Below, in pieces: positions 1 through 64,000 of a stretch of 64,000 bases of DNA. How positions within the stretch are numbered: position 1 is the first letter of the stretch; each line of letters starts with the position of its first letter. The stretch is from positions 106,359 through 170,358 of the forward strand of contig JABLTG010000018.1 of assembly GCA_016618085.1 (NCBI GenBank), given 5' to 3'. The stretch is from Neovahlkampfia damariscottae (lineage: Eukaryota; Heterolobosea; Selenaionea; Neovahlkampfiida; Neovahlkampfiidae). Both the position numbers and the translations under genes were made by a program. The notes under the pieces are model-generated. The model was not told the DNA's origin, ran no database searches, and saw nothing but the letters and a program-made list of their open reading frames with translations.

Positions 1-143
1 AATCATGATATTTCTTTTCTCTATATACTCCTTGAAACATTGGATCCGTTAAATTTGCTCCAATATCAATCAGTTTATGAGATACATTCTTCATCTTTTA
101 TTGTGTGGAAAATTGCAACGATTTTAATTGGACAAATAGTTTT

Positions 144-644
144 TTATTCATATTCATATTCTAAGGATCTAGTAGCATATGACTCTCCTCCAGTTTGGTA
201 CCCAGGAGCTCCACAAGTTCCTCCTCTTAAATGATTTCTCAAAGTAACTCCATAGTCATATGTGGCTTCATTTCCCAATAACGGTTTAACTAAAGATTGA
301 CATGAGCATTGTTGAGCACTTAATCCTTCACAAAGTGATCTGTGATAAAATTAGAATCGAAAATGAACTAGTTACTTCAAAAAGAAAAAAACTGAGTGAG
401 GTACAGATACTTCATGAACTAATACTTGACAATCAGGTTCATTACAAACGCTACAAGCTAATGTGGTATCTACATTTTTGAGAATAGCTCTTAAAGATAA
501 AGAGTTTTGTTGTTCTGGGAGTTGTGTGTTTGTAACTGGAAGTGAAATCAAAGTTGAACCTGAACAACTACCACTCGTTGTTGAAACAACAATTTTGAAG
601 AGACAAATTGCAAAGACAAACAGAAAGACAATAACTTTGGTCAT
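144..644 (-). CDS. Secreted Cys-rich protein, exon structure uncertain
   Basis: The first exon starts at 644 with a clear signal peptide (MTKVIVFLFVFAICLFKIVV) followed by a Ser/Thr- and Cys-containing ectodomain (SCSGS, CSVCNEPDCQ). A second coding stretch on the same strand at about 144-314 carries more Cys (SAQQCSC, GGTCGAPG) and ends at a TAA at 144-146. I could not place a canonical intron that keeps the frame between the two, so the model is approximate. No family was recognised. It resembles other small secreted Cys-rich proteins in this window (16187, 27676, 53831) in general layout only. An ATTGG box lies about 10 nt upstream of the start. Confidence 0.5.
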
Positions 645-759
645 TATTTCCTATTGGTCAAAATTATATTGATTGGACGTTTTATTGGGTGATGATTGCT
701 ATAGTTTTTTTTTTCAAAGAAACAATTTTCCTCAAAATTGGTGTCAAATTAGGTTTGGA

Positions 760-765
760 CCAATC
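760..765 (+). promoter_or_regulatory. CCAATC box upstream of the MFS gene
   Basis: CCAATC lies 40 nt before the ATG at 805. The same hexamer, or its complement GATTGG, occurs 25-50 nt upstream of many starts in this window, so it is probably a promoter element. The role is inferred from position only. Confidence 0.45.
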
Positions 766-804
766 ATCTACTTTTAGTTCTCCCAAAACCAAAAAATTAC
801 AAAG

Positions 805-2261
805 ATGGAGGCTTTCCAAAAAAGTTACAAATTAATTTTCGAAAACCGTTTTATTGGACTCTTCACATCATCCATAATGATGCTTACAGCAGGAACTGTT
901 TATATTTTTCCTGTCATTTCTGTTGATTTAAGAAATATACTTGGTTTTAGTTTAGTTGAAGCAAATGTCTTATTTTCTCTTTCACTTTTTGGAGCGTAAA
1001 TTAAAAAAAAATATTAAAAAAAACAATTTTAGATTCGTTGGAATACCCACTGGAATCTTTTATGATTATTTTGGAACAAGATTCACTTGTTTGTTGGTAA
1101 ACCAAAAAAAACAAAGAAATTGACAACACAAGGCAGGTGTTCTTACTTTCATGTCTTACACATTAATTCAACTCACTGTTCGTGGTTACTTGTATCATCA
1201 TCCTGCTCTTTTTGCATTCTATTATTTAATGGTTGGATTTGGAAGTGCTGCTCAAAATATTGTTGGAACAGGTACTAATAGCAAGAATTTTTCACCTCAG
1301 AGGAAAGGATTGGTTCTTGCCATTGTTTTATTATTCTTTGGATTAAGTGGAGCTGTTTTGTCACCAATTTACAATTTATTTGAAGGACCTTCAAAACTTG
1401 CGAATTATTATACATTTTTCAGTATCATTGGATTGACATTATCTTTAATTAATGCTATATTTCACACTGAAGTAAATTGGAAAGAAACAGACGAATCAAA
1501 AGTGTCTGCTGAGCAAGAAAGCATAAATTCCGAGCAATCAGATACACATGCAACTTTTGACAAAATTTTAGATGAGAAGATACCTGATACTTCAACATTC
1601 GGTATGTTTTTGACTTTGAGATTCTATCTCATTGTTTTAACATGGGGTATAGCATCAGGATCTGGTTTAATGTTTATCAATAACTTGGGAGAAATAATAG
1701 TTTCTGTAAATGGTCCAGAAGGAGCTGCTACTTATATGGTTCCTTTGGCATTGCTAGGAAATTGCACTGGAAGAATATTTGGTGGTATAACCATTGATTT
1801 CTTTGGAAAATGGATCACTCGACCTTATTTCATGTTATTTTGTTGTTTAGGAGCATCATTAACATCTTTATTCAGTGCATTTGCAAATTTTGAAATGCTG
1901 TTTTTTTGCACAATTCTTCAAGGCTTTTTCTTGGGACTTTCCATGTTAGTTGGAGTTGCTTTACCAATGGATATGTTTGGTCCAAGTAATTCAAATACTT
2001 TTTCTAACATTTGAAGCTTATTATGGCACGAATTATACCAGTTGTTTGGTGGGTCCAGCTGCTGCAAATTTTCTATTTTCAACTATCAAATTTAGTTTAA
2101 TTTATAATTCAAATATTTTACCAGGTGATTTTAAATGTTATTCAGGACACACTTGCTTCATGTGGAGTTTTATTGTGGTTTCAATTCTCTGTCTTTTTGG
2201 AGCAATTCTATCATTAATTATGGCTTTGACAACAAAACGTCACTACAAAACCCAAAATTAA
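805..2261 (+). CDS. Major facilitator superfamily transporter
   Basis: A polytopic protein of about 450 residues with some 12 hydrophobic segments. Three introns can be placed by frame: 996-1032, 1097-1132 and 1986-2016 (37, 36 and 31 nt). Joining the exons gives continuous MFS sequence, including FVGIPTGIFYDYFGTR after TM2 (the loop 2-3 motif) and a central hydrophilic loop (about residues 200-250). The C-terminal half has GRIFGGITIDFFGKW. The layout is like the monocarboxylate/oxalate or nodulin-like MFS branches. Substrate cannot be told. It is predicted to sit in a plasma or vacuolar membrane. Confidence 0.85.
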
Positions 2262-2441
2262 ACCAACCATACAACAATTTTATTTATTTACAACTACTTT
2301 GAACAAAGTACATCTTTTCTGTGATTTAGGTTGGTCCAACGAAAATATTTTTAAGTGATATTTGTATGGACCACAGAATTAATTCTGGGTCGGAGAATTA
2401 GTTTTATACAAATATAATCAAAATGACTCAAAATACAAATT

Positions 2442-3348
2442 TTATTTTTCTTTTTCTTTTCGTTTTGCAGTACAATCTGGACAAAACCAAATTCCCTCCG
2501 GTTCTTGAGTTAAACCTACACAATTGAAATGAAACCATTCTCTTTCACAATCATCATCATCACAACAAACCATTTGACCATGTGATACTTGTCTACAATA
2601 ACAATACCTTGGTTCATTTGGATCAATTGGCATATCTAAATAAAAGAGAATTAAAAAAATTTGATTTTTTTACCTGTTTCAACTGAAGAAGAAACAACTT
2701 TTGTATTTAAAGTTCCTTTTGATGATGACGTTGTACTACTTTGAGGTCTTGGATGTTTTGGAGGATGTCTTTTTCTTTTCTTTTTTTCTCCTCCTGTATG
2801 AGGTGTTTTTGAAGTTGTACTTCCACCATGATGTTCTGAAGTTGATCTTTCTCTTTTCTTTTTTTTGACAACAGGTGTAGCAATTTTTGGACTTTCAATA
2901 GTTATAGAAGCGGAGTGTTTTATTTCAAGTTGTTTTCCTTTTTTTTCTTGTTCTTCATTTAATAAATTTGTGAATTTTTGAAGGTCATCATCTAATAATC
3001 TAATAGCTTTGTCAAGAGTTTCATAAGATTGAGTTGCGAGTTGTATTTTTTCGTCAGAAAGTTCCACTACTTTTTGGAAATTTTCTTCAAAAACTTTTTC
3101 GTTTAATTCTCCGTTTTGAATTAATTTTCCAGTACTTTTGATGATAATTTAAAAAAAAAAAGGAGTTTTACTTGTTGGTGATGTCTTTTTTTTAAAAAAA
3201 AAACGAAAATAAAATTACCTTGTACTTTTTCGTCTAATTCTCTCAATACAGTCATATTTTTGTACAAATCATCTGGTAATGTTGTAGAGTTTTCTATAAA
3301 CTGTTCTAGAATTGAATTTGATTTTTTGAAAACAGAGTGCAACATCAA
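2442..3348 (-). CDS. ING-family PHD-finger protein
   Basis: Inhibitor-of-growth family: an N-terminal ING helical region (ELDEKVQ, then [19 protein letters not shown]), a basic Lys/Ser-rich linker, and a C-terminal PHD finger with C4HC3 spacing ([30 protein letters not shown]). The family reads H3K4me3 and anchors histone acetyltransferase or deacetylase complexes in the nucleus. Three introns are placed. The first two (3185-3218 and 3135-3171) leave a 13-nt microexon at 3172-3184 that restores the frame between the two halves of the ING domain. The third splits the linker from the PHD exon near 2640-2680. The subtype (ING2 to ING5-like) is not resolved. Confidence 0.9.
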
Positions 3349-3478
3349 ACAAAATTCGTTAAAAATTTATCCAATAGTTTTTTTGACAGAAAATTGAATT
3401 TGACAAATTCAAGTCAATTTGAAATTTGTGATTAAAAACGAACAAATTGAAAAAATGATTATTCCACTAAAAATTGAA

Positions 3479-3484
3479 CCAATC
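3479..3484 (+). promoter_or_regulatory. CCAATC box upstream of the Hsp20-like gene
   Basis: CCAATC ends about 23 nt before the preferred ATG at 3507. It favours that start over an earlier in-frame non-ATG reading from 3474, which would lie upstream of the box. Assigned by position and recurrence. Confidence 0.4.
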
Positions 3485-3506
3485 ATCAACATTCAATAGA
3501 TCAAAG

Positions 3507-4364
3507 ATGAAAAGAACAGTTCTGTTTATAGTTCTTGTTGTTTTGTTAATTCAGAACATCTCAGCACAAGAAAAAACAGAAATAAAATTGAAACCTTTAT
3601 TTCCAGAACAAATCATCAAGCCACGTGTCAAAGAAACAAAACTCAAAAAGGAAAAGGTGAATATAATAGACCTTCCAAATGACATTTTAAAAGATTTTGA
3701 TAATGAGTTTATAAAAGCTGAAGAAAAACAAGAACCAAAAATTTATCAAGTCGAAAAGGAAACAACTTTCAATTATAGAAAACAGGAAAACAAAGAAAAA
3801 CAAAAAACAAAAGAAACATGGATGACATCATTTCAAAGCAAGTTGTATACTTTGAGAGATACAATTACTCATAAACTTTCTGTAGATAAAACAAATACAA
3901 AAAGAACAATCAAAGGAATTATTAATCGAGTTAGAACTGCTTACAGTAATGCTAATGTAAAATTCCATCTTCAAAAGAAGCAAATTTCAAGAAAAATGAA
4001 AATTTTTGCTGAAAATTTTAAAAAATTATTTGAAAAAGAACCTAGCATAAAATTAGATTTAAATGAAAATGAAAATGAAATTATAGTCATTGTTAATGCT
4101 CCTGGTGTTGATAAACAAGATATCAAAATCATTGTTGAAAATAAAAATGAAAAGAATTTCTTAGTGATTTCAGGTAAATACCCAAAAGATGTTCAAGTTG
4201 GGTTAAAAAAAATACAAGAAAGAAAGTATGGTACTTTTAAGAGATCTTTAGAAATTAAATCAAAAATAAATGAAGAAGGTATAATTGCTTCTTTGGATAA
4301 AGGTATTTTGATGATTCAAATTTCGAAAAAAAAAAATGAAAAATTTAATGTAAAAATAAACTGA
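3507..4364 (+). CDS. Secretory-pathway Hsp20/alpha-crystallin-like protein
   Basis: The start at 3507 gives a clean signal peptide (MKRTVLFIVLVVLLIQNISA). A long Lys/Glu-rich region of about 150 residues follows. The C-terminal 100 residues look like an alpha-crystallin domain: IIVIVNAPGVDKQDIKIIVE, then an ISGKYP strand, YGTFKRSLEIKSKINEEGI and ASLDKGILMIQISKK, where LDKGIL matches the small-Hsp pattern of a short hydrophobic strand before the end. Small Hsps are normally cytosolic or organellar holdase chaperones. A signal peptide plus a charged spacer suggests an ER or secreted form. No introns. Confidence 0.7.
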   Translation: MKRTVLFIVLVVLLIQNISAQEKTEIKLKPLFPEQIIKPRVKETKLKKEKVNIIDLPNDILKDFDNEFIKAEEKQEPKIYQVEKETTFNYRKQENKEKQKTKETWMTSFQSKLYTLRDTITHKLSVDKTNTKRTIKGIINRVRTAYSNANVKFHLQKKQISRKMKIFAENFKKLFEKEPSIKLDLNENENEIIVIVNAPGVDKQDIKIIVENKNEKNFLVISGKYPKDVQVGLKKIQERKYGTFKRSLEIKSKINEEGIIASLDKGILMIQISKKKNEKFNVKIN

Positions 4365-4372
4365 AATTTTGA

Positions 4373-5138
4373 TTATTTCTTCCAAAAGTATGGATTCATT
4401 TGTATTTTTTGATATGTTTTCTTCAACCATTTTTCAATAATATCTGTCGGCATTATTAAAACTTCTTGATTATTATGTTGCACAGGTTTTACAAATGATT
4501 CAATGAAATGAAATAAATCTCTATTGAATTTCTTAGAATATATATCATTGTTTTTTTACCCTGCTAAACTTTTTGCTATTGTTGCACTTTGATTTGAAGT
4601 GGTTTCTTGTACTCGTTTTTCGGAACTTACGTTATTTTATTTTTATTTTATTTTACCCTTGCAGATTCTTCAAGGTAAATTCATTTTCTAAAGATAATCC
4701 TAAATATAAAGTATTCTTTTCCTTTGAAACACTTATTTGTCCAAACTTATCAACTGTTGTTTTGGAAACATTCTCAAATGTTTGAGGAACATGTAAAAAA
4801 ACGCTTTGTTTATCATTAAATATTGAATCTAAATATTCCCTTTTAAAATTAATTCTCCAGCAAATATTCGAACCAACTAAAAAAAAATAAAAAAATTTTT
4901 CGTTTTTTTTTTACTTCATTGTATTATCACAAAGATAAATTCCAATTCCAAATCCTAATTTTTAGTTTTTTTTTTGAAAAAAATAACCTTCTGGTATCAA
5001 TGGAGTGTTGGGTAATTTAAAAATACAAAGCTCTAAAATTGGTATTGTATTGTCAACAGTTTTGACCCACCTTGTGTTTGAAACCTGTTGGAAATCTGAT
5101 TGTACAGGTTTTGAAGGTATAACAACACCAAATCCCAT
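4373..5138 (-). CDS. Hikeshi / OPI10-family Hsp70 nuclear import carrier
   Basis: A spliced gene that shows only as short fragments in single frames. From the ATG at 5138 the exons join to a start of MGFGVVIPSKPVQSDFQQV, then NTIPILELCIFKLPNTPLIP, a GFGIGIYLFGSN strand, and a C-terminus IEKWLKKTYQKIQMNPYFWK. This matches Hikeshi: an FG-containing N-terminus, a PxPEG-like turn, and a C-terminal tail ending in NPLFWK in animals. Hikeshi carries ATP-bound Hsp70 into the nucleus during heat stress. I place four introns: 33 nt, about 54 nt, about 31 nt and about 39 nt. Two splice choices are set only by frame. It sits tail to tail with the Hsp20-like gene. Confidence 0.8.
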
Positions 5139-5176
5139 TGGAACAAAAATTTGATTGGATAAAAAAAAAATTTTTT

Positions 5177-6127
5177 TTAATCATTTTTCACTTTTACAAA
5201 TTTTTCCACATGAATTTTTACATTTGGAGGAAGTTTATCAATTATTTTCACACTTTGTTCTTTTAATTTTATTGTCATCTTTTCAAAAAGATCATCAATT
5301 TCTTGTTGTTTCATTTCATAAATTTTTGGAATTGTAAAACTATAAAGAAATACCATATATAAAAGAGTCACTCCAGAGATTCTATTTCCAAGAAAACATA
5401 TCAATTGTAACAATCCAAAGAATTTCAATGTTTTTGGTAAATCAACTAATAATAAAATTTGATTATAAGAATGAAGTGTATTGTTGAATCTACGTATGAA
5501 TTTTTTGATAATTGGAATTATAAATTCTTCAGATAATTTAAATGTAGAATTTAATTGTTCTGATGCTTCATCATGTGCTTCTTGTCCTTTATAATGTCTA
5601 TAACCAAATAAAAGTAAAATAAAAACTAAAATTTGACCCATCATTATTCTTCCAATTAAAGTTGTAACAGAATAATCATATTTGGTTAAAAGTGCATATA
5701 CTGCATGTCCAGCTACAAATAAAAAAAGTGATAAGTATACATTTCTCCATAAAAATAAATCTTGCATTGAAAGTTCGTTTATGGGTTTTTGTTTGGACAT
5801 ATCGAAAGAAAATCCAGTAAAAGGTTCTTCTTCTGATTGATTTTCTTCTGATTGATCCTCAACAACTTTTTTTAATTCTACACTTTTTAAAGAACCTTCA
5901 ACTTCTTTTTCATCGATTTTATCTACAACATCTTTTGTTTTTGAATTTGGTTCTATGTTTTCATCTTGTTTCGTTTCTTCTTCTTCTTCTTTTTTGGTTT
6001 CTGGTGCTGAAGGAATGATTTCTTCTGTTTGTGGTTCTTCAAATGTATTTTCCGGTTCATTTGATATTTCTATTTCTTCTTCATTAACTGGGGCTGTTGG
6101 TGTTTGTTCTACAACTTCTTCTTCCAT
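5177..6127 (-). CDS. Reticulon-domain ER-shaping protein
   Basis: 316 residues with no intron. The N-terminal third is acidic and disordered (Glu-rich). The reticulon homology domain starts at LSMQDLFLWRNVYLSLFLFV (compare DLxYWRD in reticulons). It has two long hydrophobic hairpins separated by a hydrophilic loop of about 60 residues, and ends with FTIPKIYEMKQQEIDDLF, the conserved reticulon tail. Reticulons bend ER membranes into tubules. The C-terminal KIHVEKFVKVKND resembles the lysine-rich ER tail of plant reticulons. Confidence 0.88.
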   Translation of the reverse strand: MEEEVVEQTPTAPVNEEEIEISNEPENTFEEPQTEEIIPSAPETKKEEEEETKQDENIEPNSKTKDVVDKIDEKEVEGSLKSVELKKVVEDQSEENQSEEEPFTGFSFDMSKQKPINELSMQDLFLWRNVYLSLFLFVAGHAVYALLTKYDYSVTTLIGRIMMGQILVFILLLFGYRHYKGQEAHDEASEQLNSTFKLSEEFIIPIIKKFIRRFNNTLHSYNQILLLVDLPKTLKFFGLLQLICFLGNRISGVTLLYMVFLYSFTIPKIYEMKQQEIDDLFEKMTIKLKEQSVKIIDKLPPNVKIHVEKFVKVKND

Positions 6128-6312
6128 CTGGGTTTTGTTTGATCTTCAGAAAAGAAATGATTGGACAACAATCTCCGAGAATTTATTGGATATCAAAAAT
6201 TTTTTTCAAGCAGAGACAAATATTCAAATTTGGAATTTAAATAGTAAAAAAAAAATAAAATGATTTTATTGGTTCGGGCAATTAACATGAGTTTCATGTT
6301 TGATGTAACAAA

Positions 6313-7702
6313 ATGGTAAAATCAAAAACAAATATAACAACCTGTAGGTTTAAAGGGTTAGTGACTGATTCAGACAAAACAAAACATCCTTCAAGTTTCA
6401 CTTTCGAAACGAATCCTTTCACTGAATTATCCATTCTAAACGGACACAAAGATACTATCAAAAATTTACTGCTGTTAGATGAAAATCGAATAATATCATC
6501 TAGTGATGATCATGATATAATTTTATGGGAAACAGTTCATGGTCAAATTATCAAAACATTTTCAGGACATAAAGGTTCAGTTCGGACTATTTTGATTTTA
6601 GATAAAGAATTTATGGCAACAGGTTCTGTTGATAAAACTATAAAAATTTGGAATTTTATGGATGGAAGTTGTATAAAAACATTAACAGAACATAAACACA
6701 CAATCTTTTGTCTTGCAAAAATAAATTCAAAAATTTTTTGTTCAGGAGGATCAGATGAACTTTGTTTTTGGACATTTGAAGGTGATTTATTAAAGAAAAT
6801 AAAAAGAGAAGGAGAAGAAAGTAAAAAAAAAAAACTAACTGACTTTATCCTTCAGACTTAATAGGATTTTTATCTTTACCAAATAATCGTTTATTAGTTG
6901 CTTCAAATGATACTAAATTATGTAAATTTTTTTATTGAACTCAAATCTCTTAAAGTTGTTTATGACTCAAAAAATTTTATTTTTTTGAACATCACATTGA
7001 TTGAACATGTCAGTCCAATTCAAATAATAAAAAAAATAAATGGTAAATATCCATTTAAATTCTATTAAATTTTTCAAAGAGGAGATGTTTTTGACAGGTT
7101 CAAGTGATGGAAAATTAGTTATTTGGAATAGTCAAACTTTAAAGAAAATATCAACAGTTGAATTGAAACAAGAAGATTGGAAATATACAACAGGTAAAGA
7201 AATACCTTTAAGAATGAAAAATATCATCATTGTAAAATCATTTTTAATCATTGGTGTAAATTATGGTTTCATTGTAATCAATTTTGAAACTGGTGAAACC
7301 ATTTTTAAAAAAAAACAAGCACATCAGGGAATGATCAATGATTTGATAACACTTCACAATGAAGATGTATTAGTAACATGTTCTGATGATTCAAGTATCA
7401 TGTTTTGGAATCTATTGGACACAAAATCAAATGAACCAATGATGATTGGACAAGTTGAATTCCATAAAAGTTGTGTGAGTAAATTATCAAAAATATCAGA
7501 ATTTTGTTTTTGTTCAACAAGTACAACAGAAAAATTCATTTTATTATGGAAGGATACTCGAATGGAATCATTAAAGAGATCATTTTACTCAAACAAATAT
7601 TCATTGATGGCTCCAAAATATAAAGAATACAAGAGTGACAGTATGACTGAATTATCTGCTATAACAGATGATGCATTTGATGATGATAATATTTTAATGT
7701 AA
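6313..7702 (+). CDS. WD40-repeat protein
   Basis: A beta-propeller protein with at least six WD-like units, for example NGHKDTIKNLLLLDENRIIS, SDDHDIILWE, GHKGSVRTILIL with SVDKTIKIWNF, SSDGKLVIWN and SDDSSIMFWN. Three introns are placed by frame: about 6808-6842 (ending TTCAG), about 6920-6954 and about 7039-7075. The exons join without stops. No accessory domain is seen apart from an acidic, Ser-rich tail. It is probably a scaffold; the partner cannot be named. Confidence 0.85.
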
Positions 7703-7709
7703 TATTTTT

Positions 7710-9524
7710 TTATTGTATATTTTCCATGTCATCATCTTCTTGATATCTTGATCCCAATAATTTATCCATGATTTGTTCCATTTGAACTTCATTTTTTGTT
7801 TTCCAACGTGGAATAAAGATTGCAATACAACTTGCAACAAATCCAAGAGCTGCAAAAACTAATATTGCATAATTCACAAAATAACGATAAAAGTATTCTA
7901 AAATGAATAAATTTTTGATGACTGATCGATACATTACATCAAGTGATGATGTTGAAATATATTGACTAAAAGCATCTGCAACAAATTGTGTTACTGTCAA
8001 AGATGATAATAAAATCAATCCTGAATTGAATAATAAAGAGTTCATTGTAGTTTTATGTGGTCTATTTTTGTTTAAAAATATTCAAAAAAAACTTACATCA
8101 TTTGATGAACAACAAAAATTGGAATAAGTTCTGAAATTCTTGTAGCTGCTGCGATTATACAAAATATCCAATAAATTGAAAAAAATGCGTATAAAAATGA
8201 ACCAATAAATGGAACTTGATCAGAAAGAAAATCTGAATATTTTAAAACATAATTTAAAAATCCAAATTGAATTCCAGGAGTAGCAATAGGTAAAACTAAC
8301 CATGAAAATATATGAAGTAACCAAATTAATGAAATTGGAAATAATAAAATTCCACCAATCAATTTTAAAATTGGTAAGATAACAGAACCACCACCCAAAT
8401 AAAATGATTTGTTAATAACATCCCACTCTTCTTCAATTTGTAATGTTGATGCTTTGAAATCTTTCATTAATTGACGATACTTTGCGCCTTTGAGTGTTCC
8501 ATGATCTTGTCCATCTTGAATTCTTTCTCCAAGTTCAATCATTTTTTCAGTTTTTTCTTGAATCTTAACACGTAAAGCATGATAACTATTTAAAAAAATT
8601 CAATTTTTTTTTTTTTTTTTTTTTTTACTCATCCGCTCTTATTCTTTTTGGTCTCTTGACAAATGCTTTAATACATTCAAGTGGAAGTGTTGTAATACCG
8701 AATCCTCCTAGAACTAAAAATACAACCCAACCAATTGTATTTACCAAACCAATCATATAAACAACGAATTGAACTTTAAATTGATAAGTTTGACCACCTT
8801 GAGGACACTTTTGTAAATTTAAAAAAAATTGTTTTTGTTTTTACCACTGCTCTACTTTCACATTGATAAACCATAGCTTGTTCTAAACTACTTGAATAAA
8901 CAGCTGTTACATGTTTTTGAACTGGAATATTTGCATGTCCAATTGTAAAGAAAAGAACCATAAGTATAATGAATGCAACAACGCATAAAATTGAAGTTAC
9001 AATACCGCCCCACATTAATGGCCACCAAAATCTTTTAAAATTAAAAAAAAATAAAAATACGGTCTGTCATGATCTTCAGTTTCATAATAAACAATAGCAA
9101 AAGGTAAAACTAAAAATAAAAAGAGAATAACAAATCCATAAAAACACTATTTTGATTTTAAAAATAAATTTTTTTAAACTTGAAATATGATTCCTAAAGC
9201 AAAATCTATTTTCTTTTTAGTATTTAAAAAAAGAAAAACCTAATGTGGGAGTTGCGACGAATGGTTCACCAATTTGTTCAATTCTTCGATTTGTTAAATC
9301 AATAGGTATTAATATTAATGATAATGCAGATAATGTTAACGTGAAAATCTAAATAGTTTTAAAAATATAAGGTAATTTTGTACAACTAAAATTTTAGCCA
9401 ACCAAGCTCTTTTTTTATCGGCTTCTGATTGAAAATAACATAAGAATATTGTTGCACCTATTCCAAAAAAGATTGGAGTGAAGGAAAATAAAATAATGGC
9501 AACAATTGAACCAGCTTGGACCAT
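7710..9524 (-). CDS. LMBR1-like (LIMR family) polytopic membrane protein
   Basis: Several short exons on the minus strand, with nine or so hydrophobic segments. Recognisable family features are the N-terminal MVQAGSIVAIILFSF helix, the PIDLTNRR turn, FAIVYYETEDHDRPFW, a WVVFLVLGGFGITTLPLE helix with the following coiled hydrophilic loop (about residues 250-330), and TMNSLLFNSGLILLSSLTV in the C-terminal half. LMBR1/LMBRD-type proteins include a lysosomal cobalamin export factor and lipocalin receptors, and many protist members are uncharacterised. The start at 9524 was chosen because it opens with a TM helix; an upstream ATG at 9596 is possible. Confidence 0.8.
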
Positions 9525-9605
9525 TCTAAAAAATAGAGAACAATTATTGGTGTGAAAAAATGAAGAAATCTCATTGGATAATAATTTTTTTCTCATTGAA
9601 CAACT

Positions 9606-10395
9606 ATGGCAGAAAGATTATTCGCATTTTCAAGAACATTTGGAAAAACTGGCCAAGAATTAATTTCACAATTTAAACTTCTTGAAAAAATTTCAAAATT
9701 CAAAGCAAATGGAAGATCTGATTCATTGGTCAGAGTTACTTATAGTTTTCTTTTTTTTTTTTGAATTAATTTTTATCAAAAAAGCTGGTCTTGGTGATGT
9801 TGAAAAAATATCCATTTCAAAAGATTTAGAAGGAAATAATAAAAAAATAGCTGAACATTTAAAGTTAGCAATAAATGATGGAAGACAAAAAATACATGAA
9901 GAGAAACTTCGAGAATGGAATACTTATATGAAAGAACAAGAAGAACAAGATGAATATTTTAAAATGTTTGAAGAAAGTTTTCTTCGAGAATTTGATCCAC
10001 TTTATAACCCAGATGAAACTTCATTTTCACCTGAAATTTTTGAAGATGATAAAATTAAATATTATCAAGGATTAAAAAAACAAACTGATTTAGAAAAAGT
10101 AAAACAAAAAAATTAGTTTTTTAATTTTTAGTTTATGAAAAAAAAACAAGTTCAAAATTTTATACTTGAAATGTTGTCAAAAGGAGAAGAAAGTCCAACT
10201 TATCAAAAAATGGTTGAAAATATTGCAAATATATCAAATCAATTAAAAGGAAAAGAATTAGGTAAAACACAAGAAGAAATGTTGAACGAGTTTGCTGAAA
10301 CTGGAGATATAAAATTACCACAAGATGTTGAAGCTATTTTTGCTTCAAGTGAAAAATTTTTTGAAGAAGAACAAGTAAAAGAAGAAGAAAAATAA
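9606..10395 (+). CDS. YbaB/EbfC-like nucleoid-associated protein homologue, probably organellar
   Basis: Three exons. The first, from ATG 9606, has a basic, Phe-rich start (MAERLFAFSRTFGK) that could be a mitochondrial presequence. Joining exons 1 and 2 by frame gives RVTYTGLGDVEKISISKDL then LKLAINDGRQKIHEEKL, which matches the YbaB pattern of VxxxGxGxVxxIxIdxxL followed by an AxNDA helix. Bacterial and chloroplast YbaB proteins are small dimeric DNA-binding proteins. This one has an added acidic C-terminal extension of about 120 residues. Organelle location is inferred. Confidence 0.6.
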
Positions 10396-10409
10396 AAACG
10401 AAGTTTTTT

Positions 10410-10878
10410 TTAATCCATTTTTTCCAAACTTTGAAGTCTGGCTAAAATTATTGGTTTTGAAGTTTCTTGAATTTCACCAGCAAGAAACATTTCATCAAGA
10501 ATCATATAAACTTTATGAAAGTTGAAAACTAAATCAAGTTCACAAACGTTTCCAAAAAAGTGATCTAAAACTTCGACAAAATTATGAATACATTCTAAAT
10601 AAGCCAATTCATTGTCATTAATATCAACTACAAAACTAAAAAATAAACCAGCATATCTTCTATAAATAACTTTGTGTTTTTCATACTTTTTTTATTTTAA
10701 ATTCATTTTTTTAAAAACTTACTTCAATGAAATTAGTAAATTTAGAGTCACGACCAGTTACAATACGATGTACTTCAACTTTATGACGTTCTTTATCTTC
10801 ATCTATGTAAGTACTGTACCACTTTGCTAATCTTGTTTTACCTGCACGGTTTTGTAATAAGATGAAGTGTATGGTCAT
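10410..10878 (-). CDS. AP2S1: AP-2 clathrin adaptor sigma subunit
   Basis: Two exons joined at an intron near 10688-10724. The protein starts [20 protein letters not shown] and contains [64 protein letters not shown] and [14 protein letters not shown]. These match AP-2 sigma almost position by position ([44 protein letters not shown]). Length is about 143 residues, as expected. It forms the small core chain of the endocytic AP-2 complex and helps bind acidic dileucine signals. Confidence 0.95.
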
Positions 10879-10965
10879 GATTTTTAATTGGTTGAAATTT
10901 TTTTTTCACATCTCCTGAATTTAAAACAATTTATTTTTCACAAAATATATTTTTTATTGTTTTTA

Positions 10966-11385
10966 TTAATATACAGACATGTCAAGTTTGTAATCATGAT
11001 TTTTATGTTTAATTTTATTTCTTTCTCTTTCTCCTTTGTATCTTCTACCACAGATACCTTGACGTTGTTGAAAAATATTTTGTGTATTTTGAGGTACTTC
11101 AACTAAATAATCATATTCTTTGGTTTGAAGTGTTCTTGAATGAGTGACTGAGTAACAGATTTTGAAACCATTAATTTGGGTTTCATAGTTTTTTCTGCAG
11201 GTTATGTCTTCTTTTAATTCATTCAAAATTTCCCAATTTTTACATTTGTTTAAAGAAAGTTGAGTATTTGTTGTAACGTTAAAAATTTCTCCTTTGTCAA
11301 CAACTTTGGCACGACAGCTTCCACAACATTTCTGAGTTTTATTATTTCTGCAATTGTGTCCATGTTTTCCTTTTTCTCTTTTCAT
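10966..11385 (-). CDS. Uncharacterised basic Cys-containing protein
   Basis: An open frame of about 139 residues from the ATG at 11385. It is rich in Lys, Asn and Cys near the N-terminus (CRNNKTQKCCGSCRAK) and ends in a basic region (CGRRYKGERERNK). No signal peptide, TM segment or known domain was recognised. It lies directly downstream of the selenoprotein gene on the same strand, so its 5' end falls about 95 nt beyond the SECIS-like element. It could be real or a fortuitous frame. Confidence 0.4.
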   Translation of the reverse strand: MKREKGKHGHNCRNNKTQKCCGSCRAKVVDKGEIFNVTTNTQLSLNKCKNWEILNELKEDITCRKNYETQINGFKICYSVTHSRTLQTKEYDYLVEVPQNTQNIFQQRQGICGRRYKGERERNKIKHKNHDYKLDMSVY

Positions 11386-11480
11386 TGTTTTTTTGTTTGT
11401 AAAAATGCACAAATCATCATTGACATTTATAATTGGATAAAAGTTGAGACTTCAAAAATGAGATTGAATAAAAAAATGTT

Positions 11481-11526
11481 TATCAAATTCAAATCGCCAT
11501 TTTTGGTTATGATTCAAATCTTCATT
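11481..11526 (-). promoter_or_regulatory. SECIS-like selenocysteine insertion element (form II)
   Basis: Read on the minus strand, immediately after the TAG at 11528-11530. The 5' core AUGA (11525-11522) is followed by A and the strand GAUUUGAAUC (11520-11511). Then come AUAA with the unpaired AA, a mini-stem CCA/UGG around an A-rich loop, the return strand GAUUUGAAUU (11495-11486), and the 3' core UGAU (11485-11482). The two ten-base strands pair fully if G-U wobbles are allowed. Spacing between the UGA core and the AA is about 13 nt. This is the layout of eukaryotic form-II SECIS elements. No folding program was run. Confidence 0.65.
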
Positions 11527-11527
11527 A

Positions 11528-13207
11528 CTATTTCTTTTTATTCAAAAAACTAATTCCTTTTAGTATCAAATTTCCAGTTGATTTCACTTTTGAATTTTCA
11601 ATCATTTCATTGTTCAATTTCTTGAACACAATTTTTTCGAAAATGTCAATTAAATCAACTCTTATTTTATAATCAGGATCTGTATGATGATATAATATTT
11701 CTTGTTGTTGTTCAAAATCAAACCATTTAATTTCTTTGTCTTCTTTTGTGTCAATTTCATTTTGTTTCAACACAATAGATCCAGATTCAGAAATTAAACC
11801 TTTTTTATGAAATTTAGAAACTAAAAAGTTTGGTTTTGATGTTAACATATGATATCTTTGAGCCAAAATACATTCAGGGTCACTTATTGTTTGGACATTT
11901 ACATTCCAACTTTTCATTCCAATTTCACATTTATCTTGTTCTTCACTACAAACAGCTATCAATATTCCTTTTTCTTTTTCAATTTTCTCCAATAAATTCG
12001 ATTTTTCTATTTGAGTGAAGTATCCTTTTCAGAAAGGTCACCAAAATCCCCTAAAAAATAAAATGGCTACAAATGAATGTTTTTGAACCAATCCATTGAT
12101 ATACTGTACCAATTTATGATTATCATTATTTGAGTCTTTCTTTTCAAGATTCATATCAATTCCATTTTCTTGTGAAATAAATCTATAGATTGAACCATCA
12201 TTTCTAAAGTTATGTGGTTGAATTGATCTAATTAAGTTTTTTGATATCATCAAATCCCCTAAATTCAATGATTCTTCAATTGTAAAATTGTGTTCTTTAA
12301 TAATATAATCAACAAATTCTTGACCTTCAAATGTCTTTGGATTCAAATAACGATCACTGATGAAACCTTTCTTTTTTTTCATTGATTCTTCAAGTTTTTC
12401 AAAATTTATCTTCTTTGATTTCAAAATTGATTCTAAATCATTATCTTTTTCAAATATTCTCTTTAGATCATCGATTGAAGCTCTTTCTTTTGTATTTAGT
12501 TTTGTTGATTGAAATATGAAATCAACAAGTTGAACATCTTTTTTTGCAAGTATTTTTTTCATAAAATTTTCATCTTTTTCTAAATGTTCATGTATTGGAT
12601 TCATTTTATTGGTCAAAAGTTGATAAATTAAAACACCAATTGAAAATACATCAAATTTTTCTGAAATGTTTTCTTTTTTTGGTTTGTATATAGTATTTTC
12701 ATCTTTTTCAACATCTGACTTTAATATATCATATCCATATATGATTAATGAAGAATGTGAAGAAAATTTCTGAACTAAAATAGAGTCAGGCGAGACATTT
12801 CCATGAAACTGTTTGTTTTGATGAAGATATGAAAAAACACTGATTAATTCCTTTGCATAATTTTTAACTGTTTGAACTGGAAGTGGTTTTTTTATTGACT
12901 TTCTTAGTGTTGAAGAATAATAATCCATTGAAATGACAGTTTCATCATTTTGTTCAAAATGTTGAAAGTTCTTTGGTAGGTTTTGATGTTTTAATGAAAA
13001 TAATTTGGTTAACTTGAAGAAGGTTAGAAGTTTCATTTTTTGGTCTACTTGTTCTTTTGTTGGTTTTGACTCTTTTTTGAACTTATGAACTGTAAGTTGC
13101 TGTCAGGCATGTGATTCATCACCTCAGTTCAAGGTGCACATGTACAATGGGAACAGTCCGTTAGTTTCAATTGGTTTTACCAACTTGATGGATGTGTCTT
13201 CCTCCAT
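11528..13207 (-). CDS. Candidate selenoprotein: pseudokinase-DEP-thioredoxin-fold fusion with UPFU motif
   Basis: One frame of 559 codons from ATG 13207 to TAG 11528 contains TGA at codons 28, 35, 390 and 393 and no TAA or TAG. Residues about 8-255 form a protein-kinase fold. The catalytic HRD is HGN (HGNVSPDSIL) and the DFG position reads YGY, so it is a pseudokinase. Residues about 275-350 are a DEP domain (FEGQEFVDYIIKEH, SIYRFIS). From about 377 a peroxiredoxin-like thioredoxin fold begins: FVAILFFRGFW, TGA, PF, TGA, then GILIAVCSEEQDK and TISDPECILAQRYHM. The AhpC/TSA-like family has CPFC here, so the two TGAs replace both redox cysteines, as in SelL-type UxxU proteins. A GATTGG box 29 nt upstream of 13207 supports the long start. 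TGA also ends other genes here, so general reassignment is unlikely. Confidence 0.75.
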
Positions 13208-13235
13208 CTTTTTGATTGAAGAGTTTCCAGAAGAC

Positions 13236-13241
13236 GATTGG
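13236..13241 (-). promoter_or_regulatory. CCAATC box upstream of the selenoprotein gene
   Basis: GATTGG on the plus strand is CCAATC on the coding strand, 29 nt before ATG 13207. This spacing matches other genes in the window and argues that translation starts at 13207, so the two N-terminal TGA codons are inside the gene. Confidence 0.45.
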
Positions 13242-13407
13242 ATCAATAAATGCGTTAAAATCTGATTCAAAAGCCAATAAAAACTGTTTATTCTTCAAGA
13301 AAAAAATACTTCAACCCTATTTTTGTTTTTCTAAATTGTTCTCAAATACGAATTTATTTATTAATTGAATTTTGGCCAATTATTTTCCACCACCACGTCA
13401 CCACAGC

Positions 13408-14406
13408 ATGATCCACTCAGAAACCACTGCCCTTGGCAAAAACTTCAAAGAGAAAGATCAAGTACCAAAAGAAATCATTTTTGAGATATTCCAGTTTCTT
13501 GACTCAAAGACTGAACAAAGAACCCTTTTAAGTTTGACTCAAGTAAATTCTGAATCAAGAGAATATCTTTCAAATGATGAATTATGGAGACCTGTATTAT
13601 ACTCCACCTTTCCAGCTTCAAAAACAAAAATTACAAATTTCTTTCGATTAGTTTTTTTTGAAGCTTCATTCAACAAACAAAAATATTTAGACAAACTTAA
13701 AAAACCAGATGAATACTTTGAAAAAGTTAGAATTTCTGTGATAGGTAAAATAGTCCTTTCTCAAAAATTTATTTTTTTAAAAAGGATCAGTTGCTTCTGG
13801 CAAATCAGCTTTGACAAAAAAATTTATAAATGGATGGTTTGAAATGGCATATGTAAATCTATTCAATTCATTAACATCCTTTAGAATCCTACACTTGAAG
13901 ATTTTTATAGAAAAGATATGAAACGTAATTATTTACTTGATATTTTAGACACAGCATCACAAGAAAATTATACAACAAAAAGAATTGTAAGATGAAATTA
14001 TATCAATTAAAACTACAAATAGGCTTTTACAAAATCATGCAATGCATTTTTACTTTGTATTGATATGACCAATAAAACGTCGTTAGATTCAGTTGAAGAA
14101 ATATTGAAAGGAATAAAACAACATTGTAATGAAATAGCTAGAATCATACTAGTTTGTACAAAATGTGATTTGAAAGATAAAATTGAAATCAAAAAAGAAG
14201 AAATTAAAATATTGTCTGAAAGAACAGGATATTCTTTCTTTTTCATAAGTTCTCAAAATATTGATAATGTAAATGAAGTATTTTATAAAGCAGTGGAAGA
14301 ATTTTTGAGTTTGAAATTTTTTGATTTGATTCAAGATGAATTTATCAAGAATTATGGCAAATTCAAAACTGGAGGAAAAACAGTTCAAGGGTGTACTATT
14401 TTCTGA
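13408..14406 (+). CDS. F-box / Ras-like small GTPase fusion with CaaX tail
   Basis: Exon 1 (from ATG 13408) encodes an F-box: VPKEIIFEIFQFLDS followed by SLTQVNSESREYLSNDELWR. After three short introns (about 13744-13784, 13850-13881 and 13988-14022) the frame continues into a Ras-type G domain. G1 is GSVASGKSALTKKF, switch I has NPTLEDFY, G3 is LDTASQE (Ser for the usual Gly), G4 is CTKCDL (Thr for Asn), and G5 is near FISSQN. The protein ends GKTVQGCTIF, a CaaX prenylation box. An F-box links substrates to SCF ubiquitin ligases; fusion to a prenylated GTPase would place an SCF adaptor on a membrane. G3 and G4 changes suggest altered GTP handling. Confidence 0.75.
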
Positions 14407-14661
14407 TTCAAAGATGAATAACTTTTTAATGATTATCATTGGGATGTTCAAAATGACATTTGGAAATTGAAAAAAGTAGGATTTGATATTTAATAAATGG
14501 ACCATTTTTTTTTTATACCAAAAAAAAACATCATTTTGGGATGAACTATTTGATAAGATTATTCTTTTGCTTTGTTTTTTCAATGGAATCTCTCATTTGT
14601 GAATTGATGTGTTTGATCCAATGAAACCATTTCTTGAAATCTGTTGTTCAATTGGTCAAGA

Positions 14662-16207
14662 ATGTCAAACAAATTGAAAGAGTTGAGAGAGGAATGGAGA
14701 AAAAACTACGAAAAAAGGAATACCAAACAAGAAAGTACAACAGATATTGAATTCCAAACGATTTGGTAAACTAAAATAACACTAAAAACATAGTTCAACT
14801 AATTTTGAGTATTTTCTTCCAGAAGGTAAAAAAAAATATCTAACCACTTTTTATAGAAATATTAGTACATATATTCAGTTTTTTATCACCTCATGATTTG
14901 AGTAAAATATCTCTAACTTGTAGTTCTTGGTTTGAACTTCAAAAGGACAATGATATTTGGTCTTTTTTATTTTCAAAAATATTTTCAACCAAAATTGATA
15001 CTAAAGAAAAAGAATATGGCTTTTATAGACAAACTTATTTAAAAAGATTATTAACAAGAACAAATTGGTATAAAGGAATTGGAGATATTATTTATTTGAA
15101 TATGACTCCCACAGAATACATTATCAAAGGAAATGTACCAAAATCGTAAGAAATAGTGATGATTAATCCAAAGATGGCAATCTGATGTACAAATGGATAA
15201 AAGTCAATTGTTTTCAATGGACCTATTAGGAGAGAGATTAATCACTGGAGATGCAAATGGTTTATTGAATTTATGGGATATGAGAACAGGTCAAATGAAC
15301 TACACCATGAAAGGTCATAAAGGTTATATCACCAAAACCATAATTAAACCGGATATGGTTTATTCCACTTCATACTCTGATGCAAAAGTAAAACCAAATT
15401 CAATATTGAATATTTTTCTTAGGTTTTTGTTTGGAATTTAAATTATGGAGTATGTACTGGTAAATTAAGAAAAGATACATCTGATTCTATTGGATTTACT
15501 GATTTTAAAGTGAATGATAATAAACTGATAGGATATTCACAGAATCAAAACTATGAAATAATTGACATTAAAAAAGACAAAACAATTGTAAGAATATACC
15601 TTTAATTAATCATTCTTAATAGTTAAATGTTCAAAATCCTCATCCAAACTCACAAATCACTGGATTTGATTTTCAAGAAAATACTTTATTTTCAATCAGT
15701 TCTACAGAGAAAATGATTAAATTATTTGATTTAAGAATTGGTATTTGTGTTAAGAAAATATTATCCAAAGATTTTGTTGGTACAACTCAATTCAATGATA
15801 AATTTCAAATTACTTCTTTGACTTCTAATCATCAATATACTAAATTTGGATTAACAACATTCGATATTTCAACTGGAAAAGAAATCAAGAAATTAAATTT
15901 GGAATCATATAATGGTCATCAATTTTGTACATTTGATGATGAAAAAATCATTAGAGCTGGATCATCAGGTACTTTGATTAATAATCGAACTACTGGAAAA
16001 TTAGAATGTCAAATTCCATCAGATAATTTATCTTGTATGACTACTGATGAATCAAGATTGATATTTGGTTTAACTACAGGAGGAATTGTAATTCGTGATT
16101 ATGGTTGTGACTCTGAACTTTATTGGAAGGTTCTAATTCTAAAAAAAGATTTACATTTTATTTAGGGTTTAAAAGGTGGAAGGACTTTAGGTGACAAAAA
16201 CAAATAA
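14662..16207 (+). CDS. F-box / WD40-repeat protein
   Basis: Several exons joined by frame from ATG 14662. A charged N-terminal leader precedes an F-box split by an intron (LPEEILVHIFSFLSPHDLSK, then ISLTCSSWFELQKDNDIW). The C-terminal propeller has LITGDANGLLNLWDMRTGQ, GHKGYITKT, VFVWNLNYGVC and MIKLFDLRIGICV. F-box/WD40 proteins are substrate receptors of SCF E3 ligases. The last intron (about 16130-16165) gives a final exon ending at TAA 16205-16207, which overlaps the 3' end of the convergent gene at 16187 by about 21 nt. Confidence 0.85.
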
Positions 16208-16726
16208 ATTGTTCAATGTTAGAAAAAGTGTGAGTATTACAGTCACAATCAAATCAAAAACAAAAATAGAACAATTTGTTTTCAATCCAATCATAATCTC
16301 TCTTTGATGAATATTCGAATGAATAGCATCCCAATTTATGTATTGGATTCGATTATAACATTTTTGTTGAACACAAGTTCCTTCTTGGCAAATAAAGTTC
16401 CTGTTACATACAAAACGAAATGGATTGTTGGATTCATAGCAACGAAAATATCCATAATATGAATTTGAAGGACAAGTTTGAATTTTCATATTTAAATTCA
16501 AATAATCTTCATTGATGCATTCTTGACATTTACCAATATGAATAATTTGATTGAAATTACATCCACCTTTCGTCGATAACTTTCGCTTCGAAATTGATCT
16601 TTCATTCAAACCTTCACATTCACCAAAAGCAGGAATTACATTCTCATATGAACAATTTTTTGAATATATCAACTCAATTTGACTGAAAAACAAAATGATC
16701 AAAAAAAATTTCGTCATAATTTTCAT
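16187..16726 (-). CDS. Secreted or GPI-like Cys-rich protein
   Basis: 179 residues. A signal peptide (KFFLIILFFSQIELIYS) leads into an ectodomain with at least a dozen Cys in short spacings (GGCNFNQIIHIGKCQECI, FRFVCNRNFICQEGTC), then a hydrophobic C-terminal segment (FVFDLIVTVILTLFLTL) that could be a TM helix or a GPI signal. No family recognised. The start region lies back to back with the J-protein gene, which begins 44 nt away on the other strand. Confidence 0.65.
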   Translation of the reverse strand: MKIMTKFFLIILFFSQIELIYSKNCSYENVIPAFGECEGLNERSISKRKLSTKGGCNFNQIIHIGKCQECINEDYLNLNMKIQTCPSNSYYGYFRCYESNNPFRFVCNRNFICQEGTCVQQKCYNRIQYINWDAIHSNIHQREIMIGLKTNCSIFVFDLIVTVILTLFLTLNNLFVFVT

Positions 16727-16769
16727 TCCTTTTTCAAAATCCTTTGATTGGTGGAATAATTTTGGTTTT

Positions 16770-18050
16770 ATGTTGAGGTTGAAGACAACTCTGAAAAAGA
16801 ATAAATTTAAAACAAGGAAAGTGCATTATGGACCAAAATTTAAACTCTCAAAAACAGATGCATTGGAGTCTTTACATAACTGGAGAAAAAAATTTTTTTT
16901 TAGTCCACTAAAATGGGGTATTAATGAAGGAAAGTTTGAAAAATATTATATTCCTTATTGGAAATTTGAAACAAAAGGTCCAATTTATTATCAAGCAAAA
17001 GTTGGTGAAGAAATATTTGTTGGAAGTTATGAAAATGGTGAAGAGATTTATAGAAAAAAAGTTGTAATCACAAACATATCTTCAAATGTAAATTTACCAC
17101 TTTCAGATTCTATTTATGCTTCAGAGAATTTTTCAAGGTATTATCTTGATGAAATGACTCCAGAATTTAATGCTGAATCAATTACACAAATTTCTCCTCA
17201 AGAAAGAAAAGACTCCAAAATTGACGTCTATACAATTGATAAAGTTAGTGCTTGGAAAATATTATTCGAAAAAAAATTCAAAAAATTTCTTACAAATTAC
17301 ATTGAAAACGATATTCGAAAAAATATTAAGAATCTAAAAGGAAATATCACCATAGAGATCACTAGAATCAATTTTGATTTGAATGATATTGATGCAACAT
17401 TACTTTATCATCCAATGTACATCTCAGAATATGATTATGGAGGTAGAAATTTTTTTATTTATGTGAATGGTATTAACGGATTTGTGAAAGGTGAAAGATT
17501 GTATAGTTTCACAAAAGTTGCAAATGCATCAGCTATTGCATTATTTACAAGTACAGTTTTGGTATTTGGATTGAGAGCCTTAAATCCAATGACTGCATTC
17601 ATTTGTTCTCTTTTTGGTTTACCAATTGGTGCATTGTTTTATTTTATTCCATTTATCGGATCAATTATTAGAAATTTTAGAAGACAACAAAGAATATTTG
17701 AATTTAGAGAACAAAAAAGAAATAAAACCGGATTTGGATACGAACAACGATCAAATTCATATCAAAATTCACAAAGCAATTATCAAAAACAAAGATATTC
17801 AAAGAGTAAAGAATCAACCAAAGATGATTATTATACAATTTTGGGACTTGATCCATCAAAAAGAGATTCATATAGTTCTGATCAAATCAGAAAAAGTTTT
17901 TTGAAAATGGCGAAATCATTTCATCCAGACAGATTTTCTGATCCAAAAGAAAAAGAAAATGCACATAAGAAATTCACTCAAATCAATCAAGCATATCAAA
18001 CTTTGAAAGATGAACAAAGTAGAGCTGATTATGATGTCAGTAAATATTAA
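16770..18050 (+). CDS. Membrane-anchored DnaJ-domain protein
   Basis: The start at 16770 (MLRLKTTLKKNKFK, a basic leader) lies about 20 nt after a GATTGG box. Residues about 20-250 form a soluble domain of unknown type with a repeated YWKFETKGPIYYQ-like beta pattern. Two hydrophobic segments follow (ALFTSTVLVFGLRAL and FICSLFGLPIGALFYFIPFI). The C-terminal 70 residues are a J domain: DDYYTILGLDPSKRD, then MAKSFHPDRFSDP with an intact HPD, and INQAYQTLKDEQSRADYD. J proteins stimulate Hsp70 ATPase. The basic leader suggests mitochondrial targeting but could also be cytosolic with a tail at a membrane. Confidence 0.82.
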   Translation: MLRLKTTLKKNKFKTRKVHYGPKFKLSKTDALESLHNWRKKFFFSPLKWGINEGKFEKYYIPYWKFETKGPIYYQAKVGEEIFVGSYENGEEIYRKKVVITNISSNVNLPLSDSIYASENFSRYYLDEMTPEFNAESITQISPQERKDSKIDVYTIDKVSAWKILFEKKFKKFLTNYIENDIRKNIKNLKGNITIEITRINFDLNDIDATLLYHPMYISEYDYGGRNFFIYVNGINGFVKGERLYSFTKVANASAIALFTSTVLVFGLRALNPMTAFICSLFGLPIGALFYFIPFIGSIIRNFRRQQRIFEFREQKRNKTGFGYEQRSNSYQNSQSNYQKQRYSKSKESTKDDYYTILGLDPSKRDSYSSDQIRKSFLKMAKSFHPDRFSDPKEKENAHKKFTQINQAYQTLKDEQSRADYDVSKY

Positions 18051-18232
18051 TTCAAATTGTTGATTTTGATGTTTCTTCTTCACCAATTAAAAATGAGATG
18101 ATTGGATAACCGTTTGTGGTTTTTCTTTGAGACTTAAAAACTTGAAAAACATCAAAAATTCATGTTTTTATTCTTTTTTTTTTCTAACCAATAATAAACA
18201 GTCATTTACACCAATAAAAACAATTTTGTGAC

Positions 18233-19225
18233 ATGATGAAAAACTGTGTTGTAGTTATTTGCGTGGTGTTGCTCACTCTTTTCAATTCGATCAATTCATT
18301 ACCTGGTAATTGTTCAGGTCCACAAATGAAGTCAGGAAATACAATTTCTAAAATTGTTTCAAATAAATGTTCCAGAACAGCAACTTGTCAAGTAAATTGT
18401 AAAAATTTGAAAGAACATTTCACTTGTCAAAAATTATCTTCACCTGAAAATAAACCAACTTTGGATTTTTCACTTCTTTCAAAACAAGCAAAATCAAAAG
18501 AACTTTCAAAGGTTGATAAAAAAGCACTTTCATATTATTGTACAGAAAGAAGACATGAAGATAAAGTTAAAAACAATGCTCTTTCAACTGTATTTCGTAA
18601 TGTACTTTCAAAATGGACTTCAGTGACTGAAGCTGATTTTCTTGAAACAAAACCATTAGAAGACGCTGATCATACTTTTACTGCTCATATTAAATCACAA
18701 AAAGAAAAACTTTTGAATATTGATTTACCTCATGAACATGTACTTTCCATTTTGGAAAATTTATTGACCTACAGAAATGCTTTAAATGATTTTAAAGTAC
18801 TAGCTCTACAAAAATCAAATGTACTTGAAAATGTAGATGAAGAATTAGAAAATTATGAAACAACACTTTCAAAAAGTCAACAATTGGACAAAAACTCACT
18901 TTCAGTTTTTAAAGCTTTAAAAAATCAAATTTCAACTGGTTTTAAAAAACATTTAAAAACAATGGAACCATTTTGTGATTGTTTAGATTTTTATAATTTT
19001 TATAAAAAATATATTCAAAAGAATAATCATGTAACACAAGAAGTAAAAGAACAATGGAGTAAAAGAGCCTATGAAATTGAAAAAATGGCTTTAAATAAAT
19101 GTGGATGTACTGGAGCAAAAGAAATTACAACTTCAACTTCAACCACTTTTCCATGGTCAACAACAAAATCAACAAAAGTTCAATCTATAAAATATATTGA
19201 AGATAAATTCAATGATGAAGAATAA
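18233..19225 (+). CDS. Large secreted Cys-containing protein, unknown
   Basis: 330 residues from ATG 18233 (a second ATG follows at once). The signal peptide is MMKNCVVVICVVLLTLFNSI. A short N-terminal Cys cluster (CSRTATCQVNC) precedes a mostly helical, Lys/Leu-rich body, then a second Cys group (FCDCLDFYNF, KCGCTG) and a Thr/Ser stretch (TTSTSTTFPWSTTKSTK) that could carry O-glycans. No domain recognised. No intron. Confidence 0.7.
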   Translation: MMKNCVVVICVVLLTLFNSINSLPGNCSGPQMKSGNTISKIVSNKCSRTATCQVNCKNLKEHFTCQKLSSPENKPTLDFSLLSKQAKSKELSKVDKKALSYYCTERRHEDKVKNNALSTVFRNVLSKWTSVTEADFLETKPLEDADHTFTAHIKSQKEKLLNIDLPHEHVLSILENLLTYRNALNDFKVLALQKSNVLENVDEELENYETTLSKSQQLDKNSLSVFKALKNQISTGFKKHLKTMEPFCDCLDFYNFYKKYIQKNNHVTQEVKEQWSKRAYEIEKMALNKCGCTGAKEITTSTSTTFPWSTTKSTKVQSIKYIEDKFNDEE

Positions 19226-19231
19226 AAATAT

Positions 19232-19733
19232 TTATTTCAATTCTTTAAACTCTTGTTCAATTTTATTCATTCTTGAACGTATAGAAGCAACTTCTGCTGC
19301 TTGAAAAATAGCTTGTTTGAAATTAGATTGAGCTGATTTTAAATCTGAAGAAGGTAATAAACCAAACCTTGATTTTTTAATAAAAATGAAATAAATACCA
19401 GTATATAGGGTCTTGTTTATGCATTTCTGTTTCTTTTTTTGACGTCAAAATACTCTCTTTTGATTTATTTTTTAAATTTACATTTTCTGCTTCTTTTACA
19501 TTATATAAACATTTCTTTTCATCTAAATCTATTGTTATCTTTGGTTCTATTTCTTTTGGTACATGAATAAATGAAATAACGTCAGAATCAAAACTTCTTG
19601 AACGAATGTATGAAAAATCAAAAAGACCTGTGGATATAAATTTATTCATATTCTTTTGATATTCCTGCATTTTATCAAATAATTCAAAATATTCAATGAT
19701 AAGTGAATCTTTTTTTTCTTCAAGTGTAGACAT
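19232..19733 (-). CDS. Vma22 / CCDC115-like V-ATPase assembly factor
   Basis: Two exons joined at an intron near 19372-19401. The N-terminus is a coiled coil (EEKKDSLIIEYFELFDKM). The C-terminus reads DPIYWFGLLPSSDLKSAQSN then FKQAIFQAAEVASIRSRMNK. This is the hallmark of CCDC115/Vma22 proteins: a DPxxWFGxLxPxxLRxAQxxF signature followed by a coiled coil. In yeast, Vma22 with Vma12 and Vma21 assembles the V0 sector of the V-ATPase in the ER. Length of about 155 residues fits. Confidence 0.8.
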
Positions 19734-19754
19734 GATTGGTGGAATATTTTTTGA

Positions 19755-19760
19755 CCAATC
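19755..19760 (+). promoter_or_regulatory. CCAATC box between Vma22 and transportin genes
   Basis: CCAATC 28 nt before the transportin ATG, in a 54-nt divergent intergenic gap that must hold both promoters. Assigned by position and recurrence. Confidence 0.4.
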
Positions 19761-19787
19761 AATTATTTAAACTAGAACAAGCAAATT

Positions 19788-22664
19788 ATGTCGTGGAAAC
19801 CTCAACAACAAAGTTTAGAAGATTTAGTTAAACTGTTGAAAAGTACAACTGAGGGTAATAGTCAAGTACAACGTGATATTTATACCGTAAATATTTTTAT
19901 TTTTATTTTTAAATTTCAAAAAAAGAAATTGGAAGAACTGAACAAACAATATTTCGATTTCAACAATTACTTAGTTTATGTTTTTTCAAACTTAAAAGAT
20001 ATAGATCCTGGAATTAGAAGAATTGCTGGTATATTATTAAAAAATAATATAAAAAATGATTTCAATGATAGAATAAAAGGAGAAGCTTTAGAACATATTC
20101 AAGGACATATTTTACAATGTTTAACAGATACAAATGAAGCTGTTAGACATACTGCTGGAAGTTTTATTTCAGATTTCGTTTCTATGAAAGGACTTGAAAA
20201 ATGGGCGAACTTATTACCTTCACTTATTCAAATTTTAGGACAAAGTCAAAACTTAAGTACTCAAGAAGGTGTCATGTCTGCTCTTTTAAAAATATGTGAA
20301 GACTCTCATGAAGACTTGGAAAGTGAGAAATATGGAAGACCTTTAAATAACTTACTTCCTATTTTTATTAAGTTTTTAGAACATCCAGATGATACTGTTA
20401 GAAAACATGCTCTTTCTTCAATTTTAGTTTTTTTAGATACTCCTTCAGATAATTTTCCGAATGCAATTATATCAAATATGGACACTCTTTTACCGAGAAT
20501 ATTTCAATTAGCTCATGATAAAAGTTTAAGTATTCAACGAAGAGTTTGTGCTGCTTTTACTTTACTATTAAAAACACCTCAATATCTTGATAAAGATATG
20601 AAAGCAATTTTCGAATATATATTGGTTTCTTCTCAACATAAAGATGAATATGTAGCTTTAGAAGCAACTGAATTTTGGTCACATTTAACAGAAACTGAAT
20701 ATTTTGAAAATTATTCAAAACTCTTTTCAGTTTACCTTCCAAAGTTTTTTTTTTTTTTTTCTAAAAAATATTAAATTAGATTAATACCAATACTTGTTGA
20801 AAATATGGTTTTTACAGAAAATGATAGAATTACATATGAAGAAGAATCTGAAAGACCTGATAGAGATCAAGATATCAATCCAAAGAATTTATTTTCACAC
20901 GCAAAAGAACATACAGTTCATGATGATACATCATCATCACATACATCAAGTACAATTCAAGGTTCAGATGATGAAGATGATGATGATGATGATTTACAGT
21001 GGGATGATTCTGGTGATGATTGGACTTTAAGAAAAAGTTCTTCTTTGACTTTAGATAATATTGCAAATTTTTATAGAGAATCAATTTTAGATATTGCTTT
21101 ACCTGTTATTCAACAAAAAATTGATGGAAAACAAGATTGGTTTGTACGTGAAAGTGGTATTTTAGCACTCGGTGCAATTTCAGAAGGATGTCGTTCTGGT
21201 ATGGTGAAATTCCTTCCAGAGTTAATTCCATACCTTGTCACTCTCTTGAAAGACTCAAAAGTTTTTTTTTTTTTTTTTTTTTTGACACTTTTTTTAAAGC
21301 CTTTGGTCAGATGTATAACATGTTGGACCATTGGAAGGTATACTACTTGGATTGTTTCTGAACAAGGCTCAAAATTATTTCCTTTGGTATTACAAGGTAT
21401 ATTAGAAAAAATGATGGATACAAATAAAAAAGTACAAGAATCAGCATGTTCAACATTTATAGGTTTAACAGAATTATCAAGAAGTGAAATATTTCCTTTT
21501 ATATTTCCATGTTTACAAGCAATTTCAAAAGCATTTTCATTTTATTCAGTAAGAGATCAAACAAGTTCCAAATTTACTTTTTAGAAAAAAAATTTATTAA
21601 GTTTATATGATGCTCTGACAATTTTATGTGATATGTGTGGTCCTGAAATGAAAAAGAAAGACTATATTGAATTAATAATGCCTCCTTTAATTGAAAAATG
21701 GAATAAGATACCAAATGATGATCCAAAGTTAATACCATTACTTGATTGTTTACAATCTGTTGCTATTGCACTCCAAGATGGATTTGTTACATTTGCTCCA
21801 ACCATTTTTAAAAGATGTCTTGTTTTGATGAATGAATCATTGGTTGATAAAAATAAAGAAGCAAGTGATGATTTTCTTGTTTGTTCACTTGATTTAATAA
21901 GTGGAATGGTTGAAGGATTAGGGTCAGGTGTTGAAAATTTAATATCAGGAACTGAATTTTTAAAAATGTTATACTTTTGTTGTCAAGTAATATTTTTTTT
22001 GTAAATTTAACATTCATCATAGGAAAAACGAACTGATGTTCGTCAAGCATCTTTCGCATTGTTAGGTGAACTATCAAAATGTTGTATTGGTTTATTTCAA
22101 ACAACAATGAATGATTTTATGGCAATTTTAATTCAAAATCTTCAAATTACAAATACATCAGCTTGTAATAATGCAAGTTGGGCTATCGGAGAATTTTTAA
22201 TTTCACTTGGAACAGAAAGATCAAAACCTTATTGTGAAGCAATTTTGTCAAAAGAAATTCAAATAATCAATTCAAAAAATTTAAAATTAAGTTTAATGGA
22301 AAATACAGCTGTTACAATTGGAAGATTAGCATATGTTTGTCCTGATTTAGTTGCACCTCATCTCGCTTCATTTTGTACATATTGGTGTATTGCATTAAAA
22401 ACAGTAAGGCATACATCAGAAAAAGATCATGCATTCAGAGGTTTGTGTTTAATGGTTAGAAAAAATCCACAAGCAACTTTACAATCATTTCCTTATATTT
22501 GTGATGCAATTGCTTCTTGGACAAATCCACCAAAAGAATTAGGTGAAGAATTTTACACTTTATTACATGGATTTAAAAAAAGTATTGGTGATGGATGGCC
22601 AACTTATTATGCAACTTTTCCAAAAGATTTAGTTGAAACACTTTCAAAAACCTATGGTTTATAA
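19788..22664 (+). CDS. TNPO1: Transportin-1-like importin beta (karyopherin beta-2)
   Basis: A HEAT-repeat protein spread over about six exons with short introns (some with T-runs after the donor). N-terminal sequence MSWKPQQQSLEDLVKLLKST and FDFNNYLVYVFSNLKD match transportin-1. The middle has the acidic HEAT-8 loop (SDDEDDDDDDLQWDDSGDDW), then LRKSSSLTLDNIANFYRE and ILALGAISEGCRSGMVKFLP. Transportin carries PY-NLS cargoes such as hnRNP A1 into the nucleus. The acidic loop dissociates cargo on RanGTP binding. The C-terminal repeats run to 22664. Total length of about 890 residues is as expected. Confidence 0.92.
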
Positions 22665-22811
22665 AGAGATAAAAATAAAAAGGTTGTTTTAAAAAAGAAG
22701 AAAACCAAGTCCAAATTTGGAGAAAATACATTTTGGAAGGTTTAAATTAAGACTAGAGCTTATCCATTTTGAGTTCTCTTCCAATCAACAATTAAAGACA
22801 AAAAAAAAACA

Positions 22812-24367
22812 ATGAGCAAAAAAGACACAGTGCTCTCTCCAAGGAAAAAGAAAAAATCATCAGATAAGATAGGACTTCTATTATCACCTAGAAACTCCTT
22901 TAGAATTTCCCCTCGTAGTTCTTTGGATATGAAATCCTACGACGTTAATTTTTCTTCTATTTTTGCTCATACAGATTTGGCCGAAACATTTTACGACTTT
23001 TTAGAATCTGAACATAATCAGGAACCGTATCTTTGCCTTGAACATTTGGAAATTTTGAAAAAGAAAAAAACTGAAAAAGAACAAGTTGAACAAGTCAATT
23101 TGATCTTGGATAAATTTATAGAACCAGGATCAGATTATGAAGTATTCATTCATATCTTTAAATTTTTTTTTCAAAGGTCAATATCAGCGCAGAAACTAGA
23201 AAAAAAATATACTCCATTTTAGAAAAAGGAAAATATGATCGAGAAATCAGTAAATGGCCTTTAGAACAACAGCCATATGAAGTATTTTCTGATTTAAAAA
23301 AGACATTACTTTCTGAACTTCATTCTGATAACTTTCCAAGATTTGTTAGATCAGAGAGAGCTTCCATGATTTTATCAAAATATACAACACACAAAGATGT
23401 TTTAGTTTTAAAAATATCAATACAATTCCCATTTTCAGATTCTGATTTTTCAGTTCCTTATATCAATGATGAAGAATTAGATTTCATGGAAAAATTAGTT
23501 GATGATTCTTTTGATTGGGATTTAATTATGTCAAAAAATGGAATTCAAACACCAAATGTATATCTTTCAAATTTGAATTTCTTACCAAATTCAAAATTAT
23601 TTGAAAGTTCACTTTCTGTAAAAGTAGATGGAATAATACCTTTGAATATTGAATCAATAGCTTGTACAGTATTTGGACCAGCAATTAGAAATGTTGTCAT
23701 TGAAAAAGGTTTAGGAGATATAGAAACAACAAAAGTTTATACATCAGATGAAATTAAAAATCAATATCCAGATGTGAAAATGGCTAGAGAAAGGAAATCA
23801 TTCATTACTGATATTTATGTCAAAGGTGTATTTCCAATAAATACTCCAAGAAGATCAAGAATTGTAGAAACTATAGATTATAATCCATTGAAGGGAACTA
23901 TTTCTTATTTTCATAAACCTTATATTCTTGATGAACATCAAGACAAAGATGTTGATTGGAAGAAAAAAATGAAACTTCCATTTAAAAATTTTAAAACTGG
24001 TGAAAAATATGATACAGATGGTTATTTCTCAGTTTCAATGCATTTCATATATTTAGAAAGGATAACTGAAAATTCAACAAAAGTTGTTCATGTTATCATT
24101 TTTAATCCAAGAGGTTTGATTGAAAATCCAAAAGGAATTTTGTCGATAGTTCCGAAACTTGCAACTAAAATTATTGAAGGAAAAGTTTCTCAAATACAAG
24201 ATAATGCTAGAAATAGATCATTTGAAGCTTCGAAGGATTTATTAATGAAAGATCCAATTACATCTTCACTGTTGGAACTACAAACAAAATATTGTAAAGA
24301 ATTTTTAGATAAATTGGAAGAAATTGATGAAAAGGAAATCATCCAAGATCTGTTAATATTCGATTAA
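22812..24367 (+). CDS. RGS domain fused to a START-like lipid-binding domain
   Basis: The N-terminal leader is basic with SP motifs (LSPRKKKKSS, LLSPRNSFRISPRSSLD). Residues about 45-170 look like an RGS domain: NFSSIFAHTDLAETFYDFLE then PYLCLEHLEILKKKK, and after one 36-nt intron (about 23141-23176) the ISAETRKKIYSIL helix. The C-terminal 330 residues have the mixed alpha/beta pattern of a START/Bet v1-like fold, with a long helical end, but the match is weak by eye. RGS domains speed GTP hydrolysis by G-alpha; a lipid-binding partner domain would tie this to membranes. A broken relative lies at 44534-45655. Confidence 0.65.
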
Positions 24368-24494
24368 TAAAAAGTCAAAATTTTCTTTTTCATTTTTGAG
24401 AGGAATTTTGTTGATTTTTTTGACCAATCATATTGTATTAGAAAATGAATAAAAACTGGGCAACTAAAAAAAAAAATTTAGACAAAAACTGGAC

Positions 24495-25275
24495 ATGAAC
24501 AAATTGAAAGACACAATTCTCTTGAAGAAAACACAAAAAGGTGAAAAAACTTTATTGTATGAATATCAATCATTGAATCAATGTGAAGATTCAAATGTTT
24601 ATACACACCGAGCTCAAACTTCACTCAAAAAAGGAACAACTTAGAAACAAAATCTCTTCAAAATGAAATTGACTTCCAAAAATTAGATTTAGAAAAAGTT
24701 GCAGCAAATTTAATGGAGATTAAAAAGAATCTTGAATTTGAAGCTTTTGCTTTGAAGGCACAATACAAACAACAAAATATGGAATTAGAAGAAAAAAATC
24801 AAAAATTAGAAATTCAAAATCGAGAATTGAACCTCAGACAATTGAACTTGGAATTTGATGAAGAAAAAATAACAACTCAAATGAAGAATCAGAATCAAAA
24901 AGAAAATCATTAGAACAAAAAGAAAAAGAACTAAATCAATCATTTGAATTGATCAAAATTAGAAATGAAGAATTATTAGAATTCGAACAAAAATTAAAAA
25001 CGAATCAAATACAAATGAACCAAGAAAACGAAATCATTTCAAAAATGAAAATAGATTTAAGTCAAAAACAATTAGATTATAAATAAAAAACAGAAAAATT
25101 AAAAGAAATTCAAACAATTGTTCAAAACGAAAAACAAAATATCGAAATGAAAAAAAAGAACATTGTTGATTTGGAGAATAAATTAATACAAGAAAGAGAT
25201 GAGAGAATTGAAAAAGATCATCAAAAAAGAGTTGTACTATTGGAAACTATTCGCAAAATATTATTAGAAGATTAA
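24495..25275 (+). pseudogene. Disrupted coiled-coil protein gene
   Basis: Three frames in succession encode continuous coiled coil. The first, from ATG 24495, stops at an A-run near 24635. The second runs through about 24713-24913 (MEIKKNLEFEAFALKAQYKQ, EEKNQKLEIQNRELNL). The third continues from about 24885 to 25275 with an in-frame TAA at about 25084. Heptad-like Leu/Ile/Gln sequence continues across every break, so at least two single-base shifts and one stop are present and no GT..AG intron explains them. It was probably a golgin-like or other long coiled-coil gene. Sequencing error in A-runs could explain the shifts but not the TAA. Confidence 0.6.
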
Positions 25276-25280
25276 AATAT

Positions 25281-25991
25281 TTAAATTTTCACGTTTTTCA
25301 TTTGTTCAATTACTTCTTCCAATTCCTTGACTTTTTTTTTTAATTCTTGAATTTCTTCTTTTGATTGTTCAAATTCTTTTTTTTGATCTTGTTTTCTTTG
25401 ACTTTTGATTGCCACTGCAACGAATTTTTGAATTTTTCTGAGTATGACTGTTTCTAATTTGTCAATTTGGATACTTTCATCCAAATCATCTTTTGAGTCA
25501 AGTGGTTTTGTTGAACGAATAATATCAACTACTTTTGATAAATTCTTTGTATTCAATTTCGCAATACGATCTGATAACGTTTTTTTTTGTTTTTCGGTCA
25601 TTGGAGAATCGACATCATTTTTTTTCTTTTTTGAAACTTCTTTTTCAACTGGTAAAATAACAACTTCAACTTTTCCTTCTTTTTTTTTGTTTTTGTTTTT
25701 TTTTGGTTTTTTTTGTTTTTCTTCAGTTTCTGCTTTTGGAACTGTTCCTTCTTCAACTTCTAATGGTAAAATGACATGTTCACCTTCTTGTTTTACTTTT
25801 TTATTTTTTTTATTTTTCTTCTTTTCTTGTGGTTTTCCATCATTAGTTTTTTTGTTCTTTTTTTGTTTTTTATTTTTTTGTTTTTTTTCTTCTTCTTTCA
25901 CTTCAACAGCTTCTCCAACTGGTAAAATAGCAAGTTCTTCTGTTGTTTCGTTTTCAACTGGCAAAATGGCAAGTTCTTCTTGTTGGTTCAT
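25281..25991 (-). CDS. Lys-rich repeat protein with C-terminal NET (ET) domain
   Basis: The N-terminal half has repeats of ILPVE or ILPVG (at least four) between Lys-rich runs (KKQKNKKQKKNKK). The C-terminal part matches the bromodomain extra-terminal NET domain: MTEKQKKTLSDRIAKLNTKN, LSKVVDIIRS, then ESIQIDKLETVILRKIQKFV, followed by a coiled coil. NET domains in BET and GTE proteins recruit chromatin factors through short basic-hydrophobic peptides. No bromodomain is present. Start chosen at ATG 25991 (MNQQEE). Nuclear role inferred. Confidence 0.7.
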   Translation of the reverse strand: MNQQEELAILPVENETTEELAILPVGEAVEVKEEEKKQKNKKQKKNKKTNDGKPQEKKKNKKNKKVKQEGEHVILPLEVEEGTVPKAETEEKQKKPKKNKNKKKEGKVEVVILPVEKEVSKKKKNDVDSPMTEKQKKTLSDRIAKLNTKNLSKVVDIIRSTKPLDSKDDLDESIQIDKLETVILRKIQKFVAVAIKSQRKQDQKKEFEQSKEEIQELKKKVKELEEVIEQMKNVKI

Positions 25992-26012
25992 TTCGTAACA
26001 CACAAGTCGTTT

Positions 26013-26018
26013 GATTGG
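26013..26018 (+). promoter_or_regulatory. GATTGG (inverted CCAAT) box before the dipeptidase gene
   Basis: GATTGG ends 10 nt before ATG 26029 and also lies about 22 nt upstream of the divergent NET gene start at 25991, so it may serve both. Positional evidence only. Confidence 0.35.
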
Positions 26019-26028
26019 TCAAATTAAA

Positions 26029-27644
26029 ATGAGTCAATTTCTTTTGAAAGTGTTGTTTTTGTTCAGTTTTTGTTTTTACATCTTTGCTTCATTTAATTGT
26101 AAAGCAAATAAAGAACATATCCAAAACTTGAAACCAAAAGAGTTATGGGTAGTTTTCACAACAAATTTTAACTTTTTTTTGAAGAACTTTTTTTATGAAA
26201 TTTCTTGTCATCCAAGATGCTCTGGAAATGAGAGAATAGTTAGAAAGTATATTGAAGAACATTATGCAAAAAAAAATAATTTTGAGTTTAAAGTTGACAA
26301 AGTTGGAAATTTATTAGTGAAAGTGCCACCAACAAAAGGTTTTGAAAAAAAACCAACTGTGATTATACAAAATCATATGGATATGGTATGTGTAAAAAAA
26401 GAAAAACATGAACATGATTTTGATAAAGATCCTATTCAATTGATTAAAGATAAAACTGGACTTTGGATTAAAGCAAATTTCACGTCGCTTGGAGCTGATA
26501 ATGGATTAGGAATGTCACATGCATTAGCATTAGGTATTGATATAAATATTAACCATGGTCCTTTGGAACTCTTATTCACAGTTGAAGAAGAAACTACTTT
26601 TAAAGGAGTGAATAATTTATCACCAAAATGGTTAACTGGAAAATATTTGATAAATGTGGATTCATCATGGATAGATGGTATAACAGTTGGTAGTTCGGGT
26701 GGTGTTGATGTTGAGAATACTTTTGAACCAAAATTCGAATATGCACCTTCTGGACACACCATTTATCTTATTAAGCTATTTGGGATGATTGGAGGTCATA
26801 GTACAGTAGATATTGACAAACACCGAGCAAATTCGATCAAATTAATGGTAAGAGTATTGAACCATTTGTCAAATAAATCAAATCAATGGTTTCGATTGAT
26901 CACTTTAAAATCCAATTCTGAAAGTGGTATTCCAAACAGTGGAATCATCTACATATCATTGAACCCAAAAAATGAAGAATTGCTAATAAACTTAGTGGAT
27001 GAAATAATGAACCTCATCAAAATTGAATATTTAACATCCGATCCAAAATTATCTTTCACAATCGATAAAGAACATGAAGAACATATCAGAGTATTGAAAA
27101 AAAGTGATGAAATAAAAATAATGAAAATATTGCAAGTATATCCTGATGGTGTTCAATCAATGGAATCTGATTATGAAAAAGCAGTTCAAACATCAGTTTG
27201 TATTTCCGATGTAAATTTAGAGGATGGTGAATTTTCCATTGAAGCCTCAATTTCATCTTCAATGAGATCTTCCATTAATAATACTATTTTGACCATAAAA
27301 AGTTTAGCAAAAATGACAAGAATGACCACTGAAGTTTCAAATTATTATCCAGAATGGATTCCTGATTTAAACTCAAAACTGTTGAATATTTCAAAAGATA
27401 TCCACAAAAAGATGTTTAATAAAGATGTTAAAGTATCTTTAATTCATGGTGGATTGGAAACTGGAGTCAGTAAGTGTTTAAATTGTTGTAAATTTCTTGA
27501 TAAGTCAATTCAAAATATCCAAAGTTAGAAATGATTGCTATTGGATCAGTCGATGAAAATGCTCATAGTATTGAAGAAAGAGTGTTGATTTCAAGTGTAA
27601 AACAAAGCTATGATTTGCTTTGTAATATCATTAAAGCATTGTGA
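26029..27644 (+). CDS. Bacterial-type Xaa-His dipeptidase (PepD-like, M20) with signal peptide
   Basis: ATG 26029 opens a signal peptide (FLLKVLFLFSFCFYIFAS). Removing a 36-nt intron near 26151-26186 gives LKPKELWNFFYEISCHPRCS, the PepD N-terminus. Metal-site motifs follow: IIQNHMDMV, SLGADNGLGMSHALAL and EEETTFKG, and GMIGGHSTVDIDKHRAN. A second intron near 27463-27497 restores HGGLETGV to the final LEMIAIGSVDENAHSIEERV. The gene ends with TGA at 27642. PepD hydrolyses dipeptides such as carnosine-type Xaa-His. This branch is mainly bacterial, so lateral origin is plausible. The signal peptide suggests a digestive vacuole or secreted form. Confidence 0.88.
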
Positions 27645-27675
27645 ACAATTCTATAAACAAAATGAATTTTTATTC

Positions 27676-28372
27676 TTATAAAGTTAAGAAGAGCACTGAG
27701 AGTACTGATAGTGACCAATAAATTATCATTGAGCTTGCATTACCACAAACCACTTCTTGAGTACCAGTTTTAGCTGAATAACATTTTGTTGGATAGTACT
27801 CTTGAACAGTGCTGTCACCTACACATAATGTTGAGTTGGCATTGTAAGTATTTCCTTTGACATAGAAATTGTATTGATTATCAAGTGCACATGCTAAAGT
27901 TTCACGGTTTCCATTTTCATCAACAAAACAACCTAAGTATTCATAAATATGTGTAGATGTTTTAGTTTGACAATTTGCTTGTGAAAAACGGTTTCGTTTG
28001 ATATACAAAGCTGGTAGATAAGTCAATGAAGGGTTTGAACAATAATATCTTTTTTTATCAACACAAGCACCAATGACTAGAAAGTTAGTAGATCTTCATT
28101 TTCTTACGAAAAGCACCTTTAATAGCATTTTGGTTTACACAATTAGAGTTTGGGTATTGTACGTAGTTAACATGTGTTGAGTTACAGTTGAATTTATATG
28201 AAGAACTACCATATTTTTCGCAGACTGATCCATCTGTTTTTCCATAGAACATCATTCCTGATTGAAAAGTGGTTGTTGTGCATTGACTACCTGTATAGCT
28301 AACTACAGCTGACGTTTGAGCACTGACCATGTAAATAAGAGTTAAGAGTGTTGTGAATATAGCTATTCTCAT
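27676..28372 (-). CDS. Secreted Cys-rich protein with GPI-like tail
   Basis: Two exons joined at an intron of about 32 nt near 28077-28108. Start 28372 gives the signal peptide MRIAIFTTLLTLIYMVSAQ. The ectodomain has spaced Cys and N-glycosylation sites (SSSYKFNCNSTHVNY, NANSTLCVGD). The end, after CGNASS, is a short hydrophobic stretch (YWSLSVLSVLFLTL), fitting a GPI-anchor signal. The CNSTHV string also occurs in the secreted protein at 53831, so the two are probably related. Function unknown. Confidence 0.7.
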
Positions 28373-28716
28373 GTTGTGAATTGAGCGTACTGATGAACTG
28401 AGTAAATAAACCAATAAAATGAGCGCTATTTATTAATCTCATTGGCCAAACCCAGTTCTCAAGAAATCCATCAAATACTTTCTGATTATAATAAATGAAT
28501 AAAATAAAAAAATAGAGAACTGGAGTTCGAAGAATGAACTGAAGAACAATGAAATTTGGCCAATAAAAAAGGATTTTGCAAAGCTAATGGAGCCTTCGAT
28601 TCTCCAAATCATATTTGATTATTCTTATATGATTTAGTATATTTTGGACTAACTCTGCTCTGATAAATTGATCCAAATGAAAAGAATTTGATGGAATGAA
28701 AAGAAAAATTTTATCA
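28373..28716. other. Intergenic stretch, no gene seen
   Basis: 344 bases between the secreted-protein start and the TM2-gene stop. It includes CCAATAAA close to 28412 and the likely promoter of the 28372 gene. A short open frame at 28584-28772 (minus) is mostly the last TM2 exon read in another frame plus its 3' flank. Confidence 0.4.
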
Positions 28717-29123
28717 TCAGAAATCTCTTTTGAATTTGCAACCTGATTTTTCGGCATTCCAAGTACCATCAAGAATCAAAACACTATTAAATTTGATCAA
28801 TAACAATATTGAAATTACAAATCGATTAACCACCAAATCCTAAAGAGTTTAGAACAATGTGAGAATTTAATTTTTTACCATCCAAATAAACCAAAAGACA
28901 GAAAGGTAATTAGAAGTTTTAAGATACCTAACAATATATAACCAGTATAAAAACGATCTACTCCGAGAGTACCGAGCATAATTGACAGAACAAAAACAAC
29001 AATTTTACTTTTTGGTGCTGGACATTCACCTTGTTCAACTTTATGGACACTACTCTCTTCAGCTAATGTATAACTACAGAATAAAGTGATAAATAAAAAA
29101 AACAAAATGATTTTTGTTTTCAT
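28717..29123 (-). CDS. TM2-domain protein with signal peptide
   Basis: Three exons. Exon 1 from ATG 29123 has a signal peptide (IILFFLFITLFCSYTLA) and the first TM2 half: KSKIVVFVLSIMLGTLGVDR, FYTGYILLGILKLL. Two short introns, placed by frame, lead to IWWLIDFVLIL, the conserved second helix of TM2 domains, and a short tail ending at TGA 28717. TM2 proteins are small two-helix membrane proteins with a DRF motif between the helices; roles include Notch and phagocytosis pathways in animals. Here it is probably in the endomembrane system. Confidence 0.82.
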
Positions 29124-29362
29124 TACTCTTGAAAATTTGACGAATGAATGAGCAGATTTTTTTGAGAAAAAGAACAAATGTGAAAATAATTCTTTTCAAA
29201 AAAATTCTCACAAGACGAAATTAATTCTCACAACAAGAAGAAGAATGTAGATAAAAGAGGCCATTGAGATTCCCATTTTCGAATTTGGAGTACCATAATT
29301 GGGTAGTCAAATGTCCAAGTTAAGATAGACCAATTAAAACATTTTCAGTCAGTTGTACACAC

Positions 29363-30295
29363 ATGATAAAGACAGAAAACAGATGTACTTTATGTGATGA
29401 TACTGTGGTGGAGATTCTAAAGTTTCTGCCTTTCAAGAACATCTTTCAGTTGTCAACTCTTTCCAGAAACATCTACAACATCATAAACTCAGAAGAGATG
29501 TTTGAAGAACTGATCAAAGTGTATGGTATTTATGTTGTGAAAAACAATAGAAAATATTGTTCCTATAAAGATCAGTTTCTCAGGAATGTGTTATATAACA
29601 ACAATGAAAATAGAATTGCTCCAGAATGGTTTGAACAAAGAGAAGAAATTTTTGGACAATATGATGGAGTTACATGGAATTTATTAAAAAATAACGAAAC
29701 GAGTATCAAAGAATTATATCAAGTTTTGCAAGAAGGATATAGGTATTTTCAACAATTTGTAAAATTCTCCGTCAATGAGAAATCAGAGTTTTTTTTGAAA
29801 TCTCTGAACGAAATTCAATTGAAATTATCAAATACTTTAGATTATCTTTTGTACTTATCACTTTCAAATGAATCAAAAATCCGAGAAGATGACATTTCAA
29901 AATTTATCAAATTATTTGGTGAATTAAACGAATTTGGTTTTGAAAACACAGAAATTTCTTTATTTAATCCTATTGCTCAGGACAACGAAATGAAAATTGC
30001 ACACGTCAAAACTGAAGAATTGAGAATTTTATCTCAAATTATTCACAAAGTTGAAATTATTGAAACCCAAAATACAAGTTATTTTCACTGGAACAAGAGT
30101 TATTTAGAATTTTATGATCATACACTTTATATACATTATCATTATGAAAAATCAAAAACACAATCAATATTAGGAAAATTTGTCGAAATTGGTGATATCC
30201 AAAACGAGATTTCAACATTCATTGAAGAAGCAAAGAAATCGAAAAATCCAGACGAATTTCAATATAGTACTTATAATTATCTTCCATTTTGCTAA
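29363..30295 (+). CDS. F-box protein
   Basis: 310 residues, no intron. Residues about 10-55 form an F-box: LCDDTVVEILKFLPFKNIFQ then LSTLSRNIYNIINSEEMFEE. The rest is mostly helical and of unknown fold, with no WD40 or LRR units. It is the third F-box gene in the window (others at 13408 and 14662). Probably an SCF substrate adaptor; target unknown. Confidence 0.72.
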   Translation: MIKTENRCTLCDDTVVEILKFLPFKNIFQLSTLSRNIYNIINSEEMFEELIKVYGIYVVKNNRKYCSYKDQFLRNVLYNNNENRIAPEWFEQREEIFGQYDGVTWNLLKNNETSIKELYQVLQEGYRYFQQFVKFSVNEKSEFFLKSLNEIQLKLSNTLDYLLYLSLSNESKIREDDISKFIKLFGELNEFGFENTEISLFNPIAQDNEMKIAHVKTEELRILSQIIHKVEIIETQNTSYFHWNKSYLEFYDHTLYIHYHYEKSKTQSILGKFVEIGDIQNEISTFIEEAKKSKNPDEFQYSTYNYLPFC

Positions 30296-30363
30296 ATTTG
30301 AACAATTTAAAAGCAAAATAAAGACGTTTTATTCAAAACTGTTTTTTCCATCAACCTGATTAT

Positions 30364-31311
30364 TTATTTCTTTGAAATTTTTGTGGCAACTCCAAAATGA
30401 TCACTTGGAAATAAATATTCCTGTTTATGAAATCAATTATTTTTTTTGTAATTTACTTTTGGATCTCTCCAGAGATTGAATGAAAAATAATCACAAATGT
30501 GACTTGATATAGATCGAAATGGTCTTTTTACATAATATAGATAATCTGTTGTTTCTTCAATTTTTCCATAAATTGGTTCATTTGCAAATATACAAATTTC
30601 ATTAGCCTCTAATATTTCACTCTTCATTAAAATTCTGTCAAGTCTCACCTGCAAAGAAAAAGGTAATAATGGCCATAATTCACCATGCATTTTATTTGAA
30701 ACAGAATCAAATGTATATCCTTCCTCATTTTTTCGAAGTTTTGTCCATAAATCTTCGAATCCATTTTTAATGCACTCATCTTCTGATGAAAACATAAAAT
30801 TTAAATCTCCTAAGAAAATGAAAGATGAATTTTTCTTAAAATCTTTGAAAATATCATAGATTTGTTCCATTTCATCTTTTCTAGTGTTGTAGAAAGTAGC
30901 TCCAGCTTTCAAATGCATTGAACAAACATACAAGGATAATTTCTCATCTTTGTCATCTGTATCAAATTCAATCTCAGCAATTACAATTTTTCTACTAATA
31001 AATGTAATTTTTTTATAATCTACAGATTTAAAAGGAAATTTTGAAAGTATCAAATTTCCAAATGGTTTTCCTGATAATTCTGACATATGATATTCCTTTT
31101 GTATCCATTCAAAATTTTTTAACATTGAAATATAATCTTTTGAAACTTCATTTAAACATAGAATATCAAAATTATTTTTTTGAAAAATATCAAATTGATG
31201 TAAGTATCTCTCAATTGAACATGCAATATGAGGTACGTATTCTTTGTGGTTTATTATATTTGACATTACATTGAATGTAGCAACAGAAATAGATGATGGA
31301 AATTTTGACAT
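30364..31311 (-). CDS. TDP2-like endonuclease/exonuclease/phosphatase-family enzyme
   Basis: Two exons; a 37-nt intron near 30426-30462 separates the last exon. Family motifs are FNVMSN near the N-terminus, DILCLNEVSK (catalytic Glu), FIFLGDLNFMF (GDxN), RLDRIL, and in the final exon PSDHFGVAT (SDH). Tyrosyl-DNA phosphodiesterase 2 has this order and spacing (about 300 residues). It removes topoisomerase II peptides from DNA 5' ends. A nuclease or lipid-phosphatase role in the same superfamily cannot be ruled out. Confidence 0.78.
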
Positions 31312-31383
31312 GTCGGTATGAACTCTGTTTCAAAAAAAAAAGATTAATGCCTGTTGATTGGTTGATAAAAATAGATTATGAAT

Positions 31384-32952
31384 TTATTTTTTTGTTATTT
31401 TAATATGAATTTCAAGATTATTTTGAACTTGTTGATTAAATCTAAAATACAAAAAGTTTCGTCTTTTTATCATGTTCAATGATTCAGCAGGATTGATATT
31501 CACTTCATATTGATGATCATAATTCAATTTCTCATTCAAAAAGATTTCTGTAACATTATTTTTTACATTATCAAAATTTGTTAAAAAATGTAAATTGAAT
31601 TCATTTGTGTCAGGATTGTATTTCATTGATTTTGTTTCACCAGCAATTCTAACAGCATAGGTTCTTGTTAAACTTTTAATTCTATCATCATATTCACCAT
31701 TTACTACTTTAGGAAGATGTAAAATTTGCCAATAAGCCCAAGATTCAATTTCTCTATCGCAACCGTTTAATATAAAATCCATATCTTTGATATAGATTGG
31801 GTTGTTTAATTCACCATCAATTGCACCAAATTCAGTCAAGAATCTACCTACTTTTAATCTTTTGACATCTTTATTTTTCAAAAATTGATAATAGTTATAT
31901 CCAGTTTTACATACAAGTTCACCTGAACCAACAGGTTCCACAGGGCAATACCAATGATGGGACAATACATTTCTATCACTATATGTAATTCCACCAGGTT
32001 GATGTTTAAAACCAGTTTCAAAAACATTGTTGACAGCAGGTTCAAAAAAGATGATATGTTCATTGTCCTCTGAACGAATAGCTAAATGTAATTTATCATA
32101 GAGTGGTTGAAGATTTAAAAGATCACCAAGATATGGATTCAAAAATAATTTTGGATTTTGAAAAATATCACCACCCCATGGTTCATTAATCAATTCATAT
32201 CCAAGAACATATTTGTGATTTTTGAAATGTTTAGCAATAGTTTTCCACATCATAATGAAATGATCTTGGACTCTATTTACATTATCATAAAATGTTTGAA
32301 AATTTGATGATACTCTTCTTGAGAAATAATACATTTGAAAAGCATATTTTGCACATTCACCTTTTGCAGGCATTCTTGTTTGATTATCAATTTTAAAACC
32401 ATGTTCTGATATAGGTATTGGAAATGCTGGATATCCAACGTTTTTATCTAATAATTTTACAACCTGTAAATTTTTGACAGTTAATGATTTTTTTTTTTTT
32501 TTTCAAACCCAAAGTGGAGCTCCATCACCACAGTAAATGGAGGAAAACAAATCTTGATGCATATCTAATAAAGTATAAATACCTCCTTCACCTAATTTAT
32601 CAACAATTTTTGTAAGTTCATTGAGATAAGTGTAGTTATATTTTCCTTGAACTGGTTCAAAGCCTTCCCAGAGAATTCCAAGTCTATCATTTGTTTAGTG
32701 TTATTTTTTGATATACCTGAGCATATTCCAACCAGCTTCACTGTTCATATTGTTTTCTTTTGGTTTTTTTGGGTCTTTAAAAAACCATTCTAATTCAGGA
32801 TAAAATGGGTGACTCTTTTCAACTGCGTTTTGACCATGGAACACCATAACTCTTCCAAATTCATCTATAAATTCTCCTTTTTTGTTTACTTTGATTATAG
32901 CAAAGATGGAAGTTGAAATCAACAATAAAAGAACGACAACAAATTTTTTCAT
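31384..32952 (-). CDS. Endoglycoceramidase-like glycoside hydrolase, family 5
   Basis: Three exons from ATG 32952 with a signal peptide (KKFVVVLLLLISTSIFAI). Features of endoglycoceramidases: FIDEFGRVMVFHGQNAVEKS, GGIYTLLDMHQDLFSS, HKYVLGYELINEPWGGDIF (acid/base Glu in NEP), HHWYCPVEP, and GRFLTEFGAIDGELNN (nucleophile Glu in TEFG). The C-terminal 100 residues form a beta domain. Such enzymes cleave glycan from ceramide in glycosphingolipids. Secreted or lysosomal, fitting digestion of prey membranes. Confidence 0.85.
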
Positions 32953-33071
32953 CTTCCAATGAGTTGTCAAATGAATCTGATTGGATAATTACAACTGAGG
33001 TGTATTTCATGTGGTTGTAACTCTGGATGAAAACAATATGAAAGTGATCAAATTTCGAAGCTAACTGGATT

Positions 33072-34364
33072 CTACAAGCTCAGGTCATCCATTAACATCT
33101 CAACTGCTTTTGAAACATCTCCTTCACAATCTAATAAACATTCCAAATTCTGTTTTCTATCAGAAAATCCCATATTTTCCAACATTTGTAAAGGATCTGT
33201 CATTTCACTGTTTTCATAGAAATTTGAATTTTGAATGTTTGATATATCTTCATGGATCGTTTCTTCATGATCTTTTGATTCTTGAAGTTCAATATACAAT
33301 GGAACTTCATTTAATTCTTTTGACTTGATTTTTTTATTTTCATTTGATTTGGTAAGACTTATTTTTTTAGCATCATTTTCTGGTATATTAATTTTAAATG
33401 ACTTATTATTTGAAATTTTGATTGGAAATTTGGTTGATATCTCCAAATGAACTGTGGGATTAAAAGAAAAGTTAGTTGAAATTTGATTTGTAGTTTGGAA
33501 CTTGAAAGACTAATTTTGACTGGATTAGAAATATAATAGGTGATTTACGTTCACATATGTTTCGAATTTAAGTTTCACTTCATTTTTTTGTTGATTAAAA
33601 TTTTCATAAATTTGAAATTTCTGATAAATTTCATTGACATTTCTTGTGGTTTCTGAAATCTCATGAACCTTCTCAAGTTCCGAAAGAATTGAATTTCCTG
33701 TTTTTTATATTAATATGTGTTTAAATATTACCATTTTTTGATGCTAAACTGTTTAATTGAGCCAATGATTTTTCTTTTTCGTCTTCAAGTTTTTGATGTG
33801 CATCATCATAAAATTTCTCAATTTTTTGTTTCATTTTATTTGTATTTTCTATCAAATCTTGTTTTTTTTTCAATAATTTCGATGAAACTTGGTCGATATT
33901 ACGATTTAACATGTTCAAAGATTTGAGTGTTGAATTTGAAGTTTGGAGGTTTTCATCAATCTTTTTTGTTGAATGGAATTTTTTAAGACGATGAACTGAA
34001 TGTTTTTCATCACATGACTGACATAAATAACCACAAACAGTACAAAAATTAGTTGCTAAGTTTACACAATCAACTTCGTCTGTGTTGTGTGAAAAAATTA
34101 AAAAAAAAATAAATTACCACAATTTGGGTGACACAACATAATGGTAGGAGTTTTTTCTATTGGATGTGAACAAACAACACATGTATCTAATTCTTTTAAC
34201 TTTTTTTTTTTACCTTCAACACATTCATCACAAACAAGATGAAAACATTCAGGTAATTTGAAAGGAACTTCTTGATTTCGACAATTGCAACAATGACAAA
34301 TATCTGTTACCAAAAAAACACCTTCAGCTAATTCTTTGTTCATTTCTAGATGATTGAATTTCAT
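33072..34364 (-). CDS. TRIM-like RING / B-box / coiled coil protein with C-terminal UBA
   Basis: About four exons from ATG 34364 (MKFNHLEMNKELAEG). A RING-like Cys cluster (CHCCNCRNQEVPFKLPECFH, LVCDECVEG, CVVCSHPIE) is followed by a B-box type zinc site (NFCTVCGYLCQSCDEKHSVH) and a long coiled coil (residues about 150-260). The C-terminus is a UBA domain: LQMLENMGFSDRKQNLECLL then DCEGDVSKAVEMLM. RING plus B-box plus coiled coil is the tripartite ubiquitin ligase design. A UBA end would let it bind ubiquitin chains. Splice sites near 33450-33560 are approximate. Confidence 0.7.
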
Positions 34365-34404
34365 TGGACAATAAACTTGAACCAACGCTTCACCAAATTA
34401 AATT

Positions 34405-35932
34405 TTATTTTTTCAATTTTTTGAATTCAACTTGAATTTTTGTTGGGGATTGAAATAAACCTGAAGAAGGTGCTACATCAACAATTTCATGAGGATTTGT
34501 CATTATAACTTCATAATTCATCAATAATTCAGTAAAAAATATTTTTTGCTCCATTAATGAAAAATTATTTCCAATACAGACTCTAGAACCTGAAGAAAAT
34601 GGAATCCAAGCATAATGAGGAATTTTTTTCTGAGTGTTTTTATCCCATCTCTCTGGAATGAATTTGTCAGGATTTTCATAATACTCTTCATTTGTATGAA
34701 TATCTAATGCAGATACTCTTATAATAGTTCCTTTTGGCAAGAAATAATCACCCAGTGTGGTATTTTTTGTTGTAATTTTTGCTGGAATTGATGCAATAGG
34801 AGGATACATCCTGAGTAATTCTTTAATGAACATCATTAGATAAGGTAATTTTTCGATTGATTCAGTGTCTACTTTTTCTATATTTTCAAAAATTTCTTTT
34901 CTTAATTTCTTTTGAATTTCAGGATATTTTGCAAGAATTTGAATTCCAAATGCTAAAGCACTTGCAGTACTAAAAAATTGTTAAACAAAAAAAAAATTAT
35001 TACGTTTCATGACCTGCAAGAAATAATACTGCAACATTGTCCAAAATTTCAATTTGTGAAATTTTATCTTCATCTTCATTTTCCAACCAAGATTCAACCA
35101 TTAAATCAAGAAGTGAATAATCTTCACTTTTTATTTTCTTTTCTTTAATGTTATTTTTTGAGATTTCAACCAAAGAAGCTTTAAAATCTTTCCAAATTTT
35201 CAATTGTTTCAATGTTTCTTGAGTTGTTGACAATGAATCAAAATGATGAGTGAATATGGCAGGAAGAGCTTTTTTAAAATCAAAAAATATTCCCATCAAA
35301 TAATTATAACTGGTTAATTCTTCATTTTCTTTCATTGATGTTGATTTAAAATCATATCCAAAGATTGCTAAACCTAAAATGTCCAAAGCCATCGTTTGAG
35401 TGTACTTATGAACATCATCAACAATTGGTCCATCTTTTTCAATCATTTGATTCATAACTTCAGCTGTTTTCTTAGAGAATATATCAAAATACTTTCCAAT
35501 TGATTTAAAAGCAGGATCTAAAACTTTTCTTTGTCTTTTCCAATCAGTTCCATTAACAGCCACCAAATTATCATGCCCTATGAATTCTGATGTATATTTT
35601 ACCACGTTTAAAAGATAATGATGATATGTTTCTGTGTCGTTCAAGACTTGTTTTGCTAAAATCGCGTCTCGAACAATTACAATCAATTTGAATGGTGAAA
35701 AAATGTTTGTCAATGGTTTTCCTAATTTTCTATGTAATTTTTGAGTTAAATGTACTGCTGAAACATTCTTTTGAGTCAATAAAAACCAAGGTGTAAAAAA
35801 AATTGAGTTTCCTTGAATAACTTCACCTGTTTTGAGATTATATACCTTTCTTCTTTGAAAATAGTCGCTGAACCAAAGTAAAGAGACGATCAAAACTCCT
35901 AGTGACAAAAGCACACCCACCAAACAAAACAT
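34405..35932 (-). CDS. Cytochrome P450 monooxygenase
   Basis: Two or three exons. N-terminal membrane anchor MFCLVGVLLSLGVLIVSLLW. The I-helix motif LFLAGHET ends exon 1 (compare AGxDT). After an intron near 34970-35005 come KELLRMYPP (ExxR), FIPERW (PERF-like) and the haem-binding loop FSSGSRVCIGNNFS with the axial Cys. The length of about 500 residues is normal. It resembles microsomal CYP4-like or fatty-acid hydroxylase branches. The substrate is unknown. It needs molecular oxygen, so the host is likely aerobic. Confidence 0.92.
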
Positions 35933-36062
35933 CGAATTACCAAAAAATGGCTATTTTGATTTTTTAAAGGTGTTTTATTGGTATATTTCAAAAAACCGAA
36001 TATTGTTGAAAAAACAACGAAAAAAAATAAAAAAATGGTATGAAGTGTGGGTTTTTTTTTGA

Positions 36063-36068
36063 CCAATC
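36063..36068 (+). promoter_or_regulatory. CCAATC box before the PPP phosphatase gene
   Basis: CCAATC lies 48 nt upstream of ATG 36116 in a T-rich stretch between two divergent genes. Positional evidence only. Confidence 0.35.
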
Positions 36069-36115
36069 ATTTTCTTTTTTTTCAACTTTTTCAACAAACA
36101 AAAAAACTCTTCCAA

Positions 36116-37128
36116 ATGATAGACTTGCATGTTTGCATCAAAAAGATATCTAAAGGTGAAATACTGGATGAATATGAAGTAAAATTCATCTGTGAAAAAG
36201 TAACTGAACTTTTTGCTGCAGAAGCAAATATACAAGAACTTTCAAGTCCAATAACCATAGTTGGTGATATTCATGGGTACATTTATCTTTTATTTTTTAA
36301 AACTACAAAAGACAATTTGAAGATCTTTTAGAACTTTTTGCGATTGGAGGAAAAGTTCCAGACACAAATTATTTATTTCTTGGCGATTATGTTGACAGAG
36401 GAGAAGGTAGTGTTGAGTGTATTTCCTTACTTGTGTGTTATAAACTTTTATATGGGAAAAGAATTACTCTATTGAGAGGAAATCATGAATCAAAAAAAAT
36501 AACAAAAGTTTATGGATTTTACACGGAATGTGTACTTAAATATGGAAATGCGAATGTATGGAATCATTTTACTACTATGTTTGATTATATTCCACTCGGA
36601 GCCCTGATAGATAAAAAAATTTTTTGCATTCATGGAGGATTATCAAGATACATCACAACTATTGATCAAATCAGAGTTTTAAATAGATTTAAAGATATAC
36701 CAGATGAAGGACCTCTTACTGATTTACTTTGGTCAGATCCAGATCCAGACATTGTGTCACCAAAAGGATACAAAAATAATAATTGGAACAGGTAGGTTTT
36801 TCAAATAATTAACATTTTTTTGAACAGAGGAGTTGGTTGTAGATTTAATGGAGAAGCTGTTAAAACATTTCTTCAAAATAATGATGTTGATCATATCGTA
36901 AGAACCCATCAATTGTGTATGGAAGGATATCAATTATTATTTGATAATACATTGAGTACAATTTGGAGTGCACCAAATTATTGTTATAGATGTGGAAATT
37001 TAGGTTGTATTTTGGAAATTGATGATAGTAAAAATATGTTTTATAATACTTATGATCATGCTCCAAATCAGAAAAAAATGACATCTGTTATAAACAGGAA
37101 AACGAATCATTCAGATTATTTTTTATAA
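36116..37128 (+). CDS. PP2A/PP4/PP6-type Ser/Thr protein phosphatase catalytic subunit
   Basis: Three exons (introns near 36277-36319 and 36791-36826). All PPP motifs are present: [34 protein letters not shown], and [10 protein letters not shown] with [11 protein letters not shown]. The C-terminus ends SDYFL, as in PP2A-type subunits (DYFL), where carboxymethylation of the last Leu controls B-subunit binding. VDRGEG replaces the usual VDRGYY, changing a surface loop. PP2A, PP4 and PP6 cannot be told apart safely. Confidence 0.92.
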
Positions 37129-37136
37129 AAAATATT

Positions 37137-38369
37137 TTATTCTCTTGATTTACAATCACATTTTTCACAACAAAGTTGTTTTATGACTTTCATTTGATTT
37201 CTAAAGAAACTAACTGTTGAATTGAATAATGCTATTTCTTCAATTGGTTCTCCTCTTAATTTGAGAATTTTTTCATCTTGTTCAATTGAAAAGGTTTTCA
37301 ATGGCATTGAATAAAATAGTAAAATGTATAAAGTTACATATTTCATGTCTATTCCATCAATAATTAATGTTTTATACAAATTTGTTTGTTTTGCTTGTTC
37401 ATAAAGTTTTTCTATAATAATAGCACTTTCATTTGTTCCTATTTCAACAAATACATGAAATACTTCATCAAATACTGATTTTAATTCTTCAATTTTGGCA
37501 TCAAATTTATCGTCACATAATGTTTTTGAAACATGTTTGAAATATTGATTTGAAAAAGATTGGAATTGATCAGGACTAGCTTTGATTTTATAAAACAATG
37601 AAAATTGTTCTCTTTTTCCTGTTTTAATTCTTGCGTAACCTCTTGGTAGACCGGTAGCGGAGTCTTTTGGTTGCATTGATTCCCACAGAAGTTTTGTGTC
37701 ACCTTTGAATTATTTAATTTTTAAAAAAGTGTCTTACACCAATAAGGTGGGTATTTAAATCTTGCAACGTCCAAAATTAAAACTTTATCCAATTCTTCAT
37801 TATAACCACCTTTGAAAATTAATCTCTAATTTTTTTTTTTACCAAAAGGACTAAAGTGACCAGAACCAGTTTGTTTAAGAGTTGCTCTATCATATGAAAT
37901 AGCTAAAAATTCGTTTGTCATTTTTGCATGTTTTTTCAAATCTTCTCTAAATTCTTCAAGTGTTACTTTGTCACCAAAAATAATTTCACAATTAGCTCCA
38001 TTACAGTTAGATAAACACTTGAATTCAAATATTGTAATACCATCTTTTTTAATTTCCTTTGAAAATGAAAAAAAAAAGTTTTTTTACTTCAAGATTTTTA
38101 CAACAGTTCAGTAACTCTTCTGAGAACCACCTCCATGGACCTTTCCAAGTTCTTTTTGGATCAACCCCAAGAGCGTTTAAAATAACAACTAAGGTACCAA
38201 GTCCGCAATATGCAGGTTCACCTTGAGTATGAAATTGTTCAATCAAAGGAAAGAAACATTCCATATTTTCTTCTTCCAATGATTTTTTGAATATTTTCTT
38301 TCCTTCTGGTGAACTAAATGTGATTAAAGTATCTGGTATTTCTCTTTGATAAAAAGTTTTTGGTAACAT
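37137..38369 (-). CDS. Phytochelatin synthase
   Basis: Exons joined from ATG 38369: the first ends CCKNLEV, and the next has [10 protein letters not shown] and the GGYN turn. The catalytic triad is visible: Cys in [12 protein letters not shown], His in SGHFSP and Asp in [14 protein letters not shown]. Also [16 protein letters not shown]. Phytochelatin synthase joins gamma-Glu-Cys units from glutathione to make metal-chelating peptides. The C-terminal domain is longer than in bacteria and ends [11 protein letters not shown], a Cys cluster typical of eukaryotic metal-sensing tails. A hydrophobic frame upstream (to 38560) is probably not part of the protein. Confidence 0.92.
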
Positions 38370-38612
38370 CTTCTTGAGAACAGTTCAATGTTTGACCAAT
38401 CGGAGTTAGCTGTTAAAAAAAGTGCAACACAAAATGAAACTAATTTGACTTCAGTTTTATGATTCAAAACTGTAATAGATTGAATAAGTAATCCTTGTTG
38501 AAACTGAAAGATTGAAAAACAATTTTTCAAAGGAAAAAAAAAGTAAGAGCACATGATGCAGCAAAAGAAAAAAAAATTTCTTCGTTATCAGTTGATGAAA
38601 TAAACTTCAAGT

Positions 38613-39208
38613 TTATAATTCCAGCTTTAAATTTGGTTCATGTTTCCAAGATAATTCTGTATGATTTTTTTGTAGTTTTTCTAATTTTTCTAGTATTTCT
38701 GCAGGAAAAGGTTCAAGCTTTCTTTCTTTTAAATTTGAAAAGGCGAAAATTCCTTCACAAAATGAAGAAACTTCATTTTGATTCAACAAGTAAAAATAAA
38801 AATGTACTCTTTTTTTTGATTTTGAAATATTGATAATTCTAAAATGTGTAGAAACATTTTCTTTGTAGTGCACTTCTTTTAAGTAATGGACATCATGTCT
38901 GAGCATAAAGCAACCTTTTGAATTATTTTGGATAAATTCTTTTGTTATTCCAAGCTGTTTTAATAATTCATAAGCGCTATCATCATATATACCAACGTAA
39001 TGTCTTTATGTAAAAAAATTAAGTTCCACAAACCTCACCTAAAAAGGTAACTTTTTAGTGAGAAAACAATTACATTCAAATGACCCATTAAATCCAAATG
39101 TTGTTTCTGTATCGTGAATTTATCGATTAATTTCGGCAAAGATTTTGATATCAAATCACCAGAAAGTGTTTTGTTCAAATTAAAAATTGTCCTCTTGAAG
39201 AAATTCAT
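38613..39208 (-). CDS. Hotdog-fold thioesterase (YbgC/acyl-ACP thioesterase-like)
   Basis: From ATG 39208: FFKRTIFNLNKTLSGDLISK, then DLMGHLN. Intron 39039-39073 (35 nt), a 5-nt microexon (GTGAG, 39034-39038) and intron 39004-39033 (30 nt) join this to RHYVGIYDDSAYELLKQLGI. The result GHLNVRHYVGIYDDS matches the very conserved GHMNVRHY motif of hotdog thioesterases. The C-terminal half (HYLKEVHYKENVSTHFRI, VHFYFYLLN) is the usual beta-sheet part. It probably hydrolyses acyl-CoA. The basic start suggests mitochondria. Confidence 0.75.
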
Positions 39209-39297
39209 GTGTGAAATGTTGTGTTAAAAATTTTCGGAGTTTCTTGACCAACCAAAATTTGATTCATAAGTAAAATTTATTACTTGTTAATGATACA

Positions 39298-39914
39298 TTA
39301 ATCTTTTTTTTCGTCTTGATTTAATACTTCTTCGTCAATCATTTTTTCAATATAAGGAGCAAAATGACCCTTGTATTTCATTCTTAATTCTTTTTTTTTC
39401 CAATCTGATGAAGTGATATATTTTCTACATGTCTTTGCACCACATAAACATTCTTCAATGGTGGTATCAAATGTTTCACTTGTTCCATAATCAAAAGTGA
39501 TATCCTCACCTTCTTTAATGTCTCTGGAAGCAACGAATTCAAAATCATTCCCATCAAACCAATTTGTAGGTTCACAAGAGTGATTGCTAAAAAGTTAAAA
39601 AAAATCGGTTGGTAAATTTCTTACCAAAAAATACTGAAATCTTTTTCGGTACTTTTTACACCTCTCATTCTTGTTTTACTAATTTGATAAGCATAGTGAT
39701 GAAAGTTTTCTTTTTCTTCCTCTTCCCATTTTTCAACTTCTTCTATATCTTTCTCCATCATGTTGTCATCAGCAACTCCTCTCCAACAAATTTCACCTTT
39801 TTTGATCGGTTCAGTTGCATATAAACCGTATCCACCAAACTCGGGCAATTCTTTTCTTGCAATTTTCTTGTTGAGTGTGTAAAATGGTCCTTCACCAAAT
39901 GTTACTTCTGTCAT
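39298..39914 (-). CDS. SET-domain protein with post-SET Cys motif
   Basis: Two exons joined near 39587-39625. Start ATG 39914. The SET-N strand reads GYGLYATEPIKKGEI. After the intron, SNHSCEPTNWF is the NHSCxPN catalytic knot and GEDITFDYGTSE is the second knot strand. CLCGAKTCRKYI is a post-SET CxCx4C zinc site. It is short (about 190 residues) with no pre-SET region. The type is close to small bacterial-like or plant-like SET proteins, which methylate lysines on histones or other proteins. A CCAATC box lies upstream at 39937-39942. Confidence 0.82.
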
Positions 39915-40335
39915 ACTTTTTGATTGTTCTGCTTGTCCAATCAAAATATTGGAAACCCTTTCTATAATTTTTCAATCAACCGAAAATTTTTATTCATTGG
40001 TCAAATTTCGAGATATTTAATTCTAAACAACCTCCAAATGCAAAAAAATTCTAAAACCACATTTTTTTCTTTCAATCCGACCATTGGTTTAAACCTCAGT
40101 GATTCTAAAATAAAAACGAATGATGAACATTATCACGATGGTCTAATGAACGTATTCAATGATTATAAAAATACTCTTGTATTTATTGTCTGACTAGTTT
40201 TTTATTTTTGAGATTTTCCAAAATTTGATGGAACAGGAGTTTCCTGTTTGGTTGTTTTATTCTCCAAAAAAAAAGATTTTGGTGATTTTTTATTTGTCGG
40301 AATTTCCACAAATCAAAAATCATCTTGTTCTCCTC
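39915..40335. other. Divergent intergenic region with one weak small ORF
   Basis: 421 bases between the SET gene and CHFR. CCAATC at 39937-39942 probably belongs to the SET gene. A 51-codon open frame from ATG 40038 to 40193 (MQKNSKTTFFSFNPTIGLNL) has a box-like ATTGG just upstream near 39998. It has no recognisable domain and may be a small gene or chance. Confidence 0.3.
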
Positions 40336-41981
40336 ATGAGTGAAAACGTTTGAAACACAATTGAATAACTCTTTTTCTCAGGAAATTTTTGAACTGATAC
40401 CAGTCTCCAAGAGTTTTAAATCAGTGATATTGGAAGAATCCACAACATTAGGAAGATTAAAGTCACTTCCTGAAAATTGTAGGTTCACAGATTCAAGGAT
40501 AAGTACTAAACATTGTTCTTTGTATATAAAAGAAAACAGGTTGTACATTAAAGACTCCAGGTAAAAACAAAAAAAAATTTATTTTTTCAGCACGAATGGC
40601 ACTTTTATCAACGGAAATAGAATAGATAAAGATAAAGAAGTTGAATTAAAAAATGATGATATTTTGTGTTTGAGTGTTCCTTCAAGTTTAGAAGGTTTAC
40701 CAAGTTACAAAATTTCAATTAAAAATTATGAAGCCACACCACTCATTGACCAAACTTTAGAAATTGAAGAAGGTTTTTTGAAAAGAACAAGAGATGAAGA
40801 AGAACCTATTGAAGAAGAAAAACCTTTAAAATCTCAAAAAATAGATGACAAAAGTCAACAAGAATTAAGTCAAGAAGATCCAATGGAAGAAAATTTATTA
40901 TGTCCAATTTGTTCAGATATATTTTACAAGTGTATTACTGTATTACCTTGTTTACATAATTTTTGTGCTCCTTGTTATTCAAGCTGGATGAAATCACAAA
41001 ATTTACATGAAAATTGTCCACAGTGTCGTCAAACAGTTGATGAAGTACGTAAGAATCATGGAATACAAAATTTTGTTGATACTTATTTAAAATTACATCC
41101 TAAAAAACAAAAATCAGAAGAAGAAATTAAAGAATTAGAAAAAGAAAATACAATCACTGACGAATTTGTAAATTTAAGAAATAACTAAAAAAAAATAGTT
41201 ACGAAATCAAGTAAAATTAAGATCAAATAACAATGGAAATGGTTTTGGAGGTGGTTTTGGTTTTGGTGGTTTTACTGGTGGTTTTCATCCAATCAATAAC
41301 AACGATACATATTACTCAGATGATGAAGAAGAAATATTTTCTGAAGAAGAATATCCAGACAATTCCACTACATGTCAAGAATGTATCCAACCAGGCACAG
41401 ATGGATTTCAATGTTCGAGAGACACCCCAAATCATGTTACTTGTTCAGCATGTTATAAATTAATGCCGTTAAGAGATCCAGTTCCACAAGACAGACCACA
41501 AGAATGTATGAGATGTCAAAAATATTTTTGTGAACAATATTTTGGTAATTGCACAGGATTGAATCAAACAGGTCAATTTAAAAAAATTAAAGATCACAAA
41601 TTTTCTGTTTTACCAACAGATTCATTAAATGGAAACCAGTACGAAAGAGAAATTCTGTTGAATTACATGGCTAGAAAGAGTTATTCAACTAATCGATTGT
41701 TTGTTGAAATTTGTCGTAAAATAGATGATGGAACATTATCCACTTCAGATTATGATGAATCAAATGATGTTTCAACATCTGATTATGTTTGTAATTTTTG
41801 TGTGACTGAATTTTTTTCATCAATGATTTATGACTTTCGTTTGTCCATTCCAGAAGATCAATTTCCAAAAGAAGTAATTCAAAGACCTGATTGTTGGTAT
41901 GGAAGAGAATGTAACACACAAAAACATAATTTAATGCATGCAAAGAAATTTAATCACATTTGCGAAAATAAAAAAAAATAA
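40336..41981 (+). CDS. CHFR: CHFR-like E3 ligase: FHA, RING, Cys-rich, PBZ zinc finger
   Basis: ATG 40336 opens a 4-codon exon (MSEN) before a 34-nt intron (40348-40381). FHA domain follows: LGRLKSLPENCRF, RISTKHCSLYI and STNGTFINGN across the second intron. RING C3HC4: CPICSDIFYKCITVLPCLHN, FCAPCYSSW, CPQCRQ. A third intron and a Gly/Phe-rich linker precede the CHFR Cys-rich region (CQECIQPG, CMRCQKYFCEQYFGNC). The C-terminus is a PBZ finger: RPDCWYGRECNTQKHNLMHA then KKFNHIC. CHFR is a mitotic stress checkpoint ubiquitin ligase recruited by poly(ADP-ribose) through PBZ. Confidence 0.9.
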
Positions 41982-42046
41982 ATTTTCGGTTCAATTGGAG
42001 TGAATTTCATTGGTGTAAAAAAATAAACTTGTTGACTCACGAATCG

Positions 42047-43109
42047 ATGTCCATCAACACAAGTTTATTTTTTATACCTTTAGGTATATTTGATTTCATT
42101 CTTTTTGTAATAGCCATAATTTGGACAATTTGTTCAAGAGGTCTTTTGAAAGCATTTTCACTTCAAAGACAATTATTTTTTTGTATGGGTTTAAATAGGT
42201 TTATTCGAGTGATACAAATACTATTGATATATCAAATATGTCCTATTACAAATAAAGCTCATTATTGTGAAACACTTTCACATGTGGCTCAAGCATTGGA
42301 TTTAACTGCTTCTTTATTGAATTTAACAACCTATTTGACTCTCGCTATGTTTTGGTATTTTTTTTTTACAATTTAGTGTTCAACAGGGCTGAAGAATACC
42401 ATTCCATTAAATTACATAACTCAAATGAATTTCAAATCAATTTGAAAAAAATTCAATTCATTCTACAAATGGTGTTTTGGTTCATCATTTTGATTGCGTA
42501 AAAAAAAAAACAAATCATAATTTCGAATAGTTTTGGTTATATTGCTTTCATTATGTTGTTAATTTTCTCAGTTGAAGCACTGAGTTCCAATACAATTGCT
42601 TATAAAATCACCAGATTAGTATCGAATTTTTTTGATTTAAAATTCTATTTTAGGCTTTTCGAGTGACTACAAGTTTGTTGATTGCAATTTTTCTATCATT
42701 ATATGGATTTCTGATTATCAAAGAGTATCGAATGCTCAATCGATCAAACAAAAGACTTTTCAAAATTGCAATCATTACATCCATTTCAACAATCACTTTT
42801 TTGATTTTAACACTTGGAAATATCATCAAATTTTTGATTACATCTTTTGGAAATGATGCTATTATTTCATTGGAGCAAAATATTGGCTGGGTGGTTTCAA
42901 ATTTGTCAGGATATTTAGAATTATTTACTATTGGATTATTGATGTTTAGTTTGACTCCAAAAAGGATCACTCAAGTTATTTGTTGTTGCGAATTTAAAAA
43001 TTTATCATTGGATGAAACATTAGATGGAAATTATGCAGATGTTCCTGATTCATTGAGTAATACATTTGAAGAACCTGATTTCAAATACTATTTTAAAGAA
43101 GATGAATAA
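42047..43109 (+). CDS. Polytopic (about seven-TM) membrane protein, GPR137/TOM1-like
   Basis: ATG 42047. Four exons joined by frame (introns near 42354-42385, 42499-42531 and 42619-42653, the first placed with its acceptor at TTCAACAG). Hydrophobic segments include FIPLGIFDFILFVIAIIWTI, FILQMVFWFIILIA, FGYIAFIMLLIFSVEALSS and IAIITSISTITFLILTLGNI. The pattern, with IWTICSRG after TM1, a RFIRVIQILLIYQ helix and a short cytoplasmic tail, is like 7TM proteins of the GPR137 or plant THH1/TOM1 type. It lacks class A GPCR motifs such as DRY. Family assignment is tentative. Confidence 0.6.
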
Positions 43110-43171
43110 AAATTTGTTGAACAAAAAAAGAAGTGTCCCACTTCCAAGTTTTTAGGTTGCACAACACCTCC

Positions 43172-43190
43172 TCTGCCCAATGAGGGCAGA
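43172..43190. repeat. Perfect 7-bp inverted repeat
   Basis: TCTGCCC at 43172-43178, loop AATGA, GGGCAGA at 43184-43190. It lies in a GC-richer patch between two plus-strand genes. Could be an RNA hairpin in a 3' or 5' leader, or chance. Confidence 0.35.
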
Positions 43191-43305
43191 AGAAATTGAG
43201 AAATTTTTTTGAAGAACCACATTTTCAAGTTGAAAAAAAAATTAAGGTTGACTTTTCCTCCAATCGGAGAATTTTTCATTTCCACAGACAAATTTCCGAA
43301 CAAAG

Positions 43306-44455
43306 ATGAAGAAACTTTTTTTACTGTTTCTCCTACTATTCTCTTTCACTCATCAAAAAACTGTCAAAGAAAGAGTTTCTGAATTTATAACAGATCCATT
43401 GGTTAACAAATTAGTTGACAAAATTAATCCTGTAAAAACAGACGAGTTTAATGATATTTTTAAAACAAAAAACAAATTTTCAGAGATTAAAGTAGCTCAA
43501 GAGGAAGAACAAAAATCCACAGAAATTTCAAAGAGAGCAACAAAACGATGCTACAATGCAGGAATTGCTGTTGAATATTTCCAAGGAAATTCAACACATA
43601 ACTCAACAACACAAGGTTGCGTTTGTACTTTAGATAGATATAAACATGATTGTAGAAGTTTAAGAACACATATATGTACACCAAAATTGAAATTTCCAAC
43701 AAAAAATTGTCAATTTCCACAAGGGTTTCAAAAAAATTAATTAACATTTTTTTAGTTCTGCTATTGGAACATCTTTTTTATCAGGTGATCATCCTTGTTT
43801 ATATTACCATTCAAATGATACTGTCGACTTTTATTTTGAAGTTTCATGCCAATTCACGGCTCCAGCTTCATACCTTGAAAATTTTCCGACAGAGATCATT
43901 AACAACTTTACTGTGAAAAATTTAAAAACAAAAAAAGATGACACTATTTTAAATATTATGAATAATCATAATTATCAATGGATTTCACATCCAGGTCAAT
44001 TGAACGCTACTTTTGCAATTCGGAGATTTCCTATTGGTGTTTTTGAATTCAGGGCTTATAATTTTTACGCGTTGACAGATGAATCAAACACTTGGACTCA
44101 AAGATTAACTGCTGACGTCATGAAAGGATCACCAATTCATTTTCCTGTTTGGTTTGGCAATATTTCAAGAGAATTCTTTGCTGGAAATCGATTATACATT
44201 GACGCAGGTGATACACAATTAACATCCACGTTTGAATCATTTTTTATTGATTTCACAAATTTGAATGATCCTGGAGCTGAATATCCACTTGTAGACACAT
44301 TTAAATATATTGGAATTGGAACAGGAGTGTAAGTTTCAATTTTATTTTTTATTCTTTTGTGCAGAGGAGCTGGTGTTGTAATTATAGGATTCGCCTTGAT
44401 GTGCTTTTTTGTTAACAAATACGGAGAAGAAAGAGAGTTGAGAAAAAATGAATAA
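43306..44455 (+). CDS. Type I membrane protein, large glycosylated ectodomain
   Basis: The signal peptide is KKLFLLFLLLFSFTHQ. The first exon ends near 43725 with a Cys-rich stretch (CVCTLDRYKHDCRSLRTHIC). After an intron the ectodomain continues with N-glycosylation sites (NDT, NFT, NAT, NIS). A last short exon past about 44365 holds a TM helix (GVVIIGFALMCFFVNKYG) and a charged tail (EERELRKNE) ending at TAA 44453-44455. No named domain recognised. Probably a surface or secretory-pathway protein. Confidence 0.7.
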
Positions 44456-44533
44456 TTCAACGAACGTTTTTCTATTTGACAATGTGTGGAAAATTAAAGA
44501 TTTCAAATTGAATGTGTTTGTTAATTAACTTAA

Positions 44534-45058
44534 TTATTGGTGATTTAATTCTCCGGTGGACAATTTTGGATTTTTGTCCAATTGGAATTTTTCTCCACCT
44601 ATAATTAAACATCCATTCTTTTTATAACTCCAATCATAATTGTCAGCAACAAGTGTTGAAAAAAACTCTTTGTCTTTTTCAGTGATAACTGGATGATAAA
44701 AATCTGTATCTGTGAAATCAAATACTTTAATTTCTCTTTTGATTAATAAATTTTCATTCATGAAATTCTTAGAAGCATATTCTATGAATTCTGTGGTTCT
44801 AATATCTTGATTTTTTATCAAAAACTATTTGAAGGTAAATTTGTTTAAAAATAGTTCTGAAAAGTGCAGTTGGTTCTTTTTCTTTTGCTCTGACATCTTT
44901 TTAACTTCTAATAAAAAGTCAAAAGAACCTTCTTCGTATTCAGATTTTAGGAAGGTGTAGTAAAGTTTTTGTACTGTTTTGTCAGTGAAAATAGATTCAA
45001 AATTGACTTCATAGTTTTGGAGAATTTCTAGTGGGGTTAAATCTACTGCAAAATTCAC
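44534..45058 (-). pseudogene. Broken RGS and START-like 5' half
   Basis: The minus-strand reading begins without an ATG at the CTGCAG palindrome (45059-45064). It encodes the start of an RGS domain (NYEVNFESIFTDKTVQKLYY, TFLKSEYEEGSFDFLLEVKK), meets an in-frame TAG at about 44822, then continues with KDKEFFSTLVADNYDWSY, which matches DELDFMEKLVDDSFDWD of the paralogue at 22812. It stops at 44534 before the rest of the START-like fold. Its missing 3' half lies head to head on the plus strand at 45065. Missing start, internal stop and truncation mark it as a fragment. Confidence 0.6.
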
Positions 45059-45064
45059 CTGCAG

Positions 45065-45655
45065 TTACACATTTTGATATTATCACAGCTTTGAACTCTG
45101 ATGAACAAATGACTATTTTAAGAGACAATAAAATTGATGAACAAGTCAAAAATGACGGAGTAATTGTCAGTGCTACACATATTGTTGCTCCAGGAGCGAT
45201 GAAAAATATGAAAGCTTATAGTACATCCACTTTATATCTTGAAGGAAATGATATTGTTTTTCTCTGGAAATGCTGCAAAAATTTCCAACCTGATGAAGAA
45301 ATCTTGAAAATCCACAAAGGTGATTTTTACTCCAAAAAAGGAAAGAAAAAAGAAAAAGAAACTTATGTCTTCCAATGATTAATGCATTTATAGACATTCC
45401 AAAATTGGTGAAAATTTGACAAAAGTTGTTTGCACTGGATTTCAAAATTATGTTATCAAAGATTCAAATTTGGATATTGTCAAATTCTCAAAGAAAATGT
45501 TTGAATCAAGATGTCAAGGATTAAGATCACAATTGATTCAAGAAATTAAAGATGAATTACCAAATATGAAGAATTGGGTATATGATGACTTGATGGGAAA
45601 AATGTGTTTGAAAGTATTAGAAGAATACAAATTAAAAAATGAAAATGAAGATTAA
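45065..45655 (+). pseudogene. Broken START-like 3' half, head to head with the RGS fragment
   Basis: From the CTGCAG palindrome, the plus strand encodes the later part of a START-like fold (VTHFDIITALNSDEQMTILR, VIVSATHIVAPGAMKNMKAY, NDIVFLWKCC). It is followed after a break or intron near 45377-45390 by the C-terminal helices (VVCTGFQNYVIKDSN, LIQEIKDELPNMKNWVYD). There is no ATG and no N-terminal half. It is the expected continuation of an RGS/START-like gene but lies on the opposite strand to the RGS fragment. Confidence 0.55.
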
Positions 45656-45729
45656 AAATTAATAACACAGATCTCTTTCATATTCATTTTTTTTGATATT
45701 TCAACTTCTATCCTATGTTATGTCTTTAT

Positions 45730-46802
45730 TCATATAATTCGAATCTTCTTTTCTGGAGGAATGGAAAATTTTGGAGAACGATTTTTGTGTAACAAAATAA
45801 GTTCTTCAGTATAAATTGATAAATATTTTTTGATTTCTTTTTCATTTGGATTGTTAATTTTTGGAAACTGAACTGGTGAACCAATGACACATGCACATTT
45901 TGTTTTCATTGGAATCAAATTAGATACCAAAGGAATACTGATTCCAAAAAATTTCTTGAATATCATCCTTGGATAATTCAAAAAGATATTGTCTGATTCA
46001 AATTGATCATAAACCTTCATTGAATGTGAATACTGGAACAATTGGCACTCTATTTCTCAACGCCATTTTGATAAATCCAAATCTCTTGGACAAAACAACT
46101 ACATCTTCTTTGGGTGTAACATATAGTGCTTCCTCGGCTCCGCCAGGATAAACACCAATCGAAATTCCCTTCTTCAATAAATCATCTCCAACGGTGGATG
46201 TTGCTTCGACTGCTCCTGCATGAAGTAACAAATCTCTATAAAAAAGATAAAAAGGAATATAAAAAACAAATGTAGTAGCAAGTATTCTTAAATTTAAATG
46301 AGGAAAATTCGATGAAAATTATTTTTTGTCAATTTTTCATGCATTGCAATTTGTCCACAAAAAGGAAGGACACCATGTGGATGAAAAGCAAATAAATAAG
46401 TTTTTTCATTCAATTCAGTTGTTTTTACAAGTGTAATAGAAAAATAATTTACAAAGAAATTCCATAAATTCCAGTTCCTGACTGTTGTATTTCTGGAAGC
46501 AGATTTTTCACCATTGTCAACAAATGAAAAAAAGTAATACTAAAAAATTAAAAAAAAAATTCTTTACAACTGTAAGTATTGTGAACAGAGGTATTTTTAT
46601 GAGTGAATCCAAAAAATAACAAATTGGAAACATAAAAAAAAACAGAATCAGAATTTTGTTGGAAAACTCTATTGTTCCTTTTTGAAGAATTAATATTTTT
46701 CTTCTTACGATTTATTTTCTTTCCATTGAATGGTTTGAATACAGTAACCAACAAAATGATAAAAAATAAACAAACACACTCAATAGAGACAAGTAATATC
46801 AT
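45730..46802 (-). CDS. DGAT2-family acyltransferase, two apparent single-base frame shifts
   Basis: N-terminal TM region near 46802 (SIECVCLFFIILLVTVFKPF), then WNFFVNYFSITLVKTTELNE and LFAFHPHGVLPFCGQIAMHE with the HPHG signature, DLLLHAGAVEATS, GISIGVYPGGAEEALYVTP, KRFGFIKMALRNRVPIVPVF, and a C-terminal IFKKFFGISIPL. This is the DGAT2/MOGAT order: HPHG, then GGxxE. The reading needs one base added near 46315 (T-run) and one removed near 46018 (FNE to VYDQFE) to stay in frame. No GT..AG intron fits either. DGAT2 makes triacylglycerol at the ER and lipid droplets. It may be a recent pseudogene or carry sequence errors. Confidence 0.65.
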
Positions 46803-46841
46803 TGGAGGAACATTAATCCAAACCTGATTGGAAGAAAAAAC

Positions 46842-47903
46842 ATGAATTCTTTTGTTGTTGATGTTGGCAGTGATACAATAAGAATTGGATACTCAGGAGA
46901 TAAGAAACCAAAACGTCAAATTTTGAATTTTTTGGCTTCACAAAAAGAAGAAGAAAAAGAAAAAAAATACAAGTCCTTTTATATTGGCAAAGATTTTTTA
47001 GACATCAAAGAAAAATGTAAATTTGACATTTCATATCCTATGGAAAAAGGTTTAATTCGAGATTTTGATAAAATGACACAAATTTTTGAGAAAACGTTCA
47101 ATACAGTTGGCGTTGATAATGGTGATAAATTTTTATTATCTGATTCACATTTGACACCAAAAAAAGATAGAGAAACCATCACACAATATATTTTTGAAGA
47201 TGTATCCGCTTCAATGTTTTATTTGATGAAAATACCATCAATGACAATGTATTCAACTGGAAATCAATCTGGGCTTGTTTTGAACAGTGGAGCTGACCAT
47301 ACAAATACCGTAGCCGTTTATGAAGGATTCATATTGCCACAATCGTCATTTTCAACAGATATTGGTGGTAGAACAATCACCAATTCAATCATCAATCATT
47401 TATCAAAATTTAACTTTTGTTCCGTTGACAGAATACCAAGAGATATAAAAGAAAAATTGTGTTATATTTCACCTTATGATACATCAAAAGATCTAAAAGA
47501 GTATGTATTGCCTGATTCAACATCTATCTCATTAGAAGATGTGTCATCATTCACTGAATGTTTGTTCAATGGAATAGACTCAAAAAATACTTCGATCCAA
47601 GAAATTTTGAATAAATCAATATTAAGTTTAGATCAACAAAGTATATGTGAAGAGTTTTCTAGAAATTTAGTTTTGAGTGGTGGAAATTGTTTACTCAAAG
47701 GTTTTGAAGATAGATTACTTTCAGAAATGAACATATTAAACGGTGATTTTGAATATAAAACTGTTAAAACAGAAGATAAACTTAATTCAACATGGTTGGG
47801 AGGATCTGTTGCTTCAAGCATGGATACATTTAACATGATGTACATTTCAAAAAATGAATATGAAGAAGTTGGACCTTCAGTTGTGAATAAAAAATGCTTT
47901 TAA
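46842..47903 (+). CDS. Divergent actin-like protein
   Basis: 353 residues, no intron. The actin-fold phosphate-1 loop is FVVDVGSDTIRIGYSGDKKP, then PMEKGLIRDFDKM (compare P..G.I.DWD), phosphate-2 VLNSGADHTNTVAVYEGFIL, and adenosine motif LVLSGGNCLLKGFEDRLLSE. Large differences from canonical actin, including a Lys/Glu-rich insert near residue 35, put it among divergent actin-related proteins. The C-terminus ends KKCF, as conventional actin ends KCF. The Arp subtype cannot be assigned by eye. Confidence 0.85.
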   Translation: MNSFVVDVGSDTIRIGYSGDKKPKRQILNFLASQKEEEKEKKYKSFYIGKDFLDIKEKCKFDISYPMEKGLIRDFDKMTQIFEKTFNTVGVDNGDKFLLSDSHLTPKKDRETITQYIFEDVSASMFYLMKIPSMTMYSTGNQSGLVLNSGADHTNTVAVYEGFILPQSSFSTDIGGRTITNSIINHLSKFNFCSVDRIPRDIKEKLCYISPYDTSKDLKEYVLPDSTSISLEDVSSFTECLFNGIDSKNTSIQEILNKSILSLDQQSICEEFSRNLVLSGGNCLLKGFEDRLLSEMNILNGDFEYKTVKTEDKLNSTWLGGSVASSMDTFNMMYISKNEYEEVGPSVVNKKCF

Positions 47904-47925
47904 AGAATCATTCAATCAATTTGGT

Positions 47926-48583
47926 TTATAAATAAATTTTTGTTCTATTACTGATTTCTGATCTGCATATTGGACAAATAGATTCAGTAAATGCTTCTGT
48001 GCAAGGTTCACAATAAACATGCCCACAATTCAATGCAATATTCTTATTGTTATCAAAACAAATTGGACACAATTTGAAATCTTCATCAGAATTCGATTCA
48101 TTATTTGTTGAATCTATTTGTTGAGTTTGTGTGATTGGAATTCCTTCATGAGTTTTCTTCACATTATCAACAATATCTGATGCCAAATCCTAAAGTGTCA
48201 AAAAAAATTTTGATTTTGTTCCTTGATTTTTAAAGTAATAAAGTCTTGATGGTAATGCAGAGAGTATCTCATGATAATCTTTTAAAATTTCATTGAGTGT
48301 ATCAGCTGTTGCAAGCTCAAAATACTTTGGGAAAAAATGTTAAAATTTAATCGTTTTTAAACAGGTTTGAATGTGGTTATAACTCGAAAGTTACAAACTT
48401 CTTGACAAAAAAAAAGTTTAGATGTTTAGTTTGAAACTTTTTAATCAATGTTCTGAAGGTTTTTCCAAGAGGTCCTGCTTCATAACGTTGGATGCAGATT
48501 AATTTATTTTCATCTGTTTTTTTTTGTTTCCACATTAGTTTTCCTACTGTTTTAGACTCTCTTGGTGGATTTTGTATTGTCAT
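47926..48583 (-). CDS. Small RING protein, copy A
   Basis: Exons from ATG 48583: PPRESKTVGKLMWKQKKTDE, LGKTFRTLIKK, then VCNFRVITTFKP and YFELATADTLNEILKDYHEI. The last exon has a C3HC4 RING: CPICFDNNKNIALNCGHVYC, CTEAFTESICPICRSEI. It is a paralogue of the next gene. At the last intron (near 48191-48222) the donor reads GGAACA rather than GT, unlike copy B, and otherwise an in-frame TAG is met, so copy A may be damaged or use an unusual splice. Probably an E3 ligase; the N-terminal domain is not recognised. Confidence 0.55.
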
Positions 48584-48672
48584 TTGTTGGAGATTGAAGT
48601 TGATGATGGAATGTATTTTTAGAACTATCTTGTCCAATAAAAAAATGAATATGTTAGGAATTTGTTTTAACC

Positions 48673-49337
48673 TCATAAAAATATTTTAATTTTGTTTTTT
48701 ATTTCTACTCTACATATTGGACAGTTATTTTCTGGTAAAATACTCAAACAATCTGAACAAAATAAATGACCACAATTCAATGCAATATTCTTCTCATTAA
48801 CGAAACAAACAGTGCATAATTTATAGTCTTCTTCTTCTTTATCTTCAATAGGTTTATCTATATTCATATTTTTTAAATTGGATTTTATTTCTTCTGCCAA
48901 TTCCTTTAACAAAAAAAATAAAAAAATAAATCACTGATCTACCTTATTTTTCGAAGAGAATTTTTTTGGTAAAATAGATTCAACAGTAAAATAATCTTTT
49001 AAAATATCATCAAAACTCTCTGAAACAGCCAATTCTAAATACTATTCAAAAATTAAACATAAAACATCAAAACAGGTTCAAAAGTTGTTATCACTCTAAA
49101 AGTAGGTGCATCTTCTCTGAAAAAAAAAGTTTAAGCTAAAATGGTTGATTTTACTTTTTTATTAAAATTCTGAATGTTTTTCCAAAAGAACCAAAGATTC
49201 CATACTCCTGCAAACAAATTAATTTTTTTTGATCATATTTTAATTGTTTCCTTTTTATTGTTAGAGAATCAAAAATTGTTTTACCAACACACATCACCAG
49301 GAGTCTTTGAAATTCTTGGCGGATTTTTTATCACCAT
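48673..49337 (-). CDS. Small RING protein, copy B
   Basis: Five exons from ATG 49337, joined by frame with introns of about 32-40 nt: PPRISKTPGDVCW, LICLQEYGIFGSFGKTFRIL, TFRVITTFEP, YLELAVSESFDDILKDYFTV and the RING CTVCFVNEKNIALNCGHLFC, CPICRVEI. It is clearly a tandem duplicate of copy A with the same exon layout. An ATTGG box lies just upstream near 49355. The N-terminal 120 residues match nothing I recognise. Confidence 0.65.
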
Positions 49338-49700
49338 CACTCACCAAACTAATTTGTCCAATGAAAATGGTTAGAAGATTCAAAGTTATTTTTGTTGACA
49401 ACTGTTATTCATTATTTTGAGGATTTTCAATCAGTATTTCAGTTTTTTTTCATCAATTCCTTCTTCTTTCTGTTTACTGAAATCTTTGACTTTTCTGTGT
49501 AATTTCTTGATTCAACAATCATAATCAACTCCTCTTCTGGTATTTGATCCTAAACAACTGATTGAAGGGATTTTTGGATCATTAGGGAATCATCTTGTCA
49601 AAGGAGTAGGAATTGCTGTTTGTAAAATGGCAGTTAACGAAGAAGCAACTGCCATTTTGAGCTCCTCTTGCAAGTGTTAATTTTTTTTTGAACAGAAAAT
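49338..49700. other. Intergenic stretch with orphan coding-like fragment and hairpin
   Basis: 363 bases. A plus-strand frame of about 47 codons ending at TAA 49678 reads like protein (LVFDPKQLIEGIFGSLGNHL, VKGVGIAVCKMAVNEEATAI) and is more GC-rich than its surroundings. It lacks an ATG and looks like a gene remnant. It contains the inverted repeat at 49624-49658. No other gene seen. Confidence 0.35.
49624..49658. repeat. Perfect 12-bp inverted repeat
   Basis: AAAATGGCAGTT at 49624-49635, an 11-nt spacer, and AACTGCCATTTT at 49647-49658. It can form a stable stem-loop in RNA or a cruciform. It falls inside an orphan coding-like fragment between two minus-strand genes. Confidence 0.5.
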
Positions 49701-52136
49701 TTATTTATTTGGATCACTCATATTCCTCATCGTTTTTAATCTTCTATAATCTTCATATTTTGCAGAATTTGGATATAGCTGAGCCATCTCACGAAACAAC
49801 GGAGTTTTCATAAAATTATTATATGATTTTTTTAAACTGTTATACATGTACTGCTCAACAAAAGAATAAAATGAATCCATATCAATTTTATCCTTTTGCA
49901 TCTTTCCTTCAAAATATGCATCTGTATTCTAATAAAGAAACTGTGTTAAAAAAAAAAAAATGAAATTTACTTCCCCTAGATAGTAAATTGAAAAATTATT
50001 GAAGAAGGTATTCGACATCATTTCAACATATTCATTTCTTTGTGTATCATTATCCTCTTTTGAAAAAACATTTTGAATAAATTCGTAAAATAGAAATTGG
50101 GATAGATTTCCTTCTTTGGCAATAAATAAACGTAAATAGTTGATTCTGTTTGGATTTGTCAATACATCTTTGAGATACATTTGAAAATCTTCATGTTGAT
50201 CCGATTGAAGAGCTTTAAATATTGTAAATTTTCGTCCAGTATTCGGTTGTTGATCAGTGTTTTCAACCATTGATAAATCAACCATGGTTGTTTTAAATCC
50301 ACTTGATAAATTATAGAATGGTTTATGTGAAGTTTTAACATCTTCTGAAGGTATCATTGCAAATTTTAAAAAATCAAATTTTTCTGAATTCGGTGTTTTT
50401 TTAATATATTGTTGTCCAATCACCTCAAAATTATCCAGCAAAAATCCAGCAGTAATAGATTCTTTTTTACTTGATTTACTTTTAAAAATACCTAAAACTG
50501 TTGGTAAAACAGTTACATCAACTTTGAATGCTTTATGAAGTTCCATACCAAAATCACTTATCGCAGCAATTTTGATATATTTCTTACCAATACCAGAATC
50601 AAAAAACTCTGCTTCTTTATCTTTCAATTCTAAATGAACAACTATTGGTATTGTATTTACTTGTAATAAAGCTTTATGACATTTTGCAATATCTTCAAAA
50701 ATATGAAGACAATGATTACTTGATAAATGTGATACAAAATATAACAAAACTCTGTATCCTCTTCTCATAAATTGAGCAACTGAATCACCTTTATTTGAAA
50801 CCATCATACCGTATAAATCTTTTTCAATTTTAACAAAACTTTGTAGTTTTTTTATTTCTGGTGATTTAACTTCAGTAGTTGATTTTTCAGATTCAGTTCT
50901 CTCTCTTGGTGAAGCAATTACATCAAAAAATGATTTAGATTCCAATAATTTATGTTCTTTTAAAGAGTTTTCATATTCTTCAACAACTGTTCTTCTTCGG
51001 TCTGTTTGAAAAAAATCATAAGATGAAAAACTCATTGTCCCAAGTGGATTGGTTGTTCCAAGATCCATAGAATCTGTCAATGAAGTTGATGATAATTCAG
51101 GTGCTTTTGAAGAAGGTAATGGTGGCATTGGAACGGATAATGATTTGGCAGATGGTGATCTTTTTCTTCCAATTAATGTGCAAATTACACTTCCATCTTC
51201 CTTATTTTCTCGTAAATTAACATGAATATGTTCTTGACGTCTTGGTGATGAAAATGATTTTGAATGTTTTGGTGATAATCCATGATTCCTTGGTGATAAT
51301 TGAGCAAATTCTTCGTTTATTGAATTTGGTAATTTAATTCTCTTTTTTTTAATGACTGACTTTGGTGATGACATTTTATTTGGTGAAGACAGTTTTGGTG
51401 AAAAGTGATCATCTGAGTTACTTTCTTCAGTTGTTTGTTTTCCTTCAATTCCTACTTCTTTTTCTATTGGTATATAAACATGTTGATCGTCAATTTTTGA
51501 AATAACAGGTGGTTCCATATTCAATTGCATGTGATGTTTTTTTTGTTTTGTTGTTTCATTTTTTGGTAAAACTAATGGCTTTATATAAGGTTTTTGAAAT
51601 TTTTCTTTTTTTGGTTTTTTGTGAATATCCTTCAAAGGTTTAGTGGATAAAACCATGGGTTTTCTTGGTGTCACTGCTCCTCTTGCATAATTTTTGACTT
51701 CTAATTCAACTGATTTATATTTTATTTCTTCATTTTTTTTCGGAGAATTATTTGGTGATTTCTTTTCAATAAATTCGTTTTTTGGAGATTCCATTGTTAT
51801 ATCCTGTTCCACATCTGGTGTTTCTGAGACTTTTTTATCAGGTGAGTTTGTTGTTGTATTTTCATTTTTCAAAATCGCTACAATGTCTTCTTCTTCATCG
51901 TCACTAGAAGGTGGATTTAATATATTTTGTATTTCATGATATATTCTTTTTCTTTCACCAATTTTTTTTATACAAAGTTCTGTTTTCAAATCTTCTTTTG
52001 AAAGCTCTAAAAAATCTTCACCTCTAACTTCGTTTTCCAGAAATAATTCAAGTGTTTCTTGTGATATTCCTAATGAACCTAACCATGAAGCAACTTCTTC
52101 AACGGAAAGAGACTTCACCCAGTCGGCTTGAGACAT
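49701..52136 (-). CDS. SAM / thioredoxin-like / RGS multidomain protein
   Basis: Two exons joined near 49930-49970, about 800 residues. Residues 1-70 are a SAM domain (WVKSLSVEEVASWLGSLGIS, GEDFLELSKEDLKTELCIK). A Ser/Pro-rich disordered region with repeated SP sites runs to about 430. Residues about 450-570 match the AhpC/TSA-like thioredoxin fold (YRVLLYFVSHLSSNHCLHIF, IKIAAISDFGMELHKAFKVD, VLPTVLGIF) but the redox CxxC is absent. The C-terminal part is an RGS domain (FTIFKALQSDQHEDFQMYLK, FYSFVEQYMYNSLKKSYNNF, MKTPLFREM). It probably dampens G-alpha signalling. The redox-dead fold is likely a binding module. Confidence 0.75.
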
Positions 52137-52683
52137 GAGGAAACTGTTGAATGAAAAAATAAAGTGATTCTATTGGATGAAAATCCGATGAAGAATTTAT
52201 TTTCATTTTTATTTAATTTTTTGAAAAATTAGAAACATTGAAAGTGGCAGATGCTGGATGATCTTTTCTTCATTGACCAATGAAATTGAATTGAAAACAA
52301 AAGAAGCAATTTGATTAAATTCTTTGTGTTCAAGTCCAAATATTTCTGCATGCAAAATCTACTAAAGAGTTTTTCAATTTAAAAATTTCGAATTCCATCC
52401 AAATGAAACAGATTCCCATTTGATTCTTTTATCATGAAATAATTTTCAAAACCAAAAATGTTCTTTTCATTTCAAATCCAGATTTTGATTAGAATTCTAA
52501 AAGAAATTCTGTGAAAGTATTCTAGTCAACCTGAAGATACTTCATGTATTTATATTTTTAAATTTAGTTTCCTTTATTGTTGAATTCTTCTGTCAGAGTG
52601 CTTCAGGTTCCTACAAAAATTTTTTTTCAAGTAATCATTTGTTGTTTATTCAAGGCTCAACGGAAGTTATTTTCACCAATAAA
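52137..52683. other. Intergenic region, no gene seen
   Basis: 547 bases between two divergent genes. ATTGG near 52172 and CCAAT at 52278-52282 are the likely promoter boxes. No open frame with family similarity was seen; the rest is AT-rich. Confidence 0.4.
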
Positions 52684-53690
52684 ATGAAGTCCAACAAAAA
52701 AAATGAGGAAAACGTTAAAAATTTTTGTAAAAAAAATAAACTGAAAAATCATTTCATGGAAGAAAGAAAACTTTCCATAATAACCATAACAGAAGAAAAA
52801 CATTTTGAAGTAGCTCTTAATTTTTTGTTCAAGAATTTTAAGAAAGAACATCCAGAACTGAAAGAAATAAATGATACAATTTTAGGTTTTGACCTTGAAT
52901 TCTTTGAAAAAAAAGTTGCTACCATTCAATTATCGACAAATAAATTATGTCTCATATTTCAAGTCTACAATATAAAAGAACTACCAAAATTTTTAGTTTC
53001 ATACTTAACCTCAGATAAGCATTTAAAATGTGGTGTTGGTATTTCAGGTGGTGGTGGTCAAGGAGATGACATCATGTTAAAAAATACATTTGGAATTGAG
53101 ATGAAAGGATGTTTCGATGTTGGAGAAGTTGCTTACAAAAAAGGAATAACAACAAGTTTATTTCGTTCATTTTTACTAAATTTTCAAAAGATTATCGAAG
53201 TTTGGATGATTTGTCGTCAAACATTTTAGGAGTCGGAAAAATTATCAGAATAAGTAACACTTTCGGAAAAAAAGAAAATTGGTCAAACGATGTTTTATCA
53301 ATTGAACAAATTGAATATGCTGCTATTGATGCTTGGTTAGGTTACAATTTAGTCATTGAACTTTATAAATCACTTGGTCAACTTCATGGTTCAATTTTAG
53401 AGTGGGCTAATTCTATTGACTTTTCTTCTTTTGATGTTTCAAAGTATAAAGGATTCAAAGAACCAAAAAATAAACAACAAAAAATTTTGGCTCGAGAAAT
53501 GGAATGGAAAAAGTTGAATGGACATTTTCAAAAAAAATTAAATGAAAAGAAAGCGTTACTCGATTATAAAAAGAGAAAGTATGATGAAATTGATGATTTA
53601 GTTTCAAATTTGAAAAATAAAAAGAAGGAAAAAATCAACGACCAAAAAGAGGAAGAAGTCACTTCATCAATTCAGTTCAATTTTATGTAA
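52684..53690 (+). CDS. DEDD-family 3'-5' exonuclease (WRN-exo/RNase D-like)
   Basis: Two exons (intron about 53155-53189) from ATG 52684. Exo I is ILGFDLEFF (DxE), exo II is GQGDDIMLKNTFGIEMKG with its Asp, and exo III is QIEYAAIDAWLGYNL (YxxxD). SLDDLSSNILG before it matches the WRN-exo L-x-x-L-x-x-x-x-L-G-x-x-L pattern. Upstream of exo II lies GVGISGGGGQGDD, a Gly-rich loop not usual for the family. A basic C-terminal tail (KKEKINDQKEEE) follows. Possible roles are DNA end-processing or RNA trimming. Confidence 0.82.
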
Positions 53691-53830
53691 CAAGTACAAT
53701 ATGCAGAAAATCTGATTTTGACAACTAAAAACTCTATTTCAGTTTAAAAAACAAAAGAAATCTGGAAATGGTCTGGATAATAGAACATTCAATAAATTGT
53801 TAATTCTCAATTTTTATTTTCTTGGCAATT

Positions 53831-54523
53831 TTAATCTTTTCTTGAGAAAATAGCATAAAGAGAAGGTTGAAAAATCTTTTGATTGAATAATTTGGAATAT
53901 CCTGCACCTGGCATGTTCACACAAACATTAAGTTTGAAACTATATGCTTGAATGATGGATCCTTTGCAATCTCTATCATCAAATGTTTGAAGTTTGTAAA
54001 GCTTTTCTGATTTATCATAGAATGCTTTTGATGATTTAATATTCTTTCCTAAATTGACAACAATTCCAAATAAATCTTTTTTGTTAGGTGCGTTTTGACA
54101 GTATTCATCTGTGATGAAGGTTCCAAAGTCACCAGGAGCTTCATTTTTACATTGTTCATTAATGTGTTGACGAATATAAACTCCCTTTTCATTGACATCT
54201 GGAAGATCAGATTCACATGTAATTTTAGTGCCAACAAATCCTGGAACACATTTTTCTCTTGGGTATGCGAATTTTGATAGGCAAACAGTACAAACTGAGT
54301 TACATTGAGTGTGAACAGTAACGTGAGTTGAGTTACATGAATGTTTTTGAAAAATACCTGCATTATGATTGTGTCCAGAACATTTATTTTCTTCAATAAA
54401 TGAACCATAAGTGAGTGGTTTTTCACAATTGATGTCTTGTGGTTGAAAGAGTCTTTGAATGACATATTTTCCATGAGCTAAAGCTAAGAAGCAGAATAAA
54501 ACAATAATGAGTTGTTTAATCAT
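53831..54523 (-). CDS. Secreted Cys-rich protein
   Basis: 230 residues, no intron. Signal peptide MIKQLIIVLFCFLALAHG. The ectodomain has regularly spaced Cys and short motifs (HSCNSTHVTVHTQCNSVCTV, CLSKFAYPREKCV, GTKITC, QNAPNKKD). Both CNSTHV and general size recall the protein at 27676. No membrane tail is evident, so it is probably soluble. Function unknown. Confidence 0.72.
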   Translation of the reverse strand: MIKQLIIVLFCFLALAHGKYVIQRLFQPQDINCEKPLTYGSFIEENKCSGHNHNAGIFQKHSCNSTHVTVHTQCNSVCTVCLSKFAYPREKCVPGFVGTKITCESDLPDVNEKGVYIRQHINEQCKNEAPGDFGTFITDEYCQNAPNKKDLFGIVVNLGKNIKSSKAFYDKSEKLYKLQTFDDRDCKGSIIQAYSFKLNVCVNMPGAGYSKLFNQKIFQPSLYAIFSRKD

Positions 54524-54761
54524 TGTAATGTTATGTTGTTTCTAGCTATTTATAGAGCACGTTTCTAATGTTTAATCCAATCAAAAACATTAGAATCGCT
54601 ACACACCTTCCATTGATCAAGTTTCGATGCTTCCAGGATTTCAACCTGTTTAGAATCCTATCTCAAGTTTAACTTCTCTGAATAATAAGTTTTTAAGCAC
54701 ATCAATAAAAATGTTTCTTTCTTTTTTTGTCTATCTTCATGATGCTTGGTTTGTTGGTTGT

Positions 54762-54767
54762 CCAATC
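54762..54767 (+). promoter_or_regulatory. CCAATC box before the R3H gene
   Basis: CCAATC 37 nt before ATG 54805. Positional evidence, consistent with other genes. Confidence 0.4.
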
Positions 54768-54804
54768 AACAAAAAATTGACTAAATTTTTTTAAACCAAA
54801 GGTG

Positions 54805-56241
54805 ATGAACAACCAAAAAAAAAATTCCTCGTCTTTAGATCCAAATGATCAAGTATGGACAAAAATACAAAAGGATCTTCAAGAATTTGAAAATCAAGTG
54901 TATGAAATGGCTCTGTTTGTTTATTCAAGCTTCCACAGAAAATTAATTCATGATTTTGTTTCTGAACGAAAAATCTACTCGCATAGATCATTTGGAATAA
55001 ATACTGACCGTTTTTTAATTGTTTACAAAAACGAAAAATTTTTTAACAATGAATTAAAAATTTTAAAATTTTTAACAGATGCTCAAACCAAAAAGAAAGT
55101 TTTATTTTCATATAAATCAGAGGAACCAAAACATATTTTCAAATATTTTCCACTTAAAATTCAATTTTTGACTTTTGTTTTTGACGAAACAACACAAGAA
55201 AAAAATTTTGAAAATTTTTCATCTGATGAAAGAAATCAATTGAATGAATTTGCAGACGAATATAATTTATTTCATGAATCTAGAGGTGACCTTTCAAAAA
55301 GATTTGTTTTTGTTTCAAAGGGTAATTCAAATTTAAAAAATGGTCCAATGAAAACTATTTCCAAAATCACTCAACCAGAAGATCAACAAGAAAAAAAAAT
55401 GGAAAAAGAAAATAATAATATATCCATGGATGAAGACTCACAACCGAGAAGTCCACCAAATTATACCTCAGACGACTCTGAAAAAGGAAATGAATTTTTA
55501 GAAAGTTTCACACAAGATTCTGATGAAGATAATTTTGAAATGGCAAGTCCTTTGCCTCCAATTTCTGATGAATTTTGTTTATCACCTTTACCATTAACTC
55601 AACCTGAAACTTCAAATGATGAACAACCAATAGCAGAAGAGTTTCAGTCACTTGAATCGCCAAGATTAAATTCAAGCAGTAATGGTGATGATTTAATAGT
55701 TTCAACAAACAAAAGAGAAAGATCAGTTTTGAAAAGTTTTCATGATAGTTTCATTATTGATCGAAATTTGAAATTGGATTCAATAGAGAACTTGATCAAA
55801 AATGATACAAAGCGTAAATTCCCATGTCAGATTAAATTATGGACTGGTGACTTGGTTATCAAGTCAAAATCAACAAGAAAGTCTTTATCAAAAATAACAT
55901 TAGTTAATCATTTTTATAATAATGCCGAATTTATCAAACTTGTCAAGGAATCAATTTCAAATTTGGAAGAACTTGTGATTGACGAAACAACAAAATTGAA
56001 TTCTATAAATTTGAAAGGCTATTCCAAATTTGGAGCATTTTATCTTTTAGAACAACTTCCAATTAAAGCGCATTTATTGAAGAATGAAATTTGTTTGAAG
56101 TTTAAATTAAGAATTTCATCCAATTCATTTTTGGATTTCATATTTCTTCCAACTTCAATTCTTGATAAAATTAAAGGCTTTAAAGGTGAAATTGAAACTC
56201 TGTACTGGATTTCTTTGATTGTAGGAAAAATTGAACAATAA
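54805..56241 (+). CDS. Tandem R3H-domain nucleic-acid-binding protein
   Basis: 478 residues, no intron. Two R3H-like domains in the first 180 residues. The first is FHRKLIHDFVSERKIYSHRS with the R-x3-H signature (RKLIH), ending DRFLIVYK. The second is LNEFADEYNLFHESRGDLSK then RFVFVSK, which has N for the conserved His. R3H domains bind single-stranded DNA or RNA. A long acidic/Ser region (residues about 190-320) separates them from a C-terminal domain of unknown fold. Probably nuclear. Confidence 0.7.
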   Translation: MNNQKKNSSSLDPNDQVWTKIQKDLQEFENQVYEMALFVYSSFHRKLIHDFVSERKIYSHRSFGINTDRFLIVYKNEKFFNNELKILKFLTDAQTKKKVLFSYKSEEPKHIFKYFPLKIQFLTFVFDETTQEKNFENFSSDERNQLNEFADEYNLFHESRGDLSKRFVFVSKGNSNLKNGPMKTISKITQPEDQQEKKMEKENNNISMDEDSQPRSPPNYTSDDSEKGNEFLESFTQDSDEDNFEMASPLPPISDEFCLSPLPLTQPETSNDEQPIAEEFQSLESPRLNSSSNGDDLIVSTNKRERSVLKSFHDSFIIDRNLKLDSIENLIKNDTKRKFPCQIKLWTGDLVIKSKSTRKSLSKITLVNHFYNNAEFIKLVKESISNLEELVIDETTKLNSINLKGYSKFGAFYLLEQLPIKAHLLKNEICLKFKLRISSNSFLDFIFLPTSILDKIKGFKGEIETLYWISLIVGKIEQ

Positions 56242-56320
56242 AACATTTGTTTGTGCTTCACTCTGACTTTTTGTTGTGATATATAGACCACAAACAACTT
56301 TTTAAATGGAGAAAAATCAT

Positions 56321-58218
56321 TTATTTTGTAATTACAAATGTGAAATTATTTCCACAAATCGCTGAAAGAGCACCAGCAAATGGTATTTTCTGAGGTGCGG
56401 TTTGATTTTTTGAATTTCCCACACAGAGATGTTGATCACTATTCTTACCCCATCCATAAAATGTTTCATCCTCTAATGTCACAAATGTATAATAAGGACC
56501 ACAAGAAATTGTTTCAACTTTGGAAATTGATTTTATCATTTTGGCAGAGGTTGCATCTTGAGTTGTGCCAATACCAAGTTGACCACAATCATTTTGACCC
56601 CATGACCTCAAAGCTCCATTTTCTTTTCAAGTTAAGATTATTGTTTTTTTTACTTAATAAAGCTACAGTGTGAAAATATCCACATGAGATTCTTTCAACA
56701 AGTTCTAATTTTGAAACTGAAATTTTGACTGGAATATTCACATCTTTAGTGGTACCAATACCTACTTGTCCATGATTATTCCATCCCCATCCATACACAG
56801 TTCCGTCTTTGGTTATTGCAAATGAATGAGCCAATCCACAAGAAATCGAATCCACATTTGATAATGCAACTTTTTGAGGAGTCACAACATCTTTTGATTT
56901 TCCGATTCCTAATTGACCATAATCATTATTTCCACAGCTATAAAGATTTCCATCATCTTGAAAATTGTATTAGAATTGAATTATTTGTTACGCAACAAGA
57001 TCATCGAAAAACTACCTCCACAAGCAATAGATTTCACATTATTCATCATAATTTGTTGAGGAATTGTTTGATTAATAATATTATTCAAACCCAATTGACC
57101 AGAGTTATTCCATCCCCAAGAAAAGACTGTTCCATTTTCTTTTTTGAATTAAGTTAAAAGTTGAATCAATTTACTCAGCAATGCCAATGAATGAGATCCT
57201 CCAGAAGCAATGGATTTCACACCGTTTAATAATACTCTTTGTGGTGTTGATGAATCTTTTGTTTTTCCATTTCCTAACTGTCCATATTTGTTCCAACCAA
57301 AACTGAAAATATTTCCATCCTCTTTTCAAAAATTTAGAATTTGATTTTAATTTACTCAATAATACTAATGTGTGTTTTAAACCACATTGAATTGAATGAA
57401 GGTTTGGAATTTGTAATTGTTGAGGTGACTTTTGATTGATTGTTGTGCCCAAACCAAGTTGACCACAATCATTAATGCCCCAACAGTAGACTTTCTTATC
57501 AATAAAATCATAGTTTTTTGCGAATAAAATCCTCCAGTCAATGAAAATTTGTTCATTAGTTTCTTTTTGATAATTTTTTTCAACTATGTCAATTTCCTTC
57601 AAAGTTTGTGTCAAAGTGGCCTCAGATAATTTCAGAGATGCTTTGAAAATATTTAATTCAGAGACAATATTTACCTAATTCTTCTTGGAGTTCTTTTAAA
57701 GTTTCCTCTTTTTCGAGTATTTCATCTTGATATTCCATGATTTCTTTATTAAGTGAAACTGTTGTATTTTTGAAAGAAAACGAACTTAAATCATCTTTGA
57801 ATTCAGAAATAACTTCTTTTAAACTTAAGACTTCGTGACTTTTATGGTCAATTACTGCACAAATTGAACAAAGTTGAACATTATCTTGAACACAATAGAA
57901 ATCACATTTTTTTCCATCATGAAGAGAACATTTGTGCAATTTATCCTTAAATATAGCAGCTTTTTGGTGTGATTGTTTCTTTTTTGGTTTATGAATTAAA
58001 ACAAAACACTCATCACAAAAATTTAAATTGCAAGTTTCGCAGTGACAAGTTTCTGGATTCGTTTCACATTGTTCTGTTTGAGAGTTAAATATTTTTTTTT
58101 TTACCACAAAACTCTTCAGTTTCTTCTTTTGGATCCATTTTTTTTTGAGGTTTTCAATTTTCGGTTGAGAGCAAATATTATTGGAGGAATTTTTCTTTTT
58201 CAACTCACAAGTTAACAT
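56321..58218 (-). CDS. Double B-box / coiled coil / RCC1-repeat protein
   Basis: From ATG 58218, several exons. Two B-box zinc fingers: CETCNLNFCDECFVLIHKPK, then CSLHDGKKCDFYCVQDNVQL and CSICAVIDHKSHE. A coiled coil (about residues 120-200) follows. The rest is a series of RCC1 repeats: CWGINDCGQLGLGTTINQKS, GWGWNNHGQVGIGTT, SWGQNDCGQLGIGTTQDATS, each with the GQLG turn. Introns near 57342, 57163, 56958 and 56617 interrupt the repeats. No RING was seen. B-box plus RCC1 is rare; by analogy it could be a ubiquitin or chromatin-linked scaffold. Confidence 0.75.
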
Positions 58219-58591
58219 TTTATTTTCTTGATTCAAATTTTGTCACATCAAAGATGCTACAACTGACTATTTACAACTCAGGTATATTATGTACGTAGTT
58301 TTGCCCGACTGTGTTCCAAAAAAAAAAGTGTGAAGTTTGAAAAAATATGCCATGATATATTTTTCAGTTTTTTCTGTCAGAAAAGAAGTAAAGGGATCAA
58401 AGGTATTCATAAAATTCAACACAAGCATTTTTATACATGAAGAAGAAATTCTGAATGTCCTCATTGTCAAAGCTATAAAGTGGCTTGCGTGAAAGTATAA
58501 TACTCATGATTACTTTTTTGAAAGAAAAAAAATTTTTGGTTTGAAAAATACATGATGATTGGTCTGAACTCATCTAAAAATAAACCTCTTC
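58219..58591. other. Divergent intergenic region
   Basis: 373 bases between the B-box/RCC1 and PARP genes. ATTGG near 58557 fits the promoter box of the PARP gene. Short open frames here show no similarity. No other gene seen. Confidence 0.4.
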
Positions 58592-59869
58592 ATGGGTAAT
58601 GACAACAAAGAAGAATTGCAAGAGTTCAGTTTCAAAGTAAAATAAACAGTTTGAATTAAAAACCTTTTCGCCAGACAGAATCCGAATCACTTCAAAAAGT
58701 ACTGAAAAGAATTTCCAAAACAACAGAAAGATCTTTTCAAGAATTAAAACCAATTCAAAATTGGAAACAAAAAGTAATTCATTTCAATCTAAAAAAAAAA
58801 CTCATAAAGGTCAGTGATATCTCAGAATTATTACCACATCTTTCAGTGCTTGAAATAGTTGAAAATTTAAAATTAAATAAAGGAGATAAAGCATTAACAC
58901 TTGATATTTTGTTAAATAATAAAAATGGACAAAAAGATTATATAATATCTCAAACAAAAGACAATTTAGTTTATGAAGAAAATGAATTCATCCGACAACA
59001 TTTATTATACCTTCAACTTATGAAAGAATGTGGATTGGAAGACATTGCATCTCCATCAAAAGGCTTAGATGAAGAAGAAGTTATGAAATTTGATTCTTTA
59101 GAATTGGAAAAATACATGATAGAAAAAAAAAGATGTGAAGCAAAATCAGCTGCAAATGTGTAAGGAAAGACAATAGTAACACAAGTTTTGAAGTCATTTT
59201 TATATGGATGGAGAAAAGGATGTACTAAATGGAGATATGACAAAAATCAAATTTTACACAATTACACCTCGTAACTCATTCAATTTGGATGCTGAAGATA
59301 TACACTTCAGAATTTGTGAAAGTCAATTCACTCGTTGGAGCATTGTAAATGGTCAAGGCTATGCACAATATTCGATTTCTGAAGTCAAATATGTTGTAAA
59401 TCCAATGTTATTCAAAACATTCCAGAATGCAAAAGAAAAACTTGCAAAAAGACATGGGTTTTTATTGGAATCAATGAAGCCTTTACTTCTTTTTCATGGG
59501 ACTTCTCCAAAGAATATGGAAAATATAATCAAGACAAATTTCTTGATTTCGAAAGTTGGATCAACCACTGACATGGGATATTATGGAAAAGGTGTGTATT
59601 TTAGTGAATATCCTGGAACCTCTATTAGTTATTCCCATGGAAATCCTTATTTATTTCTTTGTTTGGTTTATGTTGGAAAAGCTTATAAAATGCAAAACGT
59701 AGTTACTGGATGTTCTTTGACAAAAGGATACGATTCCCATATTTCACCATGTGGATCAGAAGTTGTAATATTTGATACTGATTGTATTTTACCTTGTTAT
59801 AAAGTCAAGTACACTACACAAAATCAAGTGTACCATGATGATTATGATGGAGAGGATGATTATTATTAA
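58592..59869 (+). CDS. PARP-type ADP-ribosyltransferase
   Basis: Three exons: 58592-58636, 58675-59159 and 59194-59869 (introns 38 and 34 nt). The N-terminal part is charged and helical, loosely like a PARP regulatory region. The catalytic domain has the H-Y-E triad: LLFHGTSPKNMENI (His), MGYYGKGVYFSEYP (Tyr), and GSEVVIFDTDCILP (Glu, aligned with NEYIVYD of PARP1). An intact Glu suggests that polymer synthesis is possible. The domain is short, with no zinc fingers, WGR or WWE. It is an obvious functional partner for the PBZ-containing CHFR at 40336. Confidence 0.85.
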
Positions 59870-59945
59870 AGAATAAAAACAAATTAACAATCAATTGTTA
59901 AATTTTTCGTTATCGTTGAATTTTTAATCAAAGTTCTTTCGTTAT

Positions 59946-59951
59946 CCAATC
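59946..59951 (+). promoter_or_regulatory. CCAATC box, tandem gene 1
   Basis: CCAATC 38 nt before ATG 59990. Tandem gene 2 has the same box at 61708-61713, 37 nt before its ATG, so promoter and gene were duplicated together. Confidence 0.45.
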
Positions 59952-59989
59952 AAATTGATTTTTAACACAAACAAGTTAACTTGGAGAGG

Positions 59990-61675
59990 ATGTGGATAAG
60001 TCATGTGATGCGCCAAAAATTGGAAAAAAGAAAAAAAGAAGCACCTGGTATCATAAAAACAACTTTGAGCAATCTAAAATCAACAAAAAGTGAAAAAGAA
60101 ATGCTTCATCATTTGGAAGTTCTGAATGACTACAATATGTACTTCAGCAAAGAAGCTACAGAAGAATATATAAACCACTTCAGATATTTATTTTACTCAG
60201 AAAATATGACTATTGTCAGAGAATCATTGAAAGTCTTTGGAAATAGCTGTACATATGATTCTATGGAAACTCTCATTGATTTGTTCTTAGAAAGAGAATC
60301 ATTTATCTTGAAAAATTTAATTTTTACTGAATTGATTCTTCAGATAATAAGGCAGATATCATATCCAAAATTAGTTAGGAAGATGTTACCATTTTTTTCA
60401 AAAATTTCAACATTCACAAAGAACATGAAAACAGAACTAATTCATATATTCGAGCAATATTTATATTTTTATGATGAAATTGAACATTTTTTAAACTCGG
60501 ACTGTTTTGATTTTTTTTTTAATGAACCAAGACTTTCCAGTTCTTTGAAAATTGTTGAAAGTTTGGTTATTGGAAATGAAAAAACAAGATGTATCATTAA
60601 CAAGAATAAAAAGCAATCTTATAAATACAAAAAATCTACTGAACGACAAAGACTTGCTCAAATTCTCTCTGACTTCAAATTTCAAGACAAACATAATTTT
60701 TTACATTTGAAAAACATAATCAAATTCCCAAATGATGAACATTCTCTTAACGGTGATATTTCAGAAAAATGTGGTAAAATATATCACGGAAATGGCTCAT
60801 TTATTCTTGTTTATTCTGAATTTGAAGATGAACCAATTGCTTCATTTTCGAACTCTACAAACTTCAAAATTGCTGATGATTTCATAGCTATCCGTGATGA
60901 TACAATGTATATTCATATTTATAAATTGGAAGACGAAATGATAAATACTCTTCACGGATTTCCACCATGTTCCTACTATTCGTTTTTCAAAATTAAGTCA
61001 GAGTCTCAATATTGCTATGTTGAATGTTCAAACACATTGAAATTCACTTATTTTGATGAAAATTGTGAGAAAATTTTGAAAACACATACCATCTCAGAAA
61101 TAAAACAATCCAATCAAATAGAAGGTGTTCCTTCATTTGATGGAAATCAAATGTTTTATATCAATGGAAATGAAATTTTAGAATTTTTGTTTGATGAAAA
61201 ACAGTTCAAATTATTCAAAACTTATGATTTGGGTATCAGAAAATGGAAAGTATCCTCAATCTCTTTAAATTTTAACTGTTCATTGTTGGCTGTTAGTGAA
61301 GTGGATTCTATCACCATTTTAGATGTAAATCAAGAATTCAACGTTATATTCCATGAAAAATTATACAATGAAAATAAAATACCGCTCACTTTTATGAAAA
61401 ATGATCCCAATAAGTTGGTTTGTAGTGATGATTATTTTGTGAAAGTTTTTGAAATTTCCAAAAACAAAAAATCGTTAAATGATTGTTTAATTCAAGTAAT
61501 TCCTTTATCAGTACACATGGAATCATCAAGAAGTATTTGTTATTCGCAAGATGGGAAAAATATTATCGTAGGGACTTCTGACGGAATTTTTATTCTTTCA
61601 TCACAGAATTTTCTAGAAATCAAAAAATTAATCAATGAAACAAAATTAATAGATGTCACTTTTTCTTTCAATTGA
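59990..61675 (+). CDS. Tandem gene 1, unrecognised helical plus propeller-like protein
   Basis: About 561 residues. ATG 59990 (MWISHVMRQKLEKRKKEAPG). The N-terminal 230 residues are helical and HEAT/ARM-like (PKLVRKMLPFFSKIST, LIHIFEQYLYFYDEIEHFLN, NEPRLSSSLKIVESLVIGNE). The C-terminal 330 residues have repeating beta-strand units with internal motifs ICYSQDGKNIIVGTSDGIFI and FMKNDPNKLVCSDDYFVKVF, suggesting a degenerate beta-propeller. No family recognised. It is intact in one frame and a paralogue of the next gene. Confidence 0.75.
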   Translation: MWISHVMRQKLEKRKKEAPGIIKTTLSNLKSTKSEKEMLHHLEVLNDYNMYFSKEATEEYINHFRYLFYSENMTIVRESLKVFGNSCTYDSMETLIDLFLERESFILKNLIFTELILQIIRQISYPKLVRKMLPFFSKISTFTKNMKTELIHIFEQYLYFYDEIEHFLNSDCFDFFFNEPRLSSSLKIVESLVIGNEKTRCIINKNKKQSYKYKKSTERQRLAQILSDFKFQDKHNFLHLKNIIKFPNDEHSLNGDISEKCGKIYHGNGSFILVYSEFEDEPIASFSNSTNFKIADDFIAIRDDTMYIHIYKLEDEMINTLHGFPPCSYYSFFKIKSESQYCYVECSNTLKFTYFDENCEKILKTHTISEIKQSNQIEGVPSFDGNQMFYINGNEILEFLFDEKQFKLFKTYDLGIRKWKVSSISLNFNCSLLAVSEVDSITILDVNQEFNVIFHEKLYNENKIPLTFMKNDPNKLVCSDDYFVKVFEISKNKKSLNDCLIQVIPLSVHMESSRSICYSQDGKNIIVGTSDGIFILSSQNFLEIKKLINETKLIDVTFSFN

Positions 61676-61750
61676 TAAGTTCAATAAATCCTGTAATAAA
61701 TTATTGTCCAATCATAGTACCATTTTTTTTAACAAAACAAAGTGGAAGAG

Positions 61751-63470
61751 ATGCACATCAGTCCAATGATGAAAAGACAAATGGAAAGGAAAAAATGTGA
61801 AGCACCTGAAAAAATAGAAAACTGTTTGAACATTTTAAACATAACAAAAAATGAGCAACAAATCATATCAACCTTGACTAACTTGTATGGATACTCTAGC
61901 TATTTCAATTTCCAACATACAAAAGTGTATATCATTCATCTTAAATACTTATTAGACTCAAAAAATACAAAAATTGTTGAAAAATTATTGTTGGTTTTGA
62001 CTGTAACTACTTTCAAAGAAAAAGAAGAAAATTTGAAAGAGTTATCAAATTTGATCATGGAAAAAGAATCAATTTTACTTGAAAATATCAATTTTACAGT
62101 CTTAATTCTTCAAATATTCAACAGAAGATTCAGAGAACATCCAAAATTAGTGAGGAAAATGTTACCATTTTTTTCAAAAATTTCAACAAAAGATAAAGAT
62201 GTTAAAAGAGAATTAATTTATATTTTCGAGTTTTACCTTGAATATTATGATGAAATTGAATTCTTTTTAAATTCTGGCTGTTTTGGTTTCGTTTTTAATG
62301 AACCAAGACTTTTAAGTTCAATCAAAATTATGGAATACTTAATTATCGGAAATGAAAAAACAAGAAAAATCATCAACAAAGATAAAAAAAGATGTTTAAA
62401 ATATAAGAATTCGAATGAGCAACAAAAAATTATTCAACTTCTTTCTTTGTTCAATTTTGTGGACAAACGAAAAATGTTATCAATGAAAAACATCATTAAC
62501 GTACCAGAAGTACAATACTCAAAGCATATATGTGGAATAATATGGGAACTGAATGGAAATTTATCATAAAAATGGTGAGTTGCTCCAGGTTCGTTCTAAA
62601 TACTCACAAGAACCGACAACATTAACAGCAAAATGTTCAAATTTCATGATATTGGATGATTGGATTATTATATTGTTTTCAGAAACTTTAAAAGTTCGTT
62701 TGTTTCGGCTGGAAGATGTTCTTGAGAATAGATCTTTCTCAAAGCCTATTCAAGATAATCTAGGCTCTACCAATTTTTCATTTTTCAGAATTGCATCAAT
62801 TGGACAATATTGTTATGTTGAATATTCTCATAGATTAATGGTATTCAAATTTTTCAATGAAAATGGTGAAAAGATAAAAGATCAAATTATGAAAAAAGAA
62901 ATGAATGTTTATGGTGGAAAAGGAATTTCAACTTTGGAGGGGAATCAATATTTTCTTGTGGATAGAAAAAAGATTTGTGAATTCAAGTTTGATGGAGAGC
63001 AATTTATTCTTGTTAAAATTCATGAAACTTTCGAGTTAGATTTTGTGACATCAGTTGCTATAAACTCGAATTGTTCGTTGTTAGCATTGAATTGTGGAAA
63101 ATATCTGATCATTTTGGACATGAATCAAGGATTCAGAATCATATTCAACGAAAATTTTGAGTCAAATAACAAAATTTGTCTTATTTTCATGAAAAATGAT
63201 CCAAGTAAATTGGTCATTAGTGATGATTATTTTGTGAAAGTGTTTGACGTTTCTAAAAACAAAAACAGTTTGAATGATTGTTTGATTCAAGTGATTCCAT
63301 TAAAAATTCATGGAGAAATATCAAGGTGCATTTGTGAATCACAAGATGGAAAATATATTTATGTTGGAAGTACTGAAGGAATTTTTCAATTCAAAACTCA
63401 AAATATTCTGAATATGAAAAGATTGATGGATTTATCAAAACAAATTGACACCTTTTTTTCTTTTGAATAA
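61751..63470 (+). pseudogene. Tandem gene 2, paralogue with a frame break near 62545
   Basis: Same order as gene 1: MHISPMMKRQMERKKCEAPE, HPKLVRKMLPFFSKIST, NEPRLLSSIKIMEYLIIGNE, then KICLIFMKNDPSKLVISDDY and CICESQDGKYIYVGSTEGIF. The first frame stops at 62567-62569, and the second takes over around 62553 (MEIYHKNGELLQV against KIYHGNGSFILV in gene 1). Alignment by eye suggests about 16 extra bases near 62533-62552. A TGA blocks the second frame just upstream. No canonical intron explains it. Either a recent pseudogene or a sequence error. Confidence 0.6.
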
Positions 63471-63822
63471 ATTATTATCACTCAGGATTTTTTTGTTGTT
63501 GCATATTTTGTCCAATCAGAAAACGGGGAAGGAAAAAAAAACGCTGGGGAAACCTATACAGCTACACAACTAACAAACCAAATGAAAATAGAATGTTTTT
63601 TTTAATTGTATAATCCCAAATTGTTGGGATTCGTTTAATTTTTTTTTAACTCTGTATTAATGTTGAAGAAACTAAATACTGAATCGGAATATTTGATTTT
63701 TCCGTTACAAAGTGACCATTCGGAATCGTTTGTGAACAACGTATAGATTTTCTAAATTCCGAAAAATTATAAATGGATGGAAAAATCAGAAAAGACGCCA
63801 AGAAAACAAATAGAGCAGGCTG
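63471..63822. other. Gap before the recombinase gene, possible left end of a mobile element
   Basis: 352 bases. CCAATC near 63513-63518. From about 63520 the base mix becomes more GC-rich (ACGGGGAAGG, CGCTGGGGAAACC) than the flanking host DNA, which could mark foreign sequence. A weak minus-strand frame (63646-63840) has no similarity I recognise. No inverted repeats were seen; IS607 elements lack them. Confidence 0.35.
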
Positions 63823-64000
63823 ATGAGCAATAATGATCAATGCAATGAAAAGTATATCACCAGTAAAAAAATTAGAGAACAGTACGGAGTTTGTAATTCA
63901 ACACTCAAACGATGGGCAAATGAAGGAAAAATTAGTAGTATCCGAACAATCGGAAACAAAAGGCTCTATGGATGTGATGACATTAGAAGAGTCTTTGGAG
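63823..64000 (+). mobile_element. IS607-type serine recombinase (TnpA), 5' part, cut by window edge
   Basis: ATG 63823 opens a frame without stops to the end (59 codons). It encodes the MerR-like helix-turn-helix of IS607 TnpA and related giant-virus resolvases: ITSKKIREQYGVCNSTLKRW, ANEGKISSIRTIGNKRLYGC, DDIRRVFG. The pattern STLxRWxxEGKIxxIRTxGxxRLY is diagnostic by family knowledge. The serine-recombinase catalytic domain should follow outside the window. Base use is more GC-rich than host genes. IS607 elements in eukaryotes often carry a TnpB/Fanzor-type gene downstream, which cannot be seen here. Confidence 0.8.

Follow-up and report, generated by a model that had tools for sequence, protein, structure and literature searches.

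A predicted selenoprotein gene of Neovahlkampfia damariscottae with a UPFU redox motif, a kinase-like domain and a DEP domain

A minus-strand frame with in-frame TGA codons

The window (the whole stretch of 64,000 nucleotides analysed here) belongs to contig 98 of the AT-rich eukaryotic nuclear assembly of Neovahlkampfia damariscottae (20,439,759 bases, 307 contigs). Its GC content lies between 24.7 and 32.2% in 2-kb steps, and it holds eukaryotic genes whose GT-AG introns are short. When adjacent open segments of the window and of 39 loci were surveyed mechanically, 98 candidate introns were obtained, with a median length of 35 nt and a median internal GC of 0.19; the rows of this survey are uncurated, retain the shortest candidate, include repeats between overlapping loci, and two of them come from the gene described below.

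On the minus strand, a frame starting at the Met at 13207 runs, when TGA is read as U (selenocysteine, Sec), through 559 residues to a TAG, with U at positions 28, 35, 390 and 393. Its features are as follows:

13090..13180, minus strand: 5′ stretch with TGA28 and TGA35, a possible intron or upstream of the true start (splice sites, codon score, kinase profile)
13126-13124, minus strand: TGA codon 28, in frame from 13207
13105-13103, minus strand: TGA codon 35, in frame from 13207
12470..13075, minus strand: kinase-like domain, Pkinase over residues 45-246, counted from 13207 (PF00069, 41.9 bits, E 1.1e-10, cut-off 31.7)
12797..12805, minus strand: HRD of the catalytic loop replaced by HGN, codons 135-137 (both alignments to solved kinases)
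12728..12745, minus strand: IIYGYD at the DFG region, codons 155-160 (two alignments to solved kinases, differing in register)
12179..12340, minus strand: DEP domain, residues 290-343 (PF00610, cut-off 32.7)
11531..12118, minus strand: AhpC/TSA-type thioredoxin-fold domain and C-terminal tail, residues 364-559 (PF00578)
12029..12040, minus strand: UPFU, TGA CCT TTC TGA at the CxxC of the redox domain (sequence)
12040-12038, minus strand: TGA codon 390, first of UPFU, in frame from 13207
12031-12029, minus strand: TGA codon 393, second of UPFU, in frame from 13207
11528..11530, minus strand: TAG stop, codon 560 (sequence)

As a previous sequence-only reading of this DNA had proposed, two TGA codons stand exactly at both Cys positions of a CPFC, in a frame that is otherwise continuous and ends at a TAG: over codons 36-559 they are the only in-frame stops. 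The same reading correctly saw the frame open up to the TAG after UPFU, over 166 codons and not the 167 it had counted, and it overlooked TGA28 and TGA35, which also lie within 11528..13207. With the triplet frequencies of the window, the chance probability of the 165 open codons past the second TGA is 2.3e-5. The codon-usage score after UPFU is about +40 bits in frame, and about -40 and -16 bits in the other two frames. Taken in blocks of 20 codons, this score is positive from codon 71 on, except at 131-150 (-4.5), 371-390 (-1.2) and in the final block (-0.4); further upstream, in the five blocks that begin 30 codons ahead of the ATG and end at codon 70, it is always below zero.

The kinase-like and DEP domains called from the sequence hold up against profiles. 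For the former, both alignments to solved kinases confirm the reported replacement of HRD by HGN. At the DFG region, the Asp is absent in every register considered: GYD in the ungapped alignment, IYG when the Gly is aligned, and YGY as originally read. The loss of the Asp thus stands, YGY being one of several possible registers, and we claim only the missing Asp because the two alignments place different letters there. Since HRD is changed to HGN and the DFG Asp is lacking, catalysis by this domain is unlikely, and by its sequence we regard it as a probable pseudokinase. At E 1, neither Pfam nor NCBIfam gave a match to a SelO family. The DEP profile scored 33.4 bits on a fragment and 33.8 bits in the genome search, and 30.1 bits, under the cut-off, on the whole protein. 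DEP domains are abundant in this genome, with at least 54 stretches matched at an E of 0.001 or less, and a DEP fusion by itself is therefore unremarkable.

With TGA read as Cys, the redox domain matched the AhpC-TSA profile with 28.6 bits on a fragment (E 1.5e-6, cut-off 26) and 28.0 bits on the whole protein, UPFU lining up with the active-site part of the profile. Among solved structures, those nearest to it in sequence are ResA, StoA and tryparedoxin, all of them weak matches (best E 0.005). In the NCBIfam library, which was built for bacterial and archaeal proteins, the best redox match was the SelL-related NF040769 (21.4 bits, E 1.5e-4). The active site of SelL is UxxU and, judged by sequence, SelL and the UPFU domain are alike in joining such a site to an AhpC/TSA-type thioredoxin fold; 21.4 bits against a cut-off of 120 make this a resemblance only. 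Of the SelL-type redox domain initially proposed, the peroxiredoxin-like fold with UxxU therefore stands and membership of the family does not.

The nearest relative found for this domain is a Cys-containing SelL-like protein of the same genome (L037, C285, 1426-1797), the CPYC of which lines up with UPFU. Its gene model P0004, identical to it over the 114 residues compared, scored 31.7 bits against NF040769. Among 2673 candidates, the only homologue of the DEP-plus-redox part was P0002, a gene model of the locus itself; the redox domain alone gave none at E 0.01 among 346 candidates, and a two-row profile made of this domain and L037 matched only P0004 among 74. The search for homologues with Cys or TGA at both sites thus yielded a distant CPYC relative in the organism's own genome and none from other species.

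Selenocysteine machinery and a SECIS element behind the gene

All the components of Sec decoding for which the genome was searched were matched: tRNA-Sec, SepSecS, SelD/SPS, eEFSec, PSTK and SBP2. The sequence-only reading had proposed to look for four of these (Sec-tRNA, EFSec, SBP2 and SecS), a check that its interpretation passes. The tRNA-Sec candidate (L001, C93) scored 54.4 bits with RF01852 and has the anticodon UCA according to the alignment. ARAGORN made no call on it, and RF01852 also matches in every one of 14 control genomes, exceeding its cut-off in 5 of them; the assignment therefore relies on the 54.4 bits and the UCA anticodon. The other six RF01852 matches in the genome scored 47.2 bits, and the one examined, L002, is a tRNA-Ser. 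SepSecS was matched in two stretches (443.8 and 109.4 bits, one TAG read through in each) by a profile that matches in 1 of the 14 controls. The SelD/SPS homologue, with one internal TAA, reached 105.5 bits, or 127.8 with its neighbours, for a cut-off of 125; this profile matches in all 14 controls and exceeds the cut-off in 2. eEFSec (L020) was recognised by PF21131 (75 bits) and PF21208 (71.6 bits), the SelB profile giving 83.5 bits, under its cut-off. PSTK is matched in part, over positions 120-298 of 340, and with 89.6 bits it stays under the curated cut-off, which is 382; SBP2 (L047) scored 72.8 bits to 7zjw_B, a solved SECISBP2, the next best reaching 25.3. As a separate observation, another translation-GTPase-like gene (L019, C297, complement of 1-2112; GTP_EFTU_D2 match of 40.9 bits) is broken by an intein (PF14890, 43.6 bits, residues 231-671).

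Three further Sec genes were seen, two from the redox-family search and one from the SECIS search. The thioredoxin reductase (TrxR; L027, C143, minus strand) has the Cys-Sec-Gly end (...NCUG), with the TGA at 1609-1607 and a SECIS at 1558-1515 (RF00031, 26.2 bits), and matched the TGR profile to its last position (144.1 bits). A glutathione peroxidase (GPx2; L038, C221; GSHPx 159.8 bits) carries its TGA at the catalytic position, in NVASEUGLTPKN, followed by a SECIS at 2048-2095. In the third gene (DEP-GPx; L036, C55), a DEP domain (1123-1482, 42 bits) precedes a GPx domain (1486-1974, GSHPx 123.6 bits) whose catalytic position is encoded by TGA. The SECIS of this gene lies at 2005-2052; a TAG between the DEP and GPx parts falls in a putative in-frame intron of 36 nt, placed by eye. 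In all three genes the TGA stands where TrxR and GPx proteins are known to carry Sec. DEP-GPx is the second DEP-selenoprotein fusion of the genome; two such fusions among four Sec genes are suggestive only, because the genes do not come from a full survey.

A SECIS element, absent from the sequence-only reading, begins two bases after the stop of the UPFU gene (TAG TA, then ATGA):

11483..11525, minus strand: type II SECIS core (RF00031, model R1, pattern scan, pair counts)
11525-11522, minus strand: ATGA
11521-11511, minus strand: 5′ arm
11508-11507, minus strand: AA
11506-11504 with 11499-11497, minus strand: mini-helix
11495-11485, minus strand: 3′ arm
11484-11483, minus strand: GA

The arms are 11 bases long, all 11 pairs being G-C, A-U or G-U, and the apical part holds the AA and the 3-bp mini-helix. 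When 91 bases were searched, RF00031 gave a full-length match at 11534-11473 with 22.3 bits, the gathering score being 35. The element did not appear in the RF00031 scan of 3 kb (E 10), nor in that of the genome, where 133 of 496 candidates were scored; for scale, a match of 22.2 bits corresponds to E 0.78 over the whole genome. A 61-base piece has the SECIS hairpin as its minimum-energy fold, at -7.9 kcal/mol (z -1.20), and 23 of 200 shuffled sequences fold equally well. In 161 bases of 3′ sequence the hairpin is missing from the minimum-energy structure, which does not outdo those of shuffled sequences (z +1.31).

Model R1, built from the TrxR and GPx2 elements only, was searched against 11 sources (97,475 bases). 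It ranked these two elements, then a hairpin at L026 (32.6 bits), the UPFU-gene element (30.5 bits, E 0.0026) and that of DEP-GPx (26.3 bits); within the window the UPFU-gene element was best, the next match reaching 24.8 bits. With a strict pattern scanner, made after the elements were known, it was the sole match on both strands of the 64-kb window, and 15 first-order surrogate windows gave 5 matches, none mismatch-free. The same scan recovered two of the three other Sec-gene elements and the L026 hairpin, and missed the bulged DEP-GPx element. The four Sec-gene hairpins are alike in design, apart from one bulge in DEP-GPx, and all share ATGAAGAT and TTTGA. In a padded alignment of the UPFU-gene, TrxR and GPx2 elements, also made once they were known, 97.6% of 42 cells pair and both sides have changed in 10 of 14 pairs, figures that are favoured by the manual fitting of this alignment to the structure. 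None of 500 shuffles reached any of five measures and slid versions paired at most 50% of cells, so that the helices of the three genes are seen to covary.

In the RF00031 scan of the genome, in which 133 of 496 candidates were scored, no SECIS-like hairpin outscored the one at L026 (C10, 1501-1569; 30.9 bits). A selenoprotein frame was looked for upstream of it and upstream of L028 (RF00031, 22.2 bits), and none was recognised at either.

Other readings of the TGA codons

The public EukProt model P0002 splices out both UPFU TGAs, and thereby loses the redox domain. It is reproduced letter for letter by the removal of two GT-AG segments:

12067..12109, minus strand: intron A of P0002, judged not real (43 nt, internal GC 0.28)
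12007..12041, minus strand: intron B of P0002, which removes both TGAs, judged not real (35 nt, internal GC 0.355)

Were P0002 correct, with 12109-12067 and 12041-12007 removed, the gene would encode a pseudokinase-DEP protein with a remnant tail. The candidate introns of this genome are equally short, the GC of intron A is ordinary (17 of the 98 survey rows reach 0.28), and the coding score is about zero nearby (codons 351-390, block 351-370 having only 0.2). Against this, P0002 matches kinase and DEP families only and no AhpC-TSA, the removed letters coding precisely for the active-site part of that domain; the GC of intron B is reached by only 3 of the 98 uncurated rows, and the SECIS would be left idle. 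We thus hold intronic TGAs to be very improbable. Even less probable is a decayed gene, in which two nonsense mutations would have struck an ordinary Cys redox domain. Every TGA is one substitution away from a Cys codon and L037 provides a relative with intact Cys, but decay has to contend with the lack of any in-frame stop other than the two active-site codons over codons 36-559, with a coding signal on either side of UPFU, with a SECIS directly behind the stop and with the Sec machinery of the genome. As for a reassignment of UGA to Cys or another residue, in-frame TGAs at Cys positions do occur in the four genes looked at (the UPFU gene, TrxR and two GPx genes). Three of these carry them at the TrxR and GPx Sec sites and the fourth fits the UxxU of SelL, hairpins of one design (one of them bulged) lie behind all four, and a UCA tRNA with tRNA-Sec features is present. 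TGA moreover works as a stop: it ends 9 of 52 mechanical ORFs of at least 220 codons (TAA 37, TAG 6; uncurated, some perhaps exons), and TGA triplets are present at 4362-4364 and 27642-27644, the two places at which it had been named as an ordinary stop. Because of these stops and of the tRNA-Sec, reassignment is rejected as the least credible of these readings, which bears out the earlier opinion that it was unlikely.

The stretch at 13180-13090, with TGA28 and TGA35, may be an intron, a leader or a place of further Sec codons. A possible intron recognised by eye runs from GTAAAACC to CTGACAG (13180-13100, 81 nt), and a longer version from the same GTAAAACC to CTTACAG (13180-13090, 91 nt). 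Our first view that the two TGAs are cleanly intronic was dropped, the kinase profile scoring alike for all versions of the N-terminus; with a shorter piece, four versions gave 46.0, 46.6, 46.1 and 47.4 bits, none being preferred. The idea that the 91-nt intron gives a better N-lobe was given up on the same scores, and the exon required by this version lacks an ATG downstream of the last in-frame stop. The public model starts at Met58 (13036). Were codons 28 and 35 also Sec, the protein would contain four Sec, the two extra ones falling in the loop that connects strands 2 and 3 of the kinase-like N-lobe. The frame is indeed open from Met 13207 once TGA is read as Sec, a SECIS would act on all UGAs of a message, and the 91-nt stretch, with a GC of 0.43, is far richer than the surveyed introns. 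On the other hand, no clear coding signal is seen in frame upstream of about codon 70, a GTAAAA donor and two usable acceptors could remove both TGAs, and the kinase profile favours no version. A four-Sec protein is therefore possible but not favoured, and we regard it as improbable.

A probable Sec-decoded UPFU site fused to pseudokinase and DEP domains

The gene is a real and unusual one, in which two Sec are very likely decoded in one motif, and its sequence points with high probability to a Sec-decoded protein made of a pseudokinase, a DEP domain and a UPFU redox domain. Its parts are of known kinds, and their combination is new in the open-licence literature searched. There, judged by titles and the beginnings of abstracts, no two-Sec motif joined to a pseudokinase and DEP was found among the matches listed; the sequence-only reading likewise knew of no described protein with this architecture. 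On the same basis, it was not found in searches for selenoproteins with DEP, for selenoproteins with kinase domains in protists or for DEP with GPx, nor among the best 15 of 67 matches for selenocysteine with pseudokinase; no open-licence paper matched peroxiredoxin with DEP and kinase domains.

Individual features have counterparts elsewhere. The literature excerpts describe few eukaryotic proteins that carry two Sec within a single redox motif; in them, UxxU is found in bacterial peroxiredoxin-like proteins and in a SELENOW (PMC2398784, PMC2397514, PMC2874816, PMC7539508, PMC3281104, PMC13188914). According to such excerpts, SelL, a peroxiredoxin-like protein (PMC2398784), forms a diselenide and occurs in fish, invertebrates and marine bacteria (PMC2397514); these excerpts of PMC2397514 and PMC2398784 report neither kinase nor DEP parts for SelL, whereas the UPFU protein has both. 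SelO, as excerpted from PMC3281104, is a predicted pseudokinase with Sec two residues before the C-terminus, in a CxxUxx end. It resembles the UPFU protein in combining a kinase-like fold, predicted to be a pseudokinase, with Sec in one chain (PMC3281104), but its Sec is near the C-terminus, whereas the UPFU gene places it in a redox domain of its own, with 166 codons still to come before the stop. Peroxiredoxin fused to a PP2C-type phosphatase, along with other thioredoxin-fold selenoprotein fusions, is known from marine metagenomes, mostly bacterial (PMC2398784). There too, a redox domain of a selenoprotein family is joined to a signalling enzyme domain (PMC2398784); the partner is a phosphatase in metagenome reads, in contrast to the pseudokinase and DEP found here. 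The algal fusions SELENOM-pVHL, SELENOM-ShKT and GST-MSRA are likewise eukaryotic selenoproteins with extra domains (PMC7539508), but their redox families and partners, as far as the excerpts describe them, are unlike those of the UPFU protein. Closest to hand is DEP-GPx of the same genome, which shares with the UPFU gene a DEP upstream of a Sec redox domain and the SECIS design; it differs by its GPx family and single Sec, and no kinase-like domain was seen in the 3.3 kb read.

For the Sec-decoded protein the following mechanism may be proposed. SBP2 and eEFSec, the genes for which are present, would act through the SECIS behind the stop to decode both UGAs as Sec. As suggested by the fold and by SelL, the two selenols might cycle with a diselenide, in thiol/disulfide exchange or in peroxide reduction, for which the genome's own Sec-type thioredoxin reductase could be the reductant. 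DEP domains have a general role in membrane and receptor placement, and the DEP here could position the enzyme at a membrane or at a receptor/G-protein complex. The dead kinase domain could provide a scaffold or form a module that responds to the redox state. By analogy, the protein may then be a DEP-placed diselenide oxidoreductase scaffolded on a pseudokinase, an assignment that we make only tentatively. A broader proposal is more speculative still: this protist lineage might wire selenoenzymes into membrane signalling by means of DEP domains carrying Sec redox modules (UPFU and GPx), the redox state of the UPFU diselenide switching an allosteric pseudokinase scaffold.

The locus is an example of what standard annotation loses, the redox domain being erased in P0002, and its SECIS is small enough to be studied with a simple reporter. 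Together, the UPFU and DEP-GPx genes offer a testable case for selenoenzymes built into signalling scaffolds. A two-Sec redox site joined to a pseudokinase and DEP would link selenium chemistry directly to a signalling scaffold and, if this is true, the UPFU-DEP-pseudokinase chain would be a redox-to-signal converter in a single protein.
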